IMG/VR virus record: IMGVR_UViG_3300017783_000027
Span: 1-54,818 of that record
Reading direction: 5' to 3' (one strand)
From: a virus
DNA: 54,818 bases
How positions within the stretch are numbered: the stretch's first letter is position 1; each line of letters begins with the position of its first letter. The notes beneath the pieces are model-generated. The model saw only the letters and a program-made list of their open reading frames with translations, did not search any database and was not told the DNA's origin. A program made the position numbers and the translations under genes. Shown piece after piece: positions 1 to 54,818 of the stretch.

Positions 1-1
1 A

Positions 2-277
2 AAAATACAAGTTGATTTAGAAGTTGATACATCAATCAAAGACCTTGGTGTAAATCCATATGCTAAATTAATTCATATGGCAAGAGCTGTTGACGCTTGG
101 AGAATATTTCCAAGATTGTTCTTAACAGTTTACATTATATTATTATACAAATGCGTAATATGGTATATGAACTTATCTGCTCCGACTATGGAACAGAGTG
201 GCTTAATCAGTATCGTTGTTGGTGCTGGCGCAGCCTGGTTTGGTCTATACACAGGAACAAGTAAGAGTAAGAAATAA
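2..277 (+). CDS. Small membrane protein, 5' end outside window
   Basis: The reading frame is open from base 2, and the first ATG inside the window is at 77, so the true start probably lies upstream. Two hydrophobic stretches are visible, one around the LFLTVYIILLY segment and one around ISIVVGAGAAWFGLY, followed by a basic tail (GTSKSKK). This predicts two membrane helices with a charged C-terminus. The topology would suit a holin-like or other small phage membrane protein, but no family is recognised. Its stop codon overlaps the next start as TAATG, so the two are probably translationally coupled. Confidence 0.6.
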   Translation, partial: KIQVDLEVDTSIKDLGVNPYAKLIHMARAVDAWRIFPRLFLTVYIILLYKCVIWYMNLSAPTMEQSGLISIVVGAGAAWFGLYTGTSKSKK

Positions 278-405
278 TGGATTGGGTAACAGCAGACTTA
301 TTACAAGTAATCAACGAGACAAGTTGGTTTGATGGCATAGGCACAATAGTTGTTTTACTAGGTGCATACGCTATTTACAAATACATCAACAAAAGGTTTA
401 AATAG
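277..405 (+). CDS. Small membrane protein (42 aa)
   Basis: This 42-residue frame starts at an ATG sharing one base with the preceding stop (TAATG) and ends 2 nt before the next gene. It has a polar N-terminus (MDWVTADLLQ...), a single hydrophobic helix around GTIVVLLGAYAIYKYI, and a basic end (NKRFK). The tight fit between two genes and the membrane-protein pattern support it being real. Function is unknown; a role next to the neighbouring two-helix protein is only a guess. Confidence 0.6.
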   Translation: MDWVTADLLQVINETSWFDGIGTIVVLLGAYAIYKYINKRFK

Positions 406-407
406 AA

Positions 408-2213
408 ATGTCAACAGCATTAGCAGTCGTAGAAGAAATGCAATCAAAAGTAGGTGGCGCCCTAGTAGGTGGTTCTGCTACTGTTATGAGGCAAGACGAG
501 CCGAGAGACAGTCATATTGGTATTCAATTACTTGAACAGTTAAGAGATTTACAATTGAAAACTGTACAAGGTATCACTAGAGTGTACGACTTGCTAAACA
601 GAATGCTGAACTTTGACAAAGCAGAGGCACGTAGAGCAAGAGATAATGCAGACGCTAATCTATTGACTGGTCCAGCAGGATTAGGTAATGATAATGATAT
701 TGATGGCAACCTTGACGCAAGAGACAATTCTGGTGGTGGTATAGGTAACTTTGCTTCAGCAGCCGGTGGTGGACTTGTAAGTGGTCTATTATTAGCATTA
801 AAGAAAAGACTTACAAAAATATTTCAACCTTTAATAAACTTCTTTGGTAAGGCAGGACCTTTTGGTAGAGTATTTGCCAGACTAGCAGTTTTATTACCAT
901 TCTTAGGTAGATTTGGTCCTATTGGTCTTGTGATTACAGGTATTCAATTGTTAATGTATTATATGGATGAGATTGTTGAGGCTTTATCGCCAGTGCTTGA
1001 CCTCATTGATAAAATGTGGACAGCAGTTAAACCATTATTTGACGCCATACTAGTAGTCGCAGATAAAGTTATTAAATTAGGTCTTGCAAGCATAGGTACT
1101 GGTATAGAGATTGCAGCTGGTCTAATCGGTACAACATTTGATACATTTTTAGCAAGTCTAAACTTTGTTAGTGACTTGATATGGGGAATTGTAACAGGTG
1201 ATATGGAATTAATCAAAGAGGCATGGACAACAATCAAGGCTGAGTTTACAAGGATTGGTAATGATATTATCGGTGTATTTACAGGTGCCTTTGATAATTT
1301 AATTGCAAAGATTGAAAAGATTTTTAACATAGATGATTTAGTAGGCACAGTAACAACAGCCTTTAATGACATGGTAGCATGGTTTAAAGCAATAGGTTTA
1401 GCAATTTACAATCCTGAAACAGGTGCATTATTTGGTTACACATGGGACATGGTCAAGGGAAGTATAACAGATACCTTTGATAGTATGGTCACATGGTTCA
1501 GTAATTTAGGTAAGAAAATTTATAACAGTGAAACAGGAGAGTTATTTGGTTATCAATTACCTGAACTACCAAGTTTAGATGACATTGGTACTTGGTTTGG
1601 TGATTTAGGCAAAAAAGTTTACAATCCTGAAACAGGCGAGTTGTTTGGTTATCAATTACCAGCAATGCCTAGTTTATCAGACATTGGCACTTGGTTCAGT
1701 GATTTAGGTAATAAGGTGTACAATGGCGAAACTAATTCACTATTTGGTTATCAATTACCTGAACTACCAACTTTGTCAACTATGTTTGATAAGATAAAAG
1801 AAATAAGAAACAAGATTTATGACCCCGAAACAGGTAAGATATTTGGTTTTACAATGCCATCATTTAGTGACTTTGAATTACCTAATATTGGTGACATGAT
1901 TAAGAAAGTATTTGCTAGTATATTACCATCGCCTGATAGTTGGTTATTCAAATTTTTACCAGATGGTATGAAACAAATGTCAACAGATGTTGCAGCTGCA
2001 GAATCAGCAACTCTTTCAGGTACAGTTGAATCTATGCCTAATAAAATGAATCCTAATGAAATGAAAGCGGCTGATGTGGGTGGTACAACAATTGTTAAAG
2101 TTGACGGCAATAATAACTCAACAGCAACAACAAATAATCAAACTATACAAACAGCACCTTTAGACACAGGTCAGAAGTTGGCAAAGAAACAAGGTTTTGC
2201 TCCGTTAGGTTAA
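408..2213 (+). CDS. Large hydrophobic, repeat-bearing virion protein; candidate tape measure (gp29-like position)
   Basis: A 601-residue protein. Residues about 40-80 are charged and helix-prone, 121-186 are strongly hydrophobic with Gly-Pro turns (GPFGR, GPIGL), and 333-481 hold five copies of an IYNPETGxLFGY motif. The C-terminus is Asn/Thr rich. In T4, the tape-measure protein gp29 (590 aa) is encoded directly upstream of gene 48. This protein is about the same length and lies upstream of the gp48/54-like gene with only gp4 (opposite strand) between. Hydrophobic stretches are common in tape-measure proteins. This is inference from position, size and composition, and another tail or baseplate protein is possible. 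It overlaps gp4 tail to tail by 4 nt. Confidence 0.55.
   Translation: MSTALAVVEEMQSKVGGALVGGSATVMRQDEPRDSHIGIQLLEQLRDLQLKTVQGITRVYDLLNRMLNFDKAEARRARDNADANLLTGPAGLGNDNDIDGNLDARDNSGGGIGNFASAAGGGLVSGLLLALKKRLTKIFQPLINFFGKAGPFGRVFARLAVLLPFLGRFGPIGLVITGIQLLMYYMDEIVEALSPVLDLIDKMWTAVKPLFDAILVVADKVIKLGLASIGTGIEIAAGLIGTTFDTFLASLNFVSDLIWGIVTGDMELIKEAWTTIKAEFTRIGNDIIGVFTGAFDNLIAKIEKIFNIDDLVGTVTTAFNDMVAWFKAIGLAIYNPETGALFGYTWDMVKGSITDTFDSMVTWFSNLGKKIYNSETGELFGYQLPELPSLDDIGTWFGDLGKKVYNPETGELFGYQLPAMPSLSDIGTWFSDLGNKVYNGETNSLFGYQLPELPTLSTMFDKIKEIRNKIYDPETGKIFGFTMPSFSDFELPNIGDMIKKVFASILPSPDSWLFKFLPDGMKQMSTDVAAAESATLSGTVESMPNKMNPNEMKAADVGGTTIVKVDGNNNSTATTNNQTIQTAPLDTGQKLAKKQGFAPLG
1404..1850 (+). repeat. Five in-gene repeats of about 99 nt (33 residues)
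   Basis: Within the 408-2213 gene, an I/V-Y-N/D-x-E-T-x-x-x-F-G-Y/F motif recurs at residues 333, 371, 404, 437 and 470. The first spacing is 38 residues and the next three are 33 each. Between copies 2 and 4 the linker (QLPELPSL..IGTWF.DLG) is also conserved, giving near-identical DNA. This is coding tandem duplication, not a CRISPR or transposon. Confidence 0.85.
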
Positions 2214-2641
2214 TACTTACCTAATTCTTTTTCTGTAATAAGTTTAAATTCCATATTATTGTGTTCACAATAGGCTCTTGCAGCCTTCCATTTTGCCTGA
2301 TTTTTGACATACTCAAATGACTCACGTAGATAGACTTTAGACTTTTTAGTAGGTGGTTTTGGTGGTTTACATTGACGATAAGGTTTTATCTCTATCATAA
2401 ACTTCTTGCCTTTACCAGTTTTTATGATAAAGTCAGGAAAATACCTATGATATCTCTTATCAATGGGATTATAGTATCGTACAGGCAATTCTTCACTTGC
2501 CCAATGTGTAATATCTTTATTTGAGTCACAATATAACATAAATCTCTTCTCTAAAAGAGACCTATACACGATACCTTTAGGGTCGCCGACATATTTGCTT
2601 GGATTGACTGGTTTGAATAAACCCTTGTAACTCTTTCTCAT
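2210..2641 (-). CDS. gp4: Head completion protein, T4 gp4-like, PD-(D/E)xK nuclease fold
   Basis: The chosen start (ATG at 2641) gives 143 residues, close to T4 gp4. The sequence shows YRSLLE (26-31), an aromatic Trp in HWASEE, then RYFPDF (D70) and MIEIKP (E84, K86). This is the PD-(D/E)xK nuclease pattern also seen in TnsA-like proteins. In T4, gp4 finishes the filled head before tail joining. A longer reading from 2692 is possible, but the conserved part begins at MRKSYKG. The gene sits alone on the minus strand inside a rightward late block and ends by overlapping the 408-2213 gene by 4 nt. Confidence 0.75.
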   Translation of the reverse strand: MRKSYKGLFKPVNPSKYVGDPKGIVYRSLLEKRFMLYCDSNKDITHWASEELPVRYYNPIDKRYHRYFPDFIIKTGKGKKFMIEIKPYRQCKPPKPPTKKSKVYLRESFEYVKNQAKWKAARAYCEHNNMEFKLITEKELGKY

Positions 2642-2658
2642 AATGTACCTATAACTTA

Positions 2659-2666
2659 TATAAATA
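2659..2666 (+). promoter_or_regulatory. T4-type late promoter TATAAATA
   Basis: Exact T4 late consensus octamer, ending 26 nt before the ATG at 2693. A Shine-Dalgarno-like AGAGGA lies between. It probably starts the gp48/54-gp53-hub transcript. Confidence 0.75.
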
Positions 2667-2692
2667 TTACTAACTAGAGGATATTTAGGCAT

Positions 2693-3832
2693 ATGGGATT
2701 AAAGACATTTAAAGCAGCGGCCGGTGGGTTATTCAATTCAGCAGTAGCTAAAGGCGCTGAAGTTGTAGGCAACGCATTAACAGGACAAACATCAGGATTT
2801 GACAATCAACAAGGTAAAGTATCAGCCGAGTTGTTAGACAAATCTCCTTATGAAGTACCTGATAGTCCACAAGAGAAACTAAAAAGAAATCCATTAAAGT
2901 TTTCAACAGTACAATATCCACTTGACCTTGGTACGAATGAATTAGGACATTATATTCTATTTCTTATCAAAGAGGCAAGAACAAATAAAGGATATGCCGA
3001 GGCAGACATAGGAAATTCAGTAGGTCAATCACTACACGGAGACCAAGATGGTGCTTCAGATTATACTACTACAGCAAAGGCAAGAAAGTCAAGTATCAAC
3101 GAAACATCAAGTAACGGCTCTGTAAATAGTAGATTACCAGGTTCAGAGAACACAACAGCCGCTATATCAATCTATATGCCACCAGGTATTAAAGTGAGTT
3201 ATGGACAATCATACGAAAGTGAAAGTATGAATTTGACAGGTGATATTATGGCGTCACTAGATAAGGCAGGTGAGGCCGAAACTTCTGCTGGAAAAGTAAA
3301 TGCAGTATTAGAGGGTGTTGTTGGTGGTGGTACACGTTACGCAAAAGGTTTATTATCAGAGGCAGTTAACTTTGCCGGTGCAGGTGACCCCGTAAGATTA
3401 GGTATGAAACGTGCCGGTGTTGCAATGAATCCAAGAGACGAACAGTTTTACAATGCGCCAGAGTATAGAGGTTTTGAATACACATTTGATTTCTGGCCTA
3501 GAAGTAAAGAAGAATTAAAACATGTACAAGATATTATATTCATGTTCAAATATCACAGTGCTCCAGGTTTATCAGCTGAGGGTGCAGGTGCCATGTTCCA
3601 TATTCCTAGTAAATTTGAAATACAATATTTAAATCATGGTAAACAAAACACATATCTTAATAAGATTGCAAATTGTTATTGTAAATCTGTTGCAGTTGAT
3701 TATGGTCCTGATGGTCAAAACTCATTCTTTGAAAGAGATTTCAAAGGTGCTTCGCCTGTACACTACAAAATGACTGTAACATTTATAGAAGACAAATACA
3801 TCACTAAATCAGATATATTAAGAGGTTACTAA
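2693..3832 (+). CDS. gp48: Baseplate tail-tube cap/initiator, gp48/gp54-like
   Basis: A 379-residue protein. The hallmarks are an N-terminal YPLDLGTNELGHYILFLIKE-like segment, a mid-region YEYTFDFWPRS-type stretch (read as FEYTFDFWPRSKEE), and a C-terminus with CYCKSVAVDYGPDGQ followed by HYKMTVTFIED. This matches tube-like baseplate proteins of T4-type marine phages, usually annotated as gp48. T4 gp48 and gp54 are both related to tail-tube gp19 and sit on the hub to start tube growth. Which of the two this is cannot be settled by eye. It follows a TATAAATA element and runs into gp53 (stop and start share bases). Confidence 0.65.
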   Translation: MGLKTFKAAAGGLFNSAVAKGAEVVGNALTGQTSGFDNQQGKVSAELLDKSPYEVPDSPQEKLKRNPLKFSTVQYPLDLGTNELGHYILFLIKEARTNKGYAEADIGNSVGQSLHGDQDGASDYTTTAKARKSSINETSSNGSVNSRLPGSENTTAAISIYMPPGIKVSYGQSYESESMNLTGDIMASLDKAGEAETSAGKVNAVLEGVVGGGTRYAKGLLSEAVNFAGAGDPVRLGMKRAGVAMNPRDEQFYNAPEYRGFEYTFDFWPRSKEELKHVQDIIFMFKYHSAPGLSAEGAGAMFHIPSKFEIQYLNHGKQNTYLNKIANCYCKSVAVDYGPDGQNSFFERDFKGASPVHYKMTVTFIEDKYITKSDILRGY

Positions 3833-4371
3833 TGAGATATTTTGCAGACTTACCAAAAATAAATTACGATATAGAAGCCAACGGCAGTTTAAAGTTGGTG
3901 CCTGATATATTCAGACGTGTCAAAATCAGAAGTAAGATTAAAGACAATGTTATGTTGTTTGACAAGTATGATATTGATTCAGGTGAGAAACCAGAAGATG
4001 TAGCATTCAAAGTATATGGTGACCCAGCATTTCATTGGGTTATATTGTTGACAAATAATATTGTAAACAGATATTACGAATGGCCGTTAAGTGAGTATGA
4101 TTTTCAAAAATATGTTGAAGATAAGTACACTAATCCAGGTGCAATACATCACTACGAAGTAACACAATCTAGTGGAAAGCAAAAGGGAGACGGTCCTGGT
4201 GACTACCAGACACACAAAATTGAGGTTAATAGTGATTATGTTGGTGCAGAGGCAGTATCTAATATTGAATATGAACGAAGAATACAAGATAATATAAGAC
4301 AGATACAGATATTAAGTCCAGAGTATTTACAGACTTTCATCAACGAGTATAAAGCATTGATTAGAAGATAA
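3832..4371 (+). CDS. gp53: Baseplate wedge protein gp53
   Basis: A 179-residue protein starting at the TAATGA overlap with the previous gene. The family signature is clear: LFDKYDI (42-48), GEKPEDVAFKVYGDP (51-65), HWVILLTNNI (68-77) and YEWPLS (82-87). T4 gp53 (196 aa) joins neighbouring baseplate wedges around the hub. Length, motifs and position between the tube-cap gene and the hub gene agree with that role. Confidence 0.85.
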   Translation: MRYFADLPKINYDIEANGSLKLVPDIFRRVKIRSKIKDNVMLFDKYDIDSGEKPEDVAFKVYGDPAFHWVILLTNNIVNRYYEWPLSEYDFQKYVEDKYTNPGAIHHYEVTQSSGKQKGDGPGDYQTHKIEVNSDYVGAEAVSNIEYERRIQDNIRQIQILSPEYLQTFINEYKALIRR

Positions 4372-4375
4372 TGAC

Positions 4376-5839
4376 ATGGCAACAGATATATTAAAAAAAG
4401 CAGGTGAATATAACCTAGAACAAGTAGAATTAATATCATATAGAAACCACGGCGAAGAGGGCGGTGTTATTACTATGGATATTAAACCGATTACCATTCA
4501 GGTAGAGTTACTAGAAGATTTATCACAACATTTCCTATCTGGCGCAATAACCGTATATGATACGCAGGATGTACGCACAGTATTACCAATCACAGGACTA
4601 GAACGACTCAAACTTAAATTCAATACACCTGGTATGCCTGGTTATTCATTTAATGAAACAGATGGTGTACCGTTTCAAGTGTATAAGATAGAACAAGTAA
4701 AGATTGACGATAGTTATAATCGTGGTCAATTCTATAAGATTCACTTTACATCTCCTGAAGCATACTATAACGACATTACAAGAGTAAGTCAAGCGTTTGA
4801 AGGTGTTATTGAGGACGCAGTTGATAAGTTATTAAGACAAAAGAATTTTCTCAACAGTCAAAAACATCTATATTTTGAGCCAACTAAATCAAATACAAAG
4901 AACGTAATACCAAACCTTAAACCAGTAGAGGTGATTAACTTCCTTGCTAAACAGGCAAGGTCAAGTCTTTACGCAAATACAGGTTACATGTTCTATGAGA
5001 CGGCGCAAGGGTTTAACTTTAGAAGTTTAGAGTCTATGCTAGCAATAGGTGGTGCAAAGGCAAGACCAAGTAGATGGTCATTTTACCACCAATTGAACAA
5101 CGTACAACCTGATAATGTGGTCATGCAGATGAACAGTGTAAAACGATATGAGATACACAGTCCGGTCAATATGGATGAAACAATTAATTCAGGTGCATTT
5201 GCCAGTCGCCTGATTACAGTAGACCATTTTAACAAGAAGGTGGCAACGAATGATTTTGATTACAGCGCCAACTTCCATAAGAATTTTCATACTGAACACA
5301 CTAACGGAGACAAATCAGATAATAAAATGATATTGCCATTACATAAATTTGGTGATACAAACAAGGATTTGTCACAAATGCCAATGGCCAAGTTAATGGT
5401 GCATAGTGAGACAGCAAAGAAACATGATAGTTATGATGATATACCACAAACAGACCTGGTACAATCACAGAATAGTCAACGAATTATGTTAATGCAAAAC
5501 AATATAGTCATGTTGGTCAATGGTATTACCTTGTTAAGATGTGGTGACATTGTAGATTTCAATATGCCATTGATGAGACCAGTATTAGACAAGAAAGAAG
5601 AGACCAATCCATATCATGCAGGACGATACCTAATTAAATCTATTAAACATACAATATCAGTAGAGGCAGGTAAACATGACATGGTATTACATTGTATGAA
5701 AGATTCAGTAGCGTCACCATTACCAGTAGAGACAAACGCAGTACAGATTACACCAAAGGATAGGTCAACGGCCAGTACAGTTTACCAAGAAGACGAGGCA
5801 ATCTTAGCCCGCCTTTCAGATAGTATGGGAAGTACATAA
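4376..5839 (+). CDS. gp27: Baseplate hub protein, gp27-like
   Basis: A 487-residue protein, starting 4 nt after gp53. The N-terminus gives beta-rich domains (IKPITIQVELLEDLSQHFLSG). The middle carries PVEVINFLAKQARSSLY (183-199) and GYMFYETAQGFNFRSLESML (203-222), a segment typical of gp27/gpD-type hub proteins, which form a trimeric torus under the tail tube. T4 gp27 is 391 aa, so this is larger. The gp5-like spike gene follows closely, consistent with a gp27-gp5 hub. The exact family assignment is moderately sure. Confidence 0.65.
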   Translation: MATDILKKAGEYNLEQVELISYRNHGEEGGVITMDIKPITIQVELLEDLSQHFLSGAITVYDTQDVRTVLPITGLERLKLKFNTPGMPGYSFNETDGVPFQVYKIEQVKIDDSYNRGQFYKIHFTSPEAYYNDITRVSQAFEGVIEDAVDKLLRQKNFLNSQKHLYFEPTKSNTKNVIPNLKPVEVINFLAKQARSSLYANTGYMFYETAQGFNFRSLESMLAIGGAKARPSRWSFYHQLNNVQPDNVVMQMNSVKRYEIHSPVNMDETINSGAFASRLITVDHFNKKVATNDFDYSANFHKNFHTEHTNGDKSDNKMILPLHKFGDTNKDLSQMPMAKLMVHSETAKKHDSYDDIPQTDLVQSQNSQRIMLMQNNIVMLVNGITLLRCGDIVDFNMPLMRPVLDKKEETNPYHAGRYLIKSIKHTISVEAGKHDMVLHCMKDSVASPLPVETNAVQITPKDRSTASTVYQEDEAILARLSDSMGST

Positions 5840-5919
5840 TGTTTAAGTTCCGATTTCCGACAGTAGCTGGCAACCTCTGTACATATGAGATAAGTAATAA
5901 TGAAACAAGTAAAGGTTAA
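5839..5919 (+). CDS. Possible 26-aa peptide
   Basis: A short frame whose ATG overlaps the hub stop (TAATG) and which ends 6 nt before the next gene. It begins MFKFRFPTVAGN. The coupled start favours translation, but the length and lack of recognisable features make it weakly supported. Confidence 0.25.
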   Translation: MFKFRFPTVAGNLCTYEISNNETSKG

Positions 5920-5925
5920 GCAGGT

Positions 5926-6234
5926 ATGATAGGTAAAGTATATGAGATAGCCAACGAGATACTACGAGGTAGGACTGATAAGAAAAAACAATCAGCATCC
6001 TCTCAAAGGTCAGAGGCCAAGTTTCTACGAGACTTATCACACAATACACCGAATAGTGACATGTTTGATGAGTTAGGTAAGTATGAGTGGATGGACTATG
6101 AGGGTCTTAAACGAGATTCTAGTGGAATGCGAAATGCTTTAAATAGATACGGAAATAGAAGTTTACGCACTTGGAACGTATTGATACCATTGAGTATTTT
6201 AATTGTAGGATTGGGAGTTTTACTTTGCGTATGA
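5926..6234 (+). CDS. Small C-terminally membrane-anchored protein
   Basis: A 102-residue protein with a basic, polar body (RGRTDKKKQSASSQRSEAK) and one C-terminal hydrophobic helix (VLIPLSILIVGLGVLLCV). The pattern suggests a tail-anchored membrane protein facing the cytoplasm. It lies between the hub and spike genes in the late block. No family is recognised. Its stop overlaps a following short frame as ATGA. Confidence 0.6.
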   Translation: MIGKVYEIANEILRGRTDKKKQSASSQRSEAKFLRDLSHNTPNSDMFDELGKYEWMDYEGLKRDSSGMRNALNRYGNRSLRTWNVLIPLSILIVGLGVLLCV

Positions 6235-6311
6235 AATATTTAAATAGTCGTTTATTGCGTATAGCAAGCGTATTAAAAGGCGACATATATGAAGGAAAAA
6301 TAAATGGCTGA
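6231..6311 (+). CDS. Possible 26-aa coupled peptide before the spike gene
   Basis: The ATG at 6231 overlaps the preceding stop (ATGA), and the frame reads through to 6311, overlapping the first codons of the gp5-like gene in another frame. It starts MKYLNSRLLRIASVLKG. Overlap at both ends could couple translation across the gap. Weak evidence only. Confidence 0.25.
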   Translation: MKYLNSRLLRIASVLKGDIYEGKING

Positions 6312-7380
6312 CGAGAATTTTTTAGGACGGAATGGGTTTTATACCTTTACTGGCGTTGTTGAGGACAGGCAAGACCCTCAATATGCAGGCCGTTTACGTG
6401 TTCGTTGTATAGGAATTCATACAGATGACAAGCAGACATTACCAACGGCCGACTTGCCGTGGGCCAGTATCATAATGCCTGTTACATCTAGTGGGATATC
6501 AGGTCTTGGTGAGTCTCCGTCTTTCCTTGTAGAGGGAACGTGGTGTTTTGGGTACTTTAGAGACGGCATATCGCAACAGGAACCAGTGGTATTGGGCAGT
6601 TTACCTGGCCGGCCATCAGAGTTATCTTCTCCTTCTAAAGGTTTCTATGACCCTAACGGTGTTTATCCCAAGTATAAGGATGAGACGGATGTAAATAGGT
6701 TGGCCGTTAATGGTGTGGATGAACATCTTTCTTTGACATTACGTAAGCTGGCACGTACTACAGGTATTGCTACGGCAGACTTTAATAGTAAGACTAATGC
6801 TGATTCGTCTGTAATGGAGGCAAGTGATTCGGATACATGGGACCAGCCAGAGATACCATACAATGCAACTTACCCTTACAATCATGTATATGAGACCGAA
6901 TCAGGCCATATCAGAGAATATGACGACACGAAGGACAATGAACGTATCTATGAGGCCCACATGTCAGGCACCTCATATGAAATAGACAAAGACGGTAATA
7001 AGGTAGATATAATAAAGGGCAGCCATTATACCATAGTTTCAACCAATAGTCAAGCACAAATACGAGGCAATTCGGATATCACACTAGATGGCAGGCACAA
7101 GTTATATATTAACAAGAGTGGTCAATTAAATAACCATTATGATATACAAGTAGGACCTAATGCAAGTATTAATATACAAGTTGACACAGGCGATATAAAC
7201 CTAGTCACAGTTGCTGGTAAGGTAAATGTCAACGCAGGTGGTGACTATAACCTCAAGGTTGGTGGTAATATGACTGTAGATGTAGAAGGCCATTACTTAG
7301 AGAACGTCAGCGAGACAAGAACACAGAATACTACCAAAGAGTCAGTCATAAGAGGTAGAAGAATAGACCTAAACCCTTAA
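6304..7380 (+). CDS. gp5: Baseplate spike, gp5-like OB-fold and beta-helix, no lysozyme domain
   Basis: A 358-residue protein with an AAGGAA-type Shine-Dalgarno. Residues about 10-105 form the gp5/VgrG OB-fold domain (FTGVVEDRQDPQYAGRLRVR, LPWASIIMPV, GTWCFGYFRDG, EPVVLGSLPG). The C-terminal part (YNHVYETESGHIREYDDT, then short periodic beta-strands to NVNAGGDYNLKVGGNMTVD) matches the needle-like beta-helix. T4 gp5 (575 aa) has a lysozyme domain between these; no stretch of that size or character is present here. It should still form the central membrane-puncturing needle, capped by the PAAR protein at 14845-15150. Confidence 0.8.
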   Translation: MADENFLGRNGFYTFTGVVEDRQDPQYAGRLRVRCIGIHTDDKQTLPTADLPWASIIMPVTSSGISGLGESPSFLVEGTWCFGYFRDGISQQEPVVLGSLPGRPSELSSPSKGFYDPNGVYPKYKDETDVNRLAVNGVDEHLSLTLRKLARTTGIATADFNSKTNADSSVMEASDSDTWDQPEIPYNATYPYNHVYETESGHIREYDDTKDNERIYEAHMSGTSYEIDKDGNKVDIIKGSHYTIVSTNSQAQIRGNSDITLDGRHKLYINKSGQLNNHYDIQVGPNASINIQVDTGDINLVTVAGKVNVNAGGDYNLKVGGNMTVDVEGHYLENVSETRTQNTTKESVIRGRRIDLNP

Positions 7381-7563
7381 GCTGGCCACAAGGCCACCAT
7401 GGAAAAGCGCTATAAGTTTTTGGCTTTGATTCGCTAAACTATAAATGCAATAACGTCCCTTAAACTTATATTTAACTGGATAAATATTATCACAGGAATT
7501 CCTGGAGGCCAAAATAACTCGTCCAGGATTTGATACAACAATATGAAGAGGAATGATTAAAAC
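7381..7563 (+). other. Intergenic stretch with small hairpins
   Basis: A 183-nt gap with no convincing gene. It holds a TGGCC-ACAA-GGCCA stem directly after the gp5-like stop without a T-run, a TCCTGG/CCAGGA stem near 7499-7531, and two one-mismatch late-promoter-like octamers (TATAAATG at 7440, GATAAATA at 7479). The second of these is the better candidate promoter for the gene at 7564. Confidence 0.35.
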
Positions 7564-7905
7564 ATGGGATTCGTAAACGGGAACAGAATGTGTTCCATCA
7601 AACTTACAAATGACGCAGTATGGGTATTAAGTGACCTTTATAAGAAATGGCACGGTGCGAAATATACAATAGTACAGAAAATACCTAATACAAGCAATCC
7701 AGTTCTTTACGGTGTCAATCCTTCAAAAAAGGATTTCTTTGGGTCACTCAACGTAGAAGTCATGCATTTGAAACAAGTTCTATGTATGAGTGAAGAAGTC
7801 TATAACGAGTTAAAATTTAAAACATTAGATGTCAAACTTACAATAGATGGTTATGTATTGTTTAATTGGTTTGACTCTTATACAAAGGATAATGAAAATG
7901 AATAA
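7564..7905 (+). CDS. Hypothetical protein (113 aa)
   Basis: A 113-residue soluble protein of mixed composition (MGFVNGNRMCSIKLTNDAVW...) with no motif I can name. An AGAGGA Shine-Dalgarno lies about 11 nt upstream of the ATG. It overlaps the start of the following DUF454-like gene by a few codons, suggesting one transcript. Function unknown. Confidence 0.55.
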   Translation: MGFVNGNRMCSIKLTNDAVWVLSDLYKKWHGAKYTIVQKIPNTSNPVLYGVNPSKKDFFGSLNVEVMHLKQVLCMSEEVYNELKFKTLDVKLTIDGYVLFNWFDSYTKDNENE

Positions 7906-8317
7906 ATTAAGAAAGATATTATGGTTTAGTTTAGGTATGTTATTAGTAGGTATTGCTATCATAGGTGTTTATCTACCTGGTCTACCATGGTCTACACCGG
8001 CCGTTGGCGCAGCCTTTTGTTTTGCAAAGTCAAGCAAACGTATGCACGATTGGATTATGAACCACAAACTCTTTGGCCCTTTCATAAAGAATTGGTCTAC
8101 AAAGAGAGTGTTTCCTACAAAGTTTAAATATGCAATGATTCTGACAATGATGTCTTCATTGTTGATTATGTATTTCACTACAGGTAATATGAAAGCAATT
8201 ATGTGGACAGGTGGCGCAATGGCTCTCTGTGCTATATGGGGTTGGAGATATCCAGGTAGTGTTGAGGAACATAAACGCAGAAAAGTCGCAGGTGAGAGGA
8301 TTGCATGGATAAGATAA
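7898..8317 (+). CDS. DUF454 (YbaN-like) inner-membrane protein
   Basis: The start at 7898 has AAAGGA eight bases upstream, giving 139 residues; upstream ATGs at 7847 and 7892 are worse placed. The sequence follows the DUF454 pattern: a first helix ending in VYLPGLPWSTP, then AFCFAKSSKRMHDWIMNHKLFGPFIKNW, a basic stretch (KRVFPTKFKY), and two more hydrophobic helices. The family is known from bacteria as a small inner-membrane protein of unclear function, so a host origin is likely. It sits beside two tiny membrane proteins and a desaturase, suggesting a membrane-related accessory block. Confidence 0.7.
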   Translation: MNKLRKILWFSLGMLLVGIAIIGVYLPGLPWSTPAVGAAFCFAKSSKRMHDWIMNHKLFGPFIKNWSTKRVFPTKFKYAMILTMMSSLLIMYFTTGNMKAIMWTGGAMALCAIWGWRYPGSVEEHKRRKVAGERIAWIR

Positions 8318-8412
8318 AAGGTTTAGGGAAATACGTTCTAGGGATATTCGTTATCTTTACGTTCTTCTTTGCGTTGGCCTGTTTACTTAACTATATGCAA
8401 GGTACATTATAA
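8305..8412 (+). CDS. Tiny membrane protein (35 aa)
   Basis: The ATG at 8305 lies inside the end of the DUF454-like gene in another frame, and the reading is MDKIKGLGKYVLG, then a hydrophobic helix (IFVIFTFFFALACLL) and a short polar end. The upstream AGGTGAGAGGA serves as a Shine-Dalgarno. One membrane helix with a basic cytoplasmic N-terminus is predicted. Function unknown. Confidence 0.5.
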   Translation: MDKIKGLGKYVLGIFVIFTFFFALACLLNYMQGTL

Positions 8413-8416
8413 TCTG

Positions 8417-8502
8417 TCGCAGCCTTGTGAGGCTGCTTGATGTTATACATAACGGTGTAGTTCCGTCAGGAAGCTCCTAAGTACCTCTGGAAATCCGGAA
8501 AA
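8417..8502 (+). ncRNA. Possible structured RNA of four consecutive hairpins
   Basis: A non-coding stretch between two tiny membrane-protein genes. Successive stems are GCAGCC/GGCTGC (8419-8436), the palindrome GTTATACATAAC, TTCC/GGAA with loop GTCA (about 8460-8471), and TCTGGA/TCCGGA (about 8487-8500). No T-run follows the first stem, so a terminator is a poor explanation. No known riboswitch or ribozyme class was recognised. This is a structural guess from sequence alone. Confidence 0.3.
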
Positions 8503-8511
8503 GACAAACTC

Positions 8512-8519
8512 ACTAAATA
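8512..8519 (+). promoter_or_regulatory. Late-promoter-like ACTAAATA
   Basis: A two-mismatch variant of TATAAATA ending 4 nt before the ATG at 8524, with no Shine-Dalgarno between. The same variant with the same spacing precedes the gene at 11133. Confidence 0.35.
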
Positions 8520-8523
8520 TTCC

Positions 8524-8673
8524 ATGGACTTACAACATGGAGTGTTACTGCTCCTGATAGGCATTCCCTTGTACGTAGTAATAATGTGTATTATACTATA
8601 CGTAGAATCACCAAAGAAGAGTAAACCTAAAGAGGAACGAAACGCCTTACAAGAGTTTAATTCACGTTTATAA
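8524..8673 (+). CDS. Tiny membrane protein (49 aa)
   Basis: The frame reads MDLQHG, then a hydrophobic helix (VLLLLIGIPLYVVIMCIILY), then a charged tail (ESPKKSKPKEERNALQEF). That is one membrane helix with a cytoplasmic, positively charged tail. No Shine-Dalgarno is visible; an ACTAAATA element sits 4 nt upstream, so its mRNA may be leaderless. Its stop lies inside the TATAAATA before the desaturase. Function unknown. Confidence 0.5.
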   Translation: MDLQHGVLLLLIGIPLYVVIMCIILYVESPKKSKPKEERNALQEFNSRL

Positions 8674-8676
8674 ATA
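8669..8676 (+). promoter_or_regulatory. T4-type late promoter TATAAATA, 5 nt before ATG
   Basis: Exact octamer ending 5 nt before the desaturase ATG at 8682. With T4 late geometry (octamer about -13 to -6), transcription would begin at or next to the A of the ATG. Confidence 0.6.
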
Positions 8677-8681
8677 GGTGT

Positions 8682-9317
8682 ATGAGTATGATGATTATAT
8701 TATTAGGATTTTTGTGGTATCAATTCATAAGCGTATTAGGCCTTTCTATTGGTCTACATAGATATTTTGCACATAAGCAATTTTCTTATAAGTATATGTC
8801 TTCTTTTATGGAGACTGTAACCTTGTTTCTATCCTTACTAGCAGGCTCACGGTCACCATTAGGTTGGATTGGCGCTCATAGAATTCATCACAGGTATTCT
8901 GATACAAACAAAGACCCACATAGTCCTTTACATAAAGGGTTTCTTAAAGTTCTTTTCAATCAATGGAAAGTTCGTAATATTCCTATGCGTTATGTAAGAG
9001 ACTTGTATGATAATAAAAGAATAATGTTTTTCCATAACTACTGGTTGTTTATATGGATAATCGCCGGACTCGTCACTCTGATGGTGTCTTGGAAATTCTT
9101 TTTTATATTCGTAGTATCGCCTTTCGTGTATGGCTTTCTATCTTTCGGTATTTTCAATGCCTTAGGCCATTCTAATGGTAAACCAGTGACCAATTCTTTT
9201 ATTAATCTATTGTCTGGTGGCGAAGGCCCACATGACGTTCATCATAAAAACTCAAAACAAATTAAATTAAGTAAATACGATATATCAGGAATTATAATTG
9301 AAAAGTGTTTAAGATAA
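8682..9317 (+). CDS. Membrane fatty acid desaturase (delta-9/stearoyl-CoA type)
   Basis: A 211-residue membrane protein with the three histidine boxes of acyl desaturases: HRYFAH (H26...H31), HRIHH (H66, H69, H70) and HDVHH (H184, H187, H188). Together they bind the di-iron centre that inserts a cis double bond into acyl chains. Hydrophobic helices flank the boxes. It is shorter than many bacterial members, but all ligands are present. ATGs at 8688 and 8691 are alternative starts. Likely an auxiliary gene taken from a bacterium that changes host membrane lipids during infection. Confidence 0.85.
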   Translation: MSMMIILLGFLWYQFISVLGLSIGLHRYFAHKQFSYKYMSSFMETVTLFLSLLAGSRSPLGWIGAHRIHHRYSDTNKDPHSPLHKGFLKVLFNQWKVRNIPMRYVRDLYDNKRIMFFHNYWLFIWIIAGLVTLMVSWKFFFIFVVSPFVYGFLSFGIFNALGHSNGKPVTNSFINLLSGGEGPHDVHHKNSKQIKLSKYDISGIIIEKCLR

Positions 9318-9793
9318 TTGAGAAAGCACCACCACAATGGTTGCTTGATAACATAGCAAAAGGTAATGACAAACTAAAAGTCAATTACACATACGAGAGA
9401 CTCAAACTACCACAGATGTTGTGTTTCTGTACGTTAATGTATAATGATGACATAGTTGGTTTTTCAGGTCTACAGAAATGGGAAAATAATACTGCTAGAG
9501 TTAATAGTAGATGTTATATTACACCAGAGTTTAGACAGTATAAAGTAAGAGGTGAGAGAGTACGTTATCCATGGAAATATCTAGCACCTTATCAAATACG
9601 TATTGCAGAAGATTTAGGTTATACAAAGTTGTTTTGGTCTACAGAGTTATATAAACGACCAGGTAAAACAATGGCACTAACAATAGAATATGCAAAACAA
9701 TATTTACCAGAGGGTTGGTCTTATAATCAACTTGAAGGCAAACATGATGTAAACGGAGTTCAACAAGAAGTATGCGAGATATTGAAATCATAG
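9305..9793 (+). CDS. Possible GNAT-like acyltransferase
   Basis: A 162-residue protein beginning with a GTG codon inside the end of the desaturase gene (MFKIIEKAPPQWLL...). Features such as YNDDIVGFSGLQKW, NSRCYITPEFRQYK and IRIAEDLGYTKLFWST follow the strand-helix order of GNAT proteins (central strands, then a helix after an R/Q-rich turn). The canonical Q/RxxGxG/A acetyl-CoA motif is not clean. It overlaps the next gene by 22 nt. Family assignment is tentative. Confidence 0.4.
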   Translation: MFKIIEKAPPQWLLDNIAKGNDKLKVNYTYERLKLPQMLCFCTLMYNDDIVGFSGLQKWENNTARVNSRCYITPEFRQYKVRGERVRYPWKYLAPYQIRIAEDLGYTKLFWSTELYKRPGKTMALTIEYAKQYLPEGWSYNQLEGKHDVNGVQQEVCEILKS

Positions 9794-10395
9794 ATAACAT
9801 AGAAAGTTTAGATGACGCTAAACAATATATGTCAAAATATGGTACAGTCAAAGATATGATTGACCTGCCTGAAATTGGTAAAAAAGAAACCATAGATATA
9901 CCAAATCAGTTATGGCACCAAGATGGCCTACAGACAGAAAGTCAACCTAATTATCAAGCGTTATGGTGTAAGTATGCAGAAGATAAATGTCCTACTACAC
10001 AATACATTTCTTCTAGGATATCAGATGAGTTAGGTAAGAAGTATGAGGGTCTTAAATGTAAATTCAATTTTAAGAAACCAATAGACGAAGGTAGATTCTA
10101 TAAGTTTGATACTAAACTAGACCAACGATTGTATTTAAGAAGAATCTATAAAGGCGATAAAGAGATTATTGGTAAAGATGACCAAGGTTACTTCACACGT
10201 TGGAATGAAATGGCCGTTTTGAATAATGATATTTACAAAGAATTAGAAAGTGCTGTTATGTCTAACGAAGTACAAGAAGTTAAGTGGAAGACAAACAGAT
10301 TGGTTGTAGCAAATAACTTTACTACATTACACAGACGAACACCATTTACATATCCTGATGGTGAACGAATTATCTTTCGTGCTTACGTGAATTAA
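9772..10395 (+). CDS. 2OG-Fe(II) oxygenase, TauD-like
   Basis: A 207-residue protein. LWHQDG provides the HxD iron ligands (H49, D51), and NNFTTLHRRTPF provides the distal His (H187), with basic residues R199 and R203 able to hold 2-oxoglutarate. This order fits the TauD/TfdA-type jelly-roll dioxygenases. The substrate is unknown. It starts within the previous gene and ends tail to tail with the next gene (4 nt overlap), which lies on the other strand. Confidence 0.7.
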   Translation: MRDIEIIDNIESLDDAKQYMSKYGTVKDMIDLPEIGKKETIDIPNQLWHQDGLQTESQPNYQALWCKYAEDKCPTTQYISSRISDELGKKYEGLKCKFNFKKPIDEGRFYKFDTKLDQRLYLRRIYKGDKEIIGKDDQGYFTRWNEMAVLNNDIYKELESAVMSNEVQEVKWKTNRLVVANNFTTLHRRTPFTYPDGERIIFRAYVN

Positions 10396-10937
10396 GTATA
10401 GTGTAAATAACTACCTAAAATATACTTTGGCGTTTTGATTGGTTTATGACCAGCATGTAAATATGTCCATGTAGGTGGAAACATTAATAACTTACCAGTC
10501 TTTGGTTGTACTTTCATATCGTAATTACTAAAAGAAGTCCAACCCTCTTCATTGTCATTTAGATATAAAAAGAATACCAAGAAACGTCTTGCTGTTTCAT
10601 AGTTGCCTACATCTACATGTTCTTTGAATTCATCTAGGTCGTTAGGTTCATATTTCTTAAACCTCATTTGTTCCCATCCAAAGTGTGTAGGCCATTGTGT
10701 AGGTCCTATGCCTACATCTTTAGCATACCTTTTCACATAAGGTGTTAAATGTTGATAGAGGTCAGCAACTATATTCTTCCAATCGTCATGTTGATTTAGA
10801 TTGATTTCTGTAAAGTTACGGTGACCTTTGAGATTAGTATTGACTTGTTGGTCTTTGTTGATTTCAAACTTCTCAATCAGTTGTTTACAAATAGACCTAT
10901 CTAATACTTCTTCATATTCTCTAATATAATTTTCCAT
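10392..10937 (-). CDS. 2OG-Fe(II) oxygenase, prolyl-4-hydroxylase-like
   Basis: The start at 10937 has GGAGAT just upstream and gives 181 residues; the ATG at 10955 is an alternative. The motif EHVDVGNYETARRFLVFFLY carries H107-x-D109, PKTGKLLMFPP forms the next strands, and LHAGHKPIKTPKYIL carries the distal His (H161 or H164) and Lys171 for 2-oxoglutarate. This is the prolyl-4-hydroxylase-like layout common in marine T4-type phages. The target is unknown. Confidence 0.75.
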   Translation of the reverse strand: MENYIREYEEVLDRSICKQLIEKFEINKDQQVNTNLKGHRNFTEINLNQHDDWKNIVADLYQHLTPYVKRYAKDVGIGPTQWPTHFGWEQMRFKKYEPNDLDEFKEHVDVGNYETARRFLVFFLYLNDNEEGWTSFSNYDMKVQPKTGKLLMFPPTWTYLHAGHKPIKTPKYILGSYLHYT

Positions 10938-10955
10938 AATATCTCCAATATACAC

Positions 10956-10963
10956 TATTTAGT
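10956..10963 (-). promoter_or_regulatory. Late-promoter-like ACTAAATA (minus strand)
   Basis: Read on the minus strand, ACTAAATA ends 18 nt before the P4H-like start at 10937, with a GGAGAT Shine-Dalgarno between. It is a two-mismatch form of TATAAATA. Confidence 0.35.
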
Positions 10964-10983
10964 TTGGTGTGGCAATGCTGGTT

Positions 10984-10991
10984 TATAAATA
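10984..10991 (+). promoter_or_regulatory. T4-type late promoter TATAAATA, 8 nt before ATG
   Basis: Exact octamer in the gap after the P4H-like gene, ending 8 nt before the ATG at 11000. No Shine-Dalgarno lies between, predicting a leader of a few nucleotides at most. Confidence 0.6.
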
Positions 10992-10999
10992 GTGCTTTG

Positions 11000-11116
11000 A
11001 TGTATAAGCGTCAAAAAAAGAAACCTAAAAAGAAACCAAATAAGCAACCTTTTGGTTATCAACCCAATAATCCACTTACTCTATATCTGTATCGTCTTAA
11101 AGTCTTGGTCAAATAA
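11000..11116 (+). CDS. Small lysine-rich protein (38 aa)
   Basis: The frame starts MYKRQKKKPKKKPNKQPFGY and ends LYLYRLKVLVK. The very basic N-terminus could bind nucleic acid or a membrane surface. It is placed directly behind an exact TATAAATA, which supports expression as a late gene. No family is recognised. Confidence 0.5.
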   Translation: MYKRQKKKPKKKPNKQPFGYQPNNPLTLYLYRLKVLVK

Positions 11117-11120
11117 GTGT

Positions 11121-11128
11121 ACTAAATA
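11121..11128 (+). promoter_or_regulatory. Late-promoter-like ACTAAATA
   Basis: Two-mismatch variant ending 4 nt before the ATG at 11133, with no Shine-Dalgarno. It repeats the arrangement seen before the gene at 8524. Confidence 0.3.
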
Positions 11129-11132
11129 ATGG

Positions 11133-11762
11133 ATGGAAAAATTTTATGAGGAAGTCCCTTTATCAATTGACATTGACCGACTTGGTAAATCATACTTTGA
11201 TTTTAAACATCATTTAGGTTTTAGAACAGACGACAAACGCAATATAGATTTCAATGCTATTTGTGTTAACAGAATACCTGGTGACGAATCATCTATACAA
11301 GGTGGTAACGTTAGAGGTTTGTATTGGACAATGCCTGATACAACCAATGTAGAAGAACAACGATTAGAACCTGTTAAAGAACATTTATATACTGAAATAT
11401 GTCCTGAATTTAAAGGCACATATATTGAAGAAGTATATAACATCATCACAAAAAAATTTAAATTAGGAAGAGTACGTCTTTTGATGAAACCACCAAGGTC
11501 TTGTTTATCTTGGCATAGGGATCCTGAAATGAGATTACATATTCCTATTATAACTAATAAAGGTTGTATCATGGTAATAGAAGATACAGCGTTTCATATG
11601 CCAGCAAATGGTAATGGTTATATTACAGATAACACAAAGTATCATAACTTCTTTAACGGCTCTGAATTTGATAGAGTTCATTTAGTCGCCACAGTATTAG
11701 AACACAATTGTGGCATGGATTGGCAAGATGAAGTGAAATACGAGTGTTGTAAACTTTGTTGA
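11133..11762 (+). CDS. 2OG-Fe(II) oxygenase, aspartyl/asparaginyl hydroxylase-like
   Basis: A 209-residue protein. LSWHRDPEMRLHIPI carries H128-x-D130, and KYHNFFNGSEFDRVHLV carries the distal His171 and Arg181. This is the aspartyl/asparaginyl beta-hydroxylase pattern. A second copy of the same architecture is encoded at 41727-42512. Several Cys lie at the extreme C-terminus (YECCKLC), which is unusual for the family and could bind metal or form disulfides. Substrate unknown. Confidence 0.7.
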   Translation: MEKFYEEVPLSIDIDRLGKSYFDFKHHLGFRTDDKRNIDFNAICVNRIPGDESSIQGGNVRGLYWTMPDTTNVEEQRLEPVKEHLYTEICPEFKGTYIEEVYNIITKKFKLGRVRLLMKPPRSCLSWHRDPEMRLHIPIITNKGCIMVIEDTAFHMPANGNGYITDNTKYHNFFNGSEFDRVHLVATVLEHNCGMDWQDEVKYECCKLC

Positions 11763-11837
11763 TTTCCCTTTACAAATTATTGACTCGATTTACAAAATAG
11801 CTGTAAATCCTGTAAACTTTGAAACATAAGTATTCCT

Positions 11838-11960
11838 ATGGACGAAGAATTAAAATACTTAGAAGAGAAGCATAATAGAGGCGTATTTGTCAATGATGAT
11901 AACCACGATTGGGGTGGTTGTCCTTCTACTTATGAAGAAGACGAAAAAAAAGAGGAGTAA
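11838..11960 (+). CDS. Small acidic protein (40 aa)
   Basis: The frame reads MDEELKYLEEKHNRGVFVND... and ends YEEDEKKEE, with WGGCPSTY in the middle. A TTGACT...GTAAAT pair with 17-nt spacing about 30 nt upstream is a weak sigma70-like promoter. The stop lies inside the hairpin at 11944-11970. No family recognised. Confidence 0.4.
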   Translation: MDEELKYLEEKHNRGVFVNDDNHDWGGCPSTYEEDEKKEE

Positions 11961-12051
11961 AACTCCTCTTTCTAAAGACTTACAGGCCACGATTAACGAC
12001 TTACGCACAACTGCTTTATATCTCCTTTTGGTTGTTGTTTGCTGTGATTAG
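11932..12051 (+). CDS. Possible small basic membrane peptide overlapping the previous gene
   Basis: In a different frame from the 40-aa gene, an ATG at 11932 opens MKKTKKKRSKTPLSKDLQ, followed by ATINDLRTTA and a hydrophobic end (LYLLLVVVCCD). Basic head plus membrane helix is a protein-like pattern, but there is no Shine-Dalgarno and it runs through the hairpin. It may be chance. Confidence 0.3.
   Translation: MKKTKKKRSKTPLSKDLQATINDLRTTALYLLLVVVCCD
11944..11970 (-). terminator. Intrinsic terminator for the leftward operon
   Basis: A 9-bp stem (AAGAGGAGT/ACTCCTCTT) with a 3-nt loop. Read leftward it is followed by eight T residues, the form of a Rho-independent terminator. Read rightward only a short T-run follows. 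It lies at the end of the leftward tRNA-bearing operon, which fits. Confidence 0.7.
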
Positions 12052-12076
12052 CAACTACATCATTTTCAATCTCCTT

Positions 12077-12280
12077 TCAAGCATAAAAATCTCTGCTTAG
12101 TTTTGTTGGTGTGATTGGTGCTTCCTGCCGGACTTGAACCGGCACGGCTTTATCGCCCACAGATTTTAAGTCTGTTATGTCTACCATTTCCATCAAGGAA
12201 GCATAATCAATATTACCTCGTTCATATTCAATATGAATATAAAAATCATTTAACTCTTTTGTTGTTTCTGGTTGTATCAT
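12077..12280 (-). CDS. Doubtful ORF that runs through tRNA-Leu
   Basis: Its ATG overlaps the stop of the 85-aa gene (ATGA), and the first 26 residues (MIQPETTKELNDFYIHIEYE...) look protein-like. From about residue 27 on it is simply the tRNA-Leu gene translated. Either a small gene has been cut by the tRNA, or the frame is accidental. It is recorded because automatic callers may list it. Confidence 0.25.
   Translation of the reverse strand: MIQPETTKELNDFYIHIEYERGNIDYASLMEMVDITDLKSVGDKAVPVQVRQEAPITPTKLSRDFYA
12116..12202 (-). tRNA. tRNA-Leu (UAA)
   Basis: The minus strand folds as a class II tRNA: acceptor GCTTCCT/AGGAAGC, anticodon stem CAGA/TCTG with loop CTTAAAA (anticodon TAA), a long variable arm, T-arm GCCGG-TTCAAGT-CCGGC, discriminator A, and an encoded CCA. 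It reads TTA, a very common Leu codon in this window. Confidence 0.93.
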
Positions 12281-12534
12281 AGTAACGCCAATTCTTTTGT
12301 TTCTTCTCTATGTAAAAGATACTGTCGTACCTCTTCTCGGTCTGGTACACGATAACTACCAAAAATTTTATTATCTAAACTTCGCAACCAAGCATTATTT
12401 GGTAGAGTAATATCGTGGTACATTTTAGCATTGTGACCGTCTGATTCTATTTCATAGGTCGCCTCGTACTTAATAATCGCATTTGTATTTTCACAAACAA
12501 ATGTGTATGTTGTATCTCTCATGTTGTAAGGCAT
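12277..12534 (-). CDS. Hypothetical protein (85 aa)
   Basis: The start at 12534 is set by AAAAGGAG seven bases upstream, directly after tRNA-Arg in the same leftward transcript. The protein is soluble and mixed (DTTYTFVCENTNAIIKYEAT, then PNNAWLRSLDNKIFGSY and a charged C-terminal helix). No motif is recognised. Confidence 0.6.
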   Translation of the reverse strand: MPYNMRDTTYTFVCENTNAIIKYEATYEIESDGHNAKMYHDITLPNNAWLRSLDNKIFGSYRVPDREEVRQYLLHREETKELALL

Positions 12535-12551
12535 AGTTGCTCCTTTTAAAT

Positions 12552-12629
12552 TGGCCTGCCCTCCAGGATTCGAACCTGGGACCTACAGCTTAGAAGGCTG
12601 TTGCTCTAATCCAGCTGAGCTAAGGGCAG
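12552..12629 (-). tRNA. tRNA-Arg (UCU)
   Basis: The minus strand folds as a standard tRNA: acceptor CTGCCCT/AGGGCAG, D-arm GCTC/GAGC, anticodon stem ACAGC/GCTGT with loop CTTCTAA (anticodon TCT), T-arm CCAGG-TTCGAAT-CCTGG, discriminator G, then an encoded CCA. It reads AGA, the dominant Arg codon here. Confidence 0.95.
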
Positions 12630-12635
12630 ATAAAA

Positions 12636-13358
12636 TTATGATATTGCTATTCGGTGCATAAGTCTTTTGTCCATATGTTCAAACTCATGTCTTTTGTGAA
12701 TGGTCAACCATTGTTCACTAACGACAAGGTCGCCGTCTTCCCAATGGTGGTCGTATCTGTACTTATCTTTAAGTACATGATGTTTAAGATATTCAAACAG
12801 GTCATCAGGAATACCACCGAGTATTTGATTGAAAGGAAAATATAATCCTGTCTGACCTGCTTCGTTTGTTTGTACTAAATCCCATTTTAAATCCTCATTA
12901 TGATGGTCTTTAAAAAATTCATCTACTGTATAATTACCTGATTTGAAGCCACATGTAAATTGAATATCTTTACATCTATTTTGCATATCTTCATCTAGGT
13001 CATTATAAGCGGCTCTGTTATCAATCCATGATGTGATAGAACCTTTACTACCTTTTACGGCATAAATCCATACGATACTTGCTCTGTTTTCGTTACTTGG
13101 TTTGTTGGCGTGCCAATCTAAAGTTTCTTTAGTACCAAATAAAGCACCTTGTGTAACATTTGATATTCCGTCTAAAGGACCCTTAAATGCTTTTTGTTGA
13201 TTGTGTTCACGTTCAGTAACCGGCTTCTTTACTGTACCAATAGATTCAGCAATAGCCATTTCTTTTTCAGGAGTAATCTGACCAAGTTTGCTCACACAAA
13301 CAAGGTCAGTAAATACTGATTCTCTAGTTATATTAGAATGGTTAAAATACTTCTTCAA
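12636..13358 (-). CDS. 2OG-Fe(II) oxygenase-like, TauD family, with HxN in place of HxD
   Basis: A 240-residue protein that must start at a TTG, since a TAA directly precedes it in frame; GAGG lies about 8 nt upstream. ETLDWHANKPS sits where TauD proteins have WHxD, giving H83 and N85 instead of the acid. RYDHHWEDGDLVVSEQWLTIHKR carries the distal His221, with R232/R236 for the cosubstrate. The missing acid could alter activity, as in halogenase-type members where it is Ala/Gly, or the ligand may be Asn. Same frame as the upstream KOW-like gene with only that stop between. Confidence 0.65.
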   Translation of the reverse strand: MKKYFNHSNITRESVFTDLVCVSKLGQITPEKEMAIAESIGTVKKPVTEREHNQQKAFKGPLDGISNVTQGALFGTKETLDWHANKPSNENRASIVWIYAVKGSKGSITSWIDNRAAYNDLDEDMQNRCKDIQFTCGFKSGNYTVDEFFKDHHNEDLKWDLVQTNEAGQTGLYFPFNQILGGIPDDLFEYLKHHVLKDKYRYDHHWEDGDLVVSEQWLTIHKRHEFEHMDKRLMHRIAIS

Positions 13359-13604
13359 TTAAGCAGCCTCTAACATTGACATAGGTACTCTATAACTTCT
13401 ACCTAACATATCAACTACACATTTAGTCTGATTGATTTTGGTAATAGTACCAGGAGTTTTTTTAGTTTTCTGAACAACAAATACTTTTTGTCCAACAGAT
13501 AAGGTTGCCTTACCAACCATAACTTTCATTTGAGATATAAACTCAGAAAGGTCGTTAAGTTGAGCAAGGTTCATTTTTTGTATTTCAGTTTTCACATTAT
13601 TCAT
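13359..13604 (-). CDS. Small protein with a KOW/SH3-like C-terminus
   Basis: The start at 13604 has AAGGA upstream and gives 81 residues; 13646 is an alternative. After a helical N-terminus (LAQLNDLSEFISQMKV), the part from about residue 36 (LSVGQKVFVVQK, then GTITKINQTKCVVDM and YRVPMSML) has the small beta-barrel pattern of KOW-type domains. That could mean RNA, ribosome or polymerase contacts. It sits in the leftward early-type operon. Function is inferred only. Confidence 0.55.
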   Translation of the reverse strand: MNNVKTEIQKMNLAQLNDLSEFISQMKVMVGKATLSVGQKVFVVQKTKKTPGTITKINQTKCVVDMLGRSYRVPMSMLEAA

Positions 13605-13618
13605 AATATTATATATCC

Positions 13619-13981
13619 TTATTTTAAGTAAAGAGGTCCAGTCCATCTGATAGGGTAATTACCAGTAAGTACGTTTCCTCGGGGTTGATTTAAGGCAGGT
13701 GCATTGTAACCAGCAGGTTTCAATATATCACCTATCTTAAAATGTTTAAAGTCAGTTTTACAGATAAAGGCAAAGACAGAATTATCTCGTACAATCTTAA
13801 TGTACTTTTGTCCTTCTTTAACTTTAATTGAATCGTCCCATTTATCAAGTTGTTCTTGTGAGTACGAACCAATTTCTTCTTTACCTGAAGATGACCAACG
13901 GTGATAATCTTCTTTAGCACCATTCATCAAATTCTTAATTCCTTCATTAAGCGATTTGGCAGTGTTTTTTACTAGTGTCAT
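13619..13981 (-). CDS. Hypothetical protein (120 aa)
   Basis: The start at 13981 follows AAAAGGA and yields MTLVKNTAKSLNEG...; the ATG at 14080 would read back through the neighbouring gene. It is a soluble protein with two parts: a helical charged half (EDYHRWSSSGKEEIGSYS) and a beta-rich half (KYIKIVRDNSVFAFICK, IGDILKPAGYNAPA). The motif is unrecognised. It starts 3 nt after the 57-aa membrane-protein gene. Confidence 0.6.
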   Translation of the reverse strand: MTLVKNTAKSLNEGIKNLMNGAKEDYHRWSSSGKEEIGSYSQEQLDKWDDSIKVKEGQKYIKIVRDNSVFAFICKTDFKHFKIGDILKPAGYNAPALNQPRGNVLTGNYPIRWTGPLYLK

Positions 13982-13983
13982 TT

Positions 13984-14157
13984 TTAGTCCTTTTGTTGAG
14001 TTGATATGGCTATTATACCAGAAATAATCATAATTGTCAAGCATAAAAAGAACATTGTCCAGTTTTCTTGACCCATACAATGTCCACTACAATCCTCAAT
14101 TGAACCAACTGCTAGAATTGCAGACATTATAGATGTAAAAGCAAAAAATGTACTCAT
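13984..14157 (-). CDS. Small two-helix membrane protein (57 aa)
   Basis: The ATG at 14157 shares one base with the preceding stop (TAATG), and the frame ends 3 nt before the next start. The reading is MSTFFAFTSIMSAILAVGS, a loop with CSGHC, then WTMFFLCLTIMIISGIIA and a polar end. Two membrane helices joined by a Cys/His-bearing loop are predicted. It fits perfectly in the operon but is short. Function unknown. Confidence 0.6.
   Translation of the reverse strand: MSTFFAFTSIMSAILAVGSIEDCSGHCMGQENWTMFFLCLTIMIISGIIAISTQQKD
14012..14040 (-). promoter_or_regulatory. Perfect sigma70 consensus promoter
   Basis: On the minus strand, TTGACA (14040-14035) and TATAAT (14017-14012) are separated by exactly 17 nt. 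It lies inside the 57-aa membrane-protein gene and points at the gene starting at 13981. A host-sigma early promoter is likely; a coding coincidence is possible but both hexamers are perfect. Confidence 0.65.
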
Positions 14158-14330
14158 TAGGCAACCTCATAAGTTTCTATTGCTACAAGATTCGCAATTG
14201 TTAAGTCATTATTAAGATAATTCTTAATAGTTGTATCAACACTCGCTTTTTCAGTAGTGTTAACTTCATTCTCAACGTCAAAAGTCTTGATTTTGTCGTT
14301 TTCAGTGTATTTGATTAGTGTTTTAAACAT
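14157..14330 (-). CDS. Small hypothetical protein (57 aa), first gene of leftward operon
   Basis: The start at 14330 follows AAAGGAA at ideal spacing and gives MFKTLIKYTENDKIKTFDVE...; the upstream ATG at 14411 lies above the promoter. It has a strand-rich N-terminus and a helical C-terminal half. Similar short proteins that begin with an amphipathic strand occur in T4-type phages, but I do not recognise a named family. Confidence 0.6.
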   Translation of the reverse strand: MFKTLIKYTENDKIKTFDVENEVNTTEKASVDTTIKNYLNNDLTIANLVAIETYEVA

Positions 14331-14360
14331 AGTGTTTCCTTTCTCAATCATTATGGATAC

Positions 14361-14389
14361 ACTATACACTAGATAAATAGAGAAAGCAA
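14361..14389 (-). promoter_or_regulatory. Sigma70-like promoter of leftward operon
   Basis: On the minus strand, TTGCTT (14389-14384) and TATAGT (14366-14361) are spaced 17 nt, with the start codon at 14330 and its Shine-Dalgarno downstream. It is the likely early promoter for the operon ending at the 11944-11970 terminator. Confidence 0.6.
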
Positions 14390-14416
14390 GCGAAAAAGGC
14401 GCTTTTTTCAAAAAAA

Positions 14417-14599
14417 ATGCTCAATAAAATCAACGTTTTATCAATTATTTTAATTTTTTTTCTTTCCGGCTGCTCTGGAAAAGTCAAAAATTGCGAATTT
14501 TCGCCGGATTTAGAGCGAATCGGCGAATCAGCGTTAGAAAATAGAGAAAATTTGTCGGAAACTGAATTGAGAGCAGGAAAAATGAGTTGTAATTTCTAA
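14417..14599 (+). CDS. Small lipoprotein (60 aa)
   Basis: A short basic start, a hydrophobic core (VLSIILIFF), and the lipobox LSGC with Cys19 form a classic type II signal peptide. The mature part is about 40 polar residues. Small phage lipoproteins often serve as outer-membrane spanins or exclusion factors; neither can be proven. There is no partner i-spanin next to it. A one-mismatch late octamer (GATAAATA, 14372-14379) lies upstream. Confidence 0.6.
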   Translation: MLNKINVLSIILIFFLSGCSGKVKNCEFSPDLERIGESALENRENLSETELRAGKMSCNF

Positions 14600-14607
14600 T
14601 ATAAATA
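14600..14607 (+). promoter_or_regulatory. T4-type late promoter TATAAATA
   Basis: Exact octamer ending 24 nt before the ATG at 14632. Likely start of the transcript carrying the 69-aa protein and the PAAR protein. Confidence 0.7.
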
Positions 14608-14631
14608 GTATCATTAACAGAAAGTGAATAT

Positions 14632-14841
14632 ATGCCTAAAATGAGAAAATTCTTTTTTTGGAACGAACAAGGTGACGAAAAAGAAGTAGAAAAGATGAGT
14701 TTAACAAAAGCCGTAAAATCTGTACAAGACGATTTTAAGAAAAACACGTTTATTGGTGTTGAATATATCAGTAAAAAAGGAAAACAACTATCCGAGACAA
14801 TACAATTGCCATGGGGTAGAAAAGACAAATTAGGAAGATAA
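14632..14841 (+). CDS. Small hypothetical protein (69 aa)
   Basis: A basic protein (MPKMRKFFFWNEQGDE..., AVKSVQDDFKKNTFIGVEYISKKGK). Its place directly before the PAAR and gp25 genes suggests a baseplate-associated or assembly role. No recognised domain. The next gene follows after 3 nt. Confidence 0.55.
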   Translation: MPKMRKFFFWNEQGDEKEVEKMSLTKAVKSVQDDFKKNTFIGVEYISKKGKQLSETIQLPWGRKDKLGR

Positions 14842-14844
14842 TAA

Positions 14845-15150
14845 ATGCCAGCACTTGCAGTTAGCCGAAAAGGTGATACTTTAACAACAGGCCACGCTTG
14901 TACAAGTACAACAACACTTGATACACCAGGTCAAGTTGATTGTTTTGCTAATAGTAAATTAATTGCAAGAGTAACAGACCCTACAGTACCACATCCTAAT
15001 CCACCAGTGCCACCATGTCCAGACCACGTTGCTAATGTTAATGCAGGTTCAACGACAGTTTTTGTTCATGGTTTGGCGATGGCTAGAGATACCGATAGTG
15101 CAGACGCCGGTAACATGATTCAAGGTTCTTCAAATGTTTTCTGTGGTTAG
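14845..15150 (+). CDS. PAAR-motif spike-tip protein (gp5.4-like)
   Basis: A 101-residue protein beginning with the PAAR-type strand (ALAVSRKGDTL) and carrying His17, His50, His61 and His75 with Cys19, Cys33, Cys58 and Cys100, arranged as in small PAAR-repeat tips that fold into a metal-bound cone. PP/HP-rich turns (VPHPNPPVPPCPDH) separate the repeats. In T4, gp5.4 caps the gp5 needle. Its gene sits next to gp25, away from the spike gene at 6304. Confidence 0.75.
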   Translation: MPALAVSRKGDTLTTGHACTSTTTLDTPGQVDCFANSKLIARVTDPTVPHPNPPVPPCPDHVANVNAGSTTVFVHGLAMARDTDSADAGNMIQGSSNVFCG

Positions 15151-15173
15151 TTAGAAACTGCTTCGTAAAACCT

Positions 15174-15181
15174 TATAAATA
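15174..15181 (+). promoter_or_regulatory. T4-type late promoter TATAAATA, 5 nt before ATG
   Basis: Exact octamer ending 5 nt before the gp25 ATG at 15187. No Shine-Dalgarno between. Predicted mRNA start is at the ATG itself. Confidence 0.65.
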
Positions 15182-15186
15182 TCCGT

Positions 15187-15612
15187 ATGGCACAATATGA
15201 TTCAAGCACCACTAGCACAAGTAACAGAAACAGTAGACCATTTAAGGATATTGATTTAGACTTTGGTCGTAATACAGTTACAAATGATGTAATGACGGTA
15301 ACAGACATTGTTGCTATCAAAAGGTCTGTAAAGAATTTAATACAGACTAATTTTTATGAGAGACCTTTTCATCCTGAAATGGGTTGTGGCGTTAGAGAAT
15401 TATTATTTGAGAATTTTACACCTATTACTGGTGTATTCATAAAAAGAAAAATTGCAGAGGTCATAACAAACTTTGAACCAAGAGTAACTTTAAATTCAGT
15501 TCATTTAGATGATGACCCCGATAATAACAGATTAGTTGTTGATATTTATTTTTATGTGACTGGTATTCCAGGTCCACAACAAGTATCAACATTTTTACAA
15601 AGGTTGAGATAA
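15187..15612 (+). CDS. gp25: Baseplate wedge protein gp25
   Basis: A 141-residue protein with the GPW/gp25 signature: IKRSVKNLIQTNFYERPFHP (44-63), GCGVRELLFENF (66-77), and a C-terminal strand-helix unit (PRVTLNSVHLDDD). T4 gp25 (132 aa) joins gp6 and the sheath at the baseplate core. It is followed by gp6 after 3 nt, the same order as in many contractile systems. Confidence 0.9.
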   Translation: MAQYDSSTTSTSNRNSRPFKDIDLDFGRNTVTNDVMTVTDIVAIKRSVKNLIQTNFYERPFHPEMGCGVRELLFENFTPITGVFIKRKIAEVITNFEPRVTLNSVHLDDDPDNNRLVVDIYFYVTGIPGPQQVSTFLQRLR

Positions 15613-15615
15613 TAA

Positions 15616-17469
15616 ATGGCACAACATAAACTTAAAATATCAGATTTAGATTTTGACCAAATTAAAATCAATCTAAAAACTTTTTTACAAAGTCAAACAG
15701 AATTCCAAGATTACGATTTTGAAGGTTCAGGCCTTTCTATCTTATTAGATGTATTATCTTACAACACACACTATCTTTCATACATTGCTAACATGTCAAC
15801 TAATGAGTTGTACTTAGACAGTGCTGATATTAGAAAGAATATTGTTTCTTTAGCAAAAATGTTAGGTTATACTCCTAGTTCGCCAAGAGCACCTAAATCA
15901 AACATTGATATTACAATTAATAACGCTACAGGCTCAAGTATAACTATGGGCAAAGGTTCGGTGTTTACTACTTCTCTTTCTGGAGAAACTTATCAATATA
16001 TAACTAACGAAGATATTACAATTACACCTGTTGATGGTGTTTACAAGTTTTCAGATGTAACTGTTTATGAAGGCTCACTTGTTACTTTTAAATATACAGT
16101 TGATAGTACAGACGTTGACCAAAAATTTATTGTTCCAAGTCCTAATGCAGATACGTCAACTTTAAAGGTATCTGTACAAAATTCAAGCACAGATACAACA
16201 CTTACAACATTCTCTTTAGCAGGTGGTTACAATTCTGTATCAAATACTTCTAACGTTTACTTTATACAAGAGGGTGACGCAGGAAGATATGAAATTTATT
16301 TTGGTGACGGTGTTACAGGTAAAAAATTACAAGATGGTAATGTTGTAATCATGCAATATATCGTAACTAACAAAACTGCTTCAAATGGTGCTTCTGCTTT
16401 CTCACTACAAGGTGACATTGGTGGTTTTACAGATGTTACAATTTTTACTAACTCGGTTTCACAAGGTGGTTCTGAGGCAGAGACAAAAGATTCAATTAAG
16501 TTTAATGCGCCTTTGCATTATGCAGCTCAAGACAGAGCCGTAACAACAACAGACTATGAAACGATTGTTAAGTCAATTTATCCTAATGCATTATCAGTAA
16601 GTGCTTGGGGTGGTGAAGATGATGAAACACCACAATATGGTATTGTTAAAATTGCTATTAAAGCAGCTTCAGGTTCAACTTTGACTAATCAAACTAAATT
16701 AGATATTGTTAGTTTGTTAAAACCTTATAATGTTGCTTCAGTTAGACCAGAAATTGTGGATCCAGAAACTACTTCTGTTCTAGTAACTACAGTTGCTAAA
16801 TTTGATTCAAAAAATACTGCTAAAACTAAAGATACGTTAAAATCAGATATTATTACGACTATTCAAAAATATAACACAGATGAGTTACAAAAATTTGATG
16901 GTGTGTTTAGATTTTCTAAATTATCAAAATTAATTGATAATACAGACGATTCAATTTTATCAAACTCTACAAATGTTAAAATAAGAAAGACATTAACACC
17001 AACTATAAATTCATCTACGAAATATGACATATATTTCAGAAATGCATTATATAATCCTCATGCAGGTCATAATATGGCTTCTGGTGGTATCTTATCGTCA
17101 ACAGGTTTTAAAATTGACGGAAATGACAATGAACAATTTTTAGATGATGACGGCAATGGTAACGTGAGACGTTATTTCTTGGTTTCAGGTATTAAGACAT
17201 ATGCTTCATCAGCACAAGGTACAATTAATTATGCTACAGGTCAAATCACACTAAACTCTTTAAATATTTCTTCTATATCAAATATTAGAGGTGCAGCTTC
17301 TACGGTAATTGAATTAACTGTAACACCTGATTCAAGAGACATTGTTCCTGTTAGAGACCAGATTATTGAGATTGATACTAACGTATTAAATGTTTCTGCT
17401 GAACCTGACACATTTGTTGGTGGTTCTGCTGAAGCAGGTGTTGGTTATACAACAACAAGTAATTACTAA
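15616..17469 (+). CDS. gp6: Baseplate wedge protein gp6 (baseplate J-like)
   Basis: A 617-residue protein. The start (ISDLDFDQIKINLKTFLQSQ... FEGSGLSILLDVLSYNTHYL) and the segment with APLHYAAQDRAVTTTDYETIV are hallmarks of the gp6/baseplate J family; T4 gp6 is 660 aa. The C-terminal part is beta-rich. gp6 forms the iris ring that opens when the sheath contracts. The motifs, size and position after gp25 agree. Confidence 0.88.
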   Translation: MAQHKLKISDLDFDQIKINLKTFLQSQTEFQDYDFEGSGLSILLDVLSYNTHYLSYIANMSTNELYLDSADIRKNIVSLAKMLGYTPSSPRAPKSNIDITINNATGSSITMGKGSVFTTSLSGETYQYITNEDITITPVDGVYKFSDVTVYEGSLVTFKYTVDSTDVDQKFIVPSPNADTSTLKVSVQNSSTDTTLTTFSLAGGYNSVSNTSNVYFIQEGDAGRYEIYFGDGVTGKKLQDGNVVIMQYIVTNKTASNGASAFSLQGDIGGFTDVTIFTNSVSQGGSEAETKDSIKFNAPLHYAAQDRAVTTTDYETIVKSIYPNALSVSAWGGEDDETPQYGIVKIAIKAASGSTLTNQTKLDIVSLLKPYNVASVRPEIVDPETTSVLVTTVAKFDSKNTAKTKDTLKSDIITTIQKYNTDELQKFDGVFRFSKLSKLIDNTDDSILSNSTNVKIRKTLTPTINSSTKYDIYFRNALYNPHAGHNMASGGILSSTGFKIDGNDNEQFLDDDGNGNVRRYFLVSGIKTYASSAQGTINYATGQITLNSLNISSISNIRGAASTVIELTVTPDSRDIVPVRDQIIEIDTNVLNVSAEPDTFVGGSAEAGVGYTTTSNY

Positions 17470-17485
17470 AGAGAAGAAATGTTAA

Positions 17486-20059
17486 ATGGCAAAATTTAAT
17501 GATAAAATTTCAACAATCATTAATTCACAGTTACCTGAATTCGTTGTTGCTGACCACCCAAAGTTCGCAGACTTTCTAAAGGTATATTATCAACTTTTAG
17601 AATCTTCTGAATTAGGTGTAACAAGTATTCAAGCAACTGACGGTCTCTTAATTGAAACAGAGACAGGTCAAATCAATAACATTGTTCTTAACTCTTCTGG
17701 CATAGGTTCTACTAGAACACTATTAGATACAGATGATAAAATTCTTTTAGAAGATACACCTTACGGTAAATTTACTAGAGGAGAGGTCATCAAAGGCCAA
17801 ACTTCAAATGCAACAGCAAGTGTATTTGCAGAAGACTTAAATAATAACAGACTATTCATAACATCACAAAATAACTTTGTTAAAGATGAGGTAGTTGTTG
17901 GTCAAACATCAAATGCATATGCAATTGTAAATACAAACAGACCAAGTCCTGTTAATAACATTATGGACTTGTTAAAGTTTAGAGACCCCGATGGTGCAAT
18001 TACAAATTACTTAAATTCATTTAGAGACGAGTTTCTTACAACATTACCAGAAAATCTGGATGTTGGTGTTAATAAAAGAAATGTTATTAAGAATATTAGG
18101 TCAATGTACCGTGCTAAAGGTACAACAAAAGGTCACGAAACATTTTTTAGACTATTATTTAATTCAAATTCAGAAACAATTTATCCTAGAGAGAATATTT
18201 TAAGAGTATCAGATGGCCAATGGGATTCTAAAAAAGTATTAAGATGTAAAGTTACAGTAGGTAAAGGTAATGATTTAATTGGTAGACAGATTACAGGTTT
18301 TACTTCAGGTGCAGTTGCAACAATTGAAAACCTTGCTATCTTTCAGATTGGTCAAAATACAGTTACAGAATTTACAATTAACGCAGATAGTATTGTTGGT
18401 ACTTTTCTAATTGGTGAAGAGATACAAGGTACTGCTTCAGACACAGATGACTATTTTATTAAGGCAACTGTTACAGGTATTCCAGGTAATAAAAATATTA
18501 CAAATGATGGTTCACTAAATGATACCTCAGATTCTATTTCAGTTATTGGTGGTGGTTCAGGTGGACTTTTCCAAGTTGAAGAAATTGGTCCAGGTAAAAT
18601 TGAAGAAGTTATCATTGACAATCCAGGAAGAGATTATCGGGTTGGCGATAGTATAACTTTTGATGACACAGGTACATCAGGTCTTGGTGCGTCTGGTTTT
18701 GTTAGTAATGTTAATGGTGATGTTATTGCAGAAGACGGCGAAACTTTAGTTTATGAAGATGAAACAACTAGAGGCGACACGTATGCTGGTAATTCTGTTA
18801 TGCAAGAAACTGGAACAGATATTGGACAAATTCGTAAATGTTATATTACAAATCCAGGAAATGGTTATTTAAAATTACCAACAGCTGTTGTTAATGGTTC
18901 AACTGGTTTAAATGGTTCTGTAAAATTATATGGTTCTAATATTGGTAGAATTGTTAAAATTAAAACTGTAGAATTAGGTTTAGATTATCAACTTGCTCCT
19001 TCTCCACCAACACTAACGTTTTATAATAATATCGTTGGCGTAAATATTTCAGGTTCTTTCTTAGCAAATGAAACTATAACAGGTGGCACAAGTGGTGCTT
19101 CTGGTAAACTTGCAGAATATGATAACGATAGAGGTCTAATTAGATTACAAGATGTTACAGGAACATTTCAAACTAACGAAACATTAACAGCACCGTCTGG
19201 TGGACAATTAACTGTTAAAAAGATTGATACTTCAAGTGCAACAATTGATGTTGTATCTGTTGCTGACACAGATGGTCGTTTTCTAAATGAAGACGGAGAA
19301 ATTTCAGAAACTACTGTAAAAGTACAAGATAGTTTATATTATCAAGACTTTTCTTACGTTCTAAAAGTTGGTCGTTCTATTAATGAATGGCGAGATAGTT
19401 TTAAAAAGACAATGCACACTTCTGGTTTTTACTTTACAGGAGAAGTACAATTATCAACTAGACTTAATGCTCAGATTTCAACACCAATTACAGGTGCTGT
19501 TTCTGGTGCAGTTGATGACCCATTCTTTAGTATTGCAAACATTCTATTCTCTACTATATTCGGTAGAAGATTAGGAACAGTAGATGACGGTACTTCATTG
19601 AGAAACAATGCTTATATAGCTGGTTCTATTGATAATGATAATTCTACTGAAAGATTTTCAGCAAATACTAGAGACGTAACTTTACACAGACAAGGTGTAC
19701 ATTTAACAATTAGGTCAAGTAAAAGAGAGAATATTAACGGTGTTCAAGTATCACAAGGTTGGGCATATGCTGGTCCTAGATATGGTTCAATCAATACATA
19801 TGCAAATAGAATTTTCGGTGCTGGTGTTCAAGGCGCTGGTAACACGTTCAAAACATTAAGTGAATTAAAGGTATTTGGTACAAAAACAACTTTAGACGGT
19901 TTAGACGCAGTTATGCTTATGACTAGTGATGAACAAGGTAAGCAAGTTAAGATGAATTTTGCGTTTCCGTCTGTAACGGCATTCAGTGGAGACTCATTTG
20001 ATAACACAGTTACTAAATTTGATAAAACTACCAGAACATTTGATGACACAACTGTTTAA
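17486..20059 (+). CDS. Large baseplate wedge protein, gp7-like by position
   Basis: An 857-residue protein following gp6 by 16 nt. N-terminal region: INSQLPEFVVADHPKFADFL. At about 190-235: PENLDVGVNKRNVIKNIRS, then MYRAKGTTKGHETFFRLLFN, a highly conserved block in T4-like marine phages. The middle contains Gly-rich beta modules of the ITGFTSGA/ITGGTSGASG type, also found in the proteins at 24538 and 46678. T4 gp7 (1032 aa) follows gp6, so gp7 is the likely counterpart, but the assignment rests mainly on order and size. Confidence 0.5.
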   Translation: MAKFNDKISTIINSQLPEFVVADHPKFADFLKVYYQLLESSELGVTSIQATDGLLIETETGQINNIVLNSSGIGSTRTLLDTDDKILLEDTPYGKFTRGEVIKGQTSNATASVFAEDLNNNRLFITSQNNFVKDEVVVGQTSNAYAIVNTNRPSPVNNIMDLLKFRDPDGAITNYLNSFRDEFLTTLPENLDVGVNKRNVIKNIRSMYRAKGTTKGHETFFRLLFNSNSETIYPRENILRVSDGQWDSKKVLRCKVTVGKGNDLIGRQITGFTSGAVATIENLAIFQIGQNTVTEFTINADSIVGTFLIGEEIQGTASDTDDYFIKATVTGIPGNKNITNDGSLNDTSDSISVIGGGSGGLFQVEEIGPGKIEEVIIDNPGRDYRVGDSITFDDTGTSGLGASGFVSNVNGDVIAEDGETLVYEDETTRGDTYAGNSVMQETGTDIGQIRKCYITNPGNGYLKLPTAVVNGSTGLNGSVKLYGSNIGRIVKIKTVELGLDYQLAPSPPTLTFYNNIVGVNISGSFLANETITGGTSGASGKLAEYDNDRGLIRLQDVTGTFQTNETLTAPSGGQLTVKKIDTSSATIDVVSVADTDGRFLNEDGEISETTVKVQDSLYYQDFSYVLKVGRSINEWRDSFKKTMHTSGFYFTGEVQLSTRLNAQISTPITGAVSGAVDDPFFSIANILFSTIFGRRLGTVDDGTSLRNNAYIAGSIDNDNSTERFSANTRDVTLHRQGVHLTIRSSKRENINGVQVSQGWAYAGPRYGSINTYANRIFGAGVQGAGNTFKTLSELKVFGTKTTLDGLDAVMLMTSDEQGKQVKMNFAFPSVTAFSGDSFDNTVTKFDKTTRTFDDTTV

Positions 20060-20065
20060 AACTGT

Positions 20066-20073
20066 TATAAATA
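20066..20073 (+). promoter_or_regulatory. T4-type late promoter TATAAATA
   Basis: Exact octamer ending 18 nt before the ATG at 20092, with AGAGGA as Shine-Dalgarno between. Confidence 0.75.
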
Positions 20074-20091
20074 GTACAAAGAGGAAAATAA

Positions 20092-21657
20092 ATGGCTAAA
20101 CAATTAATAGGTATCGGTTCAGTTGCAAATGACGGAACAGGTGATAATTTAAGAGAAGGCGCAACAAAAGTCAACAATTTGATGAACGAATTGTACACTG
20201 CCTTAGGTGATGGTACAAATTTCACATCCGGTACTTTTGCTACTACAACTGCTACACAGGCGTTATCAAACAAAGATTTGACAGCGGCTACTAATACTTT
20301 TCCTACAATATCTATTAAAGATGACGCTTCTACCATTGACGCATTAAGTTTAGGTCAAACTTTAACTTTTGAAGGTGGTACAGGTATTACAACAACAGTT
20401 ACCGACAATAAAGTTTCAATGGCTGCTGAAGTTTCAGCGGCTAGTACAAACACACTAACTAACAAAACAATTAATTTTGCTAATAACACCATAACAGGTA
20501 CGGCGAATGAGTTTAACACAGCAGTATCCGATGGTAGTTTCTCAACAACTTCTGGTTCTGAAACACTAACAAATAAAACTATTGATTTAACGGACAACAC
20601 CTTATCAGGTACAATAGCAGAATTAAATACAGCAATTTCAGATGAGACAGTTGTAGGTAGAGATACTACAGATACACTTACAAATAAAACATTAACATCA
20701 CCAGTTATTAATACTAGTTTAACCGGAACAGCTGCTTTAGATATAACAGGTGCTGGTTCAAAATTCAAAGCCAACTTTGCAAATACGGCTGCTTTACCAA
20801 ATCCAACAACATATCAAGGTATGTTTGCAACCAAGTCCGACACTGCTCAGGCTTTCTTTGCAGAATCAGGTGCTTGGATTTCTTTATTTTCAGAAAACAA
20901 TACAATTCAAGATATTTCAAACGTAGATATTTCCGGTATTGCTGATGGTCATGTATTAAAATGGAATGCGACAAACACAAGATTTGAGTCAGCTGCAGAA
21001 GCAGGTGGTTTAGCAAACGGTGATGATATTGATTTTGGTCAATCAGATATTCAAGACGTAGGTTACATTTCTATGATGTCTCCTAAAAACACTGTAACAA
21101 AAACTTTAACAGTTACAGTTACTTCTAAAACTTCTGAACATTATTATCACTCTGTAGGTTCAGCTAGTGCATACATAATTGACGGCAACCAAGAGTCGCC
21201 TTTATTACAATTCGCTCCAGGTGTTTACAAATTTGACCAATCTGCTGGTACTAATAACAGTCATCAAATTAAATTTTATTTAGACGCAGCTAAAACAACT
21301 TTATATGAATATGGTGTAACATATAACGGCAGTGCTGGTAGTGCAGGTGCATATACACAGATTGAAGTTGATGAAAACACAGCACCAGTTCTATACTATC
21401 AATGTATAAATCATCCTTATATGGGTCACGCTATACAAATGGTTGGTAGAAAAAGACATTTAAAAACATCTATGACAGGTGATGGCTCTGATACAACTTT
21501 AACAATTGAAGCTGGTAGAACAGTAGATGATGTTTTAGTATTCGTAAATGGTATCTGTTTAGTTCCTACAGACGACTATACAATTTCAGGAACCACATTA
21601 ACATTCATAACTGCTCCGGCTAGTTCAGCTGAGGTAGTAGTAAGGTACTTAGGATAA
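20092..21657 (+). CDS. Tail fibre-type protein with a cupredoxin-like domain
   Basis: A 521-residue protein. The N-terminus (LIGIGSVANDGTGDNLREGA) is a conserved virion-attachment segment in T4-like marine phages. The shaft has repeats such as TLTNKTI at several places. From about residue 340 to 450 a domain resembles a cupredoxin: NNSH (His391), then YYQCINHPYMGH (Cys438, His441, Met444). The 47-residue spacing from first His to Cys equals that of poplar plastocyanin (His37, Cys84, His87, Met92), except that Met follows His by 3 instead of 5. The C-terminus (VDDVLVFVNGICLVP) is another fibre module. Copper binding is inference. Confidence 0.65.
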   Translation: MAKQLIGIGSVANDGTGDNLREGATKVNNLMNELYTALGDGTNFTSGTFATTTATQALSNKDLTAATNTFPTISIKDDASTIDALSLGQTLTFEGGTGITTTVTDNKVSMAAEVSAASTNTLTNKTINFANNTITGTANEFNTAVSDGSFSTTSGSETLTNKTIDLTDNTLSGTIAELNTAISDETVVGRDTTDTLTNKTLTSPVINTSLTGTAALDITGAGSKFKANFANTAALPNPTTYQGMFATKSDTAQAFFAESGAWISLFSENNTIQDISNVDISGIADGHVLKWNATNTRFESAAEAGGLANGDDIDFGQSDIQDVGYISMMSPKNTVTKTLTVTVTSKTSEHYYHSVGSASAYIIDGNQESPLLQFAPGVYKFDQSAGTNNSHQIKFYLDAAKTTLYEYGVTYNGSAGSAGAYTQIEVDENTAPVLYYQCINHPYMGHAIQMVGRKRHLKTSMTGDGSDTTLTIEAGRTVDDVLVFVNGICLVPTDDYTISGTTLTFITAPASSAEVVVRYLG

Positions 21658-21661
21658 AAAC

Positions 21662-22786
21662 ATGGGAATTTTAACTAGAACAATTGCAAATAATTTAGGA
21701 GAAAATCCTAATCCTGGTGTAAATTTTAGAAACTTTATCATCAATGGTAAAATGATTTTTGATAGACGAGGTGGTCCTTACACTTCTAATGGTTACACGT
21801 TAGATAGATGGACTATGGACGAATCTACAGACGGTGCAGTTACAGTTTCACAAAGCGGTGATGTTCCTGCCGGTACAAATTTTTCTTCAGCATTAAAAAT
21901 TGATGTAACTACAGCAGACGCTAGTATAGGAGCTGCTCAATACTGTGGTCTTACACAGTTCATTGAAGGCCAAAATATGGTAACGGCTAATTATGGAACG
22001 TCTGACGCAGAAAACATGATGTTATCTTTTTGGGTAAAATCAAATAAAACAGGAATATATTGTGTACGTTTTGTAAAAGAAGCAGGTGATGGTACTAGAT
22101 ACGAAACACCTATTGAATACACAATCAGTGCTTCTAATACATGGGAAAAGAAAACTATTTCATTGTCGCCAACAGCAGGTGGTACAGCATTAATTACTGC
22201 TAGTGCTGGTGCAATTAAAAAGAATGCTAATGCCGGATTTAGAATTATGTTTAGTCATGCAGTAGGTTCAAACTATCAAGCAACTAATAATACATGGGTT
22301 GCAGGTAGTGATAAAATGGGTACATCAAATTCAGTAAACTTATTAGATAGTGATTCTAACGAATGGTACTTAACAGGAGTTCAATTAGAGGTTGGTAGTT
22401 CAACTACAAGCTTTGAACACTTACCAGAAGATGTAGAATTAAATAGATGTTTGAGATATTATTTTAAAGTACAAGGTGGTCCGTCACAAAATTATATGAA
22501 TTTTGGTATGACATCTACAAATGGTACCAATTCAATAATGTTCATGCATTTTCCACAAATGTTGAGAGGTAATGCAACCATATCCTCAAATGGTACTTTT
22601 TCTAGTAATGTTCCATATGGTGCAGGTTACGAGAACACTAGCGCTGGTCCTTCACTAGGTGATATGGGTCCTAATATGTGTAGAATAGATTTTACTACAC
22701 CTACATCACATGCAGCTGGACTAAACGGAAGAATATTACTGTTGAATGACGGAACAGGTTATATAGACTTTGACGCAGAATTATAG
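21662..22786 (+). CDS. Tail fibre/adhesin with NFIINGKM-type domain
   Basis: A 374-residue protein starting 4 nt after the previous gene. The region VNFRNFIINGKMIFDRRGG... YTLDRWTMDE matches the jelly-roll domain found in many phage fibres, where it probably binds carbohydrate, and YLTGVQLEVGSSTTSFEHLP is its usual end. A C-terminal 120 residues form a separate tip. It likely contacts the host surface. Confidence 0.7.
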   Translation: MGILTRTIANNLGENPNPGVNFRNFIINGKMIFDRRGGPYTSNGYTLDRWTMDESTDGAVTVSQSGDVPAGTNFSSALKIDVTTADASIGAAQYCGLTQFIEGQNMVTANYGTSDAENMMLSFWVKSNKTGIYCVRFVKEAGDGTRYETPIEYTISASNTWEKKTISLSPTAGGTALITASAGAIKKNANAGFRIMFSHAVGSNYQATNNTWVAGSDKMGTSNSVNLLDSDSNEWYLTGVQLEVGSSTTSFEHLPEDVELNRCLRYYFKVQGGPSQNYMNFGMTSTNGTNSIMFMHFPQMLRGNATISSNGTFSSNVPYGAGYENTSAGPSLGDMGPNMCRIDFTTPTSHAAGLNGRILLLNDGTGYIDFDAEL

Positions 22787-22794
22787 GAGATAAT

Positions 22795-22989
22795 ATGGAA
22801 ATAGATATTAACACAGCAACTTACAGATACAGAGAAAATGATGGTACTAATACAAAATACACTGTTGAGTTAGTTTTAACAGATGGTACTAAAATGTCTG
22901 TGCCTATAGACACTGATAATAGACATTATAGAATGGTATTAGAGTGGGCTGATATTGATGGAAACAATATAACTGACCCAGGAGCGTAA
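22795..22989 (+). CDS. Small fibre-associated protein (64 aa)
   Basis: A short protein of the type found after marine phage fibre genes: an N-terminal strand pair (ATYRYRENDG), TDGTKMSVPIDTDNRHYRMV and EWADIDGNNI. AGGAGA precedes the ATG. It is likely a fibre accessory or assembly factor. Confidence 0.55.
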   Translation: MEIDINTATYRYRENDGTNTKYTVELVLTDGTKMSVPIDTDNRHYRMVLEWADIDGNNITDPGA

Positions 22990-23017
22990 ACGATATTAAA
23001 ACCATTATGAAAACTTG

Positions 23018-23025
23018 TATAAATA
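23018..23025 (+). promoter_or_regulatory. T4-type late promoter TATAAATA
   Basis: Exact octamer ending 24 nt before the gp8 ATG at 23050, with AAAGGA between. Confidence 0.72.
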
Positions 23026-23049
23026 TAGTAAAGGATTAAAAGAAATAGT

Positions 23050-24519
23050 ATGCCAGCAATTATAACTAACAAATTTAGAATTCACAATAGTGAACAATTT
23101 TCAGAGTCTTTTTCAGAGGCTGCTGGAAACACGTATTATCTTGCTATCGGTAAACCTCAACCTTTCGGTATTGCGACAAGAGGTGATAGTAGAACACAAA
23201 ATTTAGGTACTGACACAGCACCAGTAACACCAGGTGATAATAACAATTCACAAACTGTTCCATTTGATGATATGTTGGCAGCTAAGAAGATTACTTCAAC
23301 AGATGTTGCTTTTGTAGCACCAAGAAGAAACTGGACTACAGGTACAACATACGATATCTATAGACACGATTACAACGAATACTCTACAGGTACAACTACA
23401 AACCTTACAGCAAATTCAGGAGCAACGACATTATCAGACGCAAGTTACTATGTATTAACAAGTGCTAGAAACGTTTACAAATGTTTAGATAATGCTAACA
23501 ACACAGCTTCTACAGTAGAACCAACAGGAGATTCTACAACAATTATTACAACTGCTGACGATTATAAGTGGAAATATATGTACACTTTATCAGCTGCTCA
23601 ACAAGCAAATTTCTTGTCAACAGACTTTATGGCAGTTTCTACAAATAGTACAGTATCATCAGCGGCTGTTGATGGTGCAATTAATATTGTAAAAATTAAA
23701 ACACCAGGTTCTGGTGGTACAGACGGAACATTCACTAACATTCCTATGAGAGGCGATGGTACAGGTGGTGTTGTTTCTGTTACAGTTACATCTGGTGCTA
23801 TTACGGAAGTAACAGTTACAAATGTAGGTTCAGGTTACACTTTTGCTACAGTTAGTAATGCACAAGTAGTATCAGCAGGTTCAACAAACTTGGTTGGTGC
23901 AGAATTAGATTGTATTATTGAACCAAAAGGTGGTCACGGTTTTAATGCAGTTACAGAATTAGGTGCTTTCTTTGTAATGTTAAACACATCTTTAGAGGGT
24001 GGAGAAATTACAAACTCTGGTGACTTTACTACATCAAATGACTTTAGAAGAGTTATGTTAGTAAAAGACCCAAAATCAGGTGGTTCGGCTGCAACAGCAA
24101 ATACTTTAAGAGGTACTAAATCAATTGCAATTGCCTCATCTCCAACACCAGGAACATTTACAGTTGACGAAGAAATTAACCAAGCTTCTACAGGCGCAGT
24201 TGGTAAAGTCGTAGCTTGGGACGCAACAAACAGAATTTTGTACTATGTACAAACTAGATATAATGACGAAGGAATTGATACTGACGGAAATCAAACAGCA
24301 TTTAGTGGTGCAAACGTAATTACTGGACAAACATCTAGTGCTACAGCAACACCTAATACCTCTGAAAGTGGTACGGTAAATAATGTTACGTTTACTTCCG
24401 GATATGCAAGTGCAGAAATAGACGCTGACAGTGGCGACATTCTGTACATAGAAAACAGAGCACCAATAACGAGAGCAGCTGACCAAACTGAGAACATTAA
24501 ATTGATTATAGAATTTTAA
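23050..24519 (+). CDS. gp8: Baseplate wedge protein gp8
   Basis: A 489-residue protein. Features shared with T4 gp8: ITNKFRIHNSEQF at the N-terminus, YLAIGKPQPF (30-39), the PRRNW block (91-95), VYKCLDN (142-148), and DYKWKYMYTL (171-180). T4 gp8 is 334 aa and its homodimer joins gp7 and gp10 in the wedge. The extra C-terminal part holds Gly/Ser-rich beta modules. It is followed after 18 nt by the giant structural gene. Confidence 0.75.
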   Translation: MPAIITNKFRIHNSEQFSESFSEAAGNTYYLAIGKPQPFGIATRGDSRTQNLGTDTAPVTPGDNNNSQTVPFDDMLAAKKITSTDVAFVAPRRNWTTGTTYDIYRHDYNEYSTGTTTNLTANSGATTLSDASYYVLTSARNVYKCLDNANNTASTVEPTGDSTTIITTADDYKWKYMYTLSAAQQANFLSTDFMAVSTNSTVSSAAVDGAINIVKIKTPGSGGTDGTFTNIPMRGDGTGGVVSVTVTSGAITEVTVTNVGSGYTFATVSNAQVVSAGSTNLVGAELDCIIEPKGGHGFNAVTELGAFFVMLNTSLEGGEITNSGDFTTSNDFRRVMLVKDPKSGGSAATANTLRGTKSIAIASSPTPGTFTVDEEINQASTGAVGKVVAWDATNRILYYVQTRYNDEGIDTDGNQTAFSGANVITGQTSSATATPNTSESGTVNNVTFTSGYASAEIDADSGDILYIENRAPITRAADQTENIKLIIEF

Positions 24520-24537
24520 CCAGAGGATACTTAATAA

Positions 24538-27500
24538 ATGCCGAGTCCAACTGATTTTAACCTCTCACCATACTTTGACGATTACGCAGAATCAAAAAAG
24601 TTCCATAGAGTTCTTTTTAGACCCGCTTTCGCAGTACAGGCTAGAGAGTTAACACAATCACAAACAATTCTACAAAACCAAGTAGAGAAAGTATCTGACC
24701 ACCTTTTCAAAAAAGGTGCAATGGTTATACCTGGAGAAATTGGGTACGACTTAAATTACTATGCAGTCAAACTAACTTCTTACACAGGCACATCAACTTT
24801 ATCAAATTTTAAAGATATAGTTCTTACAGGTGGTACTTCTGGTGTAACTGCTAAAGTCGGTAATACATCTATTACAGACGGTACGGATCCTGATACACTA
24901 TTCGTAAAATACACAAACTCTGGTACAACTAATACAGCACAAGCATTTACAGACGGAGAAACTATTACAGGTTCAGCAACTATTGACGGTGTTGTAACTT
25001 CTTTAACAGCAATAGTTAATACGACAGCAACTGGTTCGGCCGCTTTTGTTGCAGCTGGTACTTACTACATTAATGGTTTTCATGTCAATGTTGCAGAGCA
25101 AACAATTCTATTAGACAAATACACAAACACACCATCATACAGAGTTGGTTTAACAATTTCAGAATCTTTTGTTACTCAAAATGATGACGGTACACTAAAC
25201 GATAACGCAGCTGGTTCATCTAACGTAAATGCTCCAGGTGCTCACAGATTTAAAATTGATTTAACTTTATCTAAACTTACAGTTGGTTCTTCAGCAGACG
25301 CAAACTTTGTTGAATTATTAAGATTGCAAAAAGGTATTATTCAAAACCAAGTTAGAACAACAGAGTATGCAGTATTAGAAGATACTTTAGCAAGAAGAAC
25401 ATTTGATGAATCAGGTGACTATTCTGTTAGAGATTTTGATATTGATATTAGAGAACATTTACAAACAGGTAATAATAGAGGTATCTATACAAGTGCAAAC
25501 AGTGGTTTAGAATCTAAACTTGCAGTTGGTTTAGGACCTGGTAAAGCATATGTTAAAGGTTATGAAATTGAAACAATTGGTACTACTTTTGTTGAAGTAA
25601 ACAAAGCGAGAAGTTTTGAAACACAAAATAACTTTATTACAAAATTTGATGTAGGTAACTTTGTTAATGTCACTAACGTTTTTGGAACACCAGATATTGG
25701 TTTCGTAACTGGTGACGTAGAAGCATTTAAAAAGATTAATCTGTACAATACTCTATCAGCAGCTAGAGGAACAGAAAACAATGGTAGTTTATCTAGTTTA
25801 AATACAATTGGTCGTGCAAAGTCTAAAGGGTTTGAATATGTAACAGGTACACCTAGTGCATTTACTTTTTCAAGTGCCTCTTTAACTAGTGCAATCTACA
25901 GACACTACATGTTTGATATTAACATGTTTACACACCTAAACTTACAAACTGGTACAGCATTTACAGATGGCGAAGTAGTAACAGGTGGTACAAGTGGTGC
26001 AAGTGCGACATATGAAAGTATTTCAAACGAAGAAAGTAAATCAATTTCAGGTATTACAGTTGCAAATCCAGGTGTTGTAACGGCAACAGCACACAAATTT
26101 AAAGAAGGACAACAAGTTACTATTTCAGGTGTAACAGGTTTTGGTCTTGATTCAGTTTCACAAGACTCTTCAGCACAAGTATTTACTGTTAGAAATCCTG
26201 GCACAAACACATTTGAATTATATGGTGCAGACGGAACAACTGCTCAAAACGTAACAGCATACACTTCTGGTGGTACTGTAGAACATGGTTTAGCAATCGT
26301 TTCAAATGTACAAGGCACATTCGTGGCCGGAGAAACAATCACAGGCGGGACTTCAGGTAATACTGCCGTAATTCAAAATGACAGATTAGGTCAAAAAGGT
26401 GCAACAACTTTTGATTTTGCAAATGTTAAACACCTTGGTATGGCAGGAACACCAACATATACCTCAGACGTTTCTCGTAGTGCAACGTACGGAGAAAGTT
26501 TACAGATTTCAGGTTCTATTTCAGTTGCCTCTGGTGGCACAGCAGTTACAGGTTTCGGTACAAGATTTAATACTGAATTAAAAGTAGGTGATGAAATTAC
26601 ATTTACTACAGACGCTGGTGCTTCAGTAACAAGAATTATAGAATCCATTTCAAGCGATACTACTTTAGAATTTACAACAGTTCTTGGTGGTTCAGACGTA
26701 TCAACAAAAACTATTGCGACTAGAAATAGAGGTAAATTACAAGATAGTAATAAAAACGTTTCTATCTTCCCATTACCACACGCAACAATCAAAACACTAA
26801 AGACGGCGGCTAATTCATCTTTAACCGATACAAACTTTACAGTTAGAAGACACTTTGCAGTTACACTATCAAGTGGTTCGGCAACAATCACTGCTGGTAC
26901 TAACGAGGTCTTTGGTTCATTAGCTGAGGGAGATTATTCAGTATCTATTATGGATATTGCTTCTGCTTCATCTGGTGCAACTGGTGATGTAATGAGTTTG
27001 ACAGGTAACAATGCAAACAGTAATCCCATATTCACACTTGCAGGTTCTCCTACAGGTAAAACTTTAACGTTAGACTTTGGTACTGCTTATGCAAATGCTA
27101 AGATTAAAATTCTTGCTACTGTAACTAGAAGTGTTGCAGATAGTAAAACAAAAACACTTAATAGTAATTCAACTGTACAAATAACTTCACAGTCAATAAT
27201 TCAATCCGGTACAATTGGGTTAGCAAAAGCTGATGTTTATGCTTTAAAGAGTGTTAAGATGGCCGCTGACTTTAGTACAAATGCAATATCAGGCGATACT
27301 GATATTACAGACAGATTTATTTTAGATACAGGTCAAAGAGATAACTACTATGACATTGGTAGAATTAAATTAAAAACTGGTGAATTAGCACCAACAGGTA
27401 GATTACTTGTTACCTTTGATTTCTTTTCACACGGTTCAGGAGATTACTTTGATGTAGACTCTTATTCAGGTGTTGTAGATTACGAAGACATTCCAACTTA

Positions 27501-30500
27501 TCTTTCTGATACTTCTGGTGACAGTTTTGAATTAAGAGATTGTTTAGACTTTAGACCAAGAGTTGATGACGCAAGTACAATTAGTTCAGGTGGTCAAGAC
27601 AGAAGTTTTGATGGCGCTGGTGCTTCTACAGTAGATGTAATTAAATTTGGTGGTAATGTTACTACAGATTTTGAATACTACTTACCAAGAATTGATAAAA
27701 TCTTTTTAGATAAAGAGGGTTCATTTAAAGTAATTGAGGGTGCTTCTTCTGAAATACCTCAATCGCCTAAACAATTAGACGGTGCAATGCATTTATATAC
27801 ATTGTACATTCCTGCTTATACACTAACTACAGACGATATTGATATTAAAACAGTAGATAACAAACGTTATACTATGAGAGATATTGGTAGATTAGAAAAA
27901 CGTATTGAGACAGTTGAATACTACACACAACTTTCTTTATTAGAAACACAGACACAACAATTACAAATACAAGACGCAGATGGTTTTGATAGATTTAAAA
28001 ATGGATTTATCGTAGATAACTTTACTGGTCATGGTATTGGTGACGTAAGTAATTTAGATTACAAATGTTCTATGGACATGGCAGTAGGTGAAGTAAGACC
28101 TACGTTTAAGGAAGATTCAGTACAACTAATTGAATCAGACGAAGATGGCACAGTTATTACAAGTGCAGATAGAACAGCTGCAGGTTACCAAAAAACTGGT
28201 GACTGTATTACATTACCATACACAGAATCAACATTAGTTGACCAACCTTACGCTAGTAAATTTATTAACGTAAACCCATTCAACGTATTTACATGGGTTG
28301 GTTCAATAGAATTATCTCCTCCAGGAGACGAATGGAAAGAAACAGAAAGAGCACCAGAATTAGTTATAAATGAACAAGGTGCCTTTGACACTATGGTTGC
28401 AAACTTAGGAAATCCAAATCTTCAATCAATTGAAGTTGGTACAGTTTGGAACGAGTGGCAAGATATGTGGACTGGAAGACCTACTGAACAAACTACTAAT
28501 ATTGGTGGTAGAGTAAGAGAACATGCATTTGGTGTACCAAACATTTTTGGTAGAGGCCGAAGAGTATTACAAAGACAACAAATTACAACTACACAACAAG
28601 TTAATCAAACTAGAACAGGTGTTAGAAGTACAATTGTTCCACAAGTTGTTAGAGAATCATTAGGTGATAAAATTATCAACGTTGCATTTGTTCCATTTGT
28701 AAGAAGTAGAACAATCACATTCAACGGTACAAGATTTAAACCTAATACAAGATTATATCCATACTTTGATAATATTGATGTATCAACATACGTTACACCA
28801 GAGGGTGGAACATTAGGTGGTAATATTGTTGCAGACGCTAATGGTGCAATCAACGGAACATTTACTATACCTGACCCAACTGTTGACGCAAATCCAAGAT
28901 GGCGAACAGGTACAAGAGTATTCAGATTAACAAGTTCATCTACTAACGATAGAAACTCGGACATTGCTACTGCTGGTGAAGCAGACTATACAGCAAGAGG
29001 TACATTAGAAACAGTACAAGAGAGTATTGTATCAACAAGAGAGCCTAGAGTTGTTAGAGAAAGTGTTACAGAAAATAGACAGATTACAAGAACATCAACA
29101 AGAGAAACAAACGTACAAGTTGGTTGGTGGGATCCTTTGGCACAAACATTCTTAATTGATGACCCAGGTGGTGTTTTCTTATCTTCAATAGATTTATATT
29201 TCCAATCTAAAGACGCTAACATTCCTGTTACTGTTCAAATTAGAGAAGTTAAGAATGGTTATCCGTCAACTACTATTTTACCATTTGGTGAAGTAACATT
29301 AAATCCTAGTGCAGTAAACACAAGTGCTGATAGTTCAGTTGCTACAACGTTTAACTTCCCTAGTCCGATTTACATACAAGAAAATGTAGAATATTCATTC
29401 GTAGTATTAGCAAATACAAACGAGTACAATGCTTTCGTATCAAGAATTGGTGAAACACAATTAGGTTCAGATAGAACAATCTCGGCACAACCTTATGCCG
29501 GTGTATTATTCAAATCACAAAACGGTTCAACATGGACTGCTGAACAAAATGAAGATATGAAATTCAAACTAAAAAGGTGTTCGTTTACAACTGGTACAAA
29601 CGGAACACTAACGGTTGTAAACGATACACTACCGGCTAGAACGTTAAAAAATAATGCATTAAGAACAACAAATAGTTCAGGTGTAATTAGAGTTTCACAT
29701 CCTAATCACGGTATGCATGGTTCAAATAACAATGTGACTATCGCTGGTGTGCCAACAGGTACATACAATGGTATTGCTCACAGTGATATTAACGGAACAT
29801 ACAACTCAATTTCAAATATTACTTTAGATAGTTACGAGATTACAACAACTGGTACAGCAACAGCAACAGGTGATGTTGGTGGTGCAGATGTCACAGCAAC
29901 TCAAAATAGATTGTATGATACTTTGAATTTAAATATTCAAACTATGACTGTTCCAGGAACAGGATTAACTTATAACATGAGGCCAACTACAGGTGCTTCA
30001 GTTCATGGTAGTGAAACAGAGTTTAGTTTAACGGCTGCAAATAATTCAGTTTCAGTATCAGCGAATGATAATATTTACTTTACAGCACCACAACTGGTCG
30101 CTTCTACTGCCAATGAAACAAATGAAATGGCAGGTAGTAAGTCATTATTTGTAAATGCAGTATTATCAACAACTAGTGAAAAATTATCTCCAGTTATTGA
30201 TTTACAAAGATGTAGTGCAATTACAGTACAAAATAGAATTAATAGTCCAACAACAGGCAATACACCAAACTTTGTTGATGACACAGCTTCGTCTGGTACA
30301 TCAAGTGCGGCTGTTTACTTAACTAGACCGATTGTATTAGAAAATCCTTCAACAGCATTAGAAGTTAGATTAACTCAAAATGTTAGAAGTGTTGCAAGTG
30401 TACAATTGTTCTATAGAAATTCGTCTGCTGAAGAATCAAGAGATATTAATGAATTAAGTTGGACACCATTTAATGTAAATGGCGAAGAAGATATTTTAAT

Positions 30501-30660
30501 CACTCCTTCTGAAAGTGACGAAAGTTATAAAGAGTACAAATATAGTGCTGAAAATTTAAGTGAGTTTACAACTTTCCAAATTAAGATTGTTATGAAGAGT
30601 ACAAACTCTGCTTATGTACCTAAGATTAGAGACATGAGAGGCATAGCATTGGCAGTATAA
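24538..30660 (+). CDS. Giant virion structural protein (2040 aa), DUF4815-like N-terminus
   Basis: The N-terminus (FNLSPYFDDYAESKKFHRVLF, then QARELTQSQTILQNQVEKV and KGAMVIPGE) is the DUF4815-type block of marine T4-like phages. Next come modules of TGGTSGA type and an ISGVTGF/TFELYG domain (about residues 500-580), shared with the protein at 46678. The 1320-1560 region is Arg/Thr rich (TRTGVRSTIVPQVVRE), followed by a jelly-roll (WWDPLAQTFLIDDPGGVFL). Probably a baseplate-edge or fibre-support protein; T4 gp10 is a possible counterpart by position only. It overlaps the next gene by one base (TAATGA). Confidence 0.65.
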   Translation: MPSPTDFNLSPYFDDYAESKKFHRVLFRPAFAVQARELTQSQTILQNQVEKVSDHLFKKGAMVIPGEIGYDLNYYAVKLTSYTGTSTLSNFKDIVLTGGTSGVTAKVGNTSITDGTDPDTLFVKYTNSGTTNTAQAFTDGETITGSATIDGVVTSLTAIVNTTATGSAAFVAAGTYYINGFHVNVAEQTILLDKYTNTPSYRVGLTISESFVTQNDDGTLNDNAAGSSNVNAPGAHRFKIDLTLSKLTVGSSADANFVELLRLQKGIIQNQVRTTEYAVLEDTLARRTFDESGDYSVRDFDIDIREHLQTGNNRGIYTSANSGLESKLAVGLGPGKAYVKGYEIETIGTTFVEVNKARSFETQNNFITKFDVGNFVNVTNVFGTPDIGFVTGDVEAFKKINLYNTLSAARGTENNGSLSSLNTIGRAKSKGFEYVTGTPSAFTFSSASLTSAIYRHYMFDINMFTHLNLQTGTAFTDGEVVTGGTSGASATYESISNEESKSISGITVANPGVVTATAHKFKEGQQVTISGVTGFGLDSVSQDSSAQVFTVRNPGTNTFELYGADGTTAQNVTAYTSGGTVEHGLAIVSNVQGTFVAGETITGGTSGNTAVIQNDRLGQKGATTFDFANVKHLGMAGTPTYTSDVSRSATYGESLQISGSISVASGGTAVTGFGTRFNTELKVGDEITFTTDAGASVTRIIESISSDTTLEFTTVLGGSDVSTKTIATRNRGKLQDSNKNVSIFPLPHATIKTLKTAANSSLTDTNFTVRRHFAVTLSSGSATITAGTNEVFGSLAEGDYSVSIMDIASASSGATGDVMSLTGNNANSNPIFTLAGSPTGKTLTLDFGTAYANAKIKILATVTRSVADSKTKTLNSNSTVQITSQSIIQSGTIGLAKADVYALKSVKMAADFSTNAISGDTDITDRFILDTGQRDNYYDIGRIKLKTGELAPTGRLLVTFDFFSHGSGDYFDVDSYSGVVDYEDIPTYLSDTSGDSFELRDCLDFRPRVDDASTISSGGQDRSFDGAGASTVDVIKFGGNVTTDFEYYLPRIDKIFLDKEGSFKVIEGASSEIPQSPKQLDGAMHLYTLYIPAYTLTTDDIDIKTVDNKRYTMRDIGRLEKRIETVEYYTQLSLLETQTQQLQIQDADGFDRFKNGFIVDNFTGHGIGDVSNLDYKCSMDMAVGEVRPTFKEDSVQLIESDEDGTVITSADRTAAGYQKTGDCITLPYTESTLVDQPYASKFINVNPFNVFTWVGSIELSPPGDEWKETERAPELVINEQGAFDTMVANLGNPNLQSIEVGTVWNEWQDMWTGRPTEQTTNIGGRVREHAFGVPNIFGRGRRVLQRQQITTTQQVNQTRTGVRSTIVPQVVRESLGDKIINVAFVPFVRSRTITFNGTRFKPNTRLYPYFDNIDVSTYVTPEGGTLGGNIVADANGAINGTFTIPDPTVDANPRWRTGTRVFRLTSSSTNDRNSDIATAGEADYTARGTLETVQESIVSTREPRVVRESVTENRQITRTSTRETNVQVGWWDPLAQTFLIDDPGGVFLSSIDLYFQSKDANIPVTVQIREVKNGYPSTTILPFGEVTLNPSAVNTSADSSVATTFNFPSPIYIQENVEYSFVVLANTNEYNAFVSRIGETQLGSDRTISAQPYAGVLFKSQNGSTWTAEQNEDMKFKLKRCSFTTGTNGTLTVVNDTLPARTLKNNALRTTNSSGVIRVSHPNHGMHGSNNNVTIAGVPTGTYNGIAHSDINGTYNSISNITLDSYEITTTGTATATGDVGGADVTATQNRLYDTLNLNIQTMTVPGTGLTYNMRPTTGASVHGSETEFSLTAANNSVSVSANDNIYFTAPQLVASTANETNEMAGSKSLFVNAVLSTTSEKLSPVIDLQRCSAITVQNRINSPTTGNTPNFVDDTASSGTSSAAVYLTRPIVLENPSTALEVRLTQNVRSVASVQLFYRNSSAEESRDINELSWTPFNVNGEEDILITPSESDESYKEYKYSAENLSEFTTFQIKIVMKSTNSAYVPKIRDMRGIALAV

Positions 30661-30899
30661 TGAGTGATGTTCTTTTTAAAAAAGTTGAAGGTCATACTAC
30701 ACTAGTTAGAGATACATATAATAAAGCTATCATTAACACTAATACAGTATCATTCCAAGAGTATATGGAAAGACGTAAGAATAGAAAATCAACTGGTGAT
30801 GAAATTAGACATGCAGTAAAAGAGATAAATACTTTAAAGAAAGAATTATTTGAAATAAAAAATCTTTTAAACAAGGCAATAGGAAATAAAGGCGAATAA
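30660..30899 (+). CDS. Small coiled-coil protein (79 aa)
   Basis: The start overlaps the giant gene stop (TAATG), and the stop overlaps the next start. The C-terminal half (VKEINTLKKELFEIKNLLNK) is a clear heptad coiled coil, with a basic stretch before it (MERRKNRKSTGDE). A linker or assembly role in the fibre region is likely. No family name. Confidence 0.6.
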   Translation: MSDVLFKKVEGHTTLVRDTYNKAIINTNTVSFQEYMERRKNRKSTGDEIRHAVKEINTLKKELFEIKNLLNKAIGNKGE

Positions 30900-31837
30900 T
30901 GGCAGTTAAGGTTATAAATCAAACAGATACTTTAGAAACGTTTAGAACCACATTTAACGATTTGGCGGCTAACGATTTCGGAGATAAAGCAAATTTATCT
31001 GCGGCTATTAGTGCGACTAATCTAATTGACGCCATGAACGAAACGATTTCTATTGCAACATCAACTGCTGGTTGGACAATAGAAGACTCTAGTTCAAGCA
31101 GACAGATTATTGGTGGTGGTAACGTATTACGAGTATTAGGTTCTGCTAATGAAGTTGACGCAGTTGTAAGTGCTACAGATACATTAACACTTGGTTTACC
31201 AAATGATGTTACTATTGCAAACGACTTAACAGTTACTAACTCTATAGGTGTTGGTACAATAACAATTTCAAATAATGATATTACAGACAGTACCGGTACT
31301 ATTCAGTTTGCAGACGACAATTTAGAAACAACAGGTACAATTACAGGTTCTGGTTTTACTGCTACTGGTGGAACATCAACTTTTGGTACAGTACAGATTT
31401 CAGGTAACGAAATTCGTTCTACAGACTCAACTAGAGTTGTAGTTAATGACACGTTAAGAGCAACATCATTAGAAACATCAACAGGTCTATTACAAATAGA
31501 TGAAGTTTCTGGTTTTCCTAGATTACGTTCTACACAAGCAAGTGGTTTCTTAGCAATTACAGCTACACCAATCTTGCAAACAAATATGATTTTTGAAGGT
31601 TCTACACCTGACGATAATGAAACAACAATTACAATTACAGACCCGACAGCAGATAGAACAATTACAATTCCTGATGAATCAGGTACAGTTATTACAACAG
31701 GTTCTACAGACGCAGTGACAGAATCAATGATGGCTAATGACGCTATCGGTTCTTCTGAATTAAAATCCGTACAAACATTAGTAATATATAACTCTGCTGG
31801 CGTTGCAGTTAAAACACTGTACGGCGCTGGTAGTTAA
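30899..31837 (+). CDS. Fibre-like virion protein (312 aa)
   Basis: The N-terminus (VINQTDTLETFRTTFNDLAAN) is a conserved marine phage virion segment. The rest is a series of short Thr/Ser/Gly beta repeats (TVTNSIGVGTITISNN..., FADDNLETTGTITGSGFT), and the end is RTITIPDESGTVITTGS..., typical of trimeric fibre shafts. Function as a fibre or adhesin is inferred. Confidence 0.6.
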   Translation: MAVKVINQTDTLETFRTTFNDLAANDFGDKANLSAAISATNLIDAMNETISIATSTAGWTIEDSSSSRQIIGGGNVLRVLGSANEVDAVVSATDTLTLGLPNDVTIANDLTVTNSIGVGTITISNNDITDSTGTIQFADDNLETTGTITGSGFTATGGTSTFGTVQISGNEIRSTDSTRVVVNDTLRATSLETSTGLLQIDEVSGFPRLRSTQASGFLAITATPILQTNMIFEGSTPDDNETTITITDPTADRTITIPDESGTVITTGSTDAVTESMMANDAIGSSELKSVQTLVIYNSAGVAVKTLYGAGS

Positions 31838-31855
31838 TGAATAAAGAGATAGATA

Positions 31856-32809
31856 ATGGCAGTAAGAACACCACTTTACAATAATTCCGGCGACTTGCAG
31901 GAAATGTCAACTGTTATGGTTGACCAGATAAAAAATGTTTTCAGATATCAATTTCAAGTAGGTGGAACAAATACTAGAAGTATTATTCAATTAGCTGTAA
32001 ATGCTAATAGTGGTACTATAGGTACCATTTCAGATACAAGACTTCAAGCAGGTTCATATTCAACAAACGTAAGTTCAACACCAAGTGAAGGAACAACGGC
32101 AGAGCCTTCTGTTGTTACAGTAAACTATAATCATCTTCAACAAATAATTCCTAGTACAGAAACATTAGATACAGATACAGGTATTTTATATCCTGTTTAT
32201 CAAGATGGTGGTGACATTAAAGCAATGACAGTTGATGACATGAGAGATACTTTTGTCAATCCAGTTATTTCAGAAATAGCTTCTTCAACAAATTCTGTTA
32301 CTCAAGCAGGTACTTATTTTATATCATCTTCTTCAACAGCCGCAAACTCTGAACAAGAAGTTGTTTCTGCTACACCTTGTTTTGTAGATACGAGAGCAAA
32401 TCTTGGTGCTTATTCATCAGGTTCTATACCTGAAGCTTTAGACCAACCTAGTACAATACAAAATTATTATTTACATAGAAATATAATGGCAAGTCCAACA
32501 TATACACCACCTATGTTTATTACAAGTGCAGGACATATACAAGAATTTACAACTGCTACTTTTGGTGAAATGGCAAAACAATTAATGAATATTAGTGTAA
32601 CTAGTATTGTTGGTAAAAAAATCACATATAGTTTAGGTACAAATACAACTAACTATACAAAAGGAACAGGTATGGCAGATACTAGACTAAATGGTTCTGG
32701 TAACTATCAAACAAGATACGTGAATACAAATGACTACAGAGCACAGGAGTTTCCGAACGGTACTCCTACGACTATAAATACTTATTACTTACGATTAGTA
32801 GTAAGTTAA
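31856..32809 (+). CDS. Virion structural protein (317 aa)
   Basis: Begins MAVRTPLYNNSGDLQEMS, a segment conserved among T4-like marine phages, then VDQIKNVFRYQF. The body is beta-rich with several Ser/Thr runs. Its last codons contain a TATAAATA element serving the next gene. Probably a fibre-associated or baseplate protein; exact role unknown. Confidence 0.6.
   Translation: MAVRTPLYNNSGDLQEMSTVMVDQIKNVFRYQFQVGGTNTRSIIQLAVNANSGTIGTISDTRLQAGSYSTNVSSTPSEGTTAEPSVVTVNYNHLQQIIPSTETLDTDTGILYPVYQDGGDIKAMTVDDMRDTFVNPVISEIASSTNSVTQAGTYFISSSSTAANSEQEVVSATPCFVDTRANLGAYSSGSIPEALDQPSTIQNYYLHRNIMASPTYTPPMFITSAGHIQEFTTATFGEMAKQLMNISVTSIVGKKITYSLGTNTTNYTKGTGMADTRLNGSGNYQTRYVNTNDYRAQEFPNGTPTTINTYYLRLVVS
32773..32780 (+). 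promoter_or_regulatory. T4-type late promoter TATAAATA inside previous gene end
   Basis: Exact octamer within the 3' end of the 31856-32809 gene, 44 nt before the epimerase ATG at 32825. Placement supports use, but it could be coding chance. Confidence 0.5.
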
Positions 32810-32824
32810 ACATTATGGAAAATT

Positions 32825-33559
32825 ATGAATATATTATTAACAGGCAGTGATGGCTTCATAGGTACACACCTACATTCACATTTAAAAAAACTCAATCACA
32901 ACATAACAGGAATAGATGTTAAATCTGGTAATGATTTAATGGATTGTCCATTAAACTATCATGTAGATTTAGTAATACATTTAGCAGGTTTATCTGGTGT
33001 TAGAAAAAGTTTAGATAATCCTACTGAATACTGGAAACAAAACTGTATTGTTAGTCAAAGATTGTTTGAAAACTTTAAAGATACAAAAATCATTTACGCT
33101 AGTTCTAGTACAGCTGCAGAACCATGGAGAAATCCATATGCAATGAGTAAATTTTCATTAGAACAAATAGCAGAACCTTATGATAGTTTAGGTTTAAGAT
33201 TTACTACAGTTTATGGTAGAGGTGCGCCAGAAACTATGTTAATACCTAAAATATTAAATAACAATATAGAATATCTTAATACAAATCACAGTAGAGATTT
33301 TATTCATGTTGAAGATGTATTAGACGCTATTACTACAGTTATGGACACCGATTTAAGAGGTGTTATTGATGTAGGTACAGGACAAACTAATTTACTTTCT
33401 GAAATTGTTAGTAGATTTCAAATAGAATATACACCAGTTATAGGTGACGAACATGAACGTGAAGATAATCTTGCCAATACAGACGTATTACAATCTTATG
33501 GTTGGGAAGCAAAAACAAACATATATGATTATATAGAGGAACATAGAAATGTTAACTAA
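32825..33559 (+). CDS. NAD-dependent sugar epimerase/dehydratase
   Basis: A 244-residue short-chain protein. GSDGFIG (7-13) is the Rossmann dinucleotide loop, IHLAG lies at 51-55, YASSSTAAEP at 91-100, and the catalytic pair is Tyr105 and Lys109 (YAMSK). RDFIHVEDV is also typical of nucleotide-sugar epimerases. It is shorter than most members (about 300-340 aa), so the sugar-binding part may be reduced. It lies just before the leftward glycan cassette and may supply its sugar nucleotide. Confidence 0.85.
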   Translation: MNILLTGSDGFIGTHLHSHLKKLNHNITGIDVKSGNDLMDCPLNYHVDLVIHLAGLSGVRKSLDNPTEYWKQNCIVSQRLFENFKDTKIIYASSSTAAEPWRNPYAMSKFSLEQIAEPYDSLGLRFTTVYGRGAPETMLIPKILNNNIEYLNTNHSRDFIHVEDVLDAITTVMDTDLRGVIDVGTGQTNLLSEIVSRFQIEYTPVIGDEHEREDNLANTDVLQSYGWEAKTNIYDYIEEHRNVN

Positions 33560-34040
33560 AGAATTATTATCAACAAATCTTATTACAGCATACTTTATTG
33601 ACAATGAGAGAAAGAACATTGAAGTTTTAACTTCTACACCTAATAAAAAGGAAGTAAATGCAATGATTATTCCTTTCAATGAGGATAATGAAGACTATAA
33701 AAACTTAATAGAGTATATTGACCTTGATAAACTACATGAGATTACTTATCAAAAAATAAAAAATGACCGTGCTGAATTTGAAGCACAGATTGTTGATATT
33801 GCAAAGAAAGAAGGACTTATCTTTGACCAAAACAAAATTGATACAAAGTTTTATCCATATCTAGTTAAATCTATATTTGAAGATAAAGGAAATGCAGACC
33901 ATTTGTTTGCATTGAAACTTGCCTTATTTGAAATTGATGATGTTAGAGATTCCGATAATATGGAACAAAAGACAGCAATTAGAAAATCTAAAACAAAGAT
34001 TGAGGCAATTCAAGCCGCCATTAACTGTTTAGATACTTAG
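33549..34040 (+). CDS. Hypothetical phage protein (163 aa)
   Basis: An acidic helical protein that starts inside the epimerase end (MLTKELLSTNLITAYFIDNE...). NADHLFALKLALFEIDD and the final charged helix are the most distinctive parts. The family is unrecognised, though similar proteins seem common in T4-like marine phages. It ends by overlapping the SPASM-glycosyltransferase gene tail to tail by 20 nt. Confidence 0.55.
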   Translation: MLTKELLSTNLITAYFIDNERKNIEVLTSTPNKKEVNAMIIPFNEDNEDYKNLIEYIDLDKLHEITYQKIKNDRAEFEAQIVDIAKKEGLIFDQNKIDTKFYPYLVKSIFEDKGNADHLFALKLALFEIDDVRDSDNMEQKTAIRKSKTKIEAIQAAINCLDT

Positions 34041-34917
34041 ACCACCAACCAGACCAACCATCTTCTAATAAGTGTTGCATTTGACCAAATGTACATAGAC
34101 CAAAACCTTTCATAGGTTCTTTGTCATACTCATGTTCTTTGATTGAATAACAAACTTTATCAAAAGTCTTATATTCTATTTCGTGATAATAAAACTCATC
34201 AATACTTGTAGGATATTTCTTTAGATAATACTCTTTGTTATCTACAAACTTTTTATAGATATGAGATATATCGCCAGTCCAAGAAACCATAGAAGAGTTT
34301 AGAGGTGTATGGTGTTCTTCTCGCCACCAGTCATACATTAAAGTAAAATCTTTTCTAACTAAATTAGGCAACTTATCATAAATTACCATATCTAAATCTA
34401 GGTATAGATTTGTACCATCTTTATAGTCATTAAAGATTTCTAATTTGTTGTACATATTACCAAAGGTATCTTTTTCAAATACAACAAAGTTATTATACTT
34501 TATACCTGAATAATTGTCAAGCATGAATTTAAGATTATTTACATGCCAACTATTATATTTTTCTCCCCATTTAGCAACAATAACTCTATCAAAGTCCACT
34601 TGTTCGGTTGATAGACTAGTTTTAGTGGGGTGTTTATCTAAAGATGTTGTAGAACAAAAATGTTTACAATAGTTTGGTGCTAGTTCAGGTTTATTTACTA
34701 ACATATCAAACCAATCTTTGTAAAGAGGACTATCTATTATATCATCTATTGAATCAAAGTTGTCAATATGCATATCTTTTTGATAGAATTGTTTTAACGT
34801 TGCGTCTTTTCTTCCACCAGGACTATCAATCCAACAACAAGGTACAACAAAACCGGTTGATGTAAAGGCCATTTGTCTATCAAACTGTACACATTTTGGT
34901 CTGAATTTTTTAGTCAT
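34021..34917 (-). CDS. SPASM domain fused to GT-A glycosyltransferase-like domain
   Basis: A 298-residue protein. Residues 1-90 look like a SPASM iron-sulfur domain: KC at 9, TGFVVPCCW with Cys27-Cys28, then YCKHFC with Cys84 and Cys88. Residues from about 107 on (FDRVIVAKWG, NLYLDLDMVIYD) look like a GT-A fold, with DLD at 174-176 as metal/nucleotide-sugar site. SPASM domains normally follow a radical SAM core in one chain. Here the core is the separate upstream gene, overlapping by 8 nt. It is the last gene of the leftward cassette. Substrate unknown. Confidence 0.7.
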   Translation of the reverse strand: MTKKFRPKCVQFDRQMAFTSTGFVVPCCWIDSPGGRKDATLKQFYQKDMHIDNFDSIDDIIDSPLYKDWFDMLVNKPELAPNYCKHFCSTTSLDKHPTKTSLSTEQVDFDRVIVAKWGEKYNSWHVNNLKFMLDNYSGIKYNNFVVFEKDTFGNMYNKLEIFNDYKDGTNLYLDLDMVIYDKLPNLVRKDFTLMYDWWREEHHTPLNSSMVSWTGDISHIYKKFVDNKEYYLKKYPTSIDEFYYHEIEYKTFDKVCYSIKEHEYDKEPMKGFGLCTFGQMQHLLEDGWSGWWSKYLNS

Positions 34918-35545
34918 TATGTGTCCTTATACTAGGTCTGCTCATCACAAACTTTTTGTTTGTTGGTAGTAGAGGGTCATCATCTGTAAACCTAGAAGTA
35001 ACTAATAAATCAAATTTAATGTCATGTTTTCTAGCGATTGATTTTGCCTCTTCTATATCATTCTCATTATAATTAAATACAATATATTGCCATACACAAT
35101 TAAGACCTTTACTTTTTGCAAGTAACATCATACGAAATAATTTCTCGCCATCCTGGTTTTTACGATACTTGTGGCTGTCTTTTGGTAAACCATCTATCCC
35201 AAAAACCCACCTTGCTTTTGTGTTTGCGTCAAAGGCTTCGTTCCACCATTTCTCTAATCTATGAGAGGCAGCTACATGTATAGATACCTTGTGACCTTTT
35301 TCTTCCAGATACCTTAACATTTTAATAAAGTCATGGTTCATTGACGGGTCAGAAACTTGACCACAGAAATTAATATAACCAAAGTAATCAGCAATCTTTT
35401 TAAACTGTTCAAATGTTACATCTTCACCAGGCACTTTAAGTCCTTTTTTTAGTATTTTAGTTCTACTACACATAGGACATTGTAGTGTACACCTAGCAGA
35501 TAGGTCAACGTTAACACCTCTTTGAGCATGTGGTATCATTTCCAA
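34910..35545 (-). CDS. Radical SAM enzyme core (stand-alone)
   Basis: A 211-residue protein with the radical SAM motif CTLQCPMC: Cys19, Cys23 and Cys26 (Cx3Cx2C), which hold the 4Fe-4S cluster. VSDPSMNHDF, VSIHVAASH and ARWVFGIDG match later barrel strands. It ends without a C-terminal auxiliary domain, and the following gene supplies a SPASM-like one. The canonical spacing argues against QueE-type cysteine spacing. A partner for sugar or peptide modification is likely. It overlaps the next gene by 8 nt and starts within the previous one. Confidence 0.85.
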   Translation of the reverse strand: MEMIPHAQRGVNVDLSARCTLQCPMCSRTKILKKGLKVPGEDVTFEQFKKIADYFGYINFCGQVSDPSMNHDFIKMLRYLEEKGHKVSIHVAASHRLEKWWNEAFDANTKARWVFGIDGLPKDSHKYRKNQDGEKLFRMMLLAKSKGLNCVWQYIVFNYNENDIEEAKSIARKHDIKFDLLVTSRFTDDDPLLPTNKKFVMSRPSIRTHND

Positions 35546-36324
35546 TTATCCTTAATAAACTTGTCGTTACCTGTTATAGTTTTACCTACACCAGCAAAGT
35601 GTACGACTTTAATATTTTCGTGTACATCATCCATTATCATATAATCTGTATCAAATCTTTCCATATATATTTGATTCAATTGTAAGTTCTTTTTGTAACT
35701 ATCTGTCCATGTTCCCAACCATTCAGGTGGAAGTTTAGTTAATGTAGCATTATGTTCTTGTATTTTCCATTTGACATAGTTTTGTTCTCCATATAGTGGT
35801 ACATGAACATCACCTTTATTATAAAAATTCATTTGCCAGAATTCAGGATTTTTGATAAAATCGTCCCACACAAACTTTAAACTGCCTGATTTAAACTTAT
35901 AAAACCCACCATTAATACCTAGTTTGTTTTCCCACCACACACCGTATGTTAATAATTCTTTTTCTTTTACAGGCCAATTCAATAGTTCATCTATATTACC
36001 TGTAATAATTTGGTCAATATCCATAACAATAATATCATCACCAGGTTTTTGATTGGCAAAGTTAGGTGCAAAGAATTTTAGTTTATGCCAATGTTTTTTA
36101 ATATCTGCTAAATGATTATAAGGTAATACTGTTGCAATATCTCCAAACTGTGTTATATGATGTTGACTGGACCTTGTATCTATCAATCTACTGCCGTATT
36201 GAGTATCAGATATAACAACAAACTCAAAATCAACAGTTGAGTTTCTTTTGATACTATTGTATAGTTTTGTCACATAGTCAGGAGAATATCGGTCACCAAA
36301 ATAAACACAACAAATCTTAAGCAT
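35536..36324 (-). CDS. GT-A glycosyltransferase-like protein
   Basis: The start at 36324 follows GGAGAAAAT and gives 262 residues. VYFGDRYSPDYVTKLYNSI starts the fold; WHKLKFFAPNF and IIVMDIDQIITGNIDELL carry the DxD motif (102-104). The end (VVHFAGVGK) is also typical of GT8-type enzymes. It likely moves a sugar from a nucleotide donor. Closely resembles the C-terminal part of the SPASM fusion, so a duplication is possible. Confidence 0.75.
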   Translation of the reverse strand: MLKICCVYFGDRYSPDYVTKLYNSIKRNSTVDFEFVVISDTQYGSRLIDTRSSQHHITQFGDIATVLPYNHLADIKKHWHKLKFFAPNFANQKPGDDIIVMDIDQIITGNIDELLNWPVKEKELLTYGVWWENKLGINGGFYKFKSGSLKFVWDDFIKNPEFWQMNFYNKGDVHVPLYGEQNYVKWKIQEHNATLTKLPPEWLGTWTDSYKKNLQLNQIYMERFDTDYMIMDDVHENIKVVHFAGVGKTITGNDKFIKDNWK

Positions 36325-37135
36325 ATTTTCTCCAGACTGTATCAAAATCTTTATTAATTGTATGTACTAAATGTATATTATCTGGTATAAAACCTTGTTT
36401 ATCAAAATGATAATGCCAATCTTCAGGTAAAAATTGTATTGGTATTTTATGTTGTTTCAATTTAACAGCAAACAATGTTTCATTATCATAACCAAAGAAG
36501 TTTCTAATTCTCTCTGGAAATATATCACTATCATTTTTAACTTCTGTCATTAGTTCTAGGTCTTTCTTAAAACCATAAAAGTATCTAAGTCTAATTAACC
36601 ATTCTGTATTAATACCAATAATGCCTGTATTGATTACATCATTCTCTGGACTAAATCCTTTTTCAATCAACATGGCCTGAGCATTGTAATACTTTGATGT
36701 AGGACTTCTAATTGATTGTGATGTATCTGTTATTTGGTCAATTTTTTTAACTAGGTCATTATTATGTTTGATTGCAATACCTTTTTTTAAATCAAATATA
36801 TTAAAGAAACTAATTGATTTCATAGGTACAACATCAAAATCTAAATATAATATCTCATCATATTCTTTATTAAGTTCATATAATAAATGTAACTTATAGA
36901 AATTTACAATATTATAATCTGTAATTTCTGGTGGCATTGTCTTTGCAAACTGTTTATACTTTTCATCATACTCAAATAAGATAAATTCTACACCAATATC
37001 CTTGGCATACTTTTTCTTACATTCTATAAGACGTGTATAGTGTTCTTTAAATTGTGACTTTGTTTCAGAGTCAACAGGTTGGTCTAACTTGTCTGTAGGT
37101 ATATCAATATATAAACTATATATTACACGTTTCAT
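36317..37135 (-). CDS. GT-A glycosyltransferase-like protein
   Basis: The start at 37135 has AGGAAAG upstream and overlaps the methyltransferase stop (ATGA). The result is 272 residues. NFYKLHLLYELNKEYDEILY precedes LDFDVVP, with DFD at 99-101, and NTGIIGINTEW and HLVHTINK follow. It is a GT-A fold with DxD. Different in sequence from the next gene, so it may add a different sugar or linkage. Confidence 0.72.
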   Translation of the reverse strand: MKRVIYSLYIDIPTDKLDQPVDSETKSQFKEHYTRLIECKKKYAKDIGVEFILFEYDEKYKQFAKTMPPEITDYNIVNFYKLHLLYELNKEYDEILYLDFDVVPMKSISFFNIFDLKKGIAIKHNNDLVKKIDQITDTSQSIRSPTSKYYNAQAMLIEKGFSPENDVINTGIIGINTEWLIRLRYFYGFKKDLELMTEVKNDSDIFPERIRNFFGYDNETLFAVKLKQHKIPIQFLPEDWHYHFDKQGFIPDNIHLVHTINKDFDTVWRKYA

Positions 37136-37746
37136 TTTATCTTTCCTACTAAAGTATATCTGTGACCGCCTCTGTCTTTGTCTTCTAATACATCCTGTTT
37201 TAATATTTCCCATGTGTCTGGTATTTGTTCCTTAAATTGTGTTAAAGATGTAACGCAATTGGTGTGGTCATTTATATTATCGTTTGTGTGAGTTTGAAAT
37301 GCAAAATAAGTATCTTTACTCATTCTATCCCAATAAGGGTATTCTTTCATTGGTGGCATATGTTCACATGATGTATTGATAATAAGATTAGATAGTATCA
37401 TCTTTTCAGTAGGCATTTTAAATACATCTTTGTTTACAAATTCTACGTTGTCAATACCATCAAACAATCTTCTTCCCATTCTAGTAGCTCTATCGTCAAA
37501 GTCAATACCTTGTACGTACTTAACCTTTTGAGATAATACATAACCAACTATAGACATAAACCAACAACCCATAACTGTGACTGTAGAATATTTTTCAATA
37601 TATTCATCAACCATTTCTAATAGTTTACTTTTAGATTCAAACTGTATTGGACTTAAAGAATCTAATAACCTTTTTGATTGATTTAGGCCATCATTCTTAA
37701 TTTCTCTTAATACTCTTTGGAAATATTTTTCATCAAACATTATCAT
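37132..37746 (-). CDS. Class I SAM-dependent methyltransferase-like protein
   Basis: A 204-residue protein. VTVMGCWFMSIVGYVLS gives the glycine-containing SAM loop, YVQGIDFDDRA the acidic strand end, VEFVNKDVFKM the adenine-binding loop, and NLIINTSCEHM the later strand. This is the Rossmann methyltransferase order. The loop is less Gly-rich than in many members, so activity should be tested. Start and stop overlap its neighbours by 4 nt. It may O- or N-methylate the sugar. Confidence 0.65.
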   Translation of the reverse strand: MIMFDEKYFQRVLREIKNDGLNQSKRLLDSLSPIQFESKSKLLEMVDEYIEKYSTVTVMGCWFMSIVGYVLSQKVKYVQGIDFDDRATRMGRRLFDGIDNVEFVNKDVFKMPTEKMILSNLIINTSCEHMPPMKEYPYWDRMSKDTYFAFQTHTNDNINDHTNCVTSLTQFKEQIPDTWEILKQDVLEDKDRGGHRYTLVGKIK

Positions 37747-39260
37747 TTTCTAAGCACCTTACCATTTATTACTAATATATCTAGGTCTGTTTTTTTGAAC
37801 GTTTTAAATGCCTGTTGTGGTGTTTCAACAATAGGTTCTCTACAATTAAAACTAGTGTTCAATAACATTGGTATACCTGTCACTTTATAAAACTCATTGA
37901 TTAAGTCATAGAAATCAGGATTGAATTTTTTATTGACTGTTTGTATTCTTGCAGTATTATCCAAGTGTGTAACACCAGGAACCTTATCAGTTTTTACTTT
38001 ACAAATCCTAGACATATATGGACTAGGTTGATTTGTGTCAAAGTATTCTTTATAATGTTCTTCTAATACAGCAGGTGCAAATGGTCTAAAATCTTCTCTC
38101 TTTTTAATTGTATGATTGATTACATCTTTGATATTAGGATTACGTGGGTCTGCTAAAATACTTCTATTACCTAAGGCACGATTACCACTTTCTGACTTAC
38201 CATTGTACCAACCAACAATCTTGCCATCAGCAATAGATTGTGCTATATCTGTTAGGTCAACATTCTCATCTGATAGTTTATACGGCCACTCTTTACCAGC
38301 AAATACATTTGTTTTGTGTCGGTTACCATTAATTGTATAGTCAGCGTGTTGATATGTACCCAGCGCCTGTCCTTCATCACCTATCGCAGGAGGAACGTAC
38401 ACATTTTGGTATTGTTTAGTAAACTCTTCATTCATATAACCATTATATGCAACACCACCAGATAGACATATGTTCTCACAAGTCTTTAGTGGATATACAT
38501 GTTCTTTAATTTTGTCAAGTGTAAATTTCTGTAGTGTAAACGCCAAGTCTTCTTTACCATACTTCTCAATATTCAATTCTTTATGCATATGATTTGACTT
38601 CTCACGTCTCTTATCATCTGCTATCATTTCAAATGCATTGTAATAATATTCGCTATATTTACCATATGCAACTAAACCCATAAGTTTACTTGCACCTAAC
38701 GGACCGAAACCTGTTAGTTTAGACATTTGATTCCATATCCAACCAAGTGGTAACTCTTTAGATAAGTCTGTTATATTCTCATCTTTATCTACAAAGATAC
38801 ATCTATACTTAGCACCAATTCCGTCAATGGCAAGTATATCTGACTTGTCAAAACCAGAGTTTATGAAAGCATAAGTGGCATGAGATTGGTGGTGGTCAAT
38901 ATAGTATATCTCATCTTTATAGTATCTGTCAAACAACTTTTTAGGTTCATAGTCAAGTATCTCTTTATGAGCTACAAGCATACCTTTAAACAACGAATCT
39001 TTAAGGTGTCTGATACCACCATTAGTGTAGGAAAACGCCAAAATTTTATTCGGAAATTTCTCAAAATATTCTTCAACAAAATTAAAGTTTAATCTGTAAT
39101 CATCAACGTTTAATTTATCGCCCTCATTATGATGAGCATATGCGTCAACATGATAAGGTATGTTGTGTTTAAATCTAGTATATCTTTCCATTTGTTTATG
39201 AAAGACACCATCATATGTATTTTGGTCATGTAGATTTAGTGCAACGCTATATATTTTCAT
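37743..39260 (-). CDS. O-carbamoyltransferase, NodU/CmcH/TobZ family
   Basis: A 505-residue protein with the family hallmarks: YIDHHQSHATYAF in the N-terminal kinase-like domain, GGVAYNGYMN, GDEGQALG, then the second domain with SGNRALGNRSILADPRN, KKREDFRPFAPAVL and LNTSFN. These enzymes use carbamoyl phosphate and ATP to carbamoylate a hydroxyl group of a sugar or antibiotic. The protein is somewhat shorter than TobZ but complete. In this cassette it probably decorates the glycan. It shares 14 nt with the SGNH hydrolase gene. Confidence 0.88.
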   Translation of the reverse strand: MKIYSVALNLHDQNTYDGVFHKQMERYTRFKHNIPYHVDAYAHHNEGDKLNVDDYRLNFNFVEEYFEKFPNKILAFSYTNGGIRHLKDSLFKGMLVAHKEILDYEPKKLFDRYYKDEIYYIDHHQSHATYAFINSGFDKSDILAIDGIGAKYRCIFVDKDENITDLSKELPLGWIWNQMSKLTGFGPLGASKLMGLVAYGKYSEYYYNAFEMIADDKRREKSNHMHKELNIEKYGKEDLAFTLQKFTLDKIKEHVYPLKTCENICLSGGVAYNGYMNEEFTKQYQNVYVPPAIGDEGQALGTYQHADYTINGNRHKTNVFAGKEWPYKLSDENVDLTDIAQSIADGKIVGWYNGKSESGNRALGNRSILADPRNPNIKDVINHTIKKREDFRPFAPAVLEEHYKEYFDTNQPSPYMSRICKVKTDKVPGVTHLDNTARIQTVNKKFNPDFYDLINEFYKVTGIPMLLNTSFNCREPIVETPQQAFKTFKKTDLDILVINGKVLRK

Positions 39261-39879
39261 GTAATATTCCTGCTATTTTTTCTTGCCCTTTTTTGTTAGG
39301 GTGCCTATCTATTTCAGATATAAAATCACTTTGTTGTATTAAGTCACTCATAGTCCAACCACCTATTTGTGGTTCGCCAGAATAACCCATAAAATTAAGT
39401 TTGTCTTGGTAATGATTACTCAATGACGATTTTATACCATCTAATTTGTTTACACCTGGATTGTTAAAAGGGTGTAACATATGAAACTGTTTTAGTGGCA
39501 AATTATGATATGCACACACAGTCTGTAAACTGTAAAAATATCTTAAATTTCTTTTAATAAAATAATCAACATCACCTCTATTATCATGCATTATATTTTT
39601 TCTTCGGCCATCTTGCTCAAAGTCACTTCTACAACCTTTTGACCAACCAGCAATAACTAAAGCAATATCATTTACATCTAACTCTACAATCTTATCTAAT
39701 AATGAAGTATAAATGTATTGATTACCTGAGCCAGACCATGCTACGTTAACTAAATTAAGTTCTAGTTTTTCAGCAAGTATTTCAGGCCATTTTTTCCATG
39801 ATGTATCCATTTCTGGATGATGTACAGATTCAAAATTAGGGTCTGTCCAAGAACATCCACTAACTAGTAACGTTTTCAC
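39247..39879 (-). CDS. SGNH/GDSL-type hydrolase
   Basis: A 210-residue protein. VSGCSWTD carries the nucleophile Ser10, AWSGSGNQY is the Gly/Asn block, and DRHPNKKG carries Asp191 and His193. This fits esterases and acetyl hydrolases of the SGNH class. No signal peptide is seen, so it acts in the cytoplasm. In this setting it could add or remove an O-acyl group from a sugar. It overlaps both neighbours. Confidence 0.72.
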   Translation of the reverse strand: MKTLLVSGCSWTDPNFESVHHPEMDTSWKKWPEILAEKLELNLVNVAWSGSGNQYIYTSLLDKIVELDVNDIALVIAGWSKGCRSDFEQDGRRKNIMHDNRGDVDYFIKRNLRYFYSLQTVCAYHNLPLKQFHMLHPFNNPGVNKLDGIKSSLSNHYQDKLNFMGYSGEPQIGGWTMSDLIQQSDFISEIDRHPNKKGQEKIAGILHENI

Positions 39880-40876
39880 TGGCTGCCTCCTCTATTGCTT
39901 TTACTAATACGTCATTATTCTCTTTATTCTCTGGTGATGTTAGACAGTAACTTTCTCTTTTTAGATAAGCACTACCACCATCTACTATACTATCGTCTCT
40001 GAGAAATATCATTTTCTTTTTGAAGTATTTGCATTCCATCATTAGTCTTGGTGCTGGGTCAAATCCTTCTTTAACGTAAACATACGTATCAAAAGAACCT
40101 AGTATATTTTTAACTGGTACTGTCACGTTGTTTAAATCTGGATTGTGATAGTTGTTATTTCTAACTAACTTATCACTTAACGTTAAGATTGCATGTGATT
40201 TAAAGTTCTTAATTGTGGAGACAGGTTTGTATTCAAATCCTTGGCCTTCATAAAAAGGTAATTCGGTAACTTTTCTTTCGCCGAACATAATGTGGTCTGG
40301 ATTTTCTAGGTGTATATACTTTTCAATTGACGCATAGTATTTTTCATTTACACCATTGAATAGATAATCATATTGTATCTCATCTTTCCATGGTTTGTAC
40401 ATAGAGAAGTTTATTACTTTTTTAAAGTGTTCTCCTTCGCCCTCTGGATAAACATCATAATCACATAAATCCCATATCTTTTTAGGTGACCAATATGCTA
40501 CTGCTCTAGGATAATCAACAGGATGATTTTCTGAATATACGGCAACAATTTTATTAGAGAATAATAAATGTAACGATAGTAACTGATTACGTTTATATTC
40601 TTTTCTAACTTTATGTGGTAGAGTTAACATACTTCTACCCATAATCATTGTTATCTCATCATTTTTAGGTAGATAGTTATTTACGATAACGTTATTTGCA
40701 TGACCATATTTTCGTATCAGTGCATTTCTATATTCAGAAACAATACCTCTAGGATGTGGTACACAAACAACTTGAGCGTCAATACCAATTGACCTTAAAT
40801 AAGTACAATGTTCATAACTATAATACAATAGTCCATCACAAGGTTTACTAGTACATACTATATTAACTTTTACCAT
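39860..40876 (-). CDS. Glycosyltransferase-like protein (GT-B-type, tentative)
   Basis: A 338-residue protein. The N-terminal half (VNIVCTSKPCDGLLYYSYEH, then LRSIGIDAQVVCVPHPRG) and the C-terminal TYVYVKEGFDPAPRLMMECK and FKKKMIFLRDDSIV resemble the two Rossmann halves of GT-B enzymes, the second being the sugar-nucleotide site. No clear catalytic motif is identified. It lies within the glycan cassette, which supports the call, but it could be another sugar-binding protein. Confidence 0.5.
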   Translation of the reverse strand: MVKVNIVCTSKPCDGLLYYSYEHCTYLRSIGIDAQVVCVPHPRGIVSEYRNALIRKYGHANNVIVNNYLPKNDEITMIMGRSMLTLPHKVRKEYKRNQLLSLHLLFSNKIVAVYSENHPVDYPRAVAYWSPKKIWDLCDYDVYPEGEGEHFKKVINFSMYKPWKDEIQYDYLFNGVNEKYYASIEKYIHLENPDHIMFGERKVTELPFYEGQGFEYKPVSTIKNFKSHAILTLSDKLVRNNNYHNPDLNNVTVPVKNILGSFDTYVYVKEGFDPAPRLMMECKYFKKKMIFLRDDSIVDGGSAYLKRESYCLTSPENKENNDVLVKAIEEAASENVTS

Positions 40877-41679
40877 ACTAAATCAAATGCCCATTTTCTC
40901 TCATAACACCAAAAACATTTATGACATTCTCTGGTGTAGTTATCTGTATCTTTTGCTGTACCTGTACAAGAACGTGTTATTTCAAATAAATCCATAATGT
41001 TATTTTGTTTGTAAATATCTGCTACAAACTTTTTATCTACATTGAGAAATGGTTTGTAACGGTTGTATTTTAATCTAACTCTATTTGTATAATGATTACG
41101 TCTATCTTCTCCTTTATGACCAAAAGTTTCTAGTGCCTCTGGTGGTGGATTACCAGTAAGACCATCTAACATCATAGGTTTATGAAACTTCTTAACCATA
41201 TGTTCACATATTTCATGTATTAAGATTATCTTAGTCATTTGCTTAATACTTAAATTTTTATATTCATCTTTATCTTTTGATAATTTAGGGTCATCTGATA
41301 CACCATCAATAGCCTTTTGTGCTTCAGGCCAATGTTTTTCGTCTCTATCATTGAAATCAAAAGTTTCAATGTCATGTAGATTTGCATGTGGAAATTTATT
41401 TTGAATATACTTAACTATCTTATCAGCTGCGATAGCGTCTTTAAGAGCATTGTTACCAATATCTCTTGCAGTAAAAGGATAGTAATGTAAATTTGGATAA
41501 TGTTTACAAGAAAGATATAATGCAGAGGCAGAATCAGCACCACCTGAAAGTGATACAATTATGTTTTCTGGAAGGCCTTCTGAATTAAGAACGAGGCCTT
41601 TTTTAGATATTGGCGAGGCGTTCATCATCTGTTCCATGTCATAGAATGGTATAGTAATATTATTATATGTTACGTTCAT
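40870..41679 (-). CDS. PP-loop ATP pyrophosphatase, QueC-like zinc site
   Basis: The start at 41679 follows GAGAAG and gives 269 residues, first in the leftward cassette. SLSGGADSASAL holds the PP-loop SGGxDS (45-50), which activates a carbonyl or carboxylate with ATP. The C-terminus has Cys238 and the run CHKCFWCYER with Cys252, Cys255 and Cys258, followed by a conserved Arg, like QueC (7-cyano-7-deazaguanine synthase). The Cys spacing is wider than in QueC. Sugar amidotransferases such as PseA/WbpG also have this loop, and no other preQ0 gene is seen here. A sugar role is as likely as DNA modification. Confidence 0.7.
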   Translation of the reverse strand: MNVTYNNITIPFYDMEQMMNASPISKKGLVLNSEGLPENIIVSLSGGADSASALYLSCKHYPNLHYYPFTARDIGNNALKDAIAADKIVKYIQNKFPHANLHDIETFDFNDRDEKHWPEAQKAIDGVSDDPKLSKDKDEYKNLSIKQMTKIILIHEICEHMVKKFHKPMMLDGLTGNPPPEALETFGHKGEDRRNHYTNRVRLKYNRYKPFLNVDKKFVADIYKQNNIMDLFEITRSCTGTAKDTDNYTRECHKCFWCYERKWAFDLVW

Positions 41680-41702
41680 TTCACTTCTCAATTATGTACT
41701 AC

Positions 41703-41710
41703 TATTTATA
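41703..41710 (-). promoter_or_regulatory. T4-type late promoter TATAAATA (minus strand)
   Basis: Plus-strand TATTTATA, i.e. TATAAATA on the minus strand, ending 23 nt before the PP-loop gene start at 41679. It is the likely single promoter of the nine-gene leftward cassette. Confidence 0.72.
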
Positions 41711-41713
41711 CGT

Positions 41714-41721
41714 CATAAATA
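41714..41721 (+). promoter_or_regulatory. Late-promoter-like CATAAATA, 5 nt before ATG
   Basis: One-mismatch octamer ending 5 nt before the ATG at 41727, the same spacing as at 8669 and 15174. No Shine-Dalgarno is present. It lies back to back with the minus-strand promoter. Confidence 0.5.
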
Positions 41722-41726
41722 TACGT

Positions 41727-42512
41727 ATGTTTAAGAATGAAGCGAATAGGTTTTTTAATGCTAGTGATGATAATTACCAAGACTTTGGTTGGCATGAGTT
41801 TACATTAGAAGAGTTAGGTTTACCACCAGCAGAAGATATATTAAAAGGTGTCAAGGCAATTGAGAAAGAAGTAGGTCTAATTGGTTGGCGAACAAAGGAT
41901 AGTACAAACGAAAACTATAAAGGATTTGGTATTACATATAACCCTACATTTCATAAAGACGAAAATCCACACCATCAAGTATTTGGCTCAAGATTATCTA
42001 CTCAAACATTTGCACAAGACGACCAAGAACATGAACAGCTTGAAAATACATATTATGATACATTTGGTTTTAGAAAGAGAACACCAGAGGTTGACAAACA
42101 TCTAGGTTTTTTATTAGATAGATTTGCCTTTCATGTTTCACGTAGTAGGGTTGGTTATGTATTTGGTTATGGTTTAGAACCAAATCGCAAAGGTTGGCAT
42201 ATTGATGAACCACCACAAATGCTATTAAGAGTTAATATACCTTTACAAACTAGTGATGAATATGTTATGCAGTGGAAAGATAACACTTACAAACTAGAAG
42301 TGGGAAAAGCATATCTCTGGAATACAAGAATTAAACATAGACCAACTATCACACGAAAAGTAGAGACAAAAGAACCTAGAATTAACTTGGTAATTGGTCT
42401 AACACCTTGGTTAACCTACGACCCCGAAATGGATAAATATAGTAAAAATGAGTTATTTGGAAAATCAATCAAAGAGATTGTTGAGAATAAATTATTTGTA
42501 AAAGGAGATTAA
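41727..42512 (+). CDS. 2OG-Fe(II) oxygenase, aspartyl/asparaginyl hydroxylase-like
   Basis: The start at 41727 gives 261 residues; the longer reading from 41667 would cross the promoter. GWHIDEPPQMLLRVNIPL has H158-x-D160, RIKHRPT has the distal His204, and EPRINLVIGL has Arg218. This matches the aspartyl/asparaginyl hydroxylase-like group, as for the gene at 11133. It is divergent from the glycan cassette and may be expressed with the fibre genes that follow. Substrate unknown; a virion fibre residue is one possibility. Confidence 0.7.
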   Translation: MFKNEANRFFNASDDNYQDFGWHEFTLEELGLPPAEDILKGVKAIEKEVGLIGWRTKDSTNENYKGFGITYNPTFHKDENPHHQVFGSRLSTQTFAQDDQEHEQLENTYYDTFGFRKRTPEVDKHLGFLLDRFAFHVSRSRVGYVFGYGLEPNRKGWHIDEPPQMLLRVNIPLQTSDEYVMQWKDNTYKLEVGKAYLWNTRIKHRPTITRKVETKEPRINLVIGLTPWLTYDPEMDKYSKNELFGKSIKEIVENKLFVKGD

Positions 42513-42513
42513 G

Positions 42514-42807
42514 ATGGCGTGGGTAACTAGAACACTTACACAAACTAGAGCATATACTGATACACCTTTTTATGAGCCGTCAGAAGAATTTTTAGCGGCT
42601 GTAAAGACATATACAGACTCAGGTAGGTCTGGTTCAGTTGTAGATAGTATCAGTGAAGACCAAATGGTCAAAACAACTGTATTGAGCTTCTATAGTGAAG
42701 AAGCATTTGATGATTATAAAGCAAACGAAGCGATACAAGCAGAGTACACTAGAAGACAAACATATTGCAGTGATAATAATATTACTGAGAATGTTGTACA
42801 AAGCTAG
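42514..42807 (+). CDS. Hypothetical protein (97 aa)
   Basis: Follows the oxygenase by 1 nt. A soluble helical protein (MAWVTRTLTQTRAYTDTPFY, then EEFLAAVKTYTDSG and SEEAFDDYKANEAI). AGGAGA precedes the start. It lies at the head of the second fibre block and may be a small accessory factor. No family recognised. Confidence 0.55.
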   Translation: MAWVTRTLTQTRAYTDTPFYEPSEEFLAAVKTYTDSGRSGSVVDSISEDQMVKTTVLSFYSEEAFDDYKANEAIQAEYTRRQTYCSDNNITENVVQS

Positions 42808-42816
42808 TATTTTTAT

Positions 42817-42824
42817 TATAAATA
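42817..42824 (+). promoter_or_regulatory. T4-type late promoter TATAAATA
   Basis: Exact octamer ending 19 nt before the ATG at 42844, with ATAGGAGAAT between. Confidence 0.75.
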
Positions 42825-42843
42825 GTAATAATAGGAGAATATT

Positions 42844-43062
42844 ATGATTACAATAGATGGAAAAGAGTATGACGAAACAAAATTTAGCAGTGAATTGAGA
42901 AACTATATCACAGCAAGACAAGAAGTCGTTACAAGTAAAACGAGACTTGCTATTGAAATGGAAAAAACTGACGTACTGACAAAATTTTACAATGACAAAA
43001 TCGTAGAGTTGTTGAAGACCGAATCAGATGGTTTTCAATCAGCAGAAAAAACAGAAGAGTAA
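42844..43062 (+). CDS. Small helical protein, DUF6447-like
   Basis: A 72-residue protein beginning ITIDGKEYDETKFSSELRN, the pattern of a small helical family often seen near fibre genes of T4-like marine phages (DUF6447 by memory). The rest is a charged coiled coil. Strong Shine-Dalgarno. Function unknown. Confidence 0.6.
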   Translation: MITIDGKEYDETKFSSELRNYITARQEVVTSKTRLAIEMEKTDVLTKFYNDKIVELLKTESDGFQSAEKTEE

Positions 43063-43068
43063 AGAAAT

Positions 43069-43410
43069 ATGGCAGCTATAGCTAACTTATCGGTAGACCA
43101 AGGGGCAACATTTACCTCTGACGTAACAGTCAAAGACGCTAATGGTAATCCTTTTGATTTAAGTGGTTATACAGCACAAGCAAAATTAGCAAAAGGATAC
43201 AATAGTGTCAATACTAGAGTATCTTTCACTACTACAGTAGCCGCAGACGCTACCACAGGTATTGTTTCCTTACAGTTATCTAAAACTCAAACCGAGGCAT
43301 TAGATGATACCAGATACGTTTACGATTTAGAAATTACACAAACCAGTAGCGGAAACGTTACTAGAGTGATTGAAGGCATAATTACAGTTAGACCACAAGT
43401 TTCAGTATAA
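43069..43410 (+). CDS. Small baseplate/fibre beta-sandwich protein
   Basis: A 113-residue protein: LSVDQGATFTSDVTVKDANG, PFDLSGYTAQAKLAKGY, and YVYDLEITQT. This is the BppU-N-like or Ig-like unit common in phage tails. It probably forms one beta-sandwich domain on the virion. Gene order (small virion proteins, then fibres) agrees. Confidence 0.6.
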   Translation: MAAIANLSVDQGATFTSDVTVKDANGNPFDLSGYTAQAKLAKGYNSVNTRVSFTTTVAADATTGIVSLQLSKTQTEALDDTRYVYDLEITQTSSGNVTRVIEGIITVRPQVSV

Positions 43411-43426
43411 TACAACTCCTTTTCAT

Positions 43427-43434
43427 TATAAATA
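43427..43434 (+). promoter_or_regulatory. T4-type late promoter TATAAATA
   Basis: Exact octamer ending 19 nt before the ATG at 43454, with AGAGGGAG as Shine-Dalgarno. Confidence 0.75.
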
Positions 43435-43453
43435 GTACAAAGAGGGAGCAATA

Positions 43454-43702
43454 ATGCCTGATATTACAGCAAAAATTAACGTTAACACATCAGCGGGTCC
43501 AGATAAAGTATCAGTTACTTTGCCATCGGCTCAGGCAGCAGCCAACAGTTCCTTACAATTAAAGTCGTTGGGTGACGTAGACGCAAGTACATTGAATGAT
43601 GGTGCGTTATTACAATATAGAGCAAGCGATGGTAAATTTGTAACAAGAACAGAAATTGTTACAACAACAGGAACGCTGTTATTTAACTGTGGGAGTTTTT
43701 AA
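43454..43702 (+). CDS. Small virion protein (82 aa)
   Basis: Has the short pattern LKSLGDVDASTLNDGALLQY, also seen in fibre proteins of marine T4-like phages, and a C-terminal strand pair. Likely a fibre-related module expressed alone. No further function can be given. Confidence 0.5.
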   Translation: MPDITAKINVNTSAGPDKVSVTLPSAQAAANSSLQLKSLGDVDASTLNDGALLQYRASDGKFVTRTEIVTTTGTLLFNCGSF

Positions 43703-43709
43703 ATAAGAT

Positions 43710-45422
43710 ATGGCAACAGTAATTCAGATAAAAAGAAGTTCGGGTACTACTAGTCCCGCTACTCTAAAACAAGGTGAATTAGCTTACACATACGGTTCAG
43801 GTACCCAAGCCAATAACGGTGATAGAATATTTTTAGGTACAGGTTCAGTTGATGGTAATGGTGACGCAACAAGTATTGATATTATCGGTGGTAAGTATTT
43901 TACATCTATATTAGACCACGTTCAAGGAACATTAACGGCTAACTCTGCTCTAATAGTAGATTCAAATAGTGCGATTGACCAATTTATTGTTGGTACTTCT
44001 GCTACAGTCGGTGGTACAATTAAATTTAACGAGGGTACAAATAACGGTTCAAACTTTATTGCCCTTAAATCGCCTAACGCAGTTTCGGCTACTACAACAT
44101 TCGTATTACCAGACGGCGATGGTTCTCCAGGACAATTCTTAAAAACAGATGGTGCTGGTAATTTAGATTTTGCAACTGTAAACCAGTTTATTGATTTAGC
44201 AGGTGACACAGGAACAGATACATACAATACGGCAGAAACTTTAACATTTGCCGGTGGTGCTGGTCTTGAAGCAGTTGTAACAGACAACACAATTACATAC
44301 AATGCAACAGCATTAACAAATTCAAATTTATCTGGTAGTGCGGCTATATCAAATGCTAACTTAGCAAATCCGACAACTACAATTGGTTCATCTACATTAA
44401 CATTAGGTGCAACTACAACTGACATTGCAGGTATAACTTCATTAGTTGTTGATGATATTACGACAAACGGTCAAACTATATCTACAACAGCAAGTAACAA
44501 AGATATTAATTTATCGCCACACGGTACAGGTTCAGTAATTGTACCATCAGGTTACGAAGACAGAGCAGGTTTTCAATCACAGTCACTTGCTAACAAAGCA
44601 TATGTTGACCAAGTTGCTCAAGGCCTTGACGCTAAACCATCTGCTAAAGCGGCTTCTACAGCAAACTTATCAGCGACATATGATAATGGTACTGCTGGTG
44701 TCGGCGCAACATTAACAAACTCTGGCTCACAAGCTGCATTAACACTTGACGGTGTAACTTTAGTTGTTGCAGATAGAATATTAATTAAAGACCAAACAAC
44801 AGCTGCTCAAAACGGTATCTATGTTGTAACTACAGTTGGTGATGGTTCATCAAATTGGGTTTTAACAAGAGCAACTCCGGAAGACCAACCTGCTGAATTA
44901 TCAGGTGGTTCATTCGTATTCGTTGAAGAAGGTACTGCTGGTGGTAATAACGGTTATGTATTTACTCACACAGGTGCTCCTACATTTGGTACAACAGCAT
45001 TAGATGTATCACAGTTTTCAGGTGCTGGGCAAGTTATTGCTGGTGACGCATTATCAAAAACAGGTAATACACTTAATGTAGAAACAGATAACTCATCTAT
45101 TGAAGTTAACTCAGACGCATTAAGAGTTAAAGCATTAGGTATTACAGACGCCATGTTAGCAGGCTCAATTTCAAGTGCTAAACTAACTGACCCATTATAC
45201 TTTACAGACGAAAGTTCTACACAAGGTAATGTAAGATTAGGTGGTACTTTAGAATTTCTTGCTGGCGAGGGTATTAATACAGTAGCAAGTGGTAACACAA
45301 TTCAAATCGTTGGTGAATTAGCAAGTACATCAAATAAAGGTGTTGCTTCATTTCATTCAGACAACTTTACAGTAACATCTGGTGTAGTTACAATTTCAAC
45401 AGTTGACGGCGGAACATATTAA
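43710..45422 (+). CDS. Tail fibre protein with Mtd-N-like start
   Basis: A 570-residue protein. The N-terminus (VIQIKRSSGTTSPATLKQGE, then LAYTYG) resembles the N-terminal domain of phage tropism determinants, which anchors fibres in the baseplate. The middle has beta repeats (LTNSNLSGSAAISNANLA), and the segment RAGFQSQSLANKAYVDQVAQ followed by NGIYVVTTVGDG is a known fibre unit. It ends STVDGGTY. Gene spacing to the next fibre is 2 nt. Confidence 0.65.
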   Translation: MATVIQIKRSSGTTSPATLKQGELAYTYGSGTQANNGDRIFLGTGSVDGNGDATSIDIIGGKYFTSILDHVQGTLTANSALIVDSNSAIDQFIVGTSATVGGTIKFNEGTNNGSNFIALKSPNAVSATTTFVLPDGDGSPGQFLKTDGAGNLDFATVNQFIDLAGDTGTDTYNTAETLTFAGGAGLEAVVTDNTITYNATALTNSNLSGSAAISNANLANPTTTIGSSTLTLGATTTDIAGITSLVVDDITTNGQTISTTASNKDINLSPHGTGSVIVPSGYEDRAGFQSQSLANKAYVDQVAQGLDAKPSAKAASTANLSATYDNGTAGVGATLTNSGSQAALTLDGVTLVVADRILIKDQTTAAQNGIYVVTTVGDGSSNWVLTRATPEDQPAELSGGSFVFVEEGTAGGNNGYVFTHTGAPTFGTTALDVSQFSGAGQVIAGDALSKTGNTLNVETDNSSIEVNSDALRVKALGITDAMLAGSISSAKLTDPLYFTDESSTQGNVRLGGTLEFLAGEGINTVASGNTIQIVGELASTSNKGVASFHSDNFTVTSGVVTISTVDGGTY

Positions 45423-45424
45423 CA

Positions 45425-45856
45425 ATGGCAACAGTTCTTAAACCAAAAAGAAGTGAAACAAGTTTAAGTTTACCTGCTACTAGTGATTTAGAAGTCGGCG
45501 AATTGGCAATGAACATTGCTGATGGTAAGTTTTATACTAAAACATCAAGCAACGTTGTCAAAGAAATGGGTGGTGCCGGTTCTGCTATTCTAAATGACGT
45601 AACAGCAAACGGAAATATTACCAACCAAGATATTATTCTAAACGGTTCAGACCTAGTATTTGAAGGTAATTTAGCAAACGCATTTGAAACAAATTTAACG
45701 GCTCTTGAGCCAACTTCTGATAGGGTAATCAGTTTACCAAACGTTTCAGGAACAATAATTACAACCGGAAATTTAACAACTGACGGAAGTACAACAGGAG
45801 ACGCATTAGTAGGTGAGGGTGACGCCCTTGCTTATGCAATCGTCTTTGGAGGATAA
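45425..45856 (+). CDS. Short fibre protein with Mtd-N-like start
   Basis: A 143-residue protein. VLKPKRSETSLSLPATSDLE, then VGELAMNIADGKFYTK, is a second form of the baseplate-anchoring start. A single beta-repeat unit follows, and it ends LAYAIVFGG, an end shared with the large protein at 46678. It looks like a shortened fibre or an adaptor. Confidence 0.6.
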   Translation: MATVLKPKRSETSLSLPATSDLEVGELAMNIADGKFYTKTSSNVVKEMGGAGSAILNDVTANGNITNQDIILNGSDLVFEGNLANAFETNLTALEPTSDRVISLPNVSGTIITTGNLTTDGSTTGDALVGEGDALAYAIVFGG

Positions 45857-45864
45857 TATAAACT

Positions 45865-46215
45865 ATGGCTTCATCATTTAAGAACGCAGGAATGACAGTG
45901 GCAACAACTGACAACAGTTCAGCAAATGTATATACGGCAAGTACCAATGGTGGTGCCGTTATTCATGCTGTATATATTTCAAATAAACATCCAACTAACT
46001 ATGCAAACGTTGATGTAAAAGTGACCACAGACGGTGGTAGTACATTTCATCACATAGGAAAGTCTCTAATTGTTGAACCAGAGAACACTTTACAGTTGGA
46101 TAAACCAATTAACATGGAACAAAACGATATTTTAAGAATAGTTGCAGAATTAAACTCTGACAGTTCAACTCCGGATGTTGAGTGTTTTGCAAGTATTTTG
46201 GAAGTAACTGTATAA
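45865..46215 (+). CDS. Small virion protein (116 aa)
   Basis: VYTASTNGGAVIHAVYISNK, then VDVKVTTDGGSTFHHIGKSL and NDILRIVAELNS follow a beta-sandwich pattern common among short virion proteins of marine phages (also seen at 50028). Likely a tail or capsid decoration. It sits between fibre genes. Confidence 0.6.
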   Translation: MASSFKNAGMTVATTDNSSANVYTASTNGGAVIHAVYISNKHPTNYANVDVKVTTDGGSTFHHIGKSLIVEPENTLQLDKPINMEQNDILRIVAELNSDSSTPDVECFASILEVTV

Positions 46216-46220
46216 ACTAT

Positions 46221-46228
46221 TATAAATA
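46221..46228 (+). promoter_or_regulatory. T4-type late promoter TATAAATA
   Basis: Exact octamer ending 25 nt before the ATG at 46254, with AGAGGGAAG between. Confidence 0.74.
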
Positions 46229-46253
46229 ATACGTAAGAGGGAAGAACAAAAGT

Positions 46254-46658
46254 ATGAGTTATTTAATTGCAAAGAAAAATGATACTTCAATTTTTGGTTC
46301 AGACCAAGCAGCCTTTCACGGTTTACGAGTTGACCGAGAGGGTGCAAAGGACGGCTTATTAACATACAGTAAAGTTCTACTTTCTTCTGGTGAATCAGTT
46401 ACACTAGCAGATTACGGTGTACCTTATAATGGAATTGATGACGCAAATGCTGGTACAGCAAATGCATATATCAGAGGTTCTTCAACAGAATTAGATGATA
46501 GAAGAACACCAGGTGGTAGAAAATATGATGGTGCTAGATTTGATGGTAATAAATTAACATACTACATGAACGCTGATGGTTTTCTAGTAGCAAGATATTT
46601 CGCTGAATATACATATAACAGTGGTTCAGCTGGACAAACAAGAAACTGGACGGAGTAA
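46254..46658 (+). CDS. Virion protein (134 aa)
   Basis: Soluble, Gly/Asp/Tyr-rich with strand-like segments (SVTLADYGVPYNGIDD, LTYYMNADGFLVARYFAEYT). No hydrophobic helix. It is preceded by a late promoter and lies just before a giant fibre gene, so a virion role is likely. Family not recognised. Confidence 0.5.
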   Translation: MSYLIAKKNDTSIFGSDQAAFHGLRVDREGAKDGLLTYSKVLLSSGESVTLADYGVPYNGIDDANAGTANAYIRGSSTELDDRRTPGGRKYDGARFDGNKLTYYMNADGFLVARYFAEYTYNSGSAGQTRNWTE

Positions 46659-46677
46659 AAAAATTAAAGGATAACAA

Positions 46678-49600
46678 ATGGCAGATTTTGTATTAGGTAG
46701 ACTTAAATTCGTATGGAAAGGTGATTGGGCAACGTCAACGGCTTATATTGTTGATGACGTAGTAAAATACGGTGGTAATACATTTGTATGTAAATTCAAC
46801 CATACTTCAAGTGCAACATTCGAATCCGATTTAACAGCAAGTCCTGTTAGGTGGGAAAAAATGGTCTCTGGTCAAGACTACAAAGGCACATACGCAAATT
46901 CAACATACTATAAAGTAGATGACGTAGTAAAATACGGAGCAAGTTTATGGATATGTACAACAGCACACACAAGTGGTGCAACACTAGATGAAACTAAATT
47001 TTCAATCTATGTACCAGGTTTAGAGTTTGAGGACACATGGTCGTCTTCTACTCAATATCAATCAGGTGATATTGTAAACTATGGTGGTTACACTTATGTT
47101 GCTCAACAACAAAATTTAAACGTAGTTCCTACAGACGCTAGCGCTCAGTGGGAAGCATTAACAACAGGTTTCAAACTTACAGGTGTTTATTCTGCCTCAA
47201 CTGCCTATAAAACTGGAGATGTTGTTAAGTACGGTGGTAACACATACGTATGTAAAGCAGACGGATTAACAGCAGGTCAATATTTACCAACAAGTACATC
47301 ACACTTTGATTTACTAGTTGAAGGTATTTCACTAAAAGGTGTTTGGGACGTAAACACATCATATAAAATTGGTGAATCAGTAATTTACTTAAACAGTTCA
47401 TACTTAGCAGTAATTGATAACAACGGTCAAACGCCAGTAGTTGGTGGCGACAGTGGTTATTGGAAACTGTTTACACAAGGTGACCCAGCAGGTATTTTAA
47501 CCACACAAGGTGACTTAATTATTAGGGACGCCGTTGGCGCAACTAGATTAGGAATTGGTCGTGCTGGTGACAGACTTGTTGTAAGTGCTAACGGAAATCA
47601 ATTAGAGTATCAAACACCTACGGCTTCAAACGAAATTTACGTTGCGCCTTCAGGTTCAGATACAAATCCAGGAACAGAATCACTACCTTACAAAACTTTG
47701 AAAAAGGCAGCTTCAGTTGCTCAGACAAATGGTATTTCTCAAATTTCAGGTGTTGCAGGCGGTACCGGTGGTACTCCAAACACATACAGAAATGTTGCGA
47801 TTACAGGTGGTTCATCTTCAGGTGCTACAGCAGACGTAGTAACAGACGGTTCATCTGTAGCTTCAGTTACAATCGTTAATAACGGTACAGGTTGGTCAGA
47901 AGGAAATACTGCTACAATCGCCGGTGCAAATATCGGTGGTGCAACAGACGTAACATTCAGTGTTGAAACAGTACAATTTGGTGATACAATTCGTATGCAA
48001 GGTGGTACTTATGAAGAAGTATTCCCAATTATTATTCCATCAGGTACAACTCTATTCGGTGACTCATTAAGAGGTACTAGAATTGAACCGGCAGCTGGTA
48101 GTTCAACTTCTGTAGCAACTATTGATACAGTGGGAGCTAATGACGCAAGTAGAACACCAGGAACATATACAAATGTTGCTACTACTTCAGCAGGTTCAGG
48201 AACAGGATTAAAAGTAACAGTAGTTGTTGATGGTTCATCAGCGATTACAGTAGCAGTAACTTATGGTGGTGCTAATTATGCAGATAACGAAGTTATTACA
48301 ATTGCAGACACAGTTTTAGGTAACGGTGGTGGTGCTAACTTAACTTGCCAAGTTGCAACTTTACATAATAACAATGCATGTTCAATGTTACTTGTTAACA
48401 ACAGTACATACATTTCATTTATGACATTCCAAGGAATGACAACAGGCGCTAATGTTTGTTCACTTGACCCTAGTGGTTCAATTACAACTGCTTCTCCATA
48501 CATTCACAACTGTACTTCTGTAAACACAGGTACAACTGGTATGTTGATTGACGGATTTGCACAAGCAAGTGGTAACAAATCAATGGTTGCCAATGACTTT
48601 ACACAGATTAACTCAGACGGTACTGGAGTCCTTGCGACTAACGGTGGTCGTGCAGAGTTAGTATCAGTATTTACTTACTACTGTGATAAAGGTTTCCATG
48701 CAACAACAGGTGGTACGCTTAGAGCGCTTAACTGTTCAAACGCATACGGAGAATATGGTGCTCTTGCAGACGGTGTTACTTCAACAGAAACACCAGGTGA
48801 AGTTCAAGCAAGAGGTCATCAACTTAAATACGTTAAATTATCAGGTAATATTGCTTCTGCTACACCAGCAGCCGGCGATAGTTTAACAGGTGCTACTTCA
48901 GGTGCAACTGCTACCTTATTAGGACATGTTGCTTCAACTTTCAAACTTAAATTTGAAAACTTATCAGGCACATTCTTACCTAATGAAACAGTTAACGTAA
49001 CAGGTTCAAGTTCATATAATTTTGTAACAACAAAACTTGACGCTAACCTAGTTGATGAAGCAACAAAAACAATTACAGGTATTACATCTGCTAACCCAGC
49101 AGTAGTAACATCTGCTAATCACGGATTACAAAACGGTACTAAAATTGTTATTAGTGGCGTAGTTGGTATGACAGAAGTAAACACAAATACTTACTATGTA
49201 CAAAACACAGCAACAAACACATTTAGTTTATCATCAAGTGATGACCCGACAGTTACAACTAACGTAGATAGTTCAGCATTTACAGCATACACTTCAGGTG
49301 GTGTAATTACTCCTAAAAATGTAGTTACAGGTCAAACAGGATATCTTTTCCATGTTGACAGTACATCTTCTTTCCTAGGAACAGCAGGTGCAATGGGAGT
49401 TGGACAAAACTTCCAGTTTGCAGGTGATTCACAATATTATCGTGTTACGGCTGCGACAGAAGAAGACACAACTAATAGAAGAGCTTTAGTTGCAATTACT
49501 CCTGAAAGAACATCACCAGTTCCTGATAATACAGAGGCTGATGTAACAAAACTATTCTCAAACATTCGTCTAACAGGTCACGACTTCCTATCAATTGGTA

Positions 49601-49998
49601 CTGGTTCATTTACAGACACCAACTATCCAAATAGTGTAGGTGCAACGCAACCTTATGACCAATCAAGAGAAACTACTGAACAAAACGGTGGTCGTGTGTA
49701 CTACACTTCTACTGACCACTTAGGTAACTTTAGAGTTGGTTCGCAGTTTAAGATTGACCAGGCAACTGGTACTGCTACACTAAACGCAGACGCATTTGAC
49801 CTTTCTGGTTTGACAGAGTTACAACTTGGTTCAATTGGTGCTCAAATCGGTGCAACAATTAACGAATTTAGTACAGACGGTACACTATCAGGTAATTCTG
49901 ATACGGCTGTTCCAACGGAACAAGCAGTTAAGACTTATGTAGATGGTAACTCGTTCTCAACTGGTAAAGGGATTGCAATGGCAATCGTTTTTGGTTAA
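46678..49998 (+). CDS. Large fibre with CBM5/12-like repeats and a beta-helix
   Basis: A 1106-residue protein. Residues 7 to about 270 hold five copies of a chitin-binding-like pattern (WxxxTxYxxDDVVxYGGNTFVC). From about 320, IYVAPSGSDTNPGTESLPYK opens a right-handed parallel beta-helix of the pectate-lyase/DUF1565 type. The 790-890 region has a TSGATATLLG module and an ISGVVGMTEVN unit shared with the 24538 protein, and the C-terminus is MAIVFG. This is probably the main carbohydrate-binding or degrading fibre. Confidence 0.65.
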   Translation: MADFVLGRLKFVWKGDWATSTAYIVDDVVKYGGNTFVCKFNHTSSATFESDLTASPVRWEKMVSGQDYKGTYANSTYYKVDDVVKYGASLWICTTAHTSGATLDETKFSIYVPGLEFEDTWSSSTQYQSGDIVNYGGYTYVAQQQNLNVVPTDASAQWEALTTGFKLTGVYSASTAYKTGDVVKYGGNTYVCKADGLTAGQYLPTSTSHFDLLVEGISLKGVWDVNTSYKIGESVIYLNSSYLAVIDNNGQTPVVGGDSGYWKLFTQGDPAGILTTQGDLIIRDAVGATRLGIGRAGDRLVVSANGNQLEYQTPTASNEIYVAPSGSDTNPGTESLPYKTLKKAASVAQTNGISQISGVAGGTGGTPNTYRNVAITGGSSSGATADVVTDGSSVASVTIVNNGTGWSEGNTATIAGANIGGATDVTFSVETVQFGDTIRMQGGTYEEVFPIIIPSGTTLFGDSLRGTRIEPAAGSSTSVATIDTVGANDASRTPGTYTNVATTSAGSGTGLKVTVVVDGSSAITVAVTYGGANYADNEVITIADTVLGNGGGANLTCQVATLHNNNACSMLLVNNSTYISFMTFQGMTTGANVCSLDPSGSITTASPYIHNCTSVNTGTTGMLIDGFAQASGNKSMVANDFTQINSDGTGVLATNGGRAELVSVFTYYCDKGFHATTGGTLRALNCSNAYGEYGALADGVTSTETPGEVQARGHQLKYVKLSGNIASATPAAGDSLTGATSGATATLLGHVASTFKLKFENLSGTFLPNETVNVTGSSSYNFVTTKLDANLVDEATKTITGITSANPAVVTSANHGLQNGTKIVISGVVGMTEVNTNTYYVQNTATNTFSLSSSDDPTVTTNVDSSAFTAYTSGGVITPKNVVTGQTGYLFHVDSTSSFLGTAGAMGVGQNFQFAGDSQYYRVTAATEEDTTNRRALVAITPERTSPVPDNTEADVTKLFSNIRLTGHDFLSIGTGSFTDTNYPNSVGATQPYDQSRETTEQNGGRVYYTSTDHLGNFRVGSQFKIDQATGTATLNADAFDLSGLTELQLGSIGAQIGATINEFSTDGTLSGNSDTAVPTEQAVKTYVDGNSFSTGKGIAMAIVFG
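46699..47460 (+). repeat. Five carbohydrate-binding-like protein repeats
   Basis: In-gene repeats of about 50 residues each, with conserved aromatic-Thr-Tyr and DVVKYGG segments (the 46678-49998 gene). The fifth is the most diverged. Repetition is at the protein level; DNA identity is limited. Confidence 0.6.
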
Positions 49999-49999
49999 C

Positions 50000-50007
50000 A
50001 ATAAATA
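50000..50007 (+). promoter_or_regulatory. Late-promoter-like AATAAATA
   Basis: One-mismatch octamer ending 20 nt before the ATG at 50028, with AGAGGA as Shine-Dalgarno. Confidence 0.5.
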
Positions 50008-50027
50008 TAAGCAGAGGAAAATAACAA

Positions 50028-50387
50028 ATGGCAATTCCAAATATAGTAAACGTAGCAACCATTAATGGTAAAACTGATTCTGGTGAATTGAATACAACAT
50101 ATACAACTTCACTAGTAACAAATGCTGGGTCTTCTGGAAAGTCTTACAAAATTAATAATGTAACAATTACTAATAAGGCTGGTTCAGACACAACATTCAG
50201 AGTATCATTCTATGATGGTTCTACCGATAGATTTATAGCCTACAACGTTAACTGTCCCGCTAATACAGTGGTTTTCGTAACAGATAAAAACTCTAGTTTC
50301 TATCTGGAAGAAGGCGACCAAATTAGAGGTGGTGCAGCTACTAACAGTAGACTTGATTGGCTTGTTTCTTACGAAATCATTTCGTAG
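50028..50387 (+). CDS. Small virion protein (119 aa)
   Basis: The beta-sandwich pattern resembles the 45865 protein (SYKINNVTITNKAGSDTTFR, then YDGSTDRFIAYNVNCPANTV and LEEGDQIRGGA). Likely a tail or fibre decoration. Late promoter upstream. No catalytic motif. Confidence 0.6.
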   Translation: MAIPNIVNVATINGKTDSGELNTTYTTSLVTNAGSSGKSYKINNVTITNKAGSDTTFRVSFYDGSTDRFIAYNVNCPANTVVFVTDKNSSFYLEEGDQIRGGAATNSRLDWLVSYEIIS

Positions 50388-50418
50388 TATAAGTTAAACA
50401 GATTTAGAGGAGAGATTA

Positions 50419-51807
50419 ATGGCTACAGGACCAATATACGGCAGAAAATCGTCACGAAGAATGAATGGTTCCATTCTTGGTTCTCATATGCATTCCACGT
50501 GGCACAGAAAATTATCAAATGTTCATAGAACGGATGGTACGGACGGCTATGCGCCTCACTCTGGACTATTTGACATGAGACAAGTATTGTCTATGACTAT
50601 GAATGATGGTTATGTTCCTTTTGGTTCAGGTGTTAATACAACTTCTACAATTGCACACCACACTTATCCTAACGTAGTAAATTATACTAGTGAAATTTTT
50701 GGTGGTGGTTCAGGACAAGGTGTTAGAGACGTAAACTCAGGTCCTAGTAACGCATACAGTCAGTACAGTCACGGTGGTGGTAATAAAAATCAATCAAATG
50801 GTAATTCAGAATCAGCGGCTAGTGCTATGGTTTATTTTCACGATGGAAATTACAACTGGTCTAAAGCAAGTGAATACTACAATGGTGGATACGGTAGTTA
50901 TGGTACACAAGGTTTTAGAGACAGGACTTCAGCAGCTGCTAACTGGAGATACAGACAAATTATTGCCTTAACTTATACAGGTGGTGGTTACAAAAGTGGT
51001 TCTCCTTGGAGACAAGTACATAGAAGTATGCATAGTACAGACCAAACTACAAACTTAGGTACTATTGCCGACCATGCAGGTTCTTATATTGCCGGAGCAA
51101 ATAACGCTACTACATTCTTTTTATGGTCTACACCTACAGATAACGCAAACTCAACTGCTTCGACAAGAACATCAGCAGTTCACATGTTCACTGATACAGG
51201 TAAGTCACATAACAGTAACTACGATTTGTATAATTCAAGACAAGATTTATCTTCTTCTCAAAAAGAGTTAGACTTAGCATTTCAAACAGGCTCAGGTTCA
51301 TCTAACTTTGAGGTGTTTAATCTTATAACAGAAACAAAATTCACACAGTTTGGTGGTAACTTAACATCAACTGGTTCAGCATTTTCTGATAAAGATAATG
51401 GTTATCATTGGGACGATGGTTCTGGTTGTAAAATTAATTACTATTCTTTTTCACATCAATCCACAACTCATTGGTCTAATCACGGACAACAAAAAGGTAT
51501 CAACTCTAAAAACAGAATTGGTTATTGTGGTAACGAAGGAGATTACAACGGTGGTTATAACTACAGAAGATGGAATTTAACAAACGATACTAACATTGGT
51601 ACAGTTGGTAAAATTGAGCAAAACATGGGTGAAGAAAATTACGGAATGGGACAAGACTGGCAGTATATGATTGGTAACTATGATGGTTCTCAGAATAACG
51701 AAAACCATAAACTGTACTATGCTACAGATACAGGTACTACTGTTTCAGGATTAAGTCCTACTGCTAATGCAGGTCAAAGTTCAGGTCACTGTGCCTGGAG
51801 AGGTTAA
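50419..51807 (+). CDS. His/Asn/Gly/Ser-rich virion or adhesin protein
   Basis: A 462-residue protein of unusual composition, very rich in Gly, Ser, Asn, His and Tyr. The N-terminus has several His (GSHMHSTWHRKLSNVHRTDG). Tyr/Asn-rich stretches (YYNGGYGSYGTQGF, YNGGYNYRRWNL) occur later. It probably is an exposed virion protein. AGGAGAG is the Shine-Dalgarno. The family is not recognised; I have no evidence for an enzymatic site. Confidence 0.55.
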   Translation: MATGPIYGRKSSRRMNGSILGSHMHSTWHRKLSNVHRTDGTDGYAPHSGLFDMRQVLSMTMNDGYVPFGSGVNTTSTIAHHTYPNVVNYTSEIFGGGSGQGVRDVNSGPSNAYSQYSHGGGNKNQSNGNSESAASAMVYFHDGNYNWSKASEYYNGGYGSYGTQGFRDRTSAAANWRYRQIIALTYTGGGYKSGSPWRQVHRSMHSTDQTTNLGTIADHAGSYIAGANNATTFFLWSTPTDNANSTASTRTSAVHMFTDTGKSHNSNYDLYNSRQDLSSSQKELDLAFQTGSGSSNFEVFNLITETKFTQFGGNLTSTGSAFSDKDNGYHWDDGSGCKINYYSFSHQSTTHWSNHGQQKGINSKNRIGYCGNEGDYNGGYNYRRWNLTNDTNIGTVGKIEQNMGEENYGMGQDWQYMIGNYDGSQNNENHKLYYATDTGTTVSGLSPTANAGQSSGHCAWRG

Positions 51808-51816
51808 TTTAAAACG

Positions 51817-51824
51817 TATAAATA
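51817..51824 (+). promoter_or_regulatory. T4-type late promoter TATAAATA
   Basis: Exact octamer ending 26 nt before the ATG at 51851, with AAGGAGAT directly before the start. Confidence 0.75.
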
Positions 51825-51850
51825 ATAGTACATTATATTAAGGAGATACT

Positions 51851-52726
51851 ATGAGTAAAAGAATTGACATGAGTAACGACACGGCTATTATTGAATATGC
51901 CAATGGTGAAGTAAGTCATCACAATCCTAAATTTAAAATGGAACATTTTGTAGGCGGTTCTATGCTTACGCCATTTAAAAGGATGCACCAATACCTAGTT
52001 GAATTAAGAACAAAACAAGATTCGTTTTTACATTGTGAATGGGAATTGAAGAAAAAAGAAATTGAATTACTAATTGAAGAGAAGAAATATAAAAGAGCCA
52101 AAGATTCAAAAGTAGATGAATTAGAAGCACAATATATTGAATTAGATTTATTGAATATTCGTAAAGACTGTAAACAGTATAGAGAGAGAATGAAACAAGC
52201 TCTCAGAGAAAAAGATGATACTTTAGAGTTAATACGAGAATTGAATGAAAGTCCAGAAGGTAAACTTGAAGACGGTACACCTATTATGGATGTATTTGGT
52301 AATAAAGAATTAGAAGAAAAGTTAGAAAAAGAGTATTGGACTTTGAGAATGGCGAAACAATGTGCTACAGAAATGTTAGCATATGGTAAAATTGGTACAG
52401 GAAACATTGACGCAATCGCTATGTTACCACCACCACAACAAAAAGAAATATTAAAGATTGCTACTGATTATACAGTAAGATTTGATATTAACATGAATCA
52501 ATTGACAAATCAAGCAGTAAGTGATTTACGTATTGGTTATGTTAATGAACAGAGACAAAAAGCATTGAAGAGTATTGGTATTTCACAAGGTGTTGAAGAC
52601 CCTAATCTACTTAAAAATATAGAAGAAAACCACCAACCTGACAATAATACTCTTATAAATAATAAGTATAACAATGAAGAACAATCGCCGTCACAAAATA
52701 CAGGCGAATGGACAACAGAAAAATAG
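51851..52726 (+). CDS. Coiled-coil protein of marine T4-like phages (291 aa)
   Basis: Strongly helical and charged. The central part (ELKKKEIELLIEEKKYKRAK, then LEAQYIELDLLNIRKDCKQY) is a long coiled coil. PPPQQKEILKIATDYTVRF is a recognisable later block, and the last 40 residues are Asn/Gln/Glu-rich. Function unknown; a scaffold or assembly role would suit its composition. A TATAAATA element lies near the 3' end. Confidence 0.55.
   Translation: MSKRIDMSNDTAIIEYANGEVSHHNPKFKMEHFVGGSMLTPFKRMHQYLVELRTKQDSFLHCEWELKKKEIELLIEEKKYKRAKDSKVDELEAQYIELDLLNIRKDCKQYRERMKQALREKDDTLELIRELNESPEGKLEDGTPIMDVFGNKELEEKLEKEYWTLRMAKQCATEMLAYGKIGTGNIDAIAMLPPPQQKEILKIATDYTVRFDINMNQLTNQAVSDLRIGYVNEQRQKALKSIGISQGVEDPNLLKNIEENHQPDNNTLINNKYNNEEQSPSQNTGEWTTEK
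52654..52661 (+). promoter_or_regulatory. TATAAATA within 3' end of previous gene
   Basis: Exact octamer ending 74 nt before the ATG at 52736, inside the Asn-rich tail of the 51851 gene. Longer leader than others, so coding chance is possible. Confidence 0.35.
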
Positions 52727-52735
52727 GAATAGCAA

Positions 52736-53476
52736 ATGGCAAATCAATACGTTTTATTTAAAAAGAATTCTATAGAACAAAAACCAGGCTGGATTACAGA
52801 TTATCACAATTACTGTGGTTATGGCGTTGGTGTTATCACAGACGAAATGCAAGATTTAAGAGTTGAGTTGGACCATATACATGCAGAAATTATTCCTTAT
52901 TCAACTGCTAAAGGTGTTTTGTTTGCAGACTCATATGATGGAACAATTTCAATCAAACCAGGTACTACAGTATCAGATGAATTTCCTCAAATAGTAGGTT
53001 CTGGTGAAGCTGCGAAAACAACATATACATTGGATAGTGATGACACAGCACAATCAGTTTTATTCAATAAGGTATTATTCAAAAGAATTATTAGAGACAG
53101 ATACAATCAACATTGGTTGGCATTATCTCAAGCAAGTGCATTAGAGAAACAATCTTGGTCTGTTCAACAAGCAGAAGCAGAGGCGTGGACAGCAGATAAT
53201 ACTGTTTCAACACCGACACTTTCTACTTTAGCAACAGCAAGAGGTTTAACAGTATCAGCATTAGTATCAAAAATTAATGCGAAAGTTACAGCATACAACA
53301 GTTCAGTAGCAACTTTACTAGGTGAACAAAAAGACCTAGAGGATGAAGTTGACGCATGTACAACAATTGCAGAGTTACATAGATGGAGACATTTAAAAGG
53401 TATCTCGGCCGTTTCTACAGCACAAGCAACAGATGAGCCAGGTCTCGCTGACGCACCATTAATAATTAGTTTTTAA
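52736..53476 (+). CDS. Virion/fibre accessory protein, DUF4376-like C-terminal half
   Basis: A 246-residue protein. Residues from about 145 (QSWSVQQAEAEAWTADNTVS, then TPTLSTLATARGLTVSALVS) follow the DUF4376 pattern seen in phage tail accessory proteins. The N-terminal half (YGVGVITDEMQDLRVELDH) is distinct. Possibly helps fold or attach a fibre. The AGGA site upstream supports the start. Confidence 0.55.
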   Translation: MANQYVLFKKNSIEQKPGWITDYHNYCGYGVGVITDEMQDLRVELDHIHAEIIPYSTAKGVLFADSYDGTISIKPGTTVSDEFPQIVGSGEAAKTTYTLDSDDTAQSVLFNKVLFKRIIRDRYNQHWLALSQASALEKQSWSVQQAEAEAWTADNTVSTPTLSTLATARGLTVSALVSKINAKVTAYNSSVATLLGEQKDLEDEVDACTTIAELHRWRHLKGISAVSTAQATDEPGLADAPLIISF

Positions 53477-53482
53477 TTAATC

Positions 53483-53497
53483 GCCATCTTTGATGGC
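53483..53497 (+). other. Small hairpin after the DUF4376-like gene
   Basis: A 6-bp stem (GCCATC/GATGGC) with TTT loop right after the gene, but no T-run. It could act as a weak transcript-end or pause element; a true intrinsic terminator is not supported. Confidence 0.3.
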
Positions 53498-53519
53498 TTG
53501 AAATGATGAGATTTATATT

Positions 53520-54818
53520 ATGTTTAGTGTACCACTAAATCCCAAATTAACTCCGGAACAGTTTGATACTTTTCTGGAGTTCCTCAAACGAAATAAAAAA
53601 TATATCTATGATGTTTATTATACATCAAGGATGGCACCCTTTGAACAAGACGCAATGGGTGATGTATTTCCAGAGTTAGAACAAAACTTAATTTCAGAAA
53701 ACGCATATATCATTCCTAAGCAGACAGGTATTCCTTTGTCTGCCACATTTAATAATATAGAAGTACCACCAACAGACGCAAATTTAGACTTATTCATAAA
53801 AAATTTTAAGAATCTGTATGACAAGGGTATTCGTATCGTAACTATACCACACACCCTTTGGATGCTGTCTGGTAAGTTCCAACGTGCATATCCAGACGTA
53901 CTTGTAAAGAATACTATTCTCCGAAATACACAAAGACTTAATGAAATAGTTAAACAAGTAGAGGCCGGTTTTGATTATATTAATTTAGACCGAGACTTAA
54001 TGCGTAATGAAGACTTTTTAAAATCATTAACAAAGGTTAAAGAACACTGTAAGACTAAACTTGGTGTAGATGTAAAGATTAGTTTACTTGCAAACGAGGG
54101 TTGTTGGGGCAATTGTCCTGTACAAGATGAACATTTTTTATATAACAACACAAGAAAAACGGGTTTAGAACCAACATATTTCAAAACTAAAATTAGTTAC
54201 TTCTCATGTCCTAAATGGGAAGAACAAGACCCAGCATATCAGTGGCGTATCGCAAATTTTCCACCTTGGAAAGAAGAGTGGGATAGATTACTTACTTACA
54301 TTGATGTAATTAAAATGCATGGTAGAGAAAGTTCTCAAAGACTATTTGAGAGTATGAATATCATTGATAGATTTAGAGAAGGAAAGGAAATATTATTTCC
54401 AGAGTTTGAAGAGTTTATTAATAAACAAAAGTTTGCTGAAAAAAGAATTAAAGTATGGCGTGAGACTATTAAGAATTGCCAGTTTAATTGTTGGGACTGT
54501 AATGTATGTGATAAAATAGTAGAAAAAAATAATAGTGCAGAGTACATTAAGGTAGTAAAACAAGCTATAACAAATAGTGGTAGAGGTTTTAGTGGGATAA
54601 CTGATACTACAAAGGCAATAGGTGGCCTTACTTCTGATAAAGTTAAACACCTAGTTAACAATATTTGTAGAAATACACCAGACCCTAGTTACTTAGAAGT
54701 TGGTGTTTTTCAAGGCGCTATATTTACAAGTGCATTAGAAAGAAATAATATCATTGCTTGTGCTGTTGACAATTGGTCAAATACACAAAATGTACCAGCA
54801 GATGATAAGGTAAAAATT
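53520..54818 (+). CDS. U32-peptidase-like Fe-S protein fused to a methyltransferase-like domain (3' end outside window)
   Basis: The frame is open from the ATG at 53520 to the last base, 433 codons so far. Residues about 60-215 (LSATFNNIEVPPTDANLD, IRIVTIPHTLWML, GFDYINLDRDLM, ANEGCWGNCPVQDEHF) fit the TIM-barrel-like U32 family, with Cys195 and Cys199; further Cys are at 230, 320, 324, 327 and 330 (KNCQFNCWDCNVC). From about 390, SYLEVGVFQGAIFTSALERN and AVDNWS look like the start of a class I methyltransferase. It belongs logically with the glycan genes, but is on the plus strand and separate. Confidence 0.55.
   Translation, partial: MFSVPLNPKLTPEQFDTFLEFLKRNKKYIYDVYYTSRMAPFEQDAMGDVFPELEQNLISENAYIIPKQTGIPLSATFNNIEVPPTDANLDLFIKNFKNLYDKGIRIVTIPHTLWMLSGKFQRAYPDVLVKNTILRNTQRLNEIVKQVEAGFDYINLDRDLMRNEDFLKSLTKVKEHCKTKLGVDVKISLLANEGCWGNCPVQDEHFLYNNTRKTGLEPTYFKTKISYFSCPKWEEQDPAYQWRIANFPPWKEEWDRLLTYIDVIKMHGRESSQRLFESMNIIDRFREGKEILFPEFEEFINKQKFAEKRIKVWRETIKNCQFNCWDCNVCDKIVEKNNSAEYIKVVKQAITNSGRGFSGITDTTKAIGGLTSDKVKHLVNNICRNTPDPSYLEVGVFQGAIFTSALERNNIIACAVDNWSNTQNVPADDKVKI

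Follow-up and report, generated by a model that had tools for sequence, protein, structure and literature searches.

In cells, type-1 copper domains serve as electron carriers and as parts of enzymes. The locus described here raises the question of whether a site of this kind has also been built into the tail of a phage. It is an ORF in a virus record of 54,818 bases, analysed over its whole length and referred to below as the window. An earlier note on this DNA had proposed that the encoded fibre contains a cupredoxin-like domain in which H391, C438, H441 and M444 repeat the type-1 copper ligand order. A conserved type-1-like site in a virion structural protein would be new, and among the open-licence papers searched no title or abstract describes a cupredoxin-type domain in phage tail proteins.

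The fibre protein and its genomic setting

The N-terminus of the fibre matches the T4_gp9_10_N family (PF07880; E 1.4e-7 and 32.2 bits, above the gathering cut-off of 25), and T4 gp10 (PDB 2fl8) matches residues 3-66 with E 9e-7. Judging by this N-terminus, the protein labelled a tail fibre in the earlier note is more exactly a gp9/gp10-like baseplate-fibre protein. Genes for T4-like baseplate proteins are found in the neighbourhood (gp6-like at 15616 and gp8-like at 23050). The gene order around the fibre is similar in the cultured Pelagibacter phage Mosig, whose "putative tail fiber protein" exhibits 47.6% identity to the 521-residue fibre over 89%. At the other end of the protein, residues 466-521 are matched by the tail fiber protein family phrog_18673 (E 1.7e-6), and this small C-terminal domain resembles the C-termini of other phage tail fibres. 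The features of the ORF are collected in Table 1.

Table 1. Features of the fibre ORF, with positions in the window.
Feature	Positions	Strand	Basis
gp9/gp10-like tail-fibre / baseplate-connector ORF, 521 aa	20092..21657	+	ORF list, translation, family matches
N-terminal segment, residues 1-59, resembling the gp9/gp10 virion-attachment region	20092..20268	+	family and PDB matches
Shaft with three TLTNKT-type repeats, at residues 121, 158 and 195	20449..20781	+	sequence repeats
Cupredoxin-like domain, about residues 334-450 (model: 324-453)	21091..21441	+	AlphaFold2, Foldseek, profile match
H350, extra His conserved in the window's own subfamily, not a proposed ligand	21139..21141	+	alignment
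H391, proposed N-terminal metal ligand, directly before the strand at domain residues 70-73	21262..21264	+	model, conservation
C438, proposed thiolate ligand, ending the strand at domain residues 110-115	21403..21405	+	model, conservation
H441, proposed second His ligand, CINHPYM loop	21412..21414	+	model, conservation
M444, proposed axial ligand, CINHPYM loop	21421..21423	+	model, conservation
Small C-terminal domain, residues 456-521, behind the cupredoxin-like domain	21457..21654	+	phrog_18673 match

Elsewhere in the window there are two Asp/Asn beta-hydroxylase-like ORFs (11133-11762 and 41667-42512; PF05118, E 7.5e-9 and 3.7e-5, respectively). Positions 46678-49998 encode a protein of 1106 residues with four CBM5/12 stretches of the chitin-binding type (PF02839, E 9.4e-23), which is possibly another adhesin.

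The candidate ligands

The four residues were found at the positions given for them in the earlier note, with a distance of 47 from the first His to the Cys and of 3 from the second His to the Met. They follow the type-1 order His...Cys-x(2,4)-His-x(2,4)-Met and, according to the DSSP positions, the Cys ends the penultimate strand. When the fibre protein was shuffled 200,000 times the exact pattern H-x46-C-x2-H-x2-M never occurred, while a loose version of it (gap 30-70, Met 2-4 further on) occurred 108 times. Among all ORFs of at least 60 residues in the window C-x2-H-x2-M occurs only once. Together with the completeness of the set among viral relatives described below, the shuffles indicate that the recurrence of the type-1 order goes beyond chance.

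Two arguments from spacing did not survive. The 47-residue gap was correctly counted, but its agreement with plastocyanin is incidental, since the corresponding spacing in homologues is 41, 42, 46-48, 50 or 60, and it was therefore discarded as evidence. A His-to-Met spacing of 3 had been taken as a hint of a different metal; this was mistaken, because amicyanin has the same C-x2-H-x2-M spacing, and there is thus no reason to expect another metal on that ground.

H350 was considered as a fifth ligand. It is present in 103 of 104 domains of the window's subfamily and missing from distant members, and was rejected since its conservation is confined to that subfamily.

Conservation of the site among relatives

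All four ligands were present in 104 of 104 complete domains, a count that is biased because the loci had been found partly via the ligand motifs. Searches that leave the ligands out gave the same picture. With a pattern from the N-terminal half of the domain the four residues were complete in 79/79 complete domains (three further domains, cut by contig ends, are left out of this count). Two non-ligand stretches of the commoner subfamily used as a pattern gave 80/80, these being the best 80 by overall similarity, which may favour conserved copies. In isolated phages, for which plain tblastn and the fetched sequences were used, 17 of the 18 matched domains carry the whole set, down to about 33% identity, the exception being S-CREM1, where the Cys, His and Met of the loop are lost. 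In an alignment of 28 sequences with a mean identity of 52% eight residues do not vary (G, H, V, Y, C, H, M and G), and four of them are the ligands.

The ligand set is complete in 244 of 258 distinct domains. In the other 14 the Cys-His-Met part is lost as a unit; the first His is gone as well in 10 of these and retained in four, and not one of the 258 domains has Cys-His-Met without the first His. The joint loss has a Fisher p of 3e-15, a value that is overstated as the sequences are related; the counts used for the test (244, 4 and 10) include four rows settled by reading the domain sequences by eye. Since the fold family persists in 14 domains without the site, the ligand residues appear to be conserved for the site and not for the fold, and the all-or-none pattern seen in the sequences fits a metal site under selection rather than a requirement of the fold. 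The conservation in homologues on which the original proposal depended is thus borne out by both ligand-free searches and by the larger collection.

Several phage proteins (those of S-H9-1, S-H9-2, S-MbCM7, S-CAM22, P-SSM7, S-RIM2, P-HM2 and S-RIM44) carry a second, degenerate copy of the domain. In the two-copy phage proteins Cys-His-Met is lost from the second copy, or from the first copy in P-HM2. The degenerate second copies are located near ORF residues 854-925 in loci L113, L114 and L115, and the proteins of loci L297, L299, L293 and L296 also have two copies, one of them devoid of Cys-His-Met. In some syn9-like phage fibres a ligand-less copy stands alone within the stretch that was read. 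In the window the profile built from alignment A5 of the domain family matches fibre residues 334-450 with E 1.5e-36, and a search with a profile for a second copy across the window gave nothing else better than E ~0.1.

Predicted fold

AlphaFold2 models were obtained for the window domain, with 16 related sequences, and for a diverged relative 49% identical to it, with 28 sequences. Both models are all-beta, with a mean pLDDT of 91.4 and a pTM of 0.86 for the window domain and a pLDDT of 93.8 for the relative. In the model of the window domain C438 terminates a strand, the loop that follows holds H441 and M444, and H391 comes just before another strand. As far as the model can be trusted, this placement of the four residues is the cupredoxin arrangement.

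When the models were compared with the PDB by Foldseek, 49 of the 50 best matches of the window domain had the cupredoxin fold (the exception was an Ig-type receptor), as had 47 of the 50 best matches of the diverged relative. They include multicopper oxidases, NirK, amicyanin, rusticyanin, the purple cupredoxin of Nitrosopumilus and factor VIII, as well as 2vmj, a nitrite reductase with the amicyanin loop CTPHPFM (CINHPYM in the window). The matches are distant. E-values for the window domain range from 5e-3 to 6e-2 with query-normalised TM-scores of about 0.33-0.48, and over both searches the scores span 0.33-0.57 with a best E of 5e-3. The domain is accordingly predicted to be a beta sandwich whose nearest solved structures are cupredoxins, an assignment that rests on the all-beta models and the Foldseek ranks, and the dominance of cupredoxins for both the window domain and its diverged relative agrees with the fold first proposed. 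No single match is significant by itself, as the Foldseek E-values are modest and the sequence matches fall under the curated cut-offs.

The modest E-values, and a few Ig-fold chains within the top 50 matches, would also be expected if the domain were a beta sandwich of another kind, Ig-like for instance, whose four residues agree with the ligand pattern by coincidence. We regard this as highly improbable, because the ligands are complete in the two ligand-free searches and are lost in an all-or-none manner, and because cupredoxins dominate the matches in spite of the much larger number of Ig folds in the PDB.

The BFVD matches include giant-virus "Beta-sandwich proteins" (A0A481Z6J5, A0A481Z7Q7 and A0A481YY19) with TM-scores of 0.68-0.71 between predicted structures; these come from pithovirus- and marseillevirus-like giant viruses.

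Matches to curated families

A search of the window protein against Pfam and NCBIfam gave no cupredoxin match. Pseudoazurin 3tu6 is the top PDB sequence match for three alignments (E 0.82, 0.12 and 0.14), and the Pfam family that matches most members of the broad alignment is Copper-bind, PF00127 (7 of 28, best E 0.014). The gathering threshold of PF00127 was not reached by these relatives, and the window domain itself gave no match to it. Nor was the NCBIfam cut-off of the amicyanin family TIGR02657 reached, the window protein having no match and one relative an E of 0.076. A match to the At5g54830-like family PF25489 spans the whole window domain (21100-21444, profile positions 5-125 of 126) but is sub-threshold, with 21.3 bits and E 2.8e-4 against a gathering threshold of 27 bits; this plant domain may be a distant cupredoxin-like relative. 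The "tail fiber protein" family phrog_30742 matches all 16 close relatives over the cupredoxin-like domain. The domain is thus covered by no curated family. On sequence and predicted structure the most fitting description is a new and divergent branch of cupredoxin-like domains, found in the tail proteins of marine phages and lying outside PF00127 and amicyanin by the curated thresholds.

Distribution of the domain

With a query from the commoner subfamily the domain was found in at least 332 of 50,697 phage records, some of the matches being ligand-less copies. The phage matches listed come from Synechococcus, Prochlorococcus, Pelagibacter and Methylophilales phages and a few other marine phages, and nearly all of the listed records are marine. 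The proteins that contain the domain are fibres, gp9-like connectors, gp7-like baseplate initiators and other structural proteins. A search of a plasmid collection for the domain gave no match.

The domain also occurs in SAR86. An ORF of 188 residues (locus L203:2746-3309) is lipoprotein-like and consists of little more than the cupredoxin-like domain, which in sequence is the layout of an exported cupredoxin. Large SAR86 surface proteins with the domain (loci L206 and L207, about 3001-3258) show cadherin-like repeats and a subtilase-like region when read by eye. Genes for phage fibres and for host surface proteins may have exchanged sequence. Some other cellular "genome" matches resemble phage or prophage contigs.

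This distribution bears on what the site might do. The ligand-His loop is the face by which cellular cupredoxins dock to their partners, and marine phages have the domain in their fibres, connectors and baseplate proteins; both facts suit a role in host recognition, with the metal or the hydrophobic loop docking on an outer-membrane protein, e.g. a metal-uptake receptor. The domain is, however, also part of the baseplate initiator (gp7), and not solely of distal adhesins, and is found in structural proteins encoded beside neck, portal and terminase genes. An iron version of such a route, the "Ferrojan horse", is already in the literature, but in one study iron-uptake mutants were equally susceptible to the phages proposed to use it (PMC10892097). 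Host recognition as the main purpose of the site is in our opinion unlikely.

A redox role, in which the site takes or gives electrons at the cell surface during infection, is less probable by far. Cellular cupredoxins with the same loop do transfer electrons, but neither a partner enzyme nor a redox gene accompanies the domain, which recurs in structural proteins with differing neighbours.

A proposed metal-stapled fibre module

The reading that we prefer, with a probability of roughly 0.6, is that the window encodes a gp9/gp10-like fibre protein with a cupredoxin-fold module, in which one type-1-like site, probably of copper, serves as a structural staple. The module, at about residues 334-450, would lie as an insertion between shaft and C-terminal domain, and H391, C438, H441 and M444 would form one mononuclear site with an amicyanin-type C-x2-H-x2-M loop. 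Judging from this ligand set, the metal held by the putative site is most likely copper. By joining the loop that precedes one strand with the one connecting the final two strands, the site would close off one end of the beta sandwich; a staple of this kind may lend an exposed module rigidity and stability in seawater. In addition, the H441 loop, which corresponds to the docking face of cellular cupredoxins, may serve as a contact surface for the cell. Fold class, ligand set, all-or-none conservation and placement in virion proteins are supported by sequence and prediction; metal binding, the identity of the metal as copper, stabilisation and docking we infer.

The surroundings of the metal would not be quite those of the classical carriers. 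In plastocyanin/azurin-type proteins the first His is followed by Asn. In the present family the residue is usually Pro or Gln, and the second shell would therefore differ from that type. Moreover, fibre assembly takes place in the cytoplasm, which contains little free copper; this implies either loading after lysis or another metal.

The latter would be the case if the cupredoxin-like fold held Zn(II) or some other metal, or were normally empty, so that its role is purely structural and copper irrelevant. Cytoplasmic assembly favours zinc over copper. Type-1 copper proteins, on the other hand, have the Cys-His2-Met set that is invariant here, with its strict loop spacing, and as Met is rare in zinc sites its strict conservation would be left unexplained; we consider a site for another metal, or none, rather unlikely. 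Metals other than copper are structural in phage fibres, as exemplified by the T4 gp37 needle with its seven iron atoms and indispensable His ligands (PMC6957217). Since metal sites that stabilise fibres thus exist, the structural role assigned to the site in the stapled module has a precedent.

Taken together, sequences and models suggest that many ocean phages carry putative copper-binding sites on their tails. A further-reaching claim, which we offer tentatively and with more doubt than belief, is that marine phages of several lineages (cyanophages, pelagiphages and a methylophage) carry true type-1 copper sites on their tails that acquire their metal in the lysate or in seawater, and that the copper is needed for adsorption or particle stability. 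In that case the virions in the ocean would amount to a pool that carries copper, and infection would respond to how much copper is available. Provided that copper is bound, the adsorption or stability of marine phages can be tested directly against copper, with the natural copies devoid of the site as built-in controls. Even without copper, a name and a testable site are gained for a module that is widespread in the fibre and baseplate proteins of marine phages and carries no annotation.

Comparison with known systems

Amicyanin shares with the fibre domain the C-x2-H-x2-M loop (CTPHPFM and CINHPYM, respectively), a single upstream His and an all-beta fold, and its chains are among the top Foldseek matches of the window domain. 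Identity is, however, only about 13-16% over the aligned part, the His-Cys spacing is longer in the fibre, and the first His is followed by Gln or Pro instead of Asn. Amicyanin is also a free periplasmic electron carrier, whereas the present domain is part of a virion protein. Pseudoazurin and the plastocyanin-azurin family (PF00127) provide the best PDB sequence match and the weak Pfam matches described above, but in pseudoazurin and plastocyanin Cys, His and Met are spaced further apart than in the fibre domain.

The best Foldseek ranks belong to type-1 domains of multicopper oxidases and NirK (6ttd, 2dv6, 2vmj and CueO). The His-Pro after the first ligand is reminiscent of the HPxH motif of multicopper oxidases, but the fibre domain has neither the histidines of the trinuclear centre nor a second cupredoxin domain. 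Among phage proteins, phrog_30742 differs in being a large fibre family that carries no domain or metal annotation. A further parallel is found in T4 gp37, where a metal site in a tail fibre is required for folding (PMC6957217); there iron is held between the three chains of a trimer via His, whereas in the domain described here Cys, two His and Met would hold the metal within a single domain.
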